Shown: piece after piece, positions 1-43,750 of the stretch
Position numbering within the stretch: the first letter of the stretch is position 1
Layout: the number at the start of each line of letters is the position of its first letter
Origin: a virus
Length of the DNA: 43,750 nt
Virus record (IMG/VR): IMGVR_UViG_3300031857_000404
Span: 1-43,750 of that record
Reading direction: 5' to 3' (one strand)
The notes under the pieces: model-generated
Databases searched by the model: none
Told to the model about the DNA's origin: nothing
The model's input: the letters and a program-made list of their open reading frames with translations, nothing else
Program-made: the position numbers and the translations under genes

Positions 1-173
1 GTCCTGCAGCGCTATCCCGCCGCGGCCTGGCCCGGTAGGACCCGCGTTTTTTACGCGCTCGATCCGCACCATCCCGCATTTTATACTTGCAATCCCCCTC
101 AATCTCTGAACATATGCGCCTAGAGGATTCGCCCGCGCCTCTTTAGACTAGGGCACGTTGAAAGGTTAGGCCG
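1..173 (+). promoter_or_regulatory. Non-coding left edge with weak promoter candidates
   Basis: No convincing gene lies here. The stretch is more AT-rich than the genes around it. It holds a TATACT word at about 82-87 and, overlapping it, a TTGCAA word at 87-92 followed 18 nt later by CATATG at 111-116. Either could be part of a sigma70-type promoter for the rightward arm. The sequence GAAAGGTTAGG at 159-169 serves as ribosome binding site for the gene starting at 174. The promoter call rests only on weak hexamer matches. Confidence 0.25.
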
Positions 174-458
174 ATGCTACAGCTTACAGTCGACAACAGT
201 GCGGAGATATTTGGCGCTAATGTCTCAATCGCTGATCTGGCTCAATTCTCGTTCAATGGCGAGGATAGCGACAAACTCCATATCTATCGGGCCGATCAGA
301 TTTTGGCGCGCGACTGGCGCGACGAGCTGGTCGACGTTGATATGGAATATCTCTTGTCGGTTAGGGCGAAGTTTAAAGACGGCTCAGCGCTCAATGTCAG
401 CGCTTGGGCGGATTGCTGCGATGGTGACGGGTGCAGGTATTGCAGGGGGGACTACTAA
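174..458 (+). CDS. Hypothetical phage protein, 94 aa, Cys-rich C-terminus
   Basis: First gene of the rightward arm, with ribosome binding site GAAAGG upstream of the ATG. The protein is acidic and soluble. It ends in a cysteine cluster (CCDGDGCRYC, about residues 81-90) that could bind a metal, although the spacing is not that of a named zinc finger. I do not recognise a family. It is followed after one base by a small membrane-anchored ORF, suggesting translation from one transcript. An overlapping ORF starting at 199 is a shadow except for its last 54 codons. Confidence 0.7.
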   Translation: MLQLTVDNSAEIFGANVSIADLAQFSFNGEDSDKLHIYRADQILARDWRDELVDVDMEYLLSVRAKFKDGSALNVSAWADCCDGDGCRYCRGDY

Positions 459-459
459 C

Positions 460-624
460 ATGCTCCCCCTACTCTTCGCCTTCGCCGCTGGCCTAACACT
501 GGCCAGCCTCTACCATAGCACGCGCGGTTTGATCGAAGCGCGGCGCCGCCTTCGCCTGCAGCTTCGCCGCGAGCTGGCGCGCGAATTCCGCTGGCGCGTT
601 GTGCAACACAAATGGGAGCTTTGA
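460..624 (+). CDS. Small membrane-anchored basic protein, 54 aa
   Basis: The start at 460 follows the preceding stop codon by one base. The N-terminus (MLPLLFAFAAGLTLASLYHS) is a single hydrophobic segment, followed by a strongly basic amphipathic tail rich in Arg. The layout is that of a small inner-membrane protein with a positive cytoplasmic tail. No family is recognised and the function is unknown. The larger ORF from 199 in the same frame overlaps the previous gene and is not the likely gene. Confidence 0.55.
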   Translation: MLPLLFAFAAGLTLASLYHSTRGLIEARRRLRLQLRRELAREFRWRVVQHKWEL

Positions 625-626
625 CC

Positions 627-827
627 ATGCGACAAGCGATTCCAGAACAGGCGCCGCTCTTTATCGGTTTTGCCAGTGCGGGCGCCGCGCTTGCCCATAG
701 GGAAGGCGCCGGCGGATGGATCTTCGTTCCAGACAGTGCGGCGGGCGCCATTTGGTTTGATCGTTCCCTAACCGCTAGCGTTGTGATGCGCCACCATGCC
801 GCGAAGGGGAGCGGCCGCCTAATCTAA
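627..827 (+). CDS. Hypothetical phage protein, 66 aa
   Basis: The ATG at 627 was chosen because GGGAG lies at a normal distance upstream and the start sits two bases after the previous stop codon. The upstream in-frame ATG at 612 lies inside the previous gene. The protein is Gly/Ala-rich with no recognised motif. Its stop is followed directly by the hammerhead ribozyme at 829-894. Confidence 0.6.
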   Translation: MRQAIPEQAPLFIGFASAGAALAHREGAGGWIFVPDSAAGAIWFDRSLTASVVMRHHAAKGSGRLI

Positions 828-828
828 A

Positions 829-894
829 GCCGAAACTAGGGCCATGCGCCCTAGTCATGGGGAATTGTCCGTTCCCCGTCTGATGAGGCAGGAC
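829..894 (+). ncRNA. Type II hammerhead ribozyme with loop-I pseudoknot (copy 1)
   Basis: Every hammerhead core element is present in type II order (stem II open). Stem II is GCC 829-831 with GGC 887-889. GAA follows at 832-834. Stem III is ACTAGGG 835-841 with CCCTAGT 849-855. The cleavage-site base is C856. Stem I is ATGGGG 857-862 with CCCCGT 874-879. CTGATGA lies at 880-886. The pairs A15.1-U16.1 (835/855) and G10.1-C11.1 (887/831) are intact. The 11-nt stem I loop holds GTCC (867-870), which pairs with GGAC 891-894 to form a pseudoknot beside the ribosome binding site AACAGGAAAGG. Cleavage after 856 would leave a 56-nt leader on the gene at 913. Type II hammerheads with such pseudoknots are known in bacteria; activity here is inferred. 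Confidence 0.9.
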
Positions 895-912
895 AACAGG
901 AAAGGTTGGATT

Positions 913-1191
913 ATGTCGCAGTCATTCAAATGCGAACCGTTCCCTAATACCATGGTATTCGCCAGCGCGCGCAAGATAGGGCGCGGCGCCAAGGCTGGAT
1001 CATATCGGGCGATTGTCCGCACCGTAGAGCGTTCAGCTTGGACGGCGCCTTGCGTTAGCACATTCAAGAGTTTTGCCGCTTTTGTGAATCGCTGCGATGC
1101 GCTGGAAATTGCGGCCGATGCGGCGCGCGAAGCTGCAGCAACCGGCTATGTGCCGGGGCACATGGCGAAGCCTTGGGAGCAAGTGCCATGA
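913..1191 (+). CDS. Hypothetical phage protein, 92 aa, behind hammerhead leader
   Basis: The start at 913 is set by AACAGGAAAGG (895-905). An in-frame upstream ATG at 844 lies inside stem III of the ribozyme and is rejected. The protein is basic and soluble, with several aromatic and Cys residues but no motif I recognise. It overlaps the next gene by 4 bp (ATGA), so the genes from 913 to 1893 form a translationally coupled string. Being first cistron after the ribozyme suggests its expression, or that of the whole string, is set by cleavage or by the pseudoknot. Confidence 0.65.
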   Translation: MSQSFKCEPFPNTMVFASARKIGRGAKAGSYRAIVRTVERSAWTAPCVSTFKSFAAFVNRCDALEIAADAAREAAATGYVPGHMAKPWEQVP

Positions 1192-1493
1192 CGCGCGCAA
1201 TCGACTTTGCCCTATACCAAGTGGCACGCGATAGCCGGGAAGCGGTCCTAAAGGCGGCAAGTGCCAGACTGAAGGCGATTCCCGGTATAGGCAGCGGGCC
1301 CATGGGCCTAACGCCGGATCATGTGCGCCGCTCCCCTGAATATCAGGCAGCACGCCGGGCCTATGACGCGGCGCACCATGCCCTTGGCCAGCTCAATGGC
1401 AAATGGTGCAAGCACTTCGCCCCTGAATTGCGGCAAGAGCGGGAAGCGAAGCGCGCGGCGAAGCTGGCAGCTCTGGAAGGGGCGCGACCATGA
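1188..1493 (+). CDS. Hypothetical phage protein, 101 aa, charged helical
   Basis: It starts in a 4-bp ATGA overlap with the upstream gene and ends in a 4-bp overlap with the next. The sequence is Ala/Arg-rich and mostly helical (ARRAYDAAHHALGQL; a C-terminal stretch rich in Lys, Arg and Glu), suggesting a small helical or nucleic-acid-associated protein. The family is not recognised. Confidence 0.6.
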   Translation: MTRAIDFALYQVARDSREAVLKAASARLKAIPGIGSGPMGLTPDHVRRSPEYQAARRAYDAAHHALGQLNGKWCKHFAPELRQEREAKRAAKLAALEGARP

Positions 1494-1666
1494 TAGCAAT
1501 CGCAGCGCCCCAAGCCTTCGCCGTCCTAACCGATCATGGCCTATCGCCCGAATCGGCGATGCAAGCGCTTGGCAGGATCAAGCCTTGTGCCAGCTATGGC
1601 GGCGCGCCCTACTATTCGCCTGCAAGGGTCTATCGCGCCGCGAAGCGCGGGAAAGGGCGGCCATGA
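1490..1666 (+). CDS. Small hypothetical protein, 58 aa
   Basis: This ORF has ATG at 1490 overlapping the previous stop (ATGA) and a stop at 1664-1666 overlapping the next start. The translation begins MIAIAAPQAFAVLTDHGLSP and ends KRGKGRP. The 4-bp overlaps on both sides and normal codon use support it as a real coupled gene. The middle (LSPESAMQALGRIKP) could be a short helix pair, and the basic C-terminus could contact nucleic acid. No family is recognised. Confidence 0.55.
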   Translation: MIAIAAPQAFAVLTDHGLSPESAMQALGRIKPCASYGGAPYYSPARVYRAAKRGKGRP

Positions 1667-1893
1667 AACAAGGGCAGACATTGACCGCGCGCCGCGCCTT
1701 TGCGTTCAAGGCGAAGGGCGCCAAAGGGCGCGCGGTCACCGTCCAGCAAGGCGCGCGTTTCTGGATAACCAATAGCGCGCTGGATCAATCGGCAAGCGGT
1801 ATTGTGATGATTGACCGCGAAGGGCGCGGCACAATCTCCCATGGCTATGCTTTCACGATTGAGCAAATCGGGGAGCTATTCGCCATGCCCTAA
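1663..1893 (+). CDS. Small beta-rich hypothetical protein, 76 aa
   Basis: The start at 1663 is coupled (ATGA) to the preceding ORF. The sequence looks like a small beta-barrel (AFKAKGAKGRAVTVQQGARFWITN, seen as alternating hydrophobic residues, then GIVMIDREGRGTIS), reminiscent of SH3-like phage proteins. This is a pattern impression, not a family assignment. A longer ORF in the same frame from 1321 overlaps two other genes and is not chosen. Confidence 0.6.
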   Translation: MKQGQTLTARRAFAFKAKGAKGRAVTVQQGARFWITNSALDQSASGIVMIDREGRGTISHGYAFTIEQIGELFAMP

Positions 1894-1937
1894 CCCTATC
1901 CCGCTTCCCCATGGCGCGCGCCGGCCGGATCCGGCGC

Positions 1938-2030
1938 CGCCTATCCCTTCCCCTGTTTAATGACGGGGCAAGCGATAGGCGCCAGCCTAACCGGCCGCGA
2001 TTTGCCCGCGCGCGGCCGCCAGCAAGGGCA
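1938..2030 (+). ncRNA. Structured leader RNA: hairpin plus H-type pseudoknot
   Basis: In the 150-nt gap before the gene at 2045, CGCCTATC (1938-1945) pairs with GATAGGCG (1974-1981). A second hairpin follows, CGGCCGCG 1992-1999 with CGCGGCCG 2011-2018. Its 11-nt loop contains TGCCC (2003-2007), complementary to GGGCA (2026-2030) beside the purine-rich start region. The same architecture recurs before the genes at 2398, 2814, 6546 and 9198 and in both hammerheads. No catalytic core was recognised here. A translational switch is the simplest reading. Confidence 0.6.
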
Positions 2031-2044
2031 AGGGAATATGAGCG

Positions 2045-2248
2045 ATGCAATACATTGGATTTGCGGCCATGAATTGCCGGGATGATGCCGGGGAAATCTG
2101 GCTTAGCGTTGACGTGATGCCCGGCGGCGATGCCTTTCAATCCGAAGGCTATGGCGGCGCGGCGGCGATGCGCCGCCTTGGCTATGAGATCGTTTCAATC
2201 GGCGAATTTGTCGCCCGCAAGCGCGAACTGGCCAGCGCGCAAGCCTAG
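2045..2248 (+). CDS. Small hypothetical protein, 67 aa
   Basis: The start at 2045 follows AAGGGAATATGAGCG. An alternative upstream ATG at 2038 opens only a 15-codon frame. The protein is acidic and mixed alpha/beta (IGFAAMNCRDDAGEIWLSV), with no recognised family. It is monocistronic, flanked on both sides by structured non-coding gaps, so it is probably controlled by its own leader RNA at 1938-2030. Confidence 0.6.
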   Translation: MQYIGFAAMNCRDDAGEIWLSVDVMPGGDAFQSEGYGGAAAMRRLGYEIVSIGEFVARKRELASAQA

Positions 2249-2299
2249 CCCCTATCCCGGCCGGCGCGCGCCTGGCAACGCGCGCCGCCTCTCTAGCGC

Positions 2300-2382
2300 C
2301 CTATCCCGGTTTATGGGGCGCCAGATAGGCGACAATCGCCGAACGGCTGGATCTGCCCGCGCCAGCTCGCAACGCAAGGGCA
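2300..2382 (+). ncRNA. Structured leader RNA: hairpin plus H-type pseudoknot
   Basis: Same design as the element at 1938-2030. CCTATC (2300-2305) pairs with GATAGG (2324-2329). Hairpin GGCTGG 2345-2350 pairs with CCAGCT 2362-2367 across the 11-nt loop ATCTGCCCGCG. Loop TGCCC (2354-2358) pairs with GGGCA (2378-2382), just before the ACAGGAG ribosome binding site. Compared with 1938-2030, the hairpin stem sequence differs but pairing is kept, while the TGCCC/GGGCA helix is unchanged. The element lies in the 149-nt gap after the gene ending at 2248. Confidence 0.6.
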
Positions 2383-2397
2383 ACAGGAGTCAATACC

Positions 2398-2550
2398 ATG
2401 GTTTTCAGTGTCACAGAATCCGCCCCGCGCGATATGTCGCGCCGCCACAATGCCAAGGCCCGCGCCATGGGGCGCCGCGCCGATCGCCGCGACAAGAGCG
2501 CGCGGCTTTTCCTTTGCATCGCCTTCCCGGCTGAATTTGGGGAGGGCTGA
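2398..2550 (+). CDS. Small basic hypothetical protein, 50 aa
   Basis: The frame opens at ATG 2398 with ribosome binding site CAACAGGAG and ends at TGA 2548-2550. The translation starts MVFSVTESAPRDMSRRHNAK and has a long Arg-rich middle, so it probably binds nucleic acid or membrane. The strong ribosome binding site and the structured leader upstream support it as a gene. No family is recognised. Confidence 0.55.
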   Translation: MVFSVTESAPRDMSRRHNAKARAMGRRADRRDKSARLFLCIAFPAEFGEG

Positions 2551-2553
2551 GCG

Positions 2554-2730
2554 ATGGAAGCGGCAACACATATTCGCTTGCAATATCTGCCAAGCCCTAC
2601 CGCGCGTGTCTGGCGCAATTCATCGCTGACAATGTGGGCGGCCGGTCGCGACAATATGGCCGCGATCGCGAAGGCGCTGCAGGTGCAAGAGGGCTGGCAT
2701 GACTGGCGGATTGTCCCGCATCACCCCTAG
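2554..2730 (+). CDS. Small hypothetical protein, 58 aa
   Basis: The frame runs from ATG 2554 to TAG 2728-2730, three bases after the preceding stop, with GGGGAGG upstream as ribosome binding site. It starts MEAATHIRLQYLPSPTARVW and contains a pattern of paired Trp residues (W20, W27, W47, W50). Its tight spacing to the preceding gene implies coupling. The family is not recognised. Confidence 0.5.
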   Translation: MEAATHIRLQYLPSPTARVWRNSSLTMWAAGRDNMAAIAKALQVQEGWHDWRIVPHHP

Positions 2731-2760
2731 CCCTGTTTAGGGCGCCCCTATCCCCATTCA

Positions 2761-2799
2761 GGCGCGCGACCAGGCCGAGCGCGCGCCGGCAACCAGGCC
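2761..2799 (+). ncRNA. Pseudoknot leader RNA before the gene at 2814
   Basis: GGCGCGCG 2761-2768 pairs with CGCGCGCC 2780-2787 across the 11-nt loop ACCAGGCCGAG. The loop GGCC (2773-2776) can pair with GGCC at 2796-2799, directly before the CGGAG ribosome binding site. Loop size (4+4+3) and an 8-nt linker containing CAAC match the other leaders. The GGCC helix is self-complementary, so this member is weaker evidence than the others. A small CCCT/AGGG hairpin lies at 2731-2742. Confidence 0.45.
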
Positions 2800-2813
2800 A
2801 CGGAGTTGAGATA

Positions 2814-3854
2814 ATGAACGCTTTTACCATGATTGAGCCCGCGAACGATTCCGCGCCCGCGATCGGCACCGCTTGCGACACGCCCGGCGGCGGCCTGGCC
2901 TATGTTGTCGCGGTCAAGCCAGCCGAGAACGCGACTTATACGCTTTTCGGCGGCCCTTCGCCGATGGCGCGCGACCGCTTCACCCTGACTATTGCCAGCG
3001 AGGCCGGGCACGTTTCGGAAATCTCCGAGAACATCGCCGCGCCAATGATCCAGCGCGCCCGCTTTGTTGCCCCTATCAGTGAAGCGGAAGCCGCCGAACT
3101 GTGGGAGCGCGCCAAGGCCAAGCAAGCAGAAACCCGGCGCAACTTCGCCGCAGAGCGCGAGGCGCACGCAAAGGCGGTCGACCAGGCCAAGGACGAATTG
3201 CAGCGCATGGCCCCGCCTTGGGCGGAATCGGCAATCATCGCCGAACTGCACCAGGACGATTGCGATTCCATGACCGACTATTTCAACGCGCGCACCTTGC
3301 GAACGGTGGTTATCGGTTGGAGCAAACACGGCCGCGACCTGTTCCCCGAAATGCGCAAATTTGCCGCCACGTTCGCCGAAACCGCGGATCTTGCCACCGC
3401 GCCAGCATCGGCCGAGCACCGCGAAAAATACAGCATGGGCGCGGGAAACTATCTCAAATCCGGTTCGCGCTATTGCAGCGGTTGGGCGGTCAAAAAATCG
3501 CCGCTTAAAGGGCTGAGCTTCGCCGGGCTGGAATTCTCAGAGGACGCCCGCGCCTGGGCCGATATGACCGGCAAACTGGCCCCTACCGTGAATGAGCCGG
3601 AAGCCACCCCTACCCCGGCCGCGTGCGGGCGCTTCACCCTGTCGCAGCACACGCACAGCAAGAAGGGCTTTCAGATGTGGATTGCCAGCCTGCCCGGCAG
3701 GGTCGATCGCGCCGAATATGATCGCTTGAACACGGCGGCGCGCGAGCTGGGCGGGTGGTATTCGCGGCCCTGGGCTGGCACGCCGGGCGGATTTGCCTTC
3801 AAGGTTGAGGCAAAGGCGCTGGCCTTTGTCGCGGCCAATGGCGGGGAGGGCTGA
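2814..3854 (+). CDS. Large hypothetical early protein, 346 aa
   Basis: The start at 2814 has CGGAG at a good distance. Three parts are visible. The N-terminal 85 residues are beta-rich. A charged helical middle (about 88-130, Ala/Glu/Lys-rich) follows. The C-terminal region (about 265-340) begins RFTLSQHTHSKKGFQMWI and continues through GGWYSRPW to a Phe-rich end. The C-terminal piece resembles a domain that I recall beside adenine methyltransferases on plasmids and phages, but I cannot name it with confidence. The gene precedes the DUF4942 methyltransferase by one short ORF, which fits that association. Confidence 0.75.
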   Translation: MNAFTMIEPANDSAPAIGTACDTPGGGLAYVVAVKPAENATYTLFGGPSPMARDRFTLTIASEAGHVSEISENIAAPMIQRARFVAPISEAEAAELWERAKAKQAETRRNFAAEREAHAKAVDQAKDELQRMAPPWAESAIIAELHQDDCDSMTDYFNARTLRTVVIGWSKHGRDLFPEMRKFAATFAETADLATAPASAEHREKYSMGAGNYLKSGSRYCSGWAVKKSPLKGLSFAGLEFSEDARAWADMTGKLAPTVNEPEATPTPAACGRFTLSQHTHSKKGFQMWIASLPGRVDRAEYDRLNTAARELGGWYSRPWAGTPGGFAFKVEAKALAFVAANGGEG

Positions 3855-3858
3855 GCCG

Positions 3859-4071
3859 ATGCTGACAGATGAAACGGAGCGCCGCGCGCTTGTCAGCCTG
3901 GCAATCGGCCGAATTTTCCGGCTGGGATCACGTCCGGAGCAACCCGGCGATGCCGCCGAATATCAGCGCTGCAGGTCTATCGTTCTCGATAATGCCGGGC
4001 CCTGCCCGGTCGATCATTCGCCAAATTACGCCCGCGACTATGGCCGCGGCGCTATCAATGGGGGATCATAA
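3859..4071 (+). CDS. Small hypothetical protein, 70 aa
   Basis: ATG 3859 follows the previous stop by four bases, with GGGGAGGG inside the end of the upstream gene as ribosome binding site. It ends two bases before the methyltransferase start. The C-terminus (PNYARDYGRGAINGGS) is polar and probably flexible. No family is recognised. Position between the 346-aa gene and the methyltransferase suggests one operon from 2814 to 5594. Confidence 0.6.
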   Translation: MLTDETERRALVSLAIGRIFRLGSRPEQPGDAAEYQRCRSIVLDNAGPCPVDHSPNYARDYGRGAINGGS

Positions 4072-4073
4072 CC

Positions 4074-5594
4074 ATGAACGCGCAAACCACGATTGACGCG
4101 CCCGGCCAAGCCGTCGCCACTTTCGCCAATATCGACGAACTTTGCGAGGGCCGAAATCGCGCCCTGGCGCATTGGCTGGCCGCTTATGATGGATTCCACA
4201 CCGAAACCCGCGCGGCCGGGCTGGCCTGCATCGGCCGCGCCTTCCTCTCGATTCCGCCCGGCAATAACCGCTATGACGAATCGACCCTTGCCGCCGACTT
4301 CCTGCGCGCCCCGGATCAATTCGAGACTGAGCGCCTTGACGGCTGGAAAGAGGTTAAGACCCCGGCGCGCGAGGTCTTCGAGCGCAGTTTGACCCGCGAG
4401 CTTGACCGCTCCGCCTGGCAAGCATTGCTCGACCTGACCGGCGGCGGCGAATTGATGGACCGGCAAGCCAAAGAGGAATGGCGCGCCAGTCTCAAAGACC
4501 CTGCCCCGTTCACGCCTGAGAACTGCAAGGCGACGTTCGCGCACCTTTGGGGCAATCGCCGCGAATTGTTCCTGCGCGGGATCGCTAACACGTTTTCGCG
4601 GCTCGATCGCCGCTTTAGGTCGCATGACGGGTTCAAGATTGGCGCCCGGCTGATTATCGACGGCGGGCTAGATACCGATTACAGCGCGCCGCACTGGAAA
4701 GCCTACGAGCGGCGCGACACGTTCGAGGACGTGGAAAGGCTGCTCTATGAGCTCGACGGCAAGCCCTACCCCAGCCGCGTTGACAAGGCGCGCCGCGAGG
4801 ATGGCGAGGAATGGCCCGCGCTCGCTTCCGAGGCCGTAACCAAGCTGAGCCGCGCCAATCTCCCCGAGGTTGTCACCGGGCCTTATTTCCGGGTCCGGGT
4901 GTTCAAGAATGGTAATCTGCACATTTGGTTCGAGCGCGAGGATCTGTTGCGCGAGGTTAATAGGCTGCTCGCCGAATACTACGGCGAGGCGATCGGCGAC
5001 GGACACAACGAAACCGAGGCGCACAGCGCGCCCGAATACCATTTGACCCCGGCTAAGAATTTCGGCGCCTTCAACACCTCGCCCGAACTGGCCAAGCGGG
5101 TTGCCGGTTTCGCCGATATTCACAAGGGGCAAAGCGTGCTCGAGCCGAGCGCGGGGACGGGCGAACTAGCCAAGGCCGCGCGCGCACTTGGCGGCGATGT
5201 CCGCTGCATGGAAATTCAGCCCGGCTTGGCGCACGAGCTGGCCCAGGTTCACGGCTTCCGCACCTGGAACGGCGATTTTCTCAAAGCCACCCCGGCGGAC
5301 CTTGGCACCTTTGACCTTGTGTTGATGAATCCGCCGTTTGATCGCGGGCGCGACTGCGACCACGTTCGGCACGCCTGGCAATTCGTCAAGCCGGGCGGCA
5401 AGCTGATTGCGATCATGTCAGCTCGCGCCGAATATGGCGAGGATTCGCGGCACAAGGCCCTGCACCGGCTGATCGAGGGCGCGCAATCCTGCTACGGGCG
5501 CGAGTCGTGGCACGATCTGCCGCCGGGCTCGTTCGCCCATGCCGGCACCCAGGTTAACACGGTAGCGCTGACCTTGCGCAAGCCTGCGACCTAG
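4074..5594 (+). CDS. DUF4942 domain / N6-adenine DNA methyltransferase fusion
   Basis: The N-terminal half (about 30-310) resembles DUF4942, a domain of unknown function fused to phage and plasmid methyltransferases. The C-terminal 170 residues are a class I SAM-dependent methyltransferase. Motif I is VLEPSAGTGELA (about 354-365). An acidic strand end (CMEIQP) follows, then catalytic motif IV NPPF (about 419-422). The NPPF motif points to N6-adenine modification. Such enzymes usually protect phage DNA from host restriction or set methylation marks; no cognate endonuclease is visible. It ends the operon starting at 2814, and the second hammerhead begins six bases after its stop. Confidence 0.9.
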   Translation: MNAQTTIDAPGQAVATFANIDELCEGRNRALAHWLAAYDGFHTETRAAGLACIGRAFLSIPPGNNRYDESTLAADFLRAPDQFETERLDGWKEVKTPAREVFERSLTRELDRSAWQALLDLTGGGELMDRQAKEEWRASLKDPAPFTPENCKATFAHLWGNRRELFLRGIANTFSRLDRRFRSHDGFKIGARLIIDGGLDTDYSAPHWKAYERRDTFEDVERLLYELDGKPYPSRVDKARREDGEEWPALASEAVTKLSRANLPEVVTGPYFRVRVFKNGNLHIWFEREDLLREVNRLLAEYYGEAIGDGHNETEAHSAPEYHLTPAKNFGAFNTSPELAKRVAGFADIHKGQSVLEPSAGTGELAKAARALGGDVRCMEIQPGLAHELAQVHGFRTWNGDFLKATPADLGTFDLVLMNPPFDRGRDCDHVRHAWQFVKPGGKLIAIMSARAEYGEDSRHKALHRLIEGAQSCYGRESWHDLPPGSFAHAGTQVNTVALTLRKPAT

Positions 5595-5599
5595 ACCCA

Positions 5600-5684
5600 G
5601 GCGAAACGCGCCCCCAATCCCCGCTTAGGAAACGGGCGGGGCGCGTCCGGCGGACTTGCTCAAGCCGCCGCTGATGAGCCGAGC
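5600..5684 (+). ncRNA. Type II hammerhead ribozyme with loop-I pseudoknot (copy 2)
   Basis: Stem II is GGC 5600-5602 with GCC 5678-5680. GAA follows at 5603-5605. Stem III is ACGCGCCCC 5606-5614 with GGGGCGCGT 5638-5646, with a further CCCG/CGGG pairing inside its loop. The cleavage base is C5647. Stem I is CGGCGG 5648-5653 with CCGCCG 5665-5670. CTGATGA lies at 5671-5677. Loop I (11 nt) carries GCTC 5658-5661, complementary to GAGC 5681-5684, immediately before AACAGGAAAGG. Every helix differs in sequence from copy 1 while core residues are identical: covariation in stems I, II, III and the pseudoknot. Cleavage would leave a 55-nt leader on the gene at 5703. Confidence 0.92.
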
Positions 5685-5702
5685 AACAGGAAAGGAATTG
5701 AG

Positions 5703-5996
5703 ATGGCGAATTGGTATAGCTGCCCATCGGCAGGCCACGAAATCCACGGTCAATCGCTTGTCATTGATGAAGCGACGGGCGCAAATATCGCGGTGGTCTA
5801 TGGTGACAGCCCCGGCGATGCCGAGTTGATCGCCGCCGCCCCGGCGATGCTTGAGGCGTTGCGCGAAGCGGTGGCGCGCGTCGCGTTGGCCAATGAGGAA
5901 GGCGAGCCGATTCTTTCGGCATGGCTGCCCGATGCCCGCGCGATCCTCGCCCGGATCGACGGCACCCCTACCGCGCAACCGGCGGGGGAGGGCTAG
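5703..5996 (+). CDS. Hypothetical phage protein, 97 aa
   Basis: The start at 5703 is preceded by AACAGGAAAGG, shared with the genes at 913 and 9198. The sequence contains DAELIAAAPAMLEALREAV, a helical segment common in small uncharacterised phage proteins. The function of that family is not known to me. It is the first cistron after hammerhead copy 2 and is followed closely by two more short genes. Confidence 0.7.
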   Translation: MANWYSCPSAGHEIHGQSLVIDEATGANIAVVYGDSPGDAELIAAAPAMLEALREAVARVALANEEGEPILSAWLPDARAILARIDGTPTAQPAGEG

Positions 5997-6000
5997 ACCT

Positions 6001-6159
6001 ATGGGCCGCTTTTTCATCGACAAGCAGCCGGCGGGCTGGCGCTGGTATTCCTACGCCGGCTTAACGGGCGCAATTGCGGAAATGCGCGAGGGGTTCAAAA
6101 CGCGAGGCGCAGCGCTTGCCGACGCGCGGGCCTTTTTCGCCGATTTGGGGGAGGGCTGA
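6001..6159 (+). CDS. Small hypothetical protein, 52 aa
   Basis: ATG 6001 lies four bases after the preceding stop, with GGGGGAGGG just upstream as ribosome binding site. The protein begins MGRFFIDKQPAGWRWYSYAG and ends in a short helix. No family is recognised. The tight spacing on both sides supports a coupled gene. Confidence 0.6.
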   Translation: MGRFFIDKQPAGWRWYSYAGLTGAIAEMREGFKTRGAALADARAFFADLGEG

Positions 6160-6161
6160 CC

Positions 6162-6398
6162 GTGGCCAAACCTATCACATGGGAGCGAGGCGAGCCCGGC
6201 TATTGGGAGGCGTTCACTGTGCCCCGCGACACTCCCCGGCAGCGCCTGGCAAGCCGCCCCGCAGCGTGGATTACCGGGAGCGCCCGCCTTGGTTATCACG
6301 GCGGCTTGAGCCCGAACCTTGACGCGACATTTCACGCGCGAACGATTCCGGCGCTCAAGCAACAGATAGAGCAGTTTCTTTCGCTCAGACTGGTTTGA
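6162..6398 (+). CDS. Hypothetical protein, 78 aa, GTG start
   Basis: The GTG at 6162 follows the previous stop by two bases and uses GGGGGAGGG as ribosome binding site. The protein has a basic, Trp-containing N-terminal half and a helical C-terminus (PALKQQIEQFLSLRLV). No family is recognised. It is the last gene before the 147-nt gap leading to the sliding-clamp gene. Confidence 0.6.
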   Translation: MAKPITWERGEPGYWEAFTVPRDTPRQRLASRPAAWITGSARLGYHGGLSPNLDATFHARTIPALKQQIEQFLSLRLV

Positions 6399-6414
6399 CC
6401 CCTACCTGACACAC

Positions 6415-6456
6415 CCGGCGCGGCGGCCCCCAAGCCGCCCGCGTTCCCCGCGCCGG
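6415..6456 (+). terminator. Strong GC hairpin after the 5703-6398 gene group
   Basis: CCGGCGCGG 6415-6423 pairs perfectly with CCGCGCCGG 6448-6456, and CGGC 6424-6427 with GCCG 6434-6437 extends it inward. No T-tract follows, so it is either a Rho-linked or attenuating structure, or an outer element of the leader for the gene at 6546. Confidence 0.4.
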
Positions 6457-6490
6457 CTACCCCGGTTCGGCGAAGGCGCAAGCCTGCCCC

Positions 6491-6529
6491 CTGCGACCTG
6501 CCCAAGCGCAGCGGGGATCAACCTGGGCA
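6491..6529 (+). ncRNA. Pseudoknot leader RNA of the sliding-clamp gene
   Basis: CTGCG 6491-6495 pairs with CGCAG 6507-6511, with CCCC 6487-6490 and GGGG 6513-6516 extending the helix past a bulged C. The 11-nt loop ACCTGCCCAAG presents TGCCC (6499-6503) to GGGCA (6525-6529), directly before the GGAG ribosome binding site. Loop size and the TGCCC/GGGCA helix match the leaders at 1938-2030 and 2300-2382. The linker contains CAAC. Confidence 0.6.
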
Positions 6530-6545
6530 TATGGAGTTGTTACAC

Positions 6546-9083
6546 ATGGAACATTCAACGATTGACCTTGCGGCCGCAACCGAAACCCGCGCCGCCTTCA
6601 CTATCGAGCCCAAGGCCTTCGACCAGGCCGCGGCCTTCCTCGCCCGGCGCGTGATCGAGAAGCGCAATTCGATTCCGATCCTCGCCCATATCCGGATTGT
6701 TGCGGACCTGGCTGGCACCGTCACCTTGACCGCAACCGATCTGGACAATTGCGCCAGCATCACGCTTGCCGCCACGGTCGAAAGCCCCGGCGCGGTCTGT
6801 GTCGAGGGCGGCCCGCTCGCCGATGCCGTCGCCAAACTGGTTAAGGGCAAGGCCTGGGAAATCCGCTTTACCGCCTGCGAGAACAACCGCGCCAAGCTCA
6901 GCGCGGGCGGCAATCGCGGCACGTTCACGCTCAAAACCCTGCCGGTCGATAATTTCCCGGTCGTGGCAGGCCCTACCGATGGTGAAACCCTATCCCGGTT
7001 TACCGTGCCGGCGGCGCGCTTCCTGGCTGACCTGGCCGCCCTGGCGCCGTGTATGGGCAGCGATGAACGCTATTACCTGAACGGCATTGCCCTGCAGCGG
7101 CGCGAGCTGGGCGGGCGCGAACGGCTGGCGCTGATCGCCACCGATGGGCACAATATGGGCGCTGCCAGCCGCCCTATCCCGGCCGGCGCGGAATCGCTCG
7201 AGGATTGCATTATCGGCCGCAAGACCGTTGCCTTACTCGGCCATGCCGGCAAGCTCGCCGGGGACTGCGAGGCCATGGCGATCGAGTGCGGCGGCGGGCA
7301 GGCAATCGGCGGGGAGAACGCGCCCGGCCTGCGGATCAATGACCGCGCCCGCTTCGACCTGGGTGACATCACCATTACCGCCAAGCTGATCGACGGCACC
7401 TTTCCGCAATGGGAGCGCGCTTTCGAGGCGGGGCTGGCCCCTACCGATGGAGACGCCTGCCTGTTTCCTGAATTGCTCCCCGGCGCCCCGGTCGCCGCGC
7501 TCGAAAAGCTGGGCAAGGCGGGCAAGGTCGCAATCGACTGGCAACCGGCGCGCGAGGGCATGATTGGCAGCGTTGCCGGGGATCCGGATCTGGTATTCGG
7601 GGCAATGGCGGTGCGCGACGGCGGCGCGGGCAAGCGCGATATGACCTACCAATGGAGCGGCACGGGCGAAGCGCTGGACTACCTTACCGCCATGGCAGAG
7701 GCGCAAGGCCTGCCTTCGCCCGATGAAATCAAGGCGCGGTGCAAGGCTTTCACCCCGGCCGGGCGCGATCCGGAAGCCTATTGGGGCTATGCCCATTGCC
7801 ACGGCGCGCAACTGATCCAGTGCGGCGCGCAAGTCATGGGCTTGACCGTTTCGGGGCAATACAAGGCGACCGGCTGGCGCGAGACGGTCCAGGACTGGGA
7901 AGCGCTGTGCGACCGCGTAGTCGACCACCCGGCAGAGGAAGGCGCAATCGAAGGCTCCTATTCGATTGTGATGCCGCGCGAGCGTGCGCAGCTCGAACCC
8001 GAAAGCCGGATCATCGGCCCGGATGGGGTCACCTATCCGGTTGCCATGGGCGAGCGTGGCATTGCGTTCTCGAAAGAGCAGGTCCGCGCGCTGATCGGCG
8101 AATCGTGCTTTGAAACGATGGAAATCGTGCTGCCCAACGGCAAGCCCGCCTTTATCCTGCAATGGCTTTGGGAGCAGGGCGATAGCCGCTTTCTCACCGT
8201 GCGGCCCAACGGGCGAACCTATGAAGGGGCGCCCTATGTGACGCGGGCGGAAATCGAGGCCGGGCCGGTCGAAGCGGAGCCGGAAGCGGCCGAGGTGGAA
8301 GCGGTGGCGGTGGAATATGCTGCGCCTGCCAGCCAGAGCGGCGCTGAGAGCGATTGCGAGCCTGATCCGGCGCAGGAGTGCGAAACCGTGGCGGAAGCGC
8401 TCAGCGAGGCTCCTGCGGCAAATTCGGAGCCTGTGGATATTATCGCGCCGGTTGAACTTTCCGATGATAGCGTAAAGTTGCCCGCGCCGGACCCCATGGC
8501 CGAACTCGCCGCCCGCGTGGCGGCGCTCGAGGCCCGGCTTGCCGCCCCCCTACCGGCGACAACCAGCGAGGGGGCTATCCCGGCTGCGCAGGAGCGGCCC
8601 AAGCGCACCCCGGCGCATGAGCGCGCGGTGCGGCGGGCCTGGGCGGAGCGCAAGGCTGCCAGGCTGCAACGCTCGATTGCCGAGGATCACATGCGGATGC
8701 GCGAACGCCTGCAGCACGAATTGCTCAAGGAAGGCCGGGCACATGAACGCACTATCGCCAAGCGCCGCCGCTCTACCGCGCTCGCCCGCCGTCGCGGCAA
8801 GGACATGGCAACCATGGCGGCGATGCTCCGCGATGCCCACGCCCGGCTCGCCAGCACCGGCGACAGCGAGGCCATGCAGGCCCGGTCGATCGCCGAAAGC
8901 CAGGCCGCGGCGCAATACCTCAATGCCCGCGCCGCGAGCGAATCGCTGCTGATCATGCAGGCGAGGGCGGAACGCGAGCGGCTGCGCGCCGACAAGGCCG
9001 AAACCGCGCTTGCTGCGGTCCAGGCCCGCGCCGATGGCTGGCCGCCGGCGGTGCGCAATGTCAGCGTGCGGTTCGCGGCCTAG
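6546..9083 (+). CDS. DnaN-like sliding clamp with long C-terminal extension
   Basis: Residues 1-300 follow the bacterial beta clamp. NSIPILAHI (41-49) and LTATDLDN (61-68) mark domain 1. FTLKTLPVDNFPVV (127-140), YYLNGIAL (177-184) and IATDGHNMG (198-206) mark domain 2. DGTFPQWERAF (283-293) is the usual loop. A domain-3-like part is diverged or interrupted by about 200 residues. Beyond about 565 come an acidic low-complexity linker and a basic helical, probably coiled-coil, tail. At 845 aa it is more than twice the usual clamp length (about 370). The likely role is a phage processivity clamp or a decoy that recruits host polymerase. ATG 6546 is chosen over 6531 for its GGAG at 9-nt spacing and its place behind the leader pseudoknot. 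Confidence 0.85.
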   Translation: MEHSTIDLAAATETRAAFTIEPKAFDQAAAFLARRVIEKRNSIPILAHIRIVADLAGTVTLTATDLDNCASITLAATVESPGAVCVEGGPLADAVAKLVKGKAWEIRFTACENNRAKLSAGGNRGTFTLKTLPVDNFPVVAGPTDGETLSRFTVPAARFLADLAALAPCMGSDERYYLNGIALQRRELGGRERLALIATDGHNMGAASRPIPAGAESLEDCIIGRKTVALLGHAGKLAGDCEAMAIECGGGQAIGGENAPGLRINDRARFDLGDITITAKLIDGTFPQWERAFEAGLAPTDGDACLFPELLPGAPVAALEKLGKAGKVAIDWQPAREGMIGSVAGDPDLVFGAMAVRDGGAGKRDMTYQWSGTGEALDYLTAMAEAQGLPSPDEIKARCKAFTPAGRDPEAYWGYAHCHGAQLIQCGAQVMGLTVSGQYKATGWRETVQDWEALCDRVVDHPAEEGAIEGSYSIVMPRERAQLEPESRIIGPDGVTYPVAMGERGIAFSKEQVRALIGESCFETMEIVLPNGKPAFILQWLWEQGDSRFLTVRPNGRTYEGAPYVTRAEIEAGPVEAEPEAAEVEAVAVEYAAPASQSGAESDCEPDPAQECETVAEALSEAPAANSEPVDIIAPVELSDDSVKLPAPDPMAELAARVAALEARLAAPLPATTSEGAIPAAQERPKRTPAHERAVRRAWAERKAARLQRSIAEDHMRMRERLQHELLKEGRAHERTIAKRRRSTALARRRGKDMATMAAMLRDAHARLASTGDSEAMQARSIAESQAAAQYLNARAASESLLIMQARAERERLRADKAETALAAVQARADGWPPAVRNVSVRFAA

Positions 9084-9089
9084 CCCTAT

Positions 9090-9128
9090 CGGTGGAAACA
9101 GGGGGTGGGTTGCGCTCACCCCCTACCG
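9090..9128 (+). terminator. Hairpin after the sliding-clamp gene
   Basis: AGGGGGTG 9100-9107 pairs with CACCCCCT 9117-9124, and CGGT 9090-9093 with ACCG 9125-9128, separated by a one-sided bulge GGAAAC. No T-run follows. It sits seven bases after the clamp stop codon and so fits a 3' stabiliser or attenuator. It superficially resembles the hammerhead stem III but lacks the core. Confidence 0.4.
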
Positions 9129-9146
9129 TGGGTTACCATGCCCGCA

Positions 9147-9178
9147 CCGGATCAGCTCGCGCCGGGACCATGCAGAGC
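9147..9178 (+). ncRNA. Pseudoknot leader RNA before the gene at 9198
   Basis: CCGG 9147-9150 pairs with CCGG 9162-9165 across the 11-nt loop ATCAGCTCGCG. The loop GCTC (9155-9158) is complementary to GAGC (9175-9178), which abuts AACAGGAAAGG as in hammerhead copy 2. The hairpin stem is short, and no CTGATGA or GAA core is present, so this is the hammerhead-type 3' end without the catalytic centre. Confidence 0.5.
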
Positions 9179-9197
9179 AACAGGAAAGGTTGAGACG

Positions 9198-9518
9198 ATG
9201 CGTTGCGATCAATGTCAGCATTGGAATCTGTCCGACGAGGACCGCTGTTGGGATGCGAAAGCCGCCGGGCTGGGCATCTGCGAAGCTATCAAGGAAGGAT
9301 GGACGGTAGCCGACAAGGCGAGTTCCGGGCTCCCCCGGGACAATTCCATGCCTCTCGAATGGGAGGCGGAGAAGCCGGACCCAGCCGACCGCTACATGGC
9401 TGCGCGCGCATCCGCATTGAAAGAAGCCAAGGCGGTAGCATGGGACGGTAGCGAGTATCGCGCTTGGGTTTACACAACGGTCGACTTCGGCTGCGTGCTG
9501 TTCGAGGCCAAGTCATGA
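9198..9518 (+). CDS. Putative zinc-binding phage protein, 106 aa
   Basis: The start at 9198 is set by AACAGGAAAGGTTGAG. The N-terminus has MRCDQCQHWN, then RCWDA and GICEAIKEGW, and the C-terminus DFGCVLFE. This Cys pattern (C3, C6, C17, C27 and C100) recurs in small phage proteins thought to bind zinc. The precise function is unknown. It overlaps the ligase start by 4 bp (ATGA), so the pair is coupled. Confidence 0.7.
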   Translation: MRCDQCQHWNLSDEDRCWDAKAAGLGICEAIKEGWTVADKASSGLPRDNSMPLEWEAEKPDPADRYMAARASALKEAKAVAWDGSEYRAWVYTTVDFGCVLFEAKS

Positions 9519-10177
9519 CCGGCCTGGTCCAGCTCCTCACCGATTGGAAGGGCCCCCTCCCGCCCGGCGGCGCCATCTGCGAGCCCAAGATTGACGGCTT
9601 CCGCGCCGCCCGCTTCCCCGGGATCGACGGCAAGAACCGGCTCTGGACCCGCAACGGGTTCGAGATCCACGGCGCCGCGCATATCCTGCACCAGCTCGCC
9701 CGGATGGAACGCGAAGCGGGCGAACCGCTGTTCCTTGACGGCGAATTTCAGGTCGGGGGAACGCTCGCCGCAACCAAGCACTGGTGCGAGAGCGGCTGGA
9801 AGCTCGGCGGGGAGGCGGGGACTCTGCATCTGTTCGATGCTATGCCGCTCAGCCAGTGGCGCGCCGGGGGCACCCCTATCCCGCTCTACCAGCGCAAGGC
9901 CTGGCTCAAGGAACTGGTCGCGGCCTGCGCCGGCGAGGAGTGGGAATGGCGCGAGGGCAGCTGCGGGCGCGACGAGGGGGCTACCCCGGTTGTCCTGATC
10001 GAGGACGAGTGGGTGGGCAGCGCCCAGGACGTGCTCGCCGCGGCCTGCCGGATCTGGGCGGCCGGGGGTGAGGGCGTGGTGATCAAGGATGCCGACGCGC
10101 CTTATGAGCGCAAGCGCTCGCAGACGTGGCAAAAAATCAAGCGTGAGAATCAGCACAAGTGGAGGATGGCGGCATGA
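9515..10177 (+). CDS. ATP-dependent DNA ligase (minimal)
   Basis: Nucleotidyltransferase motifs of covalent ligases are visible. Motif I is EPKIDGFR (24-30), with K25 the predicted adenylated lysine. Motif III-like LDGEF follows at about 73-77. Motif IV GEGVVIKD sits near 189-196 and motif V WQKIKR near 208-213. At 220 aa it is a core adenylation domain without the usual OB-fold C-terminal domain, shorter than T7 ligase (359 aa). It would seal nicks during phage replication or repair. The start at 9515 is coupled by ATGA to the zinc protein; the longer frame from 9464 lies in that gene. It overlaps the next gene by 4 bp. Confidence 0.85.
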   Translation: MTGLVQLLTDWKGPLPPGGAICEPKIDGFRAARFPGIDGKNRLWTRNGFEIHGAAHILHQLARMEREAGEPLFLDGEFQVGGTLAATKHWCESGWKLGGEAGTLHLFDAMPLSQWRAGGTPIPLYQRKAWLKELVAACAGEEWEWREGSCGRDEGATPVVLIEDEWVGSAQDVLAAACRIWAAGGEGVVIKDADAPYERKRSQTWQKIKRENQHKWRMAA

Positions 10178-10455
10178 AGGATCGAAATCTCATGGAGTTT
10201 CGAGAGGGCGGCACCAATCTTGCGATCAACCGGCTCTCGCTCGCAATCGAGCGGCGGGCGTTTATGATCGGTGACGAGCTTTCAAAGGTCGCGCTCTTCG
10301 TTCGTATCGCCTGCACCCAGCCTTACCTCGCAAGGGGCGGTGACCACGGAAGCTGGGAATATCGCTGGGACATGATCTTACTCAAGCACGATCAGGCGCC
10401 GCCGCCGAGCGAGCACGTCTGGGAGATATTCTCCAAGTCGGAGCATGGCGCATGA
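10174..10455 (+). CDS. Hypothetical phage protein, 93 aa
   Basis: It starts in a 4-bp ATGA overlap with the ligase and ends in another with the next gene. The protein is mixed alpha/beta with a GSWEYRWDMI segment. No family is recognised. It is co-transcribed with ligase and may act in the same DNA step, but this is only positional. Confidence 0.6.
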   Translation: MKDRNLMEFREGGTNLAINRLSLAIERRAFMIGDELSKVALFVRIACTQPYLARGGDHGSWEYRWDMILLKHDQAPPPSEHVWEIFSKSEHGA

Positions 10456-10943
10456 ACCTCGACCTGTTCGACCCCAAGACCGCCAAGCGCTTCCGCGACC
10501 TTGCCGCCGAGGTCCAGCTTGCCCGCGAAACCGGCGCCAACCACGGCGTCGTGCTCGCCGATGCGGTTCAGGCGATGAAGCGGCTCAACAAGCGCGCCAG
10601 GGTGGTGCCGAACCATGAGCGGGTCGAGATTGTCCAGCACCGCGGGCCGACGATCGAGTTCAGCGGGCGGCTGCTCGCCAGCGACGAATTCGTCACGCGC
10701 GGCGATGATCCGATGCGGATCGAGATGGAGATATGGGAAAGCGCGGCCGGCGCCTTGGTCGCAGTCAGGAGCAGCGAGCCCGCTGAGCGCGAGGGGATCG
10801 AGATCGTCTGGGCGACGGTGATCGAGCCAGGGCCGGACCCCTTGGCCATGCACTGCGCGGTGATGGATGCCTTCGACTGGCAGGATCGCGCCCGCTCGAT
10901 GGCGCGCAAGCTGGGCTGGTCGCTCAGGGTGGAGGTGGAGTGA
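10452..10943 (+). CDS. Hypothetical phage protein, 163 aa, last rightward gene
   Basis: ATG 10452 overlaps the preceding stop. The N-terminal 60 residues are helical and basic. The remainder alternates beta strands (VEIVQHRGPTIEFSGRLL) and ends in a short helix followed by a beta strand. No family is recognised. It is the last gene before the junction at about 10944-11151 where the two arms converge. Confidence 0.65.
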   Translation: MNLDLFDPKTAKRFRDLAAEVQLARETGANHGVVLADAVQAMKRLNKRARVVPNHERVEIVQHRGPTIEFSGRLLASDEFVTRGDDPMRIEMEIWESAAGALVAVRSSEPAEREGIEIVWATVIEPGPDPLAMHCAVMDAFDWQDRARSMARKLGWSLRVEVE

Positions 10944-11151
10944 CCCCTACCGATGGAGCCGGACCCTACCGGCGAAGACTGGCGCGAACTGACGCTAACC
11001 CTACCCCGGTTTAGCATGACGCAGAGGTCATATAACGCCGGCTTTATGTCCCTATCCCGGCTGTCCGGGTACGCGGGGCGGCGCAGGTTCTCGCGAACCC
11101 CCCATGCGCCGCCCCCGCTCCGCTCCGGGGTAGAGTTTCCGCGAGCGAAGT
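10944..11151. other. Non-coding junction between converging arms
   Basis: No credible gene is present. The stretch carries four copies of the word CCCTAYC, three of them followed by CGG, including AACCCTACCCCGGTTTA, a word scattered through the left arm and nearly absent from the right arm. Its distal part forms the inverted repeat described at 11075-11115. Confidence 0.6.
11075..11115. terminator. Large inverted repeat, likely bidirectional terminator
   Basis: GGGGCGGCGCA 11075-11085 pairs perfectly with TGCGCCGCCCC 11105-11115, and GGTTC 11086-11090 pairs with GAACC 11095-11099 inside the loop. A second small hairpin (CCCCG/CGGGG, about 11113-11130) overlaps it. It lies where rightward early and leftward late transcripts meet. 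No T-tract occurs on either side, so it may be Rho-assisted or simply a barrier to read-through. Confidence 0.55.
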
Positions 11152-11946
11152 TCAGATCAGCGAATGGATCACGAAGTCCTGGGCATAGAGCGCCGGCTTG
11201 CGCAGCCCGCGCGCGAACGGCGGCTTGTCGAACACGCCCAGATAGGTCTTGGCCTGGCGATAGGTGGTGCTGTCGGGATCGAAGCAAAGGTAGATGATCC
11301 CGCGCCGCCCCAGCACTTCGCTCAACTTGCGGAAATCAGCCTCGAACACCGCCTCGGTCTGCCACCCCAGCGTGAAGTCGATCCGCCGCATGATCCGCCC
11401 CGGGGTCTCGTCAAGCACTCCCCAGCGGCTGAATGACAGGTCGCCGAGATCGGTCGCGCCCATCTCGTATTCGGGGTTGTAGAAGTTGCTCGGCACGATG
11501 GTTTTGCCCAGCACCAGCGAAGCCGCCTGAAAGTCGCCGGTGTGCCCGGTGATGTCGACCCGCCACCAGGTCGCGTTGTGCGTCGCGCCGATTTCGAGGT
11601 GCGAATGGTAGAGCCCGTCGTCGCGGGTGATCGAAGGGGAGATGAACGCCAGCGCGGTGCTGTCATAGGGCGCGGTGCCGTCGACCTCGGCCTGGCTCGT
11701 ACCCAGCCGCAGCCGGATTTGCGTTCCGGACAGGGCATTGGCCGAAACCATCGCCATGAAGTCGATCGCGCGCGATGCGGCGAACTGCCCGCGCACCCAG
11801 ACGTTGGTGTTACCGGTGCTTTTCCAGGTCAGCGCGATGGCTTTCTGGCGATTGAGGTGGCTCGCCGGGAACCCGGCGGTCTCGTTGCCGGTGGCGATCG
11901 TGCCGAGATCGAGCGGAACCACGAACAGCGGCTTGCGGATGGCCAT
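11152..11946 (-). CDS. Putative phage structural (tail-associated) protein, 264 aa
   Basis: Last gene of the leftward arm. The start at 11946 (MAIRKPLFVVPLDLGTIATG) is chosen over 12009 because the extra residues overlap the upstream gene. The protein is beta-rich with a jelly-roll-like middle (GLYHSHLEIGATHNATWW) and a C-terminal part that includes FTLGWQTEAVFEADF. I think it is related to uncharacterised tail proteins of alphaproteobacterial phages, but have no named family. Its place beyond the lysis genes suggests a late-acquired or accessory virion component. Confidence 0.6.
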   Translation of the reverse strand: MAIRKPLFVVPLDLGTIATGNETAGFPASHLNRQKAIALTWKSTGNTNVWVRGQFAASRAIDFMAMVSANALSGTQIRLRLGTSQAEVDGTAPYDSTALAFISPSITRDDGLYHSHLEIGATHNATWWRVDITGHTGDFQAASLVLGKTIVPSNFYNPEYEMGATDLGDLSFSRWGVLDETPGRIMRRIDFTLGWQTEAVFEADFRKLSEVLGRRGIIYLCFDPDSTTYRQAKTYLGVFDKPPFARGLRKPALYAQDFVIHSLI

Positions 11947-11953
11947 AGTGTTG

Positions 11954-12325
11954 TCAGCCCCAGACGTTGAACGCCGCGCTGCCGCGGCCCAGATCGACCG
12001 CGATCTCACCCACCAGCATGGCCCGGTCGATGTCGCGTTCGGTATCGGTATAGCGCACCACCGGCAGCGTGCCCGAATAGGTCAGCGCCAGCGCCTCGTC
12101 GGTGCCGGTCGCCTGCACCGTGAACCGCCGCCGCGCCGCGCTGAGCAGTGTCAGCCGTTCGTCGGCCATCGCTTGCGCGTCGGCGACCGCATCGAAGAAC
12201 GATTCAGCCGGATCCTCGCTCTTGCGGGCGAGCGCGCCGTACTGGCTCTCGACCGTGGCGTTCTCGGCCACGGCGCGGCGATAGGGCTCAAGGATGAACC
12301 CGATCCGGGCCGGGGTTGCTGGCAT
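11954..12325 (-). CDS. Hypothetical late protein, 123 aa
   Basis: The start at 12325 overlaps the stop of the small membrane ORF (TGATG). The N-terminal half is helical (PYRRAVAENATVESQYGALA) and the C-terminal half beta-rich. It precedes the 264-aa structural-type protein by seven bases, and the two probably act together. No family is recognised. Confidence 0.6.
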   Translation of the reverse strand: MPATPARIGFILEPYRRAVAENATVESQYGALARKSEDPAESFFDAVADAQAMADERLTLLSAARRRFTVQATGTDEALALTYSGTLPVVRYTDTERDIDRAMLVGEIAVDLGRGSAAFNVWG

Positions 12326-12462
12326 CAGTCTTGCTCCCGATCATCCTGAGCGTTGTCGAGGGGTGGGTCTTCGCGGAACGCCAGCAACACCATGATCAGC
12401 AGCGCGGCAATCACCGCGACGATGCCCAGCGCGATGGCCCATGGCGGAAGTAGGGTGGTCAC
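12325..12462 (-). CDS. Small single-pass membrane protein, 45 aa, GTG start
   Basis: GTG 12462-12460 overlaps the stop of the o-spanin-like gene by four bases, and its TGA overlaps the next ATG. The translation starts VTTLLPPWAIALGIVAVIAA, giving one transmembrane helix (about 8-30), and ends in a very acidic tail (EDPPLDNAQDDREQD). Coupled overlaps on both sides and the location in the lysis block make a real gene likely. Possible roles are a holin/antiholin-type peptide or membrane accessory. Confidence 0.6.
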   Translation of the reverse strand: MTTLLPPWAIALGIVAVIAALLIMVLLAFREDPPLDNAQDDREQD

Positions 12463-12755
12463 CGCCCGGCCCGCTCGCGCCAGGCCTTGAGACCATCGAC
12501 CTTGGCGCGGCAGTCGCCCCAGGCGCCGCGCATGGCGAGGGTGTAGCCCAGCATCATCGTGTCGCGCTGGCGCTGGACCGCCATGACCGTGTCCAGCGCC
12601 GCGGCCCAGTCCTGCGCGGGCAGCTCGGGCGCCTGGGGTTCGTCGGCGCAGGTGGCGAGTTCGGGCGGCGGCAGGCTGAGCCGCACCGGGCGCGGGCCGC
12701 AGCCGCTGGCCAGCAGCAGCGCGGGGGCGAGCAGCAGGATCGGGGTCAGGCGCAT
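12459..12755 (-). CDS. Rz1-like outer-membrane lipoprotein (o-spanin)
   Basis: The N-terminus is a lipoprotein signal (MRLTPILLLAPALLLASGCG) with lipobox LASGC and acylated Cys at 19. A Pro-rich stretch (LSLPPPELATC) follows, as in Rz1-like proteins, then a helical region with QRQRDTMMLGYTLAMRGAWG. It would sit in the outer membrane and meet the inner-membrane spanin in the periplasm to fuse membranes at the end of lysis. The gene follows the i-spanin candidate directly and is not embedded in it. Confidence 0.8.
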   Translation of the reverse strand: MRLTPILLLAPALLLASGCGPRPVRLSLPPPELATCADEPQAPELPAQDWAAALDTVMAVQRQRDTMMLGYTLAMRGAWGDCRAKVDGLKAWRERAGR

Positions 12756-12757
12756 GG

Positions 12758-13084
12758 TCAGTCCTTCCTCAGTTGGTCGAGCCCGGCCTTGAGCGGGTCG
12801 GCGGCGTTCTTCGCGGCATCGCGCGCGGCCTTGTTGCCCGCTTCGACTTCGGCGCTGGTCGCTTCGCTGGCCTCGATCGCATCGATCGCGGCAGCGCTGC
12901 TCACCGCCTCGACCTCGCGCTTCACTTCGGCCTCATGCTCGCGGATCAGCGAGCGGTCGTAGCAGCCCTTGAGCACCGCCAGCAGCGCGAGCACCGCCAG
13001 CGCGGCGGTCAGCCAGGCCAAAGGCTTCCGCACCCATTCGGGCAGGCCCCAGCGGGCGAACAAGGCGATAAGCGGGGTCAGCAT
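12758..13084 (-). CDS. Rz-like inner-membrane protein (i-spanin candidate)
   Basis: The start at 13084 (MLTPLIALFARWGLPEWV) is chosen over 13195, which runs into the upstream gene. One transmembrane helix (WLTAALAVLALLAVL, about 21-36) is followed by a long charged Ala/Glu/Lys coiled-coil tail, the pattern of i-spanins. It lies immediately upstream of the lipoprotein and should pair with it. The tail is shorter than in lambda Rz (153 aa). Confidence 0.7.
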   Translation of the reverse strand: MLTPLIALFARWGLPEWVRKPLAWLTAALAVLALLAVLKGCYDRSLIREHEAEVKREVEAVSSAAAIDAIEASEATSAEVEAGNKAARDAAKNAADPLKAGLDQLRKD

Positions 13085-13473
13085 GACGTGGTCTCCTTCG
13101 GCTTGATCCTCGGCATGATGCTGAGGTCGATTTCCGGGCAGGCGCCCGGCAGAATGATGGTTAGCGCGCGGCGACCGTGCGGCTTCTTCGTCCAATCGTC
13201 ACCACGCAGGTTGATCGCACGGCCGAGGAAAGCTGCCAGCGCACCGCACAGGCGCTGCACCAGCAGGTCGGCGGTATCCGCGTTCTCCGTCCACGGCACT
13301 GCGATCAGATCGATGTCGCGCGCCAGCGAGCCATGCACGGCGAGCGCGTAGCCGCATCCGCGCGCTGCCAGTTGCAGGCCCGGCAGCATCTCAGCAAGCA
13401 GGGTTTCGGTGAACGCGCGGGTCGCGCGCTTGAGCGCCGGGCAATCCTTGGCGGCTTCGAAGTGCTCACTCAT
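13078..13473 (-). CDS. Nucleotidyltransferase-like phage protein, 131 aa
   Basis: The central HGSLARDIDLIAVPWT (about 48-63) and C-terminal EIDLSIMPR recall a widespread phage family with a reduced nucleotidyltransferase signature (GS followed by DxD). Its biochemical role is unknown and the GS-to-DxD spacing is shorter than in classical nucleotidyltransferases, so catalysis is uncertain. It lies inside the lysis block between the membrane proteins, overlapping its neighbours by 4 to 7 bp. It could be an accessory gene carried with the cassette. Confidence 0.65.
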   Translation of the reverse strand: MSEHFEAAKDCPALKRATRAFTETLLAEMLPGLQLAARGCGYALAVHGSLARDIDLIAVPWTENADTADLLVQRLCGALAAFLGRAINLRGDDWTKKPHGRRALTIILPGACPEIDLSIMPRIKPKETTSC

Positions 13474-13715
13474 TCCCGGGGAGCCTCAGTCTCACCGACC
13501 GTGATATTGTGATGCGGCGCCTGCGGCTGCGCCTGCCTTGGCGTCCGCAGCAAGCCGATCAGCCCGCCGGTCACCGTGCCAAGCCCGAACACCTCGAGCT
13601 TGCCGATCAGGTCGGGCCAAATCCCCGCCGCCGCGATCGTTCCGAAGTAGACCATGACCAGCGCCGCCAGCGTCCACAGATAGGCGCGGTATTCGTGTCT
13701 GAGATGTTCGGTCAT
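13470..13715 (-). CDS. Two-helix membrane protein, holin candidate, 81 aa
   Basis: The start at 13715 (MTEHLRHEYRAYLWTLAALV) is supported by the gap after the upstream gene; the longer frame overlaps that gene. Two hydrophobic segments are visible (about 13-32 and 43-58), then a hydrophilic tail. Such a topology fits a class II-type holin or holin-like protein. It lies between the other holin candidate and the spanins. Confidence 0.6.
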   Translation of the reverse strand: MTEHLRHEYRAYLWTLAALVMVYFGTIAAAGIWPDLIGKLEVFGLGTVTGGLIGLLRTPRQAQPQAPHHNITVGETEAPRE

Positions 13716-13737
13716 GGTCCCCCCGGTTGCTTGCGGT

Positions 13738-13914
13738 TCAGCCCTGGGCCACTTCGGCCTTGGCCACCCCGGCGCGCAGCGTGCCGATGCCAAGGAAGGC
13801 GAGCACCGCGTAAACCTGCGGCGGGATCGCCACCCCGAACGCTTCGGCCAGCGCGACGGCCGCGCCGACGAAGGCGATGATGTAGGTCTTCTTGCCTTGC
13901 AGGGATGCTAACAT
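13738..13914 (-). CDS. Small holin-like membrane protein, 58 aa
   Basis: ATG 13914 is preceded by GGAG at 8-nt spacing; the GTG at 13923 is too close to that site. Two hydrophobic stretches (YIIAFVGAAVALAEAFGVAI and VYAVLAFLGIGTL) are separated by a short turn, with charged ends. This resembles small phage holins encoded next to endolysins. It directly follows the endolysin gene. Confidence 0.65.
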   Translation of the reverse strand: MLASLQGKKTYIIAFVGAAVALAEAFGVAIPPQVYAVLAFLGIGTLRAGVAKAEVAQG

Positions 13915-13938
13915 GGTCTTCACTCCTTCGCTGTTGAA

Positions 13939-14475
13939 CTAGGCTTCGTTGGTCGAAAGCCGCCCGCCCATCGCCACCTGGTACGGCTTGGCGGAGGCGG
14001 GCAGCGCGGTCTTGACTGGCGGCCGACGCACCGCGATGCAGCGCGACTTCGCGATCCGGGCAATGCTCACCGCGTCGCCCTGGTTGCCGCCCAGCACATG
14101 ATAGGCGCTGACATCCTCGGCGATGTAGAACCCGACGTGCCCGCCGCCGCCGGGGCGCTGGAACACCAGAATGTCGCCGAGCGAGGCGTCGGGCGACTTG
14201 TCGCCATAGTCGGCCCACGACCGCGCCCAGAGGGGCTGATTGTCAACCGGCTTGCCCGCGCGCTTGCAGACCACCGCGACAAACGCGCCGCACCACGGAA
14301 TCGAGTCCTGGGTATAGACGCTGGCGACGCCGATTTCCTTGGCCCAGCCCAGAATTTCCGGGTTGTTCTTGGGCCCGGCGACCTCCTTGGTGCCATGCAG
14401 CGCCAGCCCCTCGGCGATCACCCGCGGCAGCGGTTCGGCCCGGGCGAGCCAGTCATAGCCGGTTGGGTAGCTCAT
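13939..14475 (-). CDS. Endolysin, TIGR02594-type NlpC/P60-like peptidase
   Basis: The motif IPWCGAFVAVVCKRAG (about 59-74) carries the predicted catalytic Cys. GGGGHVGFY (about 109-117) carries the His of the NlpC/P60-CHAP fold. PLWARSWADYG precedes it, all as in TIGR02594 proteins found in alphaproteobacterial phages. It has no signal peptide, so it needs a holin to reach peptidoglycan. At 178 aa it is a single catalytic domain with a basic C-terminal extension. It overlaps the upstream membrane protein by 4 bp. Confidence 0.85.
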   Translation of the reverse strand: MSYPTGYDWLARAEPLPRVIAEGLALHGTKEVAGPKNNPEILGWAKEIGVASVYTQDSIPWCGAFVAVVCKRAGKPVDNQPLWARSWADYGDKSPDASLGDILVFQRPGGGGHVGFYIAEDVSAYHVLGGNQGDAVSIARIAKSRCIAVRRPPVKTALPASAKPYQVAMGGRLSTNEA

Positions 14476-14699
14476 CGCCGTCCTCCTTCAAGCAGGATAT
14501 CGAGTTTGGTTTCGATCCGCGCGAGGCGGTCGGTGGTCTCGTCGCGCGAGGCCTTGAGCGCGGAAATCTCGCGCTCGTGAACCTGCACCGTGGTCCAGAC
14601 CACCCCCGCCGAAAACAGGATGCTCGCGGCACTTGCCAGCACCGAGAACACCACCCCCCATTCCAGTTTGGTCATTATTTTGCGGTCTTCCTGTTCCAT
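14472..14699 (-). CDS. Membrane-anchored coiled-coil protein, 75 aa
   Basis: A transmembrane helix (VVFSVLASAASILFSAGVVW, about 16-35) is followed by a coiled coil (EREISALKASRDETTDRLAR). The start may be 14699 or the internal ATG at codon 9. The size, topology and position just ahead of the endolysin fit a holin, antiholin or XhlA-like membrane protein. Confidence 0.6.
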   Translation of the reverse strand: MEQEDRKIMTKLEWGVVFSVLASAASILFSAGVVWTTVQVHEREISALKASRDETTDRLARIETKLDILLEGGRR

Positions 14700-14700
14700 A

Positions 14701-14901
14701 TCAAATCACCATGTCGCTGTTGCGCCGCCGCGGAGACACCACGGTAATCGTGTGCCAGACCTCCACCGCCAGCGCGTTGATCCGCACGTCGGATGGAAAG
14801 GCGGCGAAGACTTCTGCCGCCAGCGCGTTCACCCGCGCATCGGCCGGGAATTCGGCGAAGACTTCTGCCGCCAGCGCTTCGATCCGGTATTCGTTTGCCA
14901 T
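14701..14901 (-). CDS. Tiny protein of three tandem 17-residue repeats, 66 aa
   Basis: Three units follow each other. They are RIEALAAEVFAEFPADA, RVNALAAEVFAAFPSDV and the diverged RINALAVEVWHTITVVS, with consensus R-(I/V)-(E/N)-ALA-x-EV-(F/W). The protein ends in a basic SPRRRNSDMVI. Each unit is encoded by 51 bp and the first two are highly similar in DNA. GGGAGG precedes the ATG. It lies between fibre and lysis genes. No function is known to me; a repeat-built virion or fibre-associated peptide is possible. Confidence 0.6.
   Translation of the reverse strand: MANEYRIEALAAEVFAEFPADARVNALAAEVFAAFPSDVRINALAVEVWHTITVVSPRRRNSDMVI
14750..14898 (-). repeat. Three 51-bp tandem repeats
   Basis: Three head-to-tail 51-bp units encode the repeated residues of the 66-aa protein. 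The first two share the 17-base block AAGACTTCTGCCGCCAGCG (read on the + strand, at about 14813 and 14864). The third, nearest the C-terminus, is diverged. Confidence 0.7.
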
Positions 14902-15025
14902 CAGAGCCTCCCGGGACTATTCGGCCAGCCGTCCGCGACGGCGACGGTAGGGCTTTTGGCTCTGTCCCCACGACCCATCGCTTGGCCTGCTGGCACTAAT
15001 GGGGTTTGCACAGGCGCCGCGGGCA
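14902..15025. other. 124-nt gap between fibre gene and repeat protein
   Basis: No convincing gene is visible. It holds the ribosome binding site of the gene starting at 14901 and no obvious terminator. It is the largest gap within the tail-to-lysis stretch, so a promoter for the lysis block is possible but not identified. Confidence 0.4.
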
Positions 15026-16030
15026 TCAGACGGTGACCTTGGGCTGCAGCTCAAGCGCGTTGACCGCCGATGTGGTCCAGGCCGCGCCGGTGTTGGGATC
15101 GACCGCCAGCGGGCGTTCGAACCGGCCGCCGCTGCTGCTCAGCGCGTAGTTTGAGCCGTCCGATGTTGTTGCTCCCGACTTGACCCCGAGCGCGATCGAG
15201 CGGTTGGTCGCGTCGGTCTTGCTGGCATAGACGATCGCATTCACCTCTTGGATCGACAGCGGTGTGGTCGGCAGGTTGCCCAGCCCGAGCAGGTCCAGAT
15301 CTCCCACCGTGCTGCCGCTCAGGTAGTCGGTCCGCGAGGCCAGCGCCTCGTCGACAAGCGCGAAGTGGCTGGTTCCGGTGGACGGCACCAGGTTGAGCGT
15401 CGCGCCATCGGAGGTAGGATAAAGCGTCGAGGCACGGATCGGGTTGGCAAGGCGGGTGGCGGAATCCTGGACGAGCATATCGTCGTAGCGCCCGCCGATT
15501 GATCCACTTCCGCCCGAGAAATAAATGCGATCAACAACACCCGTTCCACCGTTCTTCGTGTCTAGGCCCGTCAGGTTCAACTTCTGCACACCATCGAGAT
15601 AGATCGTAACTCTGCCAACGGTGTCGCTGATTACCACTTCGACCTGTAGCGAATACCAACTACCCACTGTGAATGCGCCGCCCGCGCTCGAGCCGAGCAG
15701 GGTTCCGTTCCGCTTGGCTCTGATCGTGCCGTCAGCCTCCCAAGTCAGGTCAACGTGGTTAGTAGCCCCCTCTCTAAAAAAGATGATTGATCCAGTAGTC
15801 CCGGCAACCACCATGAACCCGGCTTCGAATGTGAAAGACGAAAGCGCCGTGAAGGTTGGCGTAATCCAGTCCGTAGATGCCCCCGTCAAATTTGCGGCCT
15901 GCCCCGTCCCGAATCGTCCAGTGACAAGTGTGCCACTTGCCGCGGTCGGCCATTTCGAAGCAACGCCTACATCAACTCCGCTAACGCTGGCGTAAGTATC
16001 GAACCCGTCGCGAAAGACCAGATTGGGCAT
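15026..16030 (-). CDS. Tail fibre/tip protein with LamG-like lectin fold
   Basis: The first 200 residues resemble a concanavalin/LamG-type beta-sandwich. They begin RDGFDTYA, then run through FTFEAGFMVVAGTTGSIIFF, WYSLQVEVVISDTVGRVTIYLDGVQ and GRYDDMLVQDS. These domains bind carbohydrate, so a receptor-binding role is likely. The C-terminal 130 residues form another beta-rich module. The DNA for residues about 1-190 (15450-16030) is visibly less GC-rich and uses codons such as ACT, AAA and TTT more than neighbours, suggesting a swapped-in module. Confidence 0.7.
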   Translation of the reverse strand: MPNLVFRDGFDTYASVSGVDVGVASKWPTAASGTLVTGRFGTGQAANLTGASTDWITPTFTALSSFTFEAGFMVVAGTTGSIIFFREGATNHVDLTWEADGTIRAKRNGTLLGSSAGGAFTVGSWYSLQVEVVISDTVGRVTIYLDGVQKLNLTGLDTKNGGTGVVDRIYFSGGSGSIGGRYDDMLVQDSATRLANPIRASTLYPTSDGATLNLVPSTGTSHFALVDEALASRTDYLSGSTVGDLDLLGLGNLPTTPLSIQEVNAIVYASKTDATNRSIALGVKSGATTSDGSNYALSSSGGRFERPLAVDPNTGAAWTTSAVNALELQPKVTV

Positions 16031-16041
16031 TTCTCAAATCC

Positions 16042-16875
16042 TCAGTAAGTGAACGGAATCGCGAAGGCATAGCCAACCGCCGTGTCGACGCTCGCTGGGC
16101 CAACCAGCCGCAACTCGTCGGTGCCGCCGACCAGCGTGAAACTGGTCCCGCCCGCCGTTGCAAAACTAACCACCCCGCTGGTCGAGATCGTGATCGTCCC
16201 CACGGTGCTGCCGTTCTTGCTGACATCGATCGCGAAGCTCGCCGCCGGGTTGGCGCCGCCGCTCAGTTTCTTGCCGCTCGCCCCGGTGAAGTTGGCCGGG
16301 AATGTCCAGGTTTCGCCGACCGGCGGAGTGGCGGCGAAGAACACCTCGCTGGTGGTCAGCGCCTGACCCAGGATCGTCGGCGCCAGCGCCCGGCTGCGCA
16401 CCCCCGAACTGGCCTGGATGAAACTCAGTGCGGTGGTTCCGACCGAGATCGGCGCGTTGGTCTCGCACTGCCAGATGGTTTCCTTGTTGATCGTGCCTTC
16501 GCTCACCGCCATCGCCGCGTTGACCAGTTCCGGCCCTTCGTCGGCGTCGGTGGTCCGGGTCATGGCGCTTGCGGCGCCGTTCCACGTCCAGATTCCGTTC
16601 TGGCTGGCGGTGGTCTGATCTTTCAGCAGCACCCGGTCGCCCGCAACCAGCGTCACCCCGTCGATCGCCGAACCGGGTGAGGCGGTGTTGACGTTGGCCA
16701 CCGAGGCGGCGCGTACCGCTTTCTTCCACGGCCCTTGATCGGCGCCGGCCGTGGCCACGTCGCTGACCGGAGCCTTGTATTGCGAGGCAGGGGCGCCGGG
16801 CACCCAGAGATAGACATAGCCCGCCGCGAGTTCCGCCGCCGTCGCATTGGGCAGTGTGGTTACGTCGGTGGTCAT
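16042..16875 (-). CDS. Putative tail fibre/tip protein, 277 aa
   Basis: The N-terminal half includes VAGDRVLLKDQTTASQNGIW followed by TWNGAASAMTRTTDADEG, a repeat-like motif often found in phage tail fibre proteins. The C-terminal half is beta-rich with Thr/Ser-heavy strands. It lies between the large tail tip protein and the lectin-like fibre and should be part of the adsorption apparatus. It uses its own start right after the 822-aa gene. Confidence 0.65.
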   Translation of the reverse strand: MTTDVTTLPNATAAELAAGYVYLWVPGAPASQYKAPVSDVATAGADQGPWKKAVRAASVANVNTASPGSAIDGVTLVAGDRVLLKDQTTASQNGIWTWNGAASAMTRTTDADEGPELVNAAMAVSEGTINKETIWQCETNAPISVGTTALSFIQASSGVRSRALAPTILGQALTTSEVFFAATPPVGETWTFPANFTGASGKKLSGGANPAASFAIDVSKNGSTVGTITISTSGVVSFATAGGTSFTLVGGTDELRLVGPASVDTAVGYAFAIPFTY

Positions 16876-16876
16876 G

Positions 16877-19345
16877 TCACAGTCCTATCGAAGTCAGTTT
16901 GCAGGTCACCGAAGCGTCGCGGGCGCTGCTGATATAGGCCCCGCCCAGGGTGTCGCCGCCGTTGCCCATGTCGATGTAGGGGTTGTTGTCCTGCGCCCCG
17001 GCGCCGCCTTCGCCGCCGGCAATCGAGGCGTGCGCGAACTGGTCATAGACGTGGCCGTTGCCGTAGCTGAAGAACACCGCGCTGGCATTGCCCGGAACGA
17101 CGATCTCGCGCCAAGTCAGCACGATCCCGTTGCCCAGTTCGGTCTTGCCGCTGGCATCGTTGCCCAGCCAGATCGGCACTGCATCGGCGGTGAACAGGAT
17201 GCGGTAGGGCCCGAAACTCACCCCGCTCGCGGTGATGGTCAGGTCGATGTAGCCGCTGCTGCCATCGGTCGCGGTGATCTTGCCCTTGTTGGGATCGCCG
17301 TTGGTGGTGTTGATCGTCGCATCGATCCCGCTCGCGGTAATGGCATAGGTGGTGGCAGTGTCGGCGCGGATATCGATGGCACCGCGCTTGACCACCGGGG
17401 TCAGCGTGCGCGGGTATTGCCCCGCGACCACTAGCCCGTCCGAATCGAGGCTGACCGTCTGGTTGGCGGGCGGCACCACCACGATCGAGCTCGGCGCTGC
17501 GACCGCGGTGTTGGTCGTTTCGATCGCGGTGCGGTAGGTGCCCAGCACCAGATCCCAGTCGGTGCGGGTAATCGGAGTGTCCTGCGTGGTGTCGTTCCAT
17601 GCCGGGCTCAGCCCGTCGCGCAGCGTCACCCAGGCGGTGCGCGCCGCGTCCATCGCCGCGGTATTGATCCCGAGCAGCACCGCCCGCGCCAGTGCGCCCT
17701 GATAGGCGGATTCGAGCCGGGCGTTCTCGGGGATCACCACCCGGATCTTCTCGTCGATGGTCAGCAGCCCGTCGTCGTCGACGTTCTGCAGCGCCTGGAT
17801 TACCTCGGTCAGGCTGCGGTCGCGCACCGAGACATAGCCTGAGCCCCGCAGGGCATTGGCGCCGTTGAACAGTTGCTCGGCGCCGTTGTAGAGGTCGAGC
17901 CCTTCGAACCGGAACGGGTGGTTGCTCTCGTCGTAGTAGATCGAGCCCAGCGCCCAGTCGGTGGGCGGCGGCGCAGGCCAGCGTTCGGTCGAGATGCCGC
18001 CTTCACCGCTCAGCGGCGACCAGTAGGCGCTGCCCAGCGTCGGCGCATTGCCCGCGGTAGGTGTGGCGTTGACATAGAGCCACTGGCTCTCGTCGGCGAG
18101 GTGAACGATATTGCCCTCGCGGTAGATCGTCAGGATATCCCACAGCCCCATGTCGATCAGCGGGGCGTAGAACGCGATTTCCTCGGGGGTGTGCACCCGC
18201 CACGAACGGTTGGCGCCCAGCACTACCCGCCAGAACGGCGGGCTGACCGTATCCTCGCGGCTGTCGGTGACCTGCGGCAAGGCCGCGCCCTTCGCGTCGA
18301 GCACGAACTGCTGCGTTGCCCCGAAATCGACCCGGGCGACGAACAGTTTGCCGTCGAGCCCGACCCCGGCCTGGGCATTGCACGGCAGCGCCAGCCGCTG
18401 CGCCAGTGCCAGCACATTGGTCTGGTCCTCAACCACAAGGTTGACGTTGCGCGCCACCGCGGTGTCGAGCGCGGTCAGGCTGCTCGCATTGACCAGCGCG
18501 GGATCGATCCCGGCGATGTCGCAGATCGCGTCGATGAACGCGCCGGTACGCCGCGGGGTATTGGCCCCGACCTTGTGACCCTTGAGGTCGGCGGTGATCA
18601 CCCCGTATGCCGGGGCGCCGAGCCGGATCATTCCTTCGGCGTGGCAACTCGCCCAGCCCCCCGCCGGGATCGCTGCCGCAACCAGCGCGGCATAGGTCGC
18701 GTAATTGCCATAGGACGCGCCATAGTCGGCGCCGCGTTCGTAAACCGTGCTGACCGCCTCGATCTCGCCGTAGCCGCTGAACTGGTACACCGAATCGACC
18801 GCGTTGATCAGCACCGGCTCGACGTTGAGCGCCCAGCCCAGCACCAGCGGCTTGGGCCGACCCTTGAGATCGGCCCCGCCCTCGGCCCCGCCGGTCCCGG
18901 CATAGGCTAGGCTCAGCACATCGGCGACGAAGGGCTCGCTATCGACCGCAACGCTCAGCGAGAGCGTCTGCCCGGTGCGCGCGAAACTCGCGACCTTGCC
19001 CTTGAACCGTGCGGTCCACGGCCAGGCGGTCAGGTGGTCCTCGGTATAGATCTCGACCGGCGCCCCGGCCCAGGCATAGCTGTCGGCGTCGGGCCAGGTC
19101 GTCTTGAGCGTTTCCATTGCCAGCGGCAGGCTGGCGCTGGCCGGCGCAGTGGCGGATTGGAACGAGCCGTCGAACAGGCTCTGGCGCAGCACCAGGGCAT
19201 TGACCATCGCCGGTTCCCAGCGCTGGCCGTTGAGTCCGTTGACCGCGCGGCCTACAGTCGCATCGTTGTGCGCCGAGACCCGCAGCGTCACCCGGTTGCC
19301 GGTCCCCGGATCGAGCGGCTGAACGATGGCAAGTATGGCGCGCAA
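16877..19345 (-). CDS. Large tail tip / hub-fibre protein, 822 aa
   Basis: This large protein directly follows the tape measure gene. The N-terminal 380 residues are beta-rich and include segments such as LTLRVSA-type strands, RFKGKVASFARTGQTLSLSV and WRVVLGANRSW. This is the position and style of tail hub or baseplate proteins of alphaproteobacterial siphophages. A linker with Trp/Pro-rich repeats (STERWPAPPPTDWALGSIYY, about 455-474) leads to helical and Ig-like parts (about 640-745). The C-terminus is Gly-rich. It probably forms the central tail tip and contacts fibres. No exact family name is claimed. Confidence 0.7.
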   Translation of the reverse strand: MRAILAIVQPLDPGTGNRVTLRVSAHNDATVGRAVNGLNGQRWEPAMVNALVLRQSLFDGSFQSATAPASASLPLAMETLKTTWPDADSYAWAGAPVEIYTEDHLTAWPWTARFKGKVASFARTGQTLSLSVAVDSEPFVADVLSLAYAGTGGAEGGADLKGRPKPLVLGWALNVEPVLINAVDSVYQFSGYGEIEAVSTVYERGADYGASYGNYATYAALVAAAIPAGGWASCHAEGMIRLGAPAYGVITADLKGHKVGANTPRRTGAFIDAICDIAGIDPALVNASSLTALDTAVARNVNLVVEDQTNVLALAQRLALPCNAQAGVGLDGKLFVARVDFGATQQFVLDAKGAALPQVTDSREDTVSPPFWRVVLGANRSWRVHTPEEIAFYAPLIDMGLWDILTIYREGNIVHLADESQWLYVNATPTAGNAPTLGSAYWSPLSGEGGISTERWPAPPPTDWALGSIYYDESNHPFRFEGLDLYNGAEQLFNGANALRGSGYVSVRDRSLTEVIQALQNVDDDGLLTIDEKIRVVIPENARLESAYQGALARAVLLGINTAAMDAARTAWVTLRDGLSPAWNDTTQDTPITRTDWDLVLGTYRTAIETTNTAVAAPSSIVVVPPANQTVSLDSDGLVVAGQYPRTLTPVVKRGAIDIRADTATTYAITASGIDATINTTNGDPNKGKITATDGSSGYIDLTITASGVSFGPYRILFTADAVPIWLGNDASGKTELGNGIVLTWREIVVPGNASAVFFSYGNGHVYDQFAHASIAGGEGGAGAQDNNPYIDMGNGGDTLGGAYISSARDASVTCKLTSIGL

Positions 19346-19346
19346 G

Positions 19347-22300
19347 TCAGTAACCGCTCGTCCGGCTGAACCCGAGTGCGGCGAAGCCGTCGGTGCTGAT
19401 CGTGGTCAGCGTTCCAGCGCTGCGCAGCCCCACCGCGGTCAGTTCGATCAGGGTGCCAAGGTTCTGGTTGGTCGCGGCGATTCCGGCGGCCAGCGTATCG
19501 GTCTGGACTGCAATCGTCGCCACCACCTGGGTGTTGTCGTTGGCCGGAGTCACCGGGCTGTCGGCGAACGGGCTGGTTCCGCCCGATGAGGCGGTGAGCA
19601 GCGCGTCCTGCGCCGCCAGCGTGGTCCTGGTCAGCGCGGTAACCTCTTCGAGCAGCCGGAAATAGTCCGGGGTCGAGCCCGAGAGGTCGCGCTGGATCGC
19701 GAGCAGGTCGCGCGCCGCCTGGGCATAGTCGTCGAACGCGGTGGTGTCGCCCGCCGCAACCCGCGCCGCAAGCGGCTGATAGGCGGCCTGCGCGGCACTC
19801 AGCCGGTCGCGCAGCGAAAGCGCGTCGTTGCCGATGGTCAGGTCGGCGAGCAACGCTTTGAGCGATCCGGTGAGTCGTTCCCCGGCTTCCTTGATCGCCT
19901 GCGCTCGCTCGATCCCGTAGAGTTCTTCGAGCTGGGCAAACTCGGCCGCGCTCGCCCCGGCCTCGGTGAAGATGCCCTTGAGTCGGGTGAATTCCTTGTT
20001 GAGTTCGTCGATCGCCGCGCCGACCGGATCCTTGATCGCACGCAGCCGCTTGAACACGCCCTCGAAGTCGAGCGCCTTGCCAATCTGCCGTTCGAGATCT
20101 TTGCCCGACTTGAGCAGTCGCTGCGCGCCCTGCGAGATCCCGGTGATCACCCCGTCCTGAATCGCATCGAGGATCGCGGCGCGGATCGCGGCTTCCTGAT
20201 CCTGGCCGAAATCGAGCACACCCGCGCCCTTGGTTCGGCCCTGTCCGGTGGTATCGACGCGGTAGCTTTTCTTGCGGATGCCGATCGAGACCCCAATCGG
20301 GCCATCGGCGGTGCCGCCAAGCTGTTCGGCAATGCGGTTGAGCGCGTCGCTGACCGAATCCCCAGCCCCGCTCGCCGCCTCGCGCCGGCTTGCGCTATTG
20401 CCACTGACCGAGCCGACCGAAACGCCGTCCGGGCCGGCGGTCAGGGTTGCCGAAGCCTTCTTGGTCTTCTTGAAGATGCTGCCGATCAGCGAGCCGATGA
20501 TCGAGCCGATGATCTCGCCGCCGGGAATGGGGAGCGCGGAGCCGATCGCCCCGCCGATCTGCGCGCCGGTGGTCGAATTCTTGATGCCCAGCGAGTCCAT
20601 CAGTCCGGAGATCTGCGTGCCGGTTTGTGCGCCGCCCAGGGCACCGCCAAACGCGCCGCCGATCTTGGTGTCCTTGCCGAACAGGTCGCGCAGCCCGCCC
20701 AGCACCGCGCCGGGTGTACCAGCGGTAATCTGGCCCTCGATCACACCGGACAGCACCGAGCCGATCTTGCCCGCGAACTTCTCGCCGAGCAGCGGCTTGA
20801 GACCTTCGGAAATCGGCTCGGCCATGCGCTTGGCGATCTCGGCCGCCCATTTGGCCGGATCGAGTTGGTCGCCCACCTTGTCGATCTTCTTGCCGACCAC
20901 CACGATCTCGTTGGTGCTCTCGCCGACCGCCGCCTCGATCTCAGCGCTGTTGTCATTGGCCGCAGCCGAAGGAGAGCCATAGATCGAACCGAACGCGGCA
21001 TCGAACGCCGAAGGTGCTGCGCCTGGGGCCACCGGCCCGGCCGGGATGGCGCGCAGCTTGGCGACAGTGCGCGCGAACTCGTCAGCCGCTGCGCCCGACG
21101 CCTTGCCGGCGCGCTCGGTCTCGGTCGAGAAATAGTCGACGCTCGCGCCCAGCCCGGACTGGCCCTTGAGCCATTCGTCCATCTTGCGGAAGGAATCGCC
21201 GAACAGGCGCTCGACAGTGATCTGCGCCTGCAGCCGCTTGAAGATCTTGCCGATGTTGCCGATCGAGCCTTCGCCGGCGAAGATCGAGACCAGCTCGTCT
21301 TTCACGCTGCGGGTCGCAGAGAGGTATTCGCCGATGATCGCGCGCTTGCGTTCCAGTTCCTCGCTGTGGAGCCGCTCGCTGCGCACCAGGTCGAGGATCG
21401 CCGCCTTGCGCTCGTCGGTGAGGTCGCCGATCGTGTCCTCAAGCCGCCAGATGGTTTCGAGCGCCTGCGCCTCGTCCTCGCGTCCGGCGGTGATCAGCGT
21501 CTCGATCTGCAGGCGGCGTTCCGAGGCTTCGGCCAGCTCCTCGAACGGGCGCACCAAAGCCTCCTGGATCGTGGCCTTGGCGGCCTGCGCCTCGGCGATC
21601 ATGTCGGCGAACCCGGGCGGCTTGCGCTCGGCCAGTTCGGCAATGGTCTTGTCGAGATCGCGGGTCGCGGCATTAGCGGCGTCGATCAGCCGGGGCTGCT
21701 CGTCGAAGCGCTCGTTGATCCGGGCGATGCTTTCGGCGGAGCGTTCGCCAAAGGCCTGCAACTGCTCGGCAGCCTGTTTGGCGCGCTCGACCGCGCGCTC
21801 GGCGGCTTCGTTAACCTTGACATCGTCGACCGGGAACAGGCCCTTGCTAGGATCAACCTTCTTGCCGTTGACCGTGACTTCGTAGTGCAGGTGCGGCCCG
21901 GTCGAACGCCCGGTGCTGCCAACCTTGCCGATGGTCTGCCCCTGCTCGACGCGCGCACCTTCGGAGACCACGGCGTTATCAGAGAGGTGGCCGAACCGGG
22001 TCTTGGTCCCACCGCCATGATCGATCACCACATATTTGCCCAACGTCGGGCTGAACCCGACCGCCTCGACCACCCCGATTTGCGGGGCCTTGACTGCAGT
22101 TCCAGTTGGTGCGGCGAGGTCGAGGCCGCCATGGCGGTGGCCCGGGCGCTGCTCGTTGAAGCGGCCCGTCACAGTGCCGCCCGCTACTGGATTGATGAAC
22201 TGGGCAAGCCCGGTGACTTCGCGGGTCTTCTTCTCGCTCTCCCGGATCGCTTTCAGTTCGGCCTCTTGCAGCCCGAGCAGGCGCTCACGCTCCTTGCGGT

Positions 22301-23564
22301 ACTCGGCGACCGCGACCTTACCCTTGTCGTAGCCCCGTTCGAGCTTGGCCAGAGCGTCGGCATACTTGTCGGTGACCGCGATCTCCTTGTCGAACACCCC
22401 TTCGACCTGGCGATTGGCGATGCCCTTCTCGATGTCGCGGATGCTCGCAAGGATCGCCTCGACCTGCTTTTGCGCAGTTGTGGCCTGCGCGCCAAGCGCA
22501 CCCTTCACTTCGCCGCCGCCTTTCGATGCCGCCGACTGTTCAAGGAATCGGGCCTGAAACTGCGCCGCGATGGCCTTGGCATTCTTGAGCCGTTCGAGCG
22601 TGTCGGCGCGGGTCAGTTCGAGCGCGCCAAGGGTCAGTTCCTTGCTCTTGCTCTGGGCGTCGTTGTACTCCCGGATCGCCTCGACCACGACCTTGTAGGA
22701 TTTGGCATTGAGGTCGAGCCCGGTCCGCAGGTCGGTAAGTGCCTTGGCCAGCGCCTTGGTCTTGTCCGCGGCACTGTCTGCGGCATCTCCGGAGCGGAAT
22801 AGATTGTCGATCAAGCTGCCAAGCAGCGCCGCGCCAGCGACCACCGCGAGCGACCACGGCCCCGACATCAGCGTCGCAAACCGCCCGATCTTGTCGGCGG
22901 TCTTGTTGCTCGATCCCTCGAGACTGGTCAGCGCGAACAGCAATTGTGGAATTTGCTGCGCGAAGATCACCGATGAGCGCGTTCCCGACTGGAACTGGAT
23001 CGCCATGTCCTGCAACTGCTGCCCGGTCTGGACCATCGCCACCCGGCTGCCGCGCAGCGAGGTGTTGTGGATGCCGTAGGCGTCGGTGCCGCGCCGGGTT
23101 GCTGCCACCACCGCATCGGTCGCGCTCGCGGTCTGGTTGAGTTCGGCCTGAACCTGATCGAGAATGGTGATCCGCTGGCGCAGCGCCGCAAGGTTGCCCT
23201 GCTCGACCCGCGCCAATTCGAACGCGGCGCGGATTTCCTGGGTGCGGGCCCGGCCGTTCTCGCCCGAGGCTATGGCCGCGGCGCGGCTGGCCTGGGCATA
23301 TTCCTGCGTCGCCCGCGCCACCGCTTCCAGTTCGCGCTCCATCTGGCGGAGCTGATCGATCTGCAGGTCGAGGCTACCCCCCGCGTTGCGCGGCAGGCTC
23401 AGCGCCTGGGCGACGGTATCGCGCACGCCCGCAAGCGCGCCGGTCATGCCCTGCGCGCCGCGCCGCCCGGCGTCGGTCATGCCGGTGACAAACTGGTCGA
23501 AGGTCCGCTGGTTGGCGGGATCGGGACGCGCGGCGATATATTGCGGAAACGTAGTTCCCGTCAT
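19347..23564 (-). CDS. Tail tape measure protein with M23 peptidase domain
   Basis: At 1405 aa this is the longest gene. It has long helical regions, hydrophobic segments near 225-265 and Gly-rich segments in the C-terminal half. It is placed between tail chaperone and tail tip genes as tape measures are. An embedded LytM/M23 domain (about 470-575) shows HGGLDLAAPTGTAVKAP with the zinc ligands H and D, then GHLSD and HLHYEV with the remaining His ligands. Such a domain cuts peptidoglycan cross-links during DNA injection. It overlaps the preceding gene by 4 bp. Tail length would be set by its helical portion. Confidence 0.9.
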   Translation of the reverse strand: MTGTTFPQYIAARPDPANQRTFDQFVTGMTDAGRRGAQGMTGALAGVRDTVAQALSLPRNAGGSLDLQIDQLRQMERELEAVARATQEYAQASRAAAIASGENGRARTQEIRAAFELARVEQGNLAALRQRITILDQVQAELNQTASATDAVVAATRRGTDAYGIHNTSLRGSRVAMVQTGQQLQDMAIQFQSGTRSSVIFAQQIPQLLFALTSLEGSSNKTADKIGRFATLMSGPWSLAVVAGAALLGSLIDNLFRSGDAADSAADKTKALAKALTDLRTGLDLNAKSYKVVVEAIREYNDAQSKSKELTLGALELTRADTLERLKNAKAIAAQFQARFLEQSAASKGGGEVKGALGAQATTAQKQVEAILASIRDIEKGIANRQVEGVFDKEIAVTDKYADALAKLERGYDKGKVAVAEYRKERERLLGLQEAELKAIRESEKKTREVTGLAQFINPVAGGTVTGRFNEQRPGHRHGGLDLAAPTGTAVKAPQIGVVEAVGFSPTLGKYVVIDHGGGTKTRFGHLSDNAVVSEGARVEQGQTIGKVGSTGRSTGPHLHYEVTVNGKKVDPSKGLFPVDDVKVNEAAERAVERAKQAAEQLQAFGERSAESIARINERFDEQPRLIDAANAATRDLDKTIAELAERKPPGFADMIAEAQAAKATIQEALVRPFEELAEASERRLQIETLITAGREDEAQALETIWRLEDTIGDLTDERKAAILDLVRSERLHSEELERKRAIIGEYLSATRSVKDELVSIFAGEGSIGNIGKIFKRLQAQITVERLFGDSFRKMDEWLKGQSGLGASVDYFSTETERAGKASGAAADEFARTVAKLRAIPAGPVAPGAAPSAFDAAFGSIYGSPSAAANDNSAEIEAAVGESTNEIVVVGKKIDKVGDQLDPAKWAAEIAKRMAEPISEGLKPLLGEKFAGKIGSVLSGVIEGQITAGTPGAVLGGLRDLFGKDTKIGGAFGGALGGAQTGTQISGLMDSLGIKNSTTGAQIGGAIGSALPIPGGEIIGSIIGSLIGSIFKKTKKASATLTAGPDGVSVGSVSGNSASRREAASGAGDSVSDALNRIAEQLGGTADGPIGVSIGIRKKSYRVDTTGQGRTKGAGVLDFGQDQEAAIRAAILDAIQDGVITGISQGAQRLLKSGKDLERQIGKALDFEGVFKRLRAIKDPVGAAIDELNKEFTRLKGIFTEAGASAAEFAQLEELYGIERAQAIKEAGERLTGSLKALLADLTIGNDALSLRDRLSAAQAAYQPLAARVAAGDTTAFDDYAQAARDLLAIQRDLSGSTPDYFRLLEEVTALTRTTLAAQDALLTASSGGTSPFADSPVTPANDNTQVVATIAVQTDTLAAGIAATNQNLGTLIELTAVGLRSAGTLTTISTDGFAALGFSRTSGY

Positions 23565-24295
23565 GCCCTATCCCTTCCGCTAGAGGTGGTCAGCGCGAAC
23601 TCGCGCCGCATGGTTTCACTGGCCACCGCCGCGGTGATCTGCCTGGGATCGACCCGCGCGGTCCTGCTGGTCTGGGGGATGCCGATGAACGCCGCGATCA
23701 GTTCCTGCTGGACCTGGCCCTTTGGCACCTTGCCGCGCTTGGTCAGCGGCTTGATCGAGCGGCGCTTGCCCGAGAGCGAGAGCGTCGCGTTCTTGACGAA
23801 CAGCGTGTTGCCGATGCGGAACAGCCGCCCATACTTGGCGGCATAGGTCCGGCTCCACAGCTTGGGGGTGAGCCGCACCCGCCCGCTCGAATTGCCCCCC
23901 GAGGAGGGCAGCGGCACCCGTGCGTAGCGCATGATGTCGTCGGTCGGGAACCACAGCAGCCCGCTCGGATTGCGCGCCCGGATGCTCGCGCCTTCGGTAT
24001 AGGCCTCGATCGCCCCGCGGCTGCGCCGCGAGCCGCTGCGCACGAACACCCAGCCCGAGGCCGACCACGAATCGCCGCGGCGGTGAACCTGCCCGCTTTG
24101 CTTGAGATCGCTGCCCGAGCCGATCGCCTGGCCGAGCCGTCCGAGCCCGGCCGCCGCCATCTCGGCGCGGATCCGGGTCTTGGCCTGCGCCGCGGCGCGG
24201 TCGGTGGCGCGCAGCGCGGCCTGCTGGATCGAATTCTCGAACGCGCGGCGCAGCGCCGGGGCCTGCGTCCTTGGGGTGCGGACCTCGACGATCAC
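23561..24295 (-). CDS. Tail protein between chaperone and tape measure (DUF6441-like?), 244 aa
   Basis: The GTG at 24295-24293 overlaps the stop of the frameshifted chaperone product by four bases (GTGA). The Arg-rich upstream extension of this frame is another gene read out of frame and is rejected. The N-terminal 50 residues are helical and Ala-rich. The centre has WFPTDDIMRYARVPLPS and SRTYAAKYGRLFRIGN. I think it belongs to DUF6441, found at this position in alphaproteobacterial phages, but recall is not certain. A tail-completion or minor tail role is likely. Confidence 0.65.
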   Translation of the reverse strand: MIVEVRTPRTQAPALRRAFENSIQQAALRATDRAAAQAKTRIRAEMAAAGLGRLGQAIGSGSDLKQSGQVHRRGDSWSASGWVFVRSGSRRSRGAIEAYTEGASIRARNPSGLLWFPTDDIMRYARVPLPSSGGNSSGRVRLTPKLWSRTYAAKYGRLFRIGNTLFVKNATLSLSGKRRSIKPLTKRGKVPKGQVQQELIAAFIGIPQTSRTARVDPRQITAAVASETMRREFALTTSSGRDRA

Positions 24296-25274
24296 GGCTT
24301 CTTCTCGCGGAACCGCGCCTCGCACTCGTAGGCGATGTCGAAGGCCTGGATCAGGTGCATCGGCTGTTCTAGGAGGCCGCGGCCATCGGGCCAGTCGATC
24401 CGGCCGTTTCCGTCTCTGCAGCGGACGGCGAGGTCGATGATGTCGCGCTCGTGCTCGTAGCGGTTGAGGGGGTTGCCTTCGACTTCGCCGACGCCGGGGA
24501 TGCTGAACTGGCGTCCTCCGCTTCCGCCGGCGAACCAGTCGCGTCGGAAGTAGGTAGCGGCGGCGATGCGAAGTTTTTTTCCGTGTCCTTGGGGAGATGG
24601 AACGCGGCGAAGCCGATGTTGCGCAGTTCGCCAAATGGATCGTCGGCCCGGGTCTGGTCGAAGCCCAGTTCCTCGGCGCGGTCACCCAGCCATTCCTGCA
24701 GTTCGGCCATGCACTCGCGATCCACCAGCCCGTCGATGTCGCGGCGCAGGTCGAAACCTTCGGCCGAGACCAGTACCACCGCAAGGGCCACCTCGGTGGC
24801 AAGGAAGTCGCGGCGCGCATTGGCCTTGCGCATGTTGTGGATCACCGCCGAATTGGCCTGCACGTCCTGCATGATCCCGGTGATCCACGCCTCTTCCTCG
24901 GGATCGAAATCGATCGCCGGGGCGGGCGGAAGTTCGGCCTCGGGATTGTCGCGGGCGTAGGCGGCGCAATCCTCCCACCACTCCTTGATCTGCTGCTCCA
25001 GGCTGTCGCTCGCGGCCCAATAGCGCCGCGCGGTTTCGACCATGCGGTCCTTGGCCTCATCGCTGTTGCCTGAGAGCCGCTTGATCTCCTCGGCCATCGC
25101 ATCGCGGATCTCGGCCTGACCATGGCTGACCAGCCCGCGCCCGGCGAGTTCGGCGCGGTAGGCGTTGCGGTCGCGGCGGGTGCCATAGCGCAGCACGAAT
25201 TTCGGTGCCCCCTCGATCTCGCGGAGCGATTCGGGGACGTAGGTAAAGGTCTTTGCCTCGATGGGGACGGGCAT
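24292..25274 (-). CDS. Tail assembly chaperone fusion (gpGT-like) by -1 frameshift, 327 aa
   Basis: A -1 shift at A_AAA_AAC (24579-24573) continues into 93 codons with normal amino-acid composition. They begin LRIAAATYFRRDWFAGGSGG, continue through NPLNRYEHERDIIDLAVRC, and end AYECEARFREKKP at stop TGA 24294-24292. This frame is far more protein-like than the zero frame beyond the site. In lambda, the GT fusion bridges tail tube and tape measure, and the G:GT ratio matters. The shifted stop overlaps the next gene's GTG start by four bases, as is usual in this operon. Confidence 0.8.
24369..25274 (-). CDS. Tail assembly chaperone (gpG-like), unshifted product, 301 aa
   Basis: Residues 1-232 are a well-ordered helical protein that starts MPVPIEAKTFTYVPESLREI and runs to the slippery site. 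The last 67 residues in this frame are almost only Ser, Ala, Thr and Pro, as expected for read-through of an out-of-frame region. It lies between the tail tube and the tape measure, the standard position of lambda G/GT-type chaperones, which coat the tape measure during assembly. Start 25274 follows the attenuator hairpin at 25304-25335. Confidence 0.75.
   Translation of the reverse strand: MPVPIEAKTFTYVPESLREIEGAPKFVLRYGTRRDRNAYRAELAGRGLVSHGQAEIRDAMAEEIKRLSGNSDEAKDRMVETARRYWAASDSLEQQIKEWWEDCAAYARDNPEAELPPAPAIDFDPEEEAWITGIMQDVQANSAVIHNMRKANARRDFLATEVALAVVLVSAEGFDLRRDIDGLVDRECMAELQEWLGDRAEELGFDQTRADDPFGELRNIGFAAFHLPKDTEKNFASPPLPTSDATGSPAEAEDASSASPASAKSKATPSTATSTSATSSTSPSAAETETAGSTGPMAAAS
24573..24579 (-). 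other. Programmed -1 ribosomal frameshift site
   Basis: On the minus strand the heptamer reads A_AAA_AAC in the zero frame (codons GAA AAA AAC), matching X_XXY_YYZ. tRNAs can re-pair on AAA AAA after slipping back one base. GC-rich sequence that could fold as a stimulator follows, but I have not modelled it. Confidence 0.8.
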
Positions 25275-25289
25275 CGTTGGGTTCCTTCA

Positions 25290-25335
25290 TGGGGGAAAGG
25301 AACGGCCGGGAACCGCGCGAAGGCGATCCCCGGCC
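25290..25335 (-). terminator. Attenuator/terminator after the tail tube gene
   Basis: On the minus strand GGCCGGGGA (25335-25327) pairs with TTCCCGGCC (25312-25304) with one mismatch, followed by TTCCTTT. It lies in the 84-nt gap between the abundant tail tube gene and the chaperone gene. A partial terminator here would lower expression of downstream tail genes relative to the tube. Confidence 0.5.
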
Positions 25336-25358
25336 GGGATTGGATCAGATGGCGGCGA

Positions 25359-26561
25359 TCAGAACCCGTAGGGGAACTGGATCGACATCGACTTTTCGAT
25401 TCCGTCGATGAACAGGTCGACCGAGCGGGTGACGAAATCGCCGCCGATCTCGGCCTCGCTGTAGTTGAGCCGGGCGTCCATCACCCCGAAGCTGATCGCC
25501 TTGCCGGGACCGCCCTGGCCATATTGCAGCCAGAACCCCTGGTAGCCCTGCGCCGTGGCCAGCGCGTTGAGGTCGGCGGTCGCAACCAGCACCTCGTTGA
25601 TGTTGACGTTGACCGAGCGCCGCATCTCGGTGACGGTCGGAGCTTCGCCACCCGAGAGCGAACCGGGGCAGGGGGCCCGCGCCACCTGGCCGGCGAAGTC
25701 GACCGTCGCGCCCGAGCCGCAGAACGACTTGTTCGCGAGCCAGTAGTCGGCATCGTTGAACACCGGGATCGCGCCGCCCTGGGCAATCGCCGGGCTGGCT
25801 TCGTCGATCTCCGGAGTGCTGGGATGGACATCGCCGGTCAGCGTCACGCTCATGTAGGTGAACGCGGTATCGCCGTTGTTCGAGACCGCGAAGTTGAGCT
25901 GGGCCTGGCTGACCACACCGTTGACCATCTTGTAGCGTTTCTGGTCGAGCCAGTAGTCGAAGCTGGCGAACAGTTCCGGCGCGCTGGCCGAGAAACGGTA
26001 GCCGAGATAGGCGGGAATCGAGACGTTGCCCGAGAGTGCGCCGCCGAAGGTTTCGAAGAAGGTCGCGGTCTTGGTCGAGCCGACATAGTCGCGGACCATC
26101 GAGACCTTCTTGAGCCCGGTCCCGGTCTGCCCGGCGAGAATCACGCAGATCCCGTTGTAGGCATCGTCAACCGCCGAAGCTCCGGCCGGGAACACCGCCG
26201 AGGTGGTGGTGCCGCCCGACATTGCCGCCGGTGCCAGCACCTCGGCCGCCTGCACCTCTTCGGTGAAGCGCAGCAGCCGGAACAGCCGGCCCAGCACCCA
26301 GGCGTCGGCCGCGGGCGGGGAAGCGCCGCCCGGACCGCGCAGGATCACGTTGAAGGTCACCGAACGCGAGCGCCCCAGCACCGCGTCGCCGGGGCGATGG
26401 ATGGTGCCGGTGGTCTCGGGGTTGGCGAGGGTATAGGTCTCGTTGGCCGGGCGCAGATCGTAGCAGATCAGCGCATCGGTGGTGCCCGAGACGGTCGCGG
26501 GAACGTCGACGGCGCTCTGGATCTTGAGCGCTGCGGCGTACTTCTTGCCGTTGAAAGCCAT
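25359..26561 (-). CDS. Major tail tube protein, 400 aa
   Basis: The start MAFNGKKYAAALKIQSAV is followed by alternating beta strands typical of tail tube monomers, including RSVTFNVILRGPGGAS. The middle (about 150-245) may be an extra surface domain, making it about 150 residues longer than the lambda tube protein (246 aa). Position between the tail terminator and chaperone genes is diagnostic. The gene has its own ribosome binding site and the attenuator follows it, both in keeping with a highly expressed virion protein. Confidence 0.75.
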   Translation of the reverse strand: MAFNGKKYAAALKIQSAVDVPATVSGTTDALICYDLRPANETYTLANPETTGTIHRPGDAVLGRSRSVTFNVILRGPGGASPPAADAWVLGRLFRLLRFTEEVQAAEVLAPAAMSGGTTTSAVFPAGASAVDDAYNGICVILAGQTGTGLKKVSMVRDYVGSTKTATFFETFGGALSGNVSIPAYLGYRFSASAPELFASFDYWLDQKRYKMVNGVVSQAQLNFAVSNNGDTAFTYMSVTLTGDVHPSTPEIDEASPAIAQGGAIPVFNDADYWLANKSFCGSGATVDFAGQVARAPCPGSLSGGEAPTVTEMRRSVNVNINEVLVATADLNALATAQGYQGFWLQYGQGGPGKAISFGVMDARLNYSEAEIGGDFVTRSVDLFIDGIEKSMSIQFPYGF

Positions 26562-26567
26562 CGCGGA

Positions 26568-26687
26568 TTACTCCTTGTCGTCGGGCGTGTCGGCGCCCTT
26601 CTTGGCCGCAGGGGCGGCGGGCGGGAACGGGTTGGTGACGCAGCCGTATTCGGGCGTGTCGGTGGGCTTGTCGGGTTCGTCTGCCAT
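26568..26687 (-). CDS. Tiny Pro/Asp-rich protein, 39 aa
   Basis: ATG 26687 has AAAGGA upstream, and the frame ends six bases before the tail tube start. The translation begins MADEPDKPTDTPEYGCVTNP and is rich in Pro, Ala, Asp and Lys, so it is probably disordered. Codon use and spacing are gene-like. The function is unknown. Confidence 0.45.
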   Translation of the reverse strand: MADEPDKPTDTPEYGCVTNPFPPAAPAAKKGADTPDDKE

Positions 26688-26700
26688 GGCGGCGGTCCTT

Positions 26701-27141
26701 TCAGTCTGAGGCAATGACGGTGATCGCGGCGCGCGTGGTCCAGTACTGAACCGCGATCGTGAGGGCGTAGGTGCCGCGGTCCTGGCCCATCTCGTCGAGA
26801 CTGGCCGGGGCGGCGATGATGAAACTGTCGTGAAACTTGCCGCCGAAGGTCGGGTCGGCGGCGAGCGTGGTCCCGATCGTGGCGAGCAGCGCTTCGCTGC
26901 GCTGCAGCGGGGACTGGGTGCTGGTAACATTGGCCCAGGGTTCGATCGTGACCTGCGCGGTCCAGAAATAGTTGGCGCAGCTTACCGGCTGCGTGGCATC
27001 GGCGCCCTGCCAGCCCAGCGCCACCTTCTCGCCCTCGCTCTCGGCGATCCGGTCCATCTCGTCGCGGTCGATCACCACCGAGAGCCCGGCGCCGGTCAGC
27101 GCAGTGGCGATCAGGTTCAGGCATTCGGTGATCGCGGCCAT
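26701..27141 (-). CDS. Tail terminator / tail completion protein, 146 aa
   Basis: The alpha/beta sequence (N-terminal helix ITECLNLIATALTGAGLSV, then strands including CANYFWTAQVTIEPWAN) and the position between head-tail connector and tail tube genes fit the lambda gpU/gpZ functional class. These proteins cap the growing tube and join it to the head. The assignment rests on synteny and length (gpU is 131 aa), not on a clear motif. Confidence 0.55.
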   Translation of the reverse strand: MAAITECLNLIATALTGAGLSVVIDRDEMDRIAESEGEKVALGWQGADATQPVSCANYFWTAQVTIEPWANVTSTQSPLQRSEALLATIGTTLAADPTFGGKFHDSFIIAAPASLDEMGQDRGTYALTIAVQYWTTRAAITVIASD

Positions 27142-27142
27142 G

Positions 27143-27463
27143 TCAGGCCCCGAGCCGGGTCAGGTTGAAGATCCAGTGTGCGCCGTCTTCCGAGGTCGCG
27201 ACATTGGCGGGGCGGAACCGCAGCCCAGGCTTCTTGGCGCTGGTCACCACGTCGGCCCGCGTGGGCTCGGCGGGCCAGTCGGCTTTGAGTACCATGACCT
27301 CGACCTCCATCCGTCCCCCGGCGCTGCCGAGACCGATGATCTCGCCGTCGCCGTAGTCGCCCTGCGCGCGTAGGCTCTTGCCGTTGATCGTGATGGCATG
27401 GCTCAGCGCGGCCCGGGCGCTGACATTCACCCGGGCCTCGAGATCGCCAAGCGGAGCGGGCAT
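27143..27463 (-). CDS. Head-tail connector (gpFII-like), 106 aa
   Basis: This small beta-rich protein ends HWIFNLTRLGA and includes GGRMEVEVMVLKADWP. Length and position, between capsid-proximal genes and tail terminator, correspond to lambda gpFII (117 aa), the head completion protein that receives the tail. It overlaps the upstream gene (TGATG). The family call is by synteny. Confidence 0.5.
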   Translation of the reverse strand: MPAPLGDLEARVNVSARAALSHAITINGKSLRAQGDYGDGEIIGLGSAGGRMEVEVMVLKADWPAEPTRADVVTSAKKPGLRFRPANVATSEDGAHWIFNLTRLGA

Positions 27464-27732
27464 CAGCCGGCCGGAGCCTCGTCGGTGTCGGCGGCGGCAG
27501 TGGTTTCGTCCGCGGCGTCCGGCTCGGGATCAGCCGCAGGCTCGTCCGCACCCTCTTCGATCTTGGCGGCGGCCTTGCCTTTGCCGGGCTTCTTCGCCGC
27601 ACCCTCTTCGATCTTGGCGGCGGCCATTTTGTCGCCAACCTCACCCTTGTCGCCGGGATTGAGAATAGCCATCCGCCCCAATTCGGCGTCCCATTCGATG
27701 ATCGCGGTGACTGCCTGAATTTCGGTTGCCAT
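27463..27732 (-). CDS. Small protein with acidic low-complexity tail, 89 aa
   Basis: The start at 27732 (MATEIQAVTAIIEWDAELGR) is chosen because the longer frame reads into the capsid gene's downstream hairpin. The first 35 residues look folded. The rest is Ala/Glu/Lys/Asp low complexity with a duplicated AAAKIEEGA unit. Its place right after the major capsid protein suggests a head completion (FI-like) role. Lambda gpFI is likewise small with Ala-rich repeats, but sequence similarity is not evident. Confidence 0.5.
   Translation of the reverse strand: MATEIQAVTAIIEWDAELGRMAILNPGDKGEVGDKMAAAKIEEGAAKKPGKGKAAAKIEEGADEPAADPEPDAADETTAAADTDEAPAG
27547..27625 (-). repeat. 28-bp direct repeat, 51 bp apart
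   Basis: The same 28 bases occur at 27547-27574 and 27598-27625, encoding AAAKIEEGA twice in the preceding protein's low-complexity tail. It is in frame, so unequal recombination would expand or shrink the tail by 17 residues without breaking the gene. Confidence 0.75.
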
Positions 27733-27757
27733 CGGTTCTGTCCTTGTCTTGCGCGCG

Positions 27758-27786
27758 AAGGGGCGACGGTTTCCCGCCGCCCCCTT
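27758..27786 (-). terminator. Stable GAAA-loop hairpin after the major capsid gene
   Basis: On the minus strand AAGGGGGCGGCGG pairs with CCGTCGCCCCTT around a GAAA tetraloop, with one bulged G and one G-U pair. It lies nine bases after the capsid stop codon. No T-tract follows. It probably stabilises the capsid transcript or partly terminates it, lowering downstream expression. Confidence 0.5.
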
Positions 27787-27794
27787 GCGGTTCA

Positions 27795-28826
27795 TCAGGT
27801 GTTGCGGCCCGAGAGCAGCACTTCGGGGCGGGTGCACATATGCAGCGGGTACGAGAAAATCTCGGGCTGCACCCACTGGTTGCGCTTGGGATCGCGCACG
27901 AGCTGCGAATAGAGCGGACGGCCGATGGTGTTGACCAGTTCGATCTCTTCGCCCGGGCCGTTGAACCGGCGGTAGAGGCCGGGAACCCCGCGCACGATCA
28001 GTTTGGCCTTGGTCGCGGCAATCGCCACGGTGCTGTTGTCGTCAGTGCCCTGGTAGTTGTGCCAGTCCATTTCGCCGAAGCGGAACGAGGAGAAGGCATC
28101 GCCCAGCGAACCGCGCAGCGCGGCGGCGGCTTCCCAGTTCTTGTAGGTCACGCGCACGTCGTTGTGCTTGACGAACTGGTCGTAGAAGGTGTCACCGCAG
28201 AGCCAGAGGAAGCTGGTCACGCCCGGCACATAGGCCGCGCCCAGCGCCCGGATCGCAGCGCGCTTGGCGGCCTTGATCTTGTCGAGCAGCACGCCCTCGG
28301 CCGGGCTGACAGCGTCGAGATCAAAATCGATCTCGGTCGGCGCGGCGATCCCGAACTCGGTGAAGAAGTTGTACAGGGTCGAAGCGTCGGTATCGAGCAG
28401 GATGCCCTGGATCGCACCGAGCCGGTGGTACTCCATGGTCAGAGCGTGCTCGGTGAGCAGCTTGCGCTGCTTCTGGACGATCTTCTGCGCGACCGTTTCC
28501 AGTTCGGACTGGGTGCCGAACGCGCGAATGTTGGCGACCTCGCGGGCGAAGACCTGATCGGACTTGGCGACGCGGGGAATGTTGAAGTTGCGCATGGTGC
28601 GCTTGTCGGTGGTGCCCATCGGCGGCTCGGTGCCGCGCGCCGAGGTCGGGATCAGCGAAAGGGTCATGCCCTTCTGCTCGATCGACACCGAATCGGTATC
28701 AACCCCTTCCTCGTCGAAGATCCCGAGGCTGCCGAGAAAGCTCGGCACAGACGGCATCTTCTCGATCGCGCCGGTCATGTTGACCAGCGAGAAGGCGTCG
28801 CTGTTGAAAATATCCATGTGAGCCAT
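27795..28826 (-). CDS. Major capsid protein (lambda gpE family), 343 aa
   Basis: Length (lambda gpE is 341 aa) and sequence style match the family. Examples are MDIFNSDAFSLVNMTGAIEK at the start, then SVSIEQKGMTLSLIPTSARG and MEYHRLGAIQGILLDTDAS, with PLYSQLVRDPKRNQWVQPEI near the end. It would assemble the icosahedral HK97-fold shell. The neighbouring decoration protein and S49 protease confirm the lambda-type head module. The gene has its own ribosome binding site in the 30-nt gap from the decoration gene. Confidence 0.92.
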   Translation of the reverse strand: MAHMDIFNSDAFSLVNMTGAIEKMPSVPSFLGSLGIFDEEGVDTDSVSIEQKGMTLSLIPTSARGTEPPMGTTDKRTMRNFNIPRVAKSDQVFAREVANIRAFGTQSELETVAQKIVQKQRKLLTEHALTMEYHRLGAIQGILLDTDASTLYNFFTEFGIAAPTEIDFDLDAVSPAEGVLLDKIKAAKRAAIRALGAAYVPGVTSFLWLCGDTFYDQFVKHNDVRVTYKNWEAAAALRGSLGDAFSSFRFGEMDWHNYQGTDDNSTVAIAATKAKLIVRGVPGLYRRFNGPGEEIELVNTIGRPLYSQLVRDPKRNQWVQPEIFSYPLHMCTRPEVLLSGRNT

Positions 28827-28856
28827 GGCAGAAAATCCTTTCGTTTGAAGTGGTCG

Positions 28857-29231
28857 TCAGACGACCTTGATGCCGAGCGCGAGCAGGTCGGCCTTGCCCG
28901 CGGTGATGCCGGCGCCATCGTTGGCGCCCCAGCCGAGATCGTTGGCGTTGACGACCGCCGGGCCGCGCTTGAGCACGCGGGTCTTGGCCTTGTCGCCGCC
29001 GCTCGCGTCGACTGCGGCGTAAAGAATGCCGACAGCAGTTTCCGAGCCGTTCGCGGCAGCGTTGTCATAGGCGGTCAGTTTGCCGCTCGCGGTGATCTTG
29101 CCGAGCACTCGGCCCGCTGCGAGGTTCTGCCCCGAGATCAGGATGTCGGAATCGTCGACGTGGAAGCCGATGCCCATGGCGAGTTCGCCGATGAACTCGC
29201 CTTCGTGCATACCTTCGGTGAGAGTGGTCAT
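28857..29231 (-). CDS. Head decoration protein (lambda gpD-like), 124 aa
   Basis: The N-terminus contains FIGELAMGIGFHVDDSDILI, followed by a compact beta-rich core (GRVLGKITASGKLTAYDNAA, then AVGILYAAVDAS). This matches the gpD-like decoration family that binds threefold positions of the expanded capsid. Length is close to gpD (110 aa). It sits between the scaffold/protease genes and the major capsid gene, in lambda order. Confidence 0.85.
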   Translation of the reverse strand: MTTLTEGMHEGEFIGELAMGIGFHVDDSDILISGQNLAAGRVLGKITASGKLTAYDNAAANGSETAVGILYAAVDASGGDKAKTRVLKRGPAVVNANDLGWGANDGAGITAGKADLLALGIKVV

Positions 29232-29257
29232 GGTTCTGTCCTTTCCGTGTCAGGCGC

Positions 29258-29779
29258 TCAGGTGCGCGCCGCGGGGAATTCGTTGGCGATGGCGGTGTCC
29301 CAGACCGATGCGGCGGCCTGTTCCTTGTTCTTGGCGCCGTCGCCCTGGTTCGGCTCGATTGCCGAGTTGCGGTTCTGGGTGATCGCCTCGCGCATTTCGG
29401 CGCGGGCAGCATCCTCGCCGGCCTCGGGATCGACCGCCAATGCGGCAGGCTCGATCTTCGGGGCAGCGGCGAGGCTGGTGATGATCTGTTCAGCGCTGAG
29501 ATCGGTGGCGAGCAGCGAGGCGGCAAGCTCTTCGCGGCCCTTGTAATGCTCGGAAGCGAGCACCGTATTGCTGCGCTCGGTGGCGGCCTTGAAGCCTTCC
29601 GCGCGCGCTTCGGCCTTGGCGGCCTGCAGTTCTTCTTCGGTCATGTCCTTGTCCTTTTCAGGTTTGGAACGGGGTTTCGTGTTGGTTTCGGGTTCATCTT
29701 CCTCGTCCTCGGGACGGGTCGGATCTTGGTCGGGCAGGTCCGCGGCGAGGCGGGTGCCCAGGTCGGCAAAGCGGCTCAT
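29258..29779 (-). CDS. Head scaffold-like protein, 173 aa
   Basis: The start at 29779 (MSRFADLGTRLAADLP) lies in a 4-bp overlap with the protease gene. The first 55 residues are acidic and disordered (DEEDEPETNTKPRSKPEKDK), followed by helices. In related phages the corresponding gene after the S49 protease is a scaffold, or in lambda the Nu3 scaffold is an internal start within the protease gene. The helical, charged composition supports a scaffold; no homology is asserted. Confidence 0.6.
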   Translation of the reverse strand: MSRFADLGTRLAADLPDQDPTRPEDEEDEPETNTKPRSKPEKDKDMTEEELQAAKAEARAEGFKAATERSNTVLASEHYKGREELAASLLATDLSAEQIITSLAAAPKIEPAALAVDPEAGEDAARAEMREAITQNRNSAIEPNQGDGAKNKEQAAASVWDTAIANEFPAART

Positions 29780-30717
29780 CGAGCCCTCCTTTCGCGTTTG
29801 ATGCGGTCGCATTCCTCTTCGAGCCGGCCCCACGCCTCGCGCTCGGTCAGCACTGCGTCGAGCAGGCCGAGGCGCACCGCCTCGTCGCCCTCGAACCAGT
29901 CGGCTTCGGTCGAGAGAATGTCCTTGACCGCGATGCCGCGGCCCATCGCCACCAGGTTCGCGAAGCGCTTGCGGACATCGTCAACGCTCGCCTGGAACTT
30001 GGCAGCGGTTGCTTCGTCTAGGCTTTCGTAAGGGTTACCGCGCATCTTGCGCTCGCCCGAACGGATCACGGTGACATCGATCCCGTTCTCGTCGAGCGCG
30101 CGGGTCATGCTGGTGTGGACCATGACGCAGCCGATCGAGCCGACCATGGCGTCCTGGGGTCCGTAAACCTTGTCGCAGACCGCCGCGATCATGTAGGCGG
30201 CGCTGCAGGCCATCTCGTCGACCCAGGCATAGATCGGCTTGCCGCCTTCGCTCGCGGTCATTTTGGCCAGTTCCTCGACCAGCGCGAACAGCCCGGCAAC
30301 CGCGCCGCCGGGGCTATCGATCACCAGCCAGATGCCGAGCACGTCGGGATCGCGGTAGGCGTCGGTCAGTTGCCGGATCAGCATGTTGTAGCCGCAGAAC
30401 CCCGACATCGCATCGAGCCAGCCCGCCTTGTGGCACAGCGTCCCTTCGATGCGGATCACCGCGATGTCGCCGTCCATGGCGTAGCTGGTATTGCGCTCAC
30501 GGTCGTACTTGGCATCGCGCGCCAGCGCGGCGCGGTCCATCATCGCCTTGGCATCGAGCGTCACCGCGTCGATCGTGGTCATTGAGACAATGCCGAGTTT
30601 CTGCTGCAATGCGCAGAGCAGCACTTCCATCTTGTGCGGATGGATCGCGACCGGGCGGTTGAGCAGTTGCTGCGCGATGTGCGGAAAGCCTTGCGGCCTG
30701 AAATCGCTGGCCGTCAC
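29776..30717 (-). CDS. S49-family head maturation protease (lambda gpC-like)
   Basis: The protein follows the S49/ClpP-like protease plan. VIDSPGGAVAG (132-142) forms the oxyanion region. CSAAYMIA (171-178) holds the nucleophile Ser172, and GERKMRGNPY (221-230) holds the general base Lys224. It would process the portal and scaffold during prohead maturation. At 313 aa it lacks the C-terminal scaffold part of lambda gpC (439 aa), which here appears as the separate following gene. It overlaps portal by 4 bp. Confidence 0.88.
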   Translation of the reverse strand: MTASDFRPQGFPHIAQQLLNRPVAIHPHKMEVLLCALQQKLGIVSMTTIDAVTLDAKAMMDRAALARDAKYDRERNTSYAMDGDIAVIRIEGTLCHKAGWLDAMSGFCGYNMLIRQLTDAYRDPDVLGIWLVIDSPGGAVAGLFALVEELAKMTASEGGKPIYAWVDEMACSAAYMIAAVCDKVYGPQDAMVGSIGCVMVHTSMTRALDENGIDVTVIRSGERKMRGNPYESLDEATAAKFQASVDDVRKRFANLVAMGRGIAVKDILSTEADWFEGDEAVRLGLLDAVLTEREAWGRLEEECDRIKRERRAR

Positions 30718-32375
30718 TGCCCATCTCCCTGGCTGGCGGGCTTGCCCTTTTTCTTCCTGTCTTCGTTCGGTTCACCATCGCCGTCGCGGTCGCTCTCGGT
30801 TCCGGCGCTGGCGCCGTCCTCGCTCTCGGAAGCGGCTTTGATGTTGTAGTTGGGCTGGTCGAGCCCGCGCTCGTCGAGCGCATCGCGCGACAGTTTGATC
30901 TGGTCCCAGACCTCGAACGGGTCGCGCCCGTCCTCAAGAATGTGCTCGATCGGCGAGCGGCGATAGGCCGCTTCCTCGAGATTGCGGGCGTTTGCCTCCT
31001 TGAGCGGATCGACCGTGCCGCGGCTCGGGCCGATCCATGTGCAATTGGTCAGCGCCGAAAGGTCGCGGTAGAACCGCGCCGCCCGCCCCGGAATCTTGAC
31101 CGTTCCCTGCGCCACCTCGATCTCGTGCCAGCCGACCAGAATCGGCTGCATGAACTGCGCCGCGAAGTATTCGCGCTCCTGCTCGACCGCGCGCCAGACC
31201 TCGTTGAGCATCGCCCGCGCGCTCGAATAGTTGATCTCGGCCCAGTTGCCGCTGATCTGCGGGTAGCTCATCCCCTGCGAGACCCCGATCTTGGCAAGCT
31301 GCGCCTTCTGGAATTCGGGGTAGTTGGGGTTCGGGTACTTGGGCTGCACCGTGATTACGTCTTCGTCGGGCAGCAGTTGCCGGATCATCGCGTCGCCAAT
31401 CTGGCGGATCGGGTTTTCGTTGCGGTAATCGACATATTCGGTCAGCGGGTTGCCGGCGAAATCGCTCGACGGGGCAATCGCCGCGGCCAGATCCTCTGGC
31501 GTTCCCGGCGACTTGATGAAGAAGGCCATGACCGCGCTGAGCAGGGCGGCATTGATCTCGGCCCGGTCGTAGCGCTCGAGCATCTTGGCCGGGACGATTG
31601 CCTCGGCAAGTTGGCTGAACCCGCGGCTCTGCTCGATGTAGCGCGGGTTGATAACATGGATCAGTTTCGGGGTTCCGGTGGCCCCTCGAAACGGCACCCG
31701 CTCGGTGCGGGTACGGTCGAAATTGCCGCTGGCATCGTCGGGATGGCGCACCAGCACATGCGCGGCGACCGGCACGCCGTTCGCATCGTGCTCGATCCCG
31801 TTCCTGATCCGCTCGTCGGTGTCGGAGACCCCCATCGGGTTCTGCAGCCGCTTGGGGTCGATCAGCAGCAGGTTGAGCGGGTTCGAGGCGCCGCGCTCGT
31901 CGATGCGGATTTCAGCCAGCACCTCGCCGCCGCGGCGGAAGTTGAGGTAAGCAATCTTGGTCAGCGTTCCGAGCGAGAACCGCATCCGCGCATCGCAGCG
32001 GAACAGCGGATCTTCCGCCCAGACCCTCCACCGCGCCCGCACCGAGCGCGCCTGCTTCATCGCCCATGCGGCATCGCGGCCCAGGGCGTCATAGATCGGG
32101 GTCGGCCAGGGTTGGAGGCCACTGCCGATAACCGATTCGACCATCCGGTCGAGCGCACCGTTGATCCACGGCGAATTGCGGTCAAGGTCTTCGGCGCGAT
32201 CGACGATGCCGCGGCCCTGGCTGGCATAGACCTGATCCATGTGCGCCCGGGTCGGCGTCCAGCCCGCGGTTTCCTGGGTGTCGCTGCGCCCGCCTTCGAA
32301 GGCCCCGCCGCCCAGGCCGAGCCGTGCGCCGAGATCGCGGGTCCAGCCGCCAAGCGTTGAAACGAGAGTGGCCAT
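30714..32375 (-). CDS. Portal protein (lambda gpB family), 553 aa
   Basis: The segments MDQVYASQGRGIVDRAEDLD, then YLNFRRGGEVLAEIRIDERG, VPVAAHVLVRHPDD and INPRYIEQSRGFSQLAEAIV are characteristic of lambda-type portals. Length (lambda gpB is 533 aa) fits. It forms the dodecameric ring at the packaging vertex. The start MATLVSTLGG at 32375 is preferred over 32426, which lies within the gpW-like gene. The C-terminus is polar and low in complexity. It follows the gpW-like gene and overlaps the protease gene. Confidence 0.9.
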   Translation of the reverse strand: MATLVSTLGGWTRDLGARLGLGGGAFEGGRSDTQETAGWTPTRAHMDQVYASQGRGIVDRAEDLDRNSPWINGALDRMVESVIGSGLQPWPTPIYDALGRDAAWAMKQARSVRARWRVWAEDPLFRCDARMRFSLGTLTKIAYLNFRRGGEVLAEIRIDERGASNPLNLLLIDPKRLQNPMGVSDTDERIRNGIEHDANGVPVAAHVLVRHPDDASGNFDRTRTERVPFRGATGTPKLIHVINPRYIEQSRGFSQLAEAIVPAKMLERYDRAEINAALLSAVMAFFIKSPGTPEDLAAAIAPSSDFAGNPLTEYVDYRNENPIRQIGDAMIRQLLPDEDVITVQPKYPNPNYPEFQKAQLAKIGVSQGMSYPQISGNWAEINYSSARAMLNEVWRAVEQEREYFAAQFMQPILVGWHEIEVAQGTVKIPGRAARFYRDLSALTNCTWIGPSRGTVDPLKEANARNLEEAAYRRSPIEHILEDGRDPFEVWDQIKLSRDALDERGLDQPNYNIKAASESEDGASAGTESDRDGDGEPNEDRKKKGKPASQGDGQ

Positions 32376-32376
32376 G

Positions 32377-32961
32377 TCAGTTCCAGAACACGCCGATTGG
32401 CGCGCGGCGTGCACCGCCCGCGGCAACCCGCTGCTCGGCGGCGATATCCCGCTTGACCCGCGCCAGCGCCATCTCGATCTGGTCGTAGCTCATGGTCAGG
32501 TACTTCACCTTGTTGCCGTAGCGCCCGTTCCACACCTCGACCGGCGCGCCGCCCGCCGCGATCAGCAGCGCGTCTTCGAGCGCGGTCTTGAGCGCGGTGA
32601 GGCGGTCGAGTTCGGTGGCGGCCGGCGGAACGTGGTCCGAGCCGACGATCTGCTCGGAGACCGTCAGAATGATATGCGTCTCGACCCGCAGCGGCGGGGT
32701 CAGGCCATTGTTGATCACCTCGATCGCGACCACGTACTGGCCCGGGGTCAGCGTGTTGGTCTCGGTCGGGGTCAGCGCAGCGATGAACCGCTTGTCGTCG
32801 CCGGTCTTGTCGGTGACGGCACGCTCGATTCCGGCCCCGGCGACCTTGATCGAGCAGGTATAGGAGACCCCAAGCGTGGCCAGCGTGCCGTCGTCGAGCC
32901 GGTGCCCGACGTTCCACGGCCCGCCCGTGTCACCCTTGAAGATCGATGCCGTTTCCGTCAT
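32377..32961 (-). CDS. gpW-like head-tail joining protein with extra N-terminal domain, 194 aa
   Basis: Residues about 118-194 read like lambda gpW. They start LDRLTALKTALEDAL, then give VEVWNGRYGNKVKYLTMSYD and a helix, ending ARRAPIGVFWN, close to the RRRGPAGFYV end of gpW. The first 105 residues are an additional beta-rich domain (NVGHRLDDGTLATLGVSYTC, then PGQYVVAIEVINNG) that resembles the upper-baseplate N-terminal beta-sandwich type. Lambda gpW is 68 aa. It lies right before portal, as gpW does. The fusion suggests a decorated neck or a tether for the fibre genes next door. Confidence 0.7.
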   Translation of the reverse strand: MTETASIFKGDTGGPWNVGHRLDDGTLATLGVSYTCSIKVAGAGIERAVTDKTGDDKRFIAALTPTETNTLTPGQYVVAIEVINNGLTPPLRVETHIILTVSEQIVGSDHVPPAATELDRLTALKTALEDALLIAAGGAPVEVWNGRYGNKVKYLTMSYDQIEMALARVKRDIAAEQRVAAGGARRAPIGVFWN

Positions 32962-33142
32962 TCGTCACTTCCAGTTCGGCGCCTGAGCGCGTGAGGTCGA
33001 TGGTGGTGCCGGGCAGGGCGTCGATGGCCTCGGCGGCGGCGAGGTCGATCACCGCGCTGCCGGCCTTGAGGTCGATCGTTGCCCCGCCCGCGAGGTAAGT
33101 TGCCGCGCCGCTGCCCTGGTAGGCCCAGGCAAATCTAAACAT
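32930..33142 (-). CDS. Small beta-rich protein, 70 aa
   Basis: It overlaps the gpW-like gene by 32 bp and the next upstream gene by 8 bp. The sequence repeats strand-like units (GGATIDLKAGSAVIDLAAAE, then PGTTIDLTRSG), possibly a short beta-solenoid or spacer. No family is recognised. It belongs to the fibre block between terminase and portal. Confidence 0.5.
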   Translation of the reverse strand: MFRFAWAYQGSGAATYLAGGATIDLKAGSAVIDLAAAEAIDALPGTTIDLTRSGAELEVTNDGNGIDLQG

Positions 33143-33680
33143 CGGTCAGTTCGACCGGGGTAATGGTCCCGCCGGTCACGGTCTTTTCGAGCAGCACCGT
33201 CGCGGTGCCGCGCTTGCGCAGGGTCGCCAGCGCCGGGGTCAGTTCTTCGTCGGCTTCGGCGAGATCGACCAGCCGGGTGAGCTGCGCCTGTTCGGCCGGC
33301 GACAATCCTGATCCGGTCGAGATCACCACCGCGCCCGCCGAGTTCGAGGCATTGAGCGAGACCTGGTTCTGCACTCTGGCTTCGAGCAGGTTGTTGTTCG
33401 CGCCGATCAGGTTGACCTGATAGGCCCCGTCCTCGAATTCGATCGTGTAGCCGTTGATCACCTCGACGCTGCGCTGGTAGGTCACCCCGGCCAGTGTCAC
33501 CGGCGCGTTGCTGCGCATGATCGCCAGATAGGTGAGCCCTTCGCCCTCCTGGATCGAATGCACCTCGGCCCAAAACGCGAGCAGGTCGAGCTGGCGAATC
33601 TCAGGGCTCGCCTGCACCAGCGCCATGTCCGTCTTGGGAATGGTCACGACCTTGGTGAGCCAGTTCACCGAATAGGCCAT
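33135..33680 (-). CDS. Structural protein of the terminase-portal fibre block, 181 aa
   Basis: The N-terminus MAYSVNWLTKVVTIPKTDMA and the segment VEVINGYTIEFEDGAYQVNL are beta-rich. A C-terminal helix (LSPAEQAQLTRLVDLAEADE) follows. I recall similar sequences among phage structural genes near head-fibre loci, but cannot name a domain. Its neighbours suggest a virion accessory. Confidence 0.6.
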   Translation of the reverse strand: MAYSVNWLTKVVTIPKTDMALVQASPEIRQLDLLAFWAEVHSIQEGEGLTYLAIMRSNAPVTLAGVTYQRSVEVINGYTIEFEDGAYQVNLIGANNNLLEARVQNQVSLNASNSAGAVVISTGSGLSPAEQAQLTRLVDLAEADEELTPALATLRKRGTATVLLEKTVTGGTITPVELTDV

Positions 33681-33686
33681 GCGCCG

Positions 33687-33878
33687 TTACTCCCCGATTG
33701 TGTCCGCGATGATCTCCAGCGCCCGCTCGAAACTCGCGGCCTTGGCCACTTTGGCGATCAATCTGCCGCGCCCCGGCTCGGTCAGCGCGGGCTTGCCATG
33801 GCGCAGCAGCAGCCGGTGCTCCTCGCCCTGGACCAGCGATTCGGCCTGTTCCTGGGTCAGCGCCGGTTCCTTGGCCAT
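33687..33878 (-). CDS. Small helical protein, 63 aa
   Basis: The protein is helical throughout (TQEQAESLVQGEEHRLLL, then FERALEIIADTIGE). It sits one base after the coiled-coil gene and six bases before the 181-aa structural gene, consistent with co-translation. No family is recognised. Confidence 0.55.
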   Translation of the reverse strand: MAKEPALTQEQAESLVQGEEHRLLLRHGKPALTEPGRGRLIAKVAKAASFERALEIIADTIGE

Positions 33879-33879
33879 G

Positions 33880-34122
33880 TCAGCCGCGCTCCTCGATCAT
33901 ATCCAGCCGCCCGTCGTGGGCCATGATGTTGCCCTGCAGCAGCGCGAGGCGGTGTTCGAGCGCGTCGCCGCGTTGGGTCTGCTGGGCCAGATGTTGCCGC
34001 GCCTGGACCAGTTCGGCCTCGACCGTGCCGAGTTTCTGCGAGACGCCTTTGGCGAGATCGATCGCGGCCAGCGCATTGCGTTCGGCGGCGATAAGCCGGC
34101 CGAGTTCATCGGCTTGGCGCAT
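33880..34122 (-). CDS. Coiled-coil protein, 80 aa
   Basis: Almost the whole protein is predicted helix with heptad-like hydrophobics, from MRQADELGRLIAAERNALAA to HRLALLQGNIMAHDGRLDMI. It overlaps the upstream 564-aa structural gene by one base (TGATG). It may trimerise the adjacent fibre proteins or act as a short connector. No family is recognised. Confidence 0.55.
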   Translation of the reverse strand: MRQADELGRLIAAERNALAAIDLAKGVSQKLGTVEAELVQARQHLAQQTQRGDALEHRLALLQGNIMAHDGRLDMIEERG

Positions 34123-35816
34123 CAGGTGTCCGGCGTGCGGATCGCGGTGGTCGAGCCGCCGCCCGAACCGAGCGTGCCGGTGGTCTCGAACGGCTTGATC
34201 GGCGAGCCGCCGCCGTCGCGCACCCGGATGAACAGCGACAGGTCCGAGCCGGGATAGACCGAGGTGAAGTTCTCGCTGGTGCCGGTTGCGGCCTTGTCGA
34301 TGTAGCTGACATAGGCATTGTTGCCCGAGGTGGCGTTGACCGTGGCGAAGTCGGCGACATTGGGCACGGCGGCTTCCGAGGCGGCTGGATCGATGGTGAA
34401 CACTGCGCCGGTGTAGCTGGTATAGACCAAGCGCCGGTCGTTGCCGGCATTGTCGACCACTCGGATCGTGCCGGTCGAAGGCGTGCCCCCAGGGATCGAG
34501 CCCACAGTCACCGAGGTGATGTTGTTGGCGTTGAGCGTCGCGGCCAGCGACATCTGCGCCTTGTTGAGCGCGCCTGCGCTTTCCGGGCCGACCAGAACCC
34601 GGTCACCGACCACCAGGCCGCCAACCGTGAAGGTGACGTTGTTGGGCGGGGTAATCTGGGTGTTGGTGAGGTCGAAGACCTTGTCGGCAGCAGCGAGGTC
34701 GTCGGCTCCGATCCCAAGGCCGTAGGCGCCGATGATCGCTGAGCCGGTCGAGACCCCGACGAACGGGGTCGAGATCGGGCGCTCGGTGACGGTGACGTTG
34801 ACCAGGCAGGTCGCGGTCGAGGCGCCGGTGATGGTCTGGTTGTCGGTCGGGGCAACCCCGGTGAGCAACTGGATCCACATCTTGGTCGGCGCGGTCGGCG
34901 AATTGATCGCCAGCATCTGCCCGGTGCCGCCCGACCAGCTCACCGCTTCGAACGCGGCAAAGGTGCCGGTCGGGGTGTCGACGGTGATCTCGTGGGTAAT
35001 CCCGCGGAACAGTTCGCCGTTAAGACCGTAAAGCGTCGAGGCCGAACCTTCGCGGGTCAGCCATTTCAGCCGTTCATAGAACTGGTTTTTGGTCCGACTG
35101 CCCAGCTCCCAGTTCGAATAGTAGAACTCGTTGGCGCCGTTGCCGCTCGCGTCGATCCCGACATAGCCTTGGGTATCGTTGACGATGTCGGTGTAGGTCG
35201 CAACCGTCCCCACCGCGGTCTGGTTGTTGAGATCGGTAGCCTGGGTCAGCGCCACCACGTTGACGCCGTCGACCGTGCCGTTGATCTTGAACTCGCCGAA
35301 GGTGAAGCCGAAGTTGCGACTGGTGAAGGTCAGTCGCTTTCCGTCGATGTCGGCGCCGCCGGTGCGAACCTTGAGCATGAAGCGGTGTGAGATGCCGTTG
35401 GCTGTATCGGGATTGAGCCCACCGCCCGAGTTCCACCAGTCGTCGGTCAGCACCGCGCCGTTCTGGATCACCTGGATATTGGTTGAGGCGCCGATCACGT
35501 TGATCCCGTGATAGACGGTGGCGCCGCCGGCCTGGATGATCGAGCCAGCGTAAATATGCTCGGCGGCAACATCGTCGATGTTGAAGCCGTTGATCAGGGT
35601 GATGATCTGGTCGGTAGCCCGGCTCGAAGGGTCGAGCACGGTGATGTCGAGTTCGTCGTTGCCGGTGAAACTGGCGTCGTCGGCCAGATCCTGCAGCCAG
35701 CGGTGAAGCTCGATCACGGTGGCATAGCTTGGCGAGCCAACCCCGTGATCGGTCCCGACATAGCGGACATTTCCGGTCGCGTTGTCGACGGACCAGTCAG
35801 CAGCAACAATGGGCAT
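34122..35816 (-). CDS. Large virion/fibre protein, 564 aa
   Basis: This is a beta-rich protein beginning MPIVAADWSVDNATGNVRYV. The first 240 residues contain regular strands with HGINVIGASTNIQVIQNG. The middle has an Ig-like pattern. The C-terminal 45 residues (SLFIRVRDGGGSPIKPFETT) resemble the end of the 758-aa protein upstream in the operon. I recall similar sequences annotated as phage structural proteins. It is likely a head-fibre or decoration subunit rather than tail, because it is encoded among packaging genes. Confidence 0.65.
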   Translation of the reverse strand: MPIVAADWSVDNATGNVRYVGTDHGVGSPSYATVIELHRWLQDLADDASFTGNDELDITVLDPSSRATDQIITLINGFNIDDVAAEHIYAGSIIQAGGATVYHGINVIGASTNIQVIQNGAVLTDDWWNSGGGLNPDTANGISHRFMLKVRTGGADIDGKRLTFTSRNFGFTFGEFKINGTVDGVNVVALTQATDLNNQTAVGTVATYTDIVNDTQGYVGIDASGNGANEFYYSNWELGSRTKNQFYERLKWLTREGSASTLYGLNGELFRGITHEITVDTPTGTFAAFEAVSWSGGTGQMLAINSPTAPTKMWIQLLTGVAPTDNQTITGASTATCLVNVTVTERPISTPFVGVSTGSAIIGAYGLGIGADDLAAADKVFDLTNTQITPPNNVTFTVGGLVVGDRVLVGPESAGALNKAQMSLAATLNANNITSVTVGSIPGGTPSTGTIRVVDNAGNDRRLVYTSYTGAVFTIDPAASEAAVPNVADFATVNATSGNNAYVSYIDKAATGTSENFTSVYPGSDLSLFIRVRDGGGSPIKPFETTGTLGSGGGSTTAIRTPDT

Positions 35817-35828
35817 GGATCGTTTTTC

Positions 35829-38105
35829 CTACTGATCGACAACCTGGTTGACCACCAGCGCGTAGCCCGTGCTGGTCAGTGTCCCGGTCGTCTGGAAAGG
35901 TTTGTACTTGGTGGCTCCGGAAGCGTGCCGCACCCGGATCAGAAGGCTCTTGTTGGCGGTGAAGTTAACCGACTGGCTGAATGTCGTGGTCGCTTCGATC
36001 TGGTTGAACAGCACCACCGTGTCGGTGGTGTTTTCAATATAGACCCGGCTCCCGGCGACCAGCCCGGTGAGTTCGATCGTCACCGCGTTGTTGACCGTCG
36101 TGCTCGCCCCGGCGCCGTTGCGGATCGTCGGGGTTGCGCCGCCGCCGGTGATGTTGAGCGTCACCGCGCCGCCCGAATTGTTGTAGATCGCCTCGTTTCC
36201 GGTGCTGCCGTTGGTTCCGGCATAGCCCGTGAACTGGTTGCCTTCGAAGGTATAGGTGCCCGCCGCGCTGATCTCGATCGCGTGGCCGGTGCCGTCGCTG
36301 GTGAAGGCGCAGCGCTTGATTTTAGCCGGTGCCGCGGTCAACACCCCGACCGCGCCGCTTGGCCGGTTGAAGGTGCAGTCCTCGATCTCGGCGCTGTTGG
36401 CGGTGACCAGTCCGCAGCGCGCGAAGGTCATTTCCGTAAACGCGGTATTCAGGTCGCGCAGCACCACATCGCCAGCGCCGATCACCTGCAGGCCCGAGAA
36501 ATCATAGGTTGCGCCCACCGCGCTCGATGCGTGAATCCGCCAGTGGTACGCGCTCGCGCTCGAAATCACCGAGTTGCGATGCTTGATCGTGTCGCTTGCC
36601 CCGGCGTAGTAGGTCAGCCCGGCGACGTTGTCGGTGCTGTTGTAGGTCACTTCGGCGGTGGCGGCGTTGTATTGCCGCGGAAACTCGAACGCGGTCGCGT
36701 CCAGATCGAGATAGACCGGGTTGGTCCCGCCGTCGCCGAACTGGATCGGCTGATAGCTGATTGCCTGGTTGGCGCCCTGCAGCAGCACCGAGCGGCGCTC
36801 CTTGCCCGTCGCTGCCGCCGCGACCAGCCCCGTAATCCCGACCGGCTCGGCGGCAATACCGCCGCAGATCGTCACCGTGTCGAGCACCCACAAGGCGGCG
36901 AAGTCCCAGATCGTCGTACTGATCCCGCTGCCACTCACCCACATGCCGAAGGCGAAGATGCTCGACGGCGAGAGCGTGCCGTTGGTCGACTTGGTATTTC
37001 CCGCCGCTTCGTTGATCACCACCGGCTGATGCCGCTGCGAACCGCGCTCAACCCCGTAAACCTGCCAGATCTTCCAGTTCGACGCCGCCGCGCTGCGCAT
37101 CCCGAACCAGATTCCGCGCCCCGAGGCGACCGTGCTGAATCGCTGCAACTGCCCTTCGGTCGAGGGCCCGAGGTGGACCAGCACGTTCTTGCCGGTGACG
37201 TTCGGGCGGTTGGCCGTCGCCAGCACCAGTTCAACCCCGGCGAGATTCTGCGAACCGCTGATCGAGGTCACCCGCCCGCACGAGTGGAACGAGTTGATCC
37301 CCACGTCGGCCTGTGCCGCCACGGTGGCGTCGGCCGCGGTCAGTCCGCCCAGCGTGGTCGAAAACCCGGTGTCGGCGGTCGCGGCGAGGCCGGTGTCGCC
37401 GTTGTAAGCCGTGGTCCCGTTGATCGGGTTGACATAGACCGAGAGATCAGCGGCGCAGAACGGCGGAATCACCGTCGCTCCGCCCGATGGCGGCGCGATC
37501 TGCAGCACCCCGACCCGCCCGGCGCCGCTGGCGACATTTGAGCAGCCGACGTTCGAAGCGGTTGTCCCGGCGGTCGGCTTGAACCCCCAGCCGATGCCGA
37601 TCGATTCGGCCACCCCGTCCGCGCCGATCAGCCCGAACACCGGGCCTTCGAGCAGGCTTGGCACCCCGACCGCCGAGTTGGCGAAGGCGTAGATCACCAG
37701 CGCGTTGGCGACGTTGGTGGTGATTGTCGGCATGTTGAACTTGGCCGCGGATGCCTGGTTGGCAAAACTGATAACCGGGGTCGAACCGAACGGGTTGGTG
37801 GTGTCGACATCGCGGATCGAGACGATCGCGCCGTTGAACGATTCGCTGACCGAAGCGGTGAAGGTGAACGACGCCGCCTCGCTCGCCCCGGCGATTTTCC
37901 ACATCATCACGAGCTGCGCGGTGTTGGTCGAAGGCGATCCGGTTACGTGGGTCCAGCCGGTGCTGGTCCAGGTTGCCGTCCCGGTGTCGGCCATGAAGAT
38001 CGCCAGCAGCAGGTCGTTCTGTGCATAGGCGGGAGTAGGAATGACCAGCGTGGTGCCGGTGGCAACGCTGGTCGCTGCCCACGATACGTCTCTGATCGCC
38101 GGCAT
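35829..38105 (-). CDS. Beta-helix-type fibre protein, 758 aa
   Basis: The N-terminal 200 residues include WTHVTGSPSTNTAQLVMMW and TPVISFANQASAAKFNMPT, a jelly-roll-like domain. Residues about 400-690 show repeating short strands (TVTICGGIAAEPVGI, then VVLRDLNTAFTEMTFARCG and TYTFEGNQFTGYAG), as in right-handed beta-helices of phage fibres and polysaccharide-binding proteins. The last 75 residues share a module with the 564-aa neighbour. It may bind or degrade surface glycans; no catalytic residues were identified. Confidence 0.65.
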   Translation of the reverse strand: MPAIRDVSWAATSVATGTTLVIPTPAYAQNDLLLAIFMADTGTATWTSTGWTHVTGSPSTNTAQLVMMWKIAGASEAASFTFTASVSESFNGAIVSIRDVDTTNPFGSTPVISFANQASAAKFNMPTITTNVANALVIYAFANSAVGVPSLLEGPVFGLIGADGVAESIGIGWGFKPTAGTTASNVGCSNVASGAGRVGVLQIAPPSGGATVIPPFCAADLSVYVNPINGTTAYNGDTGLAATADTGFSTTLGGLTAADATVAAQADVGINSFHSCGRVTSISGSQNLAGVELVLATANRPNVTGKNVLVHLGPSTEGQLQRFSTVASGRGIWFGMRSAAASNWKIWQVYGVERGSQRHQPVVINEAAGNTKSTNGTLSPSSIFAFGMWVSGSGISTTIWDFAALWVLDTVTICGGIAAEPVGITGLVAAAATGKERRSVLLQGANQAISYQPIQFGDGGTNPVYLDLDATAFEFPRQYNAATAEVTYNSTDNVAGLTYYAGASDTIKHRNSVISSASAYHWRIHASSAVGATYDFSGLQVIGAGDVVLRDLNTAFTEMTFARCGLVTANSAEIEDCTFNRPSGAVGVLTAAPAKIKRCAFTSDGTGHAIEISAAGTYTFEGNQFTGYAGTNGSTGNEAIYNNSGGAVTLNITGGGATPTIRNGAGASTTVNNAVTIELTGLVAGSRVYIENTTDTVVLFNQIEATTTFSQSVNFTANKSLLIRVRHASGATKYKPFQTTGTLTSTGYALVVNQVVDQ

Positions 38106-38115
38106 TTCGCTTACC

Positions 38116-38373
38116 TCAAGGAACCGGCATGAACTTCATCCACACCTGATAAGGCTCAGCGGTGGCGTTGGGGACTTCGACGAAGATCGCCTGCTCGATC
38201 ATCTGTCCGGCGGGCAACTGACCCTCGGCCTCGATGATCCCATCGATCTCGGCCCAGGCCTCGCGCTTGCACAGGTCGCGGAACCCCTCGACGCTGTAGG
38301 CTTCGAGGATCCGCATCGCGTCGAGCAGTTTGGTGTAGTCATCAGGGACGACCATCAGAAACACATCGGACAT
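38116..38373 (-). CDS. Small hypothetical protein, 85 aa
   Basis: Begins MSDVFLMVVPDDYTKLLDAM and is mixed alpha/beta, with a probable helix (RILEAYSVEGFRDLCKREA) and strands at the end (AEPYQVWMKFMPVP). It lies directly before the large fibre gene and may be a fibre assembly helper. No family is recognised. Confidence 0.55.
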   Translation of the reverse strand: MSDVFLMVVPDDYTKLLDAMRILEAYSVEGFRDLCKREAWAEIDGIIEAEGQLPAGQMIEQAIFVEVPNATAEPYQVWMKFMPVP

Positions 38374-38383
38374 GGATTGCCTC

Positions 38384-38650
38384 CTAGACCTTGAGCACCG
38401 TGATCCCGGCCGCGATCATCTCGTCGTAGAGTGCGGTTAGCGCGAGCTGCACCGCAGGGGTCAGCGGCGGACTGACCTTGCCCGGAGCAACCACCCGGAT
38501 TGTCACCCGCGACGGGGCCGGCGGGTTGTAGAAACTGGTGGCCGAGAGCAGGTAGGCGAGCTTCTGGCCCTTCCAGAACACGTCCGGCTCGGGCCGGTTG
38601 GCGTTAACGATGGTCAGCGAACCGACCGACGATGCGACTTGGCCTGGCAT
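38384..38650 (-). CDS. Small beta-rich protein, 88 aa
   Basis: The sequence starts MPGQVASSVGSLTIVNANRP and contains KLAYLLSATSFYNPPAPSRV, then TIRVVAP, with a C-terminal helix. It lies between terminase and the fibre block, 17 bases after the terminase stop. No family is recognised; a structural role is assumed from context. Confidence 0.55.
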   Translation of the reverse strand: MPGQVASSVGSLTIVNANRPEPDVFWKGQKLAYLLSATSFYNPPAPSRVTIRVVAPGKVSPPLTPAVQLALTALYDEMIAAGITVLKV

Positions 38651-38667
38651 TCGCGCTGACTCCTTTC

Positions 38668-40815
38668 TCAGTTCTTGTTGAGCGCGTCTATGCGCTCGAA
38701 TAGCGTCTTGCGCGGTGGCTGCGGCGCCGGCGCTCCGCTCACCGGAGCCTCGGGATCACCTCCTTCCGGTTCGCTCCGCACCGGCCTCGCCCAGACCGGA
38801 CGGCGCGCTTCGTCATCCCAGACGATGTCTTTGCGATCGGGCTTCAAGAGCAACCGGCCCGCCTCGGCGTAGCCGTAGAGATCGAGGCTTTCGTTAGGCC
38901 CCGAGCGGGTCCACTTGCCGTCGAGCTTGGTCTCGCCGAAGAATTCGTCGATGTAACGGTCTTCGAGTTCGGCGCAGAAATGCACCTGGCCGGGCCCGTC
39001 GTCGTCGACCGCGAGCCGTTCGTAGGTCAGATCCTTGAGTTCGTCGGCGCCGAGGTTGTATTCGAGCGTCACCGGCTCGACCGGGCGCCCTTCCTCGTCC
39101 TTTTCAACCTTGCGCGGCGCTTCGGGGATCAGCGGCTTCTTGCCCGCGAACCCCTTGATCAGTTTGATCTTCGACCACTTGCCCCAGGCATAGCCCTGGC
39201 GCAGCGCGCGGCGCGCGAACTCGCGGGCCTTCCATGTGACGTTGCCGTCGCCGACATCGACGCAGGTTACCGCGACCGGCAGTTCCCAGCCCGACCGGCC
39301 CTCGATGGCAAAGCGTCGCTCGACCACTTCCGGCAGCAGCACGGTCCAGTCCTCGACCTGTCCCGAAAGGTGCAGGTCGCGCATCTCTCCGTCTTCGTGG
39401 CGGCGCTGGCGGATCGTGCGGCGATCGAGGATCCACGAGCGGCCCTCCAAATCCCAGCCAATCCAGATCACGTCGAACTTGCGCGCCCCGGTGTCGACCG
39501 CGGTGGTGATGAAGCAAACCGGGGCGGGGGCAATCCCTCGCTGAAAAGACGCCTCCCGCACCCGGGCCTTGAGGCCGCGCGCGTTCACCCCTCCGGTGGT
39601 CGCCGCGCCCTCGAAGATCTCGCCGAGCTGCTTGGAGAGAAATTCCTTGAGTTGGCTCGGATTGCGCGTGCGTTCGAAGGCGATCAGCGCCGCTTCGTAG
39701 TCGCGCGCCAGTTTGCCCAGAGTCACGGTCTTGAGCATCGTGCCGTGGACCCAGAACCCGTGGGTCTGGTGCGGCAGCATCTCGCCGACAATCCCTTCGA
39801 GCGCATCGAGCGCCTGACCGCGGTGCATCCACCCGGCCTGGGCGTTACGATTGTCTCTGAGCGCAGCGTCGACCATCGTTCGGCGCTGCTCGTCGCTCAG
39901 CGCAACCCCGCAGTGCGGGCAGGTCAGCGCGGCGCTGCGTTCGGCCAAGTCAAGCCTCTCGTCGTTGCTGGCCGCCTCGCTGCGGGTCCAGTGCAGCTTG
40001 AACTCGGGAACCTTGTCCCAGAACTTGGTCGCATAGGCGGCGGCGTAGCCCAGGCATTCTGGGCACTGCATCGCGTAGATGCCGCGGCTCGAATCCTCGA
40101 AGCAGGCCGCCACCCCGCTGGTCCACCCGAGGTCGGGGTGCGACATGATCGCGGCCTTGCGGCGGTTGCCGAGCTGCTTCTGGCGGCCGTCGATCTGGAC
40201 CTTGGGGGTCGCGGCGTAGCGTTTCGAGTAGGCGTCAGTCTCGTCCGAGACCATGAACAGCGGTTCGCGGTTGCGGAAGGTCGAATCCTTGGCGCTCAGC
40301 CATTCGACCGGGTAGCCGCTGACCCGCTTGAATCCATCGGTGTCCTCGCCGCGCGCCCGGCTCACCCGGGCCTGCAGGTCTGGGTTGAGTTCGAACAGCG
40401 GCTTGACCACGTTGCGGCAGTAGTCGGTCACCGCCTCGTCGCTGTTAAGCACCCAGGCGGCGTGGCCCATCGGCCCGAACAGCATCATCTTGAACAGGTA
40501 GTTCTCGGCCACCGTGGTGCCGCCCGAGCGCGACGGTTTGACCATCACCACCAGGTTGCACCCCGGGTCGTCGAGGCTGTTCATCGGCCCGACGTTGTAC
40601 GGCGTGCGCCAGCGGTCGTAGCGGACCACCGCGCCTGCTTCGGCACCGGGCAGCAGCCGGTGGTTCTCGGCGCATTCGAGCGTCGAAACCCGCTCGGGCA
40701 GGCGGAACAGCGCGAGCGCGTCTTCGACCAGTTCGACCGGATCGGCGAGGAAGTCGCCGCGCCCGAAGGCTTCGATTTCGCGGGTCAGACTACCCGGGCT
40801 GAGCAGCGCTTCCAT
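38668..40815 (-). CDS. Terminase large subunit (GpA family), 715 aa
   Basis: The ATPase has a Walker-A-like MVKPSRSGGTT (91-101) and Walker-B-like LFMVSDETDAY (187-197). Two Cys pairs (CPEC 251-254, CPHC 299-302) make a zinc site in the middle. The nuclease half starts near ITTAVDTGARKFDVIWIGWD, with acidic residues suited to two-metal cleavage, and includes VTCVDVGDG. Length compares with lambda gpA (641 aa). It packages DNA into the prohead with the small subunit, whose gene it overlaps by 26 bp. The GpA type suggests cos-type packaging, but no cos site was identified. Confidence 0.92.
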   Translation of the reverse strand: MEALLSPGSLTREIEAFGRGDFLADPVELVEDALALFRLPERVSTLECAENHRLLPGAEAGAVVRYDRWRTPYNVGPMNSLDDPGCNLVVMVKPSRSGGTTVAENYLFKMMLFGPMGHAAWVLNSDEAVTDYCRNVVKPLFELNPDLQARVSRARGEDTDGFKRVSGYPVEWLSAKDSTFRNREPLFMVSDETDAYSKRYAATPKVQIDGRQKQLGNRRKAAIMSHPDLGWTSGVAACFEDSSRGIYAMQCPECLGYAAAYATKFWDKVPEFKLHWTRSEAASNDERLDLAERSAALTCPHCGVALSDEQRRTMVDAALRDNRNAQAGWMHRGQALDALEGIVGEMLPHQTHGFWVHGTMLKTVTLGKLARDYEAALIAFERTRNPSQLKEFLSKQLGEIFEGAATTGGVNARGLKARVREASFQRGIAPAPVCFITTAVDTGARKFDVIWIGWDLEGRSWILDRRTIRQRRHEDGEMRDLHLSGQVEDWTVLLPEVVERRFAIEGRSGWELPVAVTCVDVGDGNVTWKAREFARRALRQGYAWGKWSKIKLIKGFAGKKPLIPEAPRKVEKDEEGRPVEPVTLEYNLGADELKDLTYERLAVDDDGPGQVHFCAELEDRYIDEFFGETKLDGKWTRSGPNESLDLYGYAEAGRLLLKPDRKDIVWDDEARRPVWARPVRSEPEGGDPEAPVSGAPAPQPPRKTLFERIDALNKN

Positions 40816-41431
40816 TCAGCCCGCGCAGGCAGTCCTGGGCCGCGCGCTCCTGGGCGAGCAGCACCGAGCGCATGACATCTTCGAGCGTTCTCCTGGTCTC
40901 GGGCGGCAGTTGTCCGGTCGGGTCGGCCTGCTGGATGGCCTTGAGCCCGGCCTGTTGCATCGTGGTGAACACCTCGCGCAGCGCCGCCGCCACCCGGCTG
41001 CGTTCGGTCAGGTCGCCAGACTTGACCTTGGCTTCCTGCAAGCTGGTCGACAGCGCGAGCAACTTGCGCAGTTCGTCGAGGTCGATGTCGTCGGACATCG
41101 CATCGAGCGCCGGCCCGGCGATCTGCCGCAGCCGCCGCGCCCTGGCCCGGCCCGCATCGCGCTGCGCGGTGAAATGCCCGAGCAGGAACCGGATCGTCCT
41201 GACCGGGGCGAACGAGTATTCGATCCCGTTGCCGCCGCCCTCGAACGCCTCGCTCTCGGCGAAGCCGGCAATGTCGTTGCACCAGCCCCGCAGGGTCGGC
41301 CAACCCACCCCGATCAGGTCGGCCATCGGCTTGGCGCTGAGCCGCGATCCGCGCTTGAGCGCCTTGGCGCGCGTCGCCGCGGCCTCGAGTTGCCGGATCC
41401 GTGCTGCCGGACTGGCCGCCGGTCTAGCCAT
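40790..41431 (-). CDS. Terminase small subunit (Nu1-like HTH), 213 aa
   Basis: The region RLSAKPMADLIGVGWPTLRG (about 29-48) is a winged-helix/MerR-like DNA-recognition segment of the Nu1 type, and FAPVRTIRFLLGHF follows. The C-terminal half is helical. Position directly before the large subunit, with overlap, supports a cos/pac-recognition role. Sequence recognition by eye, so moderate confidence. The start at 41431 has AGCAGG upstream. Confidence 0.75.
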   Translation of the reverse strand: MARPAASPAARIRQLEAAATRAKALKRGSRLSAKPMADLIGVGWPTLRGWCNDIAGFAESEAFEGGGNGIEYSFAPVRTIRFLLGHFTAQRDAGRARARRLRQIAGPALDAMSDDIDLDELRKLLALSTSLQEAKVKSGDLTERSRVAAALREVFTTMQQAGLKAIQQADPTGQLPPETRRTLEDVMRSVLLAQERAAQDCLRGLNGSAAQPG

Positions 41432-41466
41432 GCGAACCTGCTGATTTTACGCTGGTTTGTGAAATG

Positions 41467-41490
41467 CAAAACCCCGCTTGCGGCGGGGCT
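41467..41490 (-). terminator. Rho-independent terminator before the late (terminase) genes
   Basis: On the minus strand AGCCCCGC pairs with GCGGGG around CGCAA (CCCCGC 41488-41483, GCGGGG 41477-41472), followed directly by TTTTGC. This is a canonical intrinsic terminator. It separates the helicase/DUF1376/regulator genes from terminase, so late-gene transcription must start after it or pass it by antitermination. Confidence 0.85.
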
Positions 41491-41521
41491 GTGTGATCTT
41501 GGGACACCAAGAACAGAGTGC

Positions 41522-41551
41522 CTAGATCGCGCATAATTTTTCCCAAGTCAA
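41522..41551 (-). promoter_or_regulatory. Candidate late promoter upstream of the terminator
   Basis: On the minus strand TTGACT (41551-41546) lies 17 bases from GATCTA (41528-41523), a good -35 with a poor -10. A perfect TCTTGG/CCAAGA hairpin (about 41497-41512) lies between it and the terminator. The order promoter, short leader, terminator matches lambda pR'-tR'. The -10 is weak, so this remains tentative. Confidence 0.3.
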
Positions 41552-41559
41552 CACCGTGA

Positions 41560-42429
41560 TCAATCATCGTCGCGGATCCCGGTTTCGATCCCGTTCTCGT
41601 CGCAGAAATTGGCGAGCCGCTGTGCCTCGTCCCTGAACCTCGTTTCGGCCTTGTGCTTGGGCGCCCGCGACATGCGCCACGACCGGCTGACCGGAACATC
41701 GCCCAGCACTACTGCCTCGAAAAACCGCAGCGTGAACGCGGTCAGTTTGGCGCGCGCGGCCCGAAACTGGATCCGTGCTTCGGCTTCGAATTCGTGCAGA
41801 GCCATCGGTGCCTGACCGCCGCCGCCCGTGCCCCCACCGACATTCCCGGCCAGGCTTAGGTTGCTCGACTTGTAGCGACCCTCAAGCCCGGCCGCTTCGT
41901 GGCGAGCCCGATACCACCGGCACGCGGCGTACTGGGCATCGCTAAGCCTTCCCGCGGCGTGCATCCGCGCCACCACCGGGTTGCTGACCCGCCGCACCGT
42001 CTTGATCACCCGCACCGTGTCGTCGGGCTGTTTGGGGGTGAAGGTGCCGACCTCGCCCTTGGCCAGCCACTCCGGGGTCGGTTCAAGCACCGTGTCGGTG
42101 AGGTTGACGAACACCCCTTTGGCGACCTCCATCTCGGCCAGCCGGCGGTCGCGCTCCTTGCTCCGGTCGATCTGGTCACGCTTGATCAGCGCCTCGACCC
42201 GGGTGCGATCAGCGCGGGCAGCCGGGCTCTCGGCAACCAGGCCGTGACCGTGGGCGCGGAAGATCGGCCCGAGTTCGGCGGCGAGCCGGTCGTCCTGAGC
42301 CTTGTCGATCGCCAGCGCGATTTGGTCCGCGTTCGCCGCTTCGCGCTCTGCCGCCAACCTGGCCCGCTGCGCATCGATCCGCCGCTGCTGCTGGATTCGC
42401 TCAAGCACGGTTTTGGTTCTGGCCATCAT
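41560..42429 (-). CDS. Putative regulator with DUF6456-like C-terminus, 289 aa
   Basis: The N-terminal 80 residues are a charged coiled coil. The middle (LEPTPEWLAKGEVGTFTPKQ, then VRVIKTVRRVSNPVVARMHA) leads to AGRLSDAQYAACRWYRARHE, a Gly-rich linker and a helical C-terminus. This order resembles DUF6456 (ArpU-like) regulators of alphaproteobacteria, though I cannot verify the match. It lies directly upstream of the candidate late promoter and terminator, where lambda has Q. It may be a late-gene activator or antiterminator; that is positional inference. Confidence 0.55.
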   Translation of the reverse strand: MMARTKTVLERIQQQRRIDAQRARLAAEREAANADQIALAIDKAQDDRLAAELGPIFRAHGHGLVAESPAARADRTRVEALIKRDQIDRSKERDRRLAEMEVAKGVFVNLTDTVLEPTPEWLAKGEVGTFTPKQPDDTVRVIKTVRRVSNPVVARMHAAGRLSDAQYAACRWYRARHEAAGLEGRYKSSNLSLAGNVGGGTGGGGQAPMALHEFEAEARIQFRAARAKLTAFTLRFFEAVVLGDVPVSRSWRMSRAPKHKAETRFRDEAQRLANFCDENGIETGIRDDD

Positions 42430-42629
42430 TTACCCCTTGGTCCGTAGATCTTCGCCGCCACCGCCCGCACCAGTTCGCGGTCTTGCCAGTCGAGCCGCGC
42501 CAGGCTCTCGGGCAGCAGCACGATGATCCCCTGCTCGTGCCACTTGCGCGCCGCCAGTTTGCGCGCCCCGTCCGGATCGGGGTCGCGCATGTTGGCGGCG
42601 TAGGGGGTCAGGCTGGTTCGGTTACTCAT
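42426..42629 (-). CDS. Small hypothetical protein, 67 aa
   Basis: It overlaps both neighbours by 4 bp (ATGA), tying it to the DUF1376 gene and the regulator-like gene. The protein is basic with a helical C-terminus (LARLDWQDRELVRAVAAKIY). No family is recognised; a role as replication accessory or adaptor is positional. Confidence 0.6.
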   Translation of the reverse strand: MSNRTSLTPYAANMRDPDPDGARKLAARKWHEQGIIVLLPESLARLDWQDRELVRAVAAKIYGPRGK

Positions 42630-43486
42630 GCCAGCCCCTGCCGCTGCCGGAATTCCTGCTCCTCACGGCGGCGCTGGCTGATCACGTCGCTGAGATCACG
42701 CGGCGCCTCGCCGGCCGCTGCGGGGGCAGCAAGCAGTTCCTGGTGCTTGCGACCAAGGCTCGACGAGGTGACGTGGAACCACCTGTCGCGCTTGGCCCGT
42801 CCGGCGGGCGAATCGAACCAGTCGTCGAGCGCTTGCAGTTCGGCGCGCAGATCACCGATGGCGTGGTAGGAAGTTCGCCAGCGGTCGAAGTCAGCCTGGT
42901 TGAGTTTGATCGTCCGCCCGGCGAAAACGTAGTCACCCTTCGGCTGATCTTCACCCGCCCGCGCGATAGAAGATGCGCCAGCATCTTCTATACTGTCCTC
43001 TGTCCTCTGTCCCTTAGGAGGCTCAAGGAGTCCTTTAGCGATCCCATTAGTATCCTTTAGGGACTCGCTGTTGGACTCCTTCGCGGCACCCCAGCGTTTC
43101 TCGTTACCCTTCCTTGAGCGATCCCTGAACGACTGCTTCTTGGCCCATGCCTCATTGGCTTTTTCACATACAACTGAATGATATAGCCTGCCATCACTGC
43201 ACTCGACGAACCCGCGCAGCGCCATCGGCTTGACCCGTTTCCAGCGCGCGCCAGCTCCCGAAAGGAAGGCCAGAACGCGATCGTCGTTTGGCAAACTGCC
43301 TGCGGGGATCTGCAACCATGCTTTGCACCAAAGTGCAAAAGCACATTTGAATTCCTCGCCATTTGTGAGCGCGAAGAGGTCGCTGTCGAGCACCCGCGCG
43401 GCGTCCAGAGGCATGAACGCGAAGTCCCTCAGATCGCAATCCGGGTCGGTCAGCGGGGCCGGGAGATGGTCGGTTTTGGCACTCAT
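42626..43486 (-). CDS. DUF1376 phage replication-associated protein, 286 aa
   Basis: The N-terminal 100 residues carry the DUF1376 pattern. They read MPLDAARVLDSDLFALTNGE, then FALWCKAWLQIPAGSLPND, then RVLAFLSGAGARWKRVKPMA and ECSDGRLYHSVVCEKANEAW. Such proteins commonly precede DnaB/DnaC genes and are thought to act in replication initiation. A charged linker follows. The C-terminal part (GDYVFAGRTIKLNQADFDRW) looks like a second domain found in phage replication proteins. The start at 43486 follows GAGGTGAG; the longer frame into the helicase gene is rejected. Confidence 0.8.
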   Translation of the reverse strand: MSAKTDHLPAPLTDPDCDLRDFAFMPLDAARVLDSDLFALTNGEEFKCAFALWCKAWLQIPAGSLPNDDRVLAFLSGAGARWKRVKPMALRGFVECSDGRLYHSVVCEKANEAWAKKQSFRDRSRKGNEKRWGAAKESNSESLKDTNGIAKGLLEPPKGQRTEDSIEDAGASSIARAGEDQPKGDYVFAGRTIKLNQADFDRWRTSYHAIGDLRAELQALDDWFDSPAGRAKRDRWFHVTSSSLGRKHQELLAAPAAAGEAPRDLSDVISQRRREEQEFRQRQGLA

Positions 43487-43491
43487 TCTAC

Positions 43492-43750
43492 TCACCTCAC
43501 TGCCTGATACATGCCGTGGAATTCTCCGATCCCGGTGCCGGTGCGGCCGTTGCGCCGCTTCGCTGCGATGAACTCGATCCGCCCCTTGACCTGCTCGATA
43601 TTGGCTTCCCATTCGGGGAATTTCGGACTGTGCTCGGCGGGGCGATTGTTCTCGAGGTAGTATTCCTCGCGGAGCAGGAAGATCACCGAATCGGCGTCCT
43701 GCTCGATCGATCCGGAGTCGCGCAGGTCGGCGAGGATCGGGCGCTTGTGG
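43492..43750 (-). CDS. Replicative DNA helicase, DnaB family (partial)
   Basis: Only the C-terminal 85 residues are inside the window. They begin [20 protein letters not shown] and continue through [11 protein letters not shown], the conserved DnaB motif IV region in which an Arg finger and sensor residues lie. They end [15 protein letters not shown]. DnaB helicases unwind the phage fork and load primase. The gene is the first of the replication part of the leftward arm. It ends five bases before the DUF1376 start. Confidence 0.85.

Follow-up and report, generated by a model that had tools for sequence, protein, structure and literature searches.

Two type II hammerhead ribozymes between stop codon and Shine-Dalgarno sequence in the early arm of an uncultured tailed phage

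Genes and ribozymes of the early arm

The window, by which we mean the whole 43,750-base stretch of DNA analysed, is a virus record in which the terminase large subunit, portal and tape-measure-like genes all lie on the minus strand. The plus strand carries an early/replication arm, in which a DUF4942/methyltransferase-like gene is found together with a sliding-clamp/RusA-like fusion (ORF 6531–9083, 850 aa, with an N-terminal part that is DNA polymerase sliding-clamp-like and a weak match to a RusA-like resolvase family). The source is an uncultured tailed phage. A nucleotide comparison of the first 12 kb of the record with 50,697 named phages gave no match, and all matches of the terminase protein fell below 60% identity. 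The phage's only near relative in collections is a contig 99.99–100% identical to it, and no independent relative was found. Two type II hammerheads, copies 1 and 2, are located in the early arm:

627–827, plus strand: ORF upstream of copy 1, 66 aa; stop TAA at 825–827
829–896, plus strand: type II hammerhead ribozyme copy 1 (descriptor, RF02276 at 32.1 bits, fold)
829–831 / 887–889, plus strand: copy 1 stem II (sequence)
836–842 / 848–854, plus strand: copy 1 stem III (sequence)
855–856, plus strand: copy 1 UC, predicted cut 856/857 (sequence)
857–864 / 872–879, plus strand: copy 1 stem I (sequence)
865–870 / 891–896, plus strand: copy 1 pseudoknot, UUGUCC with GGACAA, 6 Watson-Crick pairs
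880–886, plus strand: copy 1 core CUGAUGA (sequence)
913–1191, plus strand: gene downstream of copy 1, 92 aa, no family match
4074–5594, plus strand: gene upstream of copy 2, DUF4942 and methyltransferase-like domain; stop TAG at 5592–5594
5600–5686, plus strand: type II hammerhead ribozyme copy 2, pseudoknot tail included (descriptor, RF02276 at 34.2 bits, fold)
5600–5602 / 5678–5680, plus strand: copy 2 stem II, GGC with GCC (sequence, fold)
5603–5605 and 5606, plus strand: copy 2 core GAA and A15.1, the latter pairing with U16.1 at 5646 (sequence)
5607–5614 / 5638–5645, plus strand: copy 2 stem III, CGCGCCCC with GGGGCGCG (fold)
5646–5647, plus strand: copy 2 U16.1 and H17 (C5647), predicted cut 5647/5648 from the hammerhead rule
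5648–5670, plus strand: copy 2 stem I hairpin, CGGCGG 5648–5653 with CCGCCG 5665–5670 (sequence, fold)
5656–5661 / 5681–5686, plus strand: copy 2 pseudoknot, loop I UUGCUC with tail GAGCAA, 6 Watson-Crick pairs
5671–5677, plus strand: copy 2 core CUGAUGA (sequence)
5688–5695, plus strand: Shine-Dalgarno (SD) region AGGAAAGG of the gene after copy 2 (sequence)
5703–5996, plus strand: gene downstream of copy 2, 97 aa, weak match to phrog_1273 (unknown function)

Both copies carry the CUGANGA and GAA core strands, the A15.1–U16.1 pair and an H17 that is not G, and all of their core bases are canonical. Stems I and III are loop-closed and stem II is open. The loop I–tail pseudoknot, for which we took at least four base pairs as the mark, reaches six in each copy. 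In the predicted fold of copy 2, the 23-nt loop of stem III (whole element 5607–5645) contains a small extra hairpin, CCCG/CGGG. The 3′ strand of the copy 2 pseudoknot ends one nucleotide upstream of the SD region, and, if the RNA is cut, the downstream mRNA would start at the stem I hairpin of this copy.

The first-pass annotation had described copy 2 as a type II hammerhead with a core identical to that of copy 1, a loop-I pseudoknot and a cut before position 5648. Its reading of the architecture is borne out by the core, the stems, the minimum-free-energy fold and the RF02276 matches; direct reading of the sequence confirms the shared core and the pseudoknot, and the cut position agrees with the hammerhead rule. 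The near-equal distance from cut to start codon also stands, at 55 nt in copy 2 (ATG at 5703) and 56 nt in copy 1 (ATG at 913). Of the extent it gave, 5600–5684, the start is correct and the end falls short, since the pseudoknot strand reaches 5686.

The rest of the near-identical relative, a 59-kb contig, holds no further ribozyme copies. A search for homologues of the flanking genes returned just this relative and one distant homologue of the downstream gene, and host genome collections returned none. Because the distant homologue has no ribozyme, the ribozyme link is not gene-specific.

Class membership and covariation

Phage-associated, clustered and pseudoknotted type II hammerheads have been described already (Perreault et al. 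2011, PMC3088659). The ribozyme class is thus known, and the addition made here is its gene context, the stop–ribozyme–SD layout. Both copies resemble the family RF02276 (PMC3088659) in strand order, core, UH cut site, short stem II, the pseudoknot of loop I with the tail after stem II, and clustering around phage genes. They depart from it in that copy 2 has a stem III loop both long and structured, that copy 1 has a long stem I, and that both scores lie a few bits below the gathering cut-off of 37 bits. Copy 2 scored 34.2 bits, with E-values of 0.0007 in a 12-kb scan and 6e-7 in a single-family search. Copy 1 was recovered, at 32.1 bits (E 4e-5), only when a stretch of 201 bases was scanned; neither the 12-kb scan nor that of the whole record detected it. 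Because this match appears in the short-range scan only, default Rfam annotation would overlook copy 1; at the gathering threshold, the whole window gave no Rfam match. The gathering score is a threshold set by curators, not a structural feature. We kept the type II assignment because the structural features are all present and the E-values run from 4e-5 to 7e-4.

We then scanned the window with a structural descriptor that asks for the core, A15.1, UH, a minimum of 4 bp in each of stems I and III, and a minimum of 2 bp in stem II. Its matches are exactly copies 1 and 2, and it found nothing in 300 dinucleotide-preserving shuffles searched on both strands. A minus-strand RF02276 match at 21690–21750 was rejected as noise, as it scores 13.1 bits, far under the cut-off, and is not recovered by the descriptor. 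Scans of the fetched loci for type I and type III hammerheads gave three candidates only, none of them in the window. The unconstrained minimum-free-energy fold of each bare sequence is the hammerhead three-way junction; the folding program used for junctions cannot draw pseudoknots, and the loop I–tail pairs were counted separately.

Read by eye from the core outward, 10 of the 22 base pairs differ on both sides between copy 1 and copy 2, and none is broken. The double changes fall in stem II (1/3), stem I (3/6), stem III (4/7) and the pseudoknot (2/6). The claim of "full covariation" between the copies was therefore a mild overstatement, as not all pairs changed. That the elements are a chance look-alike, or a decayed and inactive hammerhead, is scarcely credible: scores under the Rfam gathering score and a total folding energy within the usual range for such GC-rich DNA (z −1.1 and −1.8 for the two copies) would suit such an origin, but the intact core, the empty shuffles and the double changes without a broken pair speak against it.

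Covariation extends to the class. We searched IMG/VR with a non-circular pattern restricted to the core letters and stem II (GGCGAAAC, GTC, CTGATGAGCC). Stems III and I lay beside the core in 138 of 165 distinct core-chosen sites, against a mean of 0.55 (maximum 4) with shuffled spacers; the sequences in the class sets are partly related, and such counts are not counts of independent events. Across the core-chosen sites, stem I is 96% paired and stem III 91% paired, compared with 49% and 47% with re-dealt partners, and every position of the two stems shows all Watson-Crick pair types. At least four Watson-Crick pairs joined the loop to its own tail in 112 of 217 cases, a pairing that the search pattern did not require, and to the tails of other ribozymes in 44 (maximum 59). 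The window's own loops reach six pairs with just 0% and 1.4% of other tails. Together with the shuffles and the Rfam model, these core-letters-only relatives exclude chance, which the first-pass annotation had judged very unlikely. By sequence and structure, copies 1 and 2 are true type II hammerhead ribozymes, with self-cleavage predicted.

The same comparison bears on a selfish or neutral origin, in which the ribozyme is a passenger in a mobile or recombining leader cassette and brings the phage no benefit. Such an origin is very unlikely. It would account for a third leader that has the identical tail GAGCAACAGGAAAGG (9175–9189) without a hammerhead core, and for associated genes that are not constant (also PMC3088659). 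However, compensatory change keeps the stems and the pseudoknot across very different phages, and the bias toward the coding strand and toward a set spacing is strong.

Position between stop codon and start codon

The two ribozymes are packed tightly between genes. Each begins just after an upstream stop codon, by 1 nt in copy 1 and 5 nt in copy 2, and each ends at the SD sequence AGGAAAGG of the next gene, which places both in a leader directly upstream of a gene's SD, as in RiboJ-like insulators. Neither junction has a terminator-like site or, in a scan for sigma-70-type promoter sites only, a promoter-like one, so transcription probably reaches the downstream genes by read-through.

This packing recurs in the class. 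An SD-led start codon lies within 70 nt of 169 of 205 type II hammerheads that were fetched without downstream letters in the pattern, compared with 28% of random positions. Across the whole set (n = 236, a minority of it fetched with an SD-containing pattern), the median distance from cut to start is 56 nt, with quartiles of 51 and 59. Where an upstream ORF ends nearby, its stop codon falls within −20 to +10 nt of the first base of the ribozyme in 156 of 209 cases. Predicted accessibility of the SD is 0.54 before and 0.56 after the cut (187 leaders, folded without pseudoknots).

We propose that the hammerheads split a polycistronic early message into units with uniform, structure-capped leaders, as a natural counterpart of RiboJ, and probably set message stability gene by gene; our analysis makes this the likely role. 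The proposal builds on the observed architecture, the non-chance occurrence, the covariation across the class and the gene context. RNA polymerase would read through the compact early operon in which both ribozymes lie, and each ribozyme would fold when its tail is transcribed and then cut co-transcriptionally, at 856/857 or 5647/5648. The upstream mRNA would keep the stem III hairpin at its 3′ end, where a 2′,3′-cyclic phosphate is expected. The downstream mRNA would start with a 5′-OH, the stem I hairpin and the loop I–tail pseudoknot immediately before the SD. A uniform leader of this kind would probably tune mRNA stability for each gene; the effect on stability and expression is one that we infer. 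Counting against this reading, both copies fall short of the Rfam cut-off, an apical CUU/AAG pairing in loop I competes with the pseudoknot, stem II is limited to 3 bp, the stem III loop of copy 2 is long, just two among the many gene junctions of this phage carry a ribozyme, and the distant homologue of the downstream gene lacks one.

Splitting of the message fits better than unmasking of the SD, because predicted SD accessibility is unchanged by the cut, and we rejected the unmasking model on this ground. The same result bears on a regulated switch, in which a ligand, a protein or ribosomes terminating upstream control the cut and the cut state sets downstream expression. The upstream stop codon is so close to the ribozyme (1–5 nt) that a ribosome terminating there would sit over stem II and GAA, and with the pseudoknot strand abutting the SD, folding could face competition from a 30S subunit. 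We nonetheless consider a switch unlikely: besides the constant accessibility across the 187 leaders, stems and loops vary freely in the class with no conserved aptamer-like sequence, and the type II hammerheads described so far cleave rapidly without help (PMC3088659).

Alternatively, the main role could lie upstream, in releasing or protecting the 3′ end of the preceding mRNA with a hairpin and cyclic phosphate, in place of a terminator and without regard to the downstream gene. The cut does leave stem III as a 3′ hairpin 1–5 nt past the upstream stop, at junctions where no terminator-like site was found, but the tight spacing to the downstream SD and start (quartiles 51–59 nt) and the retention of the pseudoknot by the downstream product make this quite unlikely as the main role.

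Message splitting has parallels in known systems. RiboJ-type hammerhead leaders give a uniform 5′ UTR, and higher mRNA stability has been reported for them (PMC7536230); like them, the window copies would provide a fixed, structured mRNA 5′ end before the SD, here by prediction. RiboJ differs in being engineered, with an added hairpin, and in sitting after a promoter, whereas the window copies sit between operon genes. It is a type III hammerhead, and its strand order differs from theirs.

HHphage of haloviruses HF1/HF2 is likewise a hammerhead just upstream (13 nt) of an early-gene start codon, and a 5′ end was mapped to within 3 nt of its predicted cut (PMC3088659). It belongs to a virus of extremely halophilic archaea and has a core variant, structurally analogous to one that needs high Mg2+, in contrast to the canonical cores of the window (PMC3088659). 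Clustered phage-related hammerheads cleave in vitro, and one was active in E. coli (PMC3088659).

Arrays in other phages and further structured leaders

Other phages carry hammerheads in arrays. RF02276 alone gave 8, 8, 11, 11 and 7 matches in five phage records, on a single strand within each; one record is Streptomyces phage Hank144, and a second shares about 89% identity with Streptomyces phage Sentinel. Among annotated Streptomyces phages, we counted 3 hammerheads in R4, 8 in Hank144, 7 in Sentinel, 6 in Diane and 5 in Alvy, all on the early-operon strand and none on the opposite strand. Hammerheads occupy 19 of the 36 intergenic gaps of at least 50 nt in the annotated phages.

It is possible, and we put it forward tentatively, that phage early operons in general mature their mRNA by means of type II hammerheads, which would amount to RiboJ insulation in natural form. 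As many as 11 ribozymes in an array, each fitted exactly into the space from stop codon to SD at one gene junction after another, would yield 5′-OH, pseudoknot-protected, capped-like mRNAs of one or a few genes each. A 2017 review called the role of bacterial and phage hammerheads an open question (PMC6155905). The stop–ribozyme–SD packing and the fixed distance to the start bear on it, and arrays in culturable Streptomyces phages make the purpose of the hammerheads directly testable in laboratory phages. We found no description of the packing or of the Streptomyces phage arrays in the literature searched, which lay outside subscription journals, and the available part of PMC3088659 describes neither the packing nor arrays as large as 11.

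In several of these phages, an annotated start codon lies 4–26 nt past the predicted cut, inside the ribozyme; examples are the starts at 12914 and 12231 in R4, 10559 in Hank144 and 10013 in Sentinel. Because they fall inside predicted hammerheads, these gene starts are probably misannotated, which is a practical annotation problem.

A third gene junction of the window, at 9084–9197, has a leader tail (9175–9189) identical to that of the copy 2 leader, and a hairpin loop, GCTC, that could pair with GAGC. We rejected it as a hammerhead, as the CUGAUGA core is absent and neither RF02276 nor another RNA family matched it. One possibility is a hammerhead leader that has decayed or been exchanged, another a structured RNA of a different kind.

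Strong structure is predicted for four long, GC-rich intergenic stretches, at 1894–2044, 2249–2397, 2731–2813 and 6400–6530; like the hammerheads, they lie at gene-block boundaries. The first two, for which Rfam gave no convincing match, have in common a hairpin of the type CCTATC...GTTTA...GATAGGC. The word CCCTATC has 11 sites on the plus strand of the window and 2 on the minus strand, a strong strand bias. The sites cluster in the early arm, within genes as well as between them, at, for example, 1894, 2250, 2299, 2746, 6988, 7172, 9084, 9874 and 11050.
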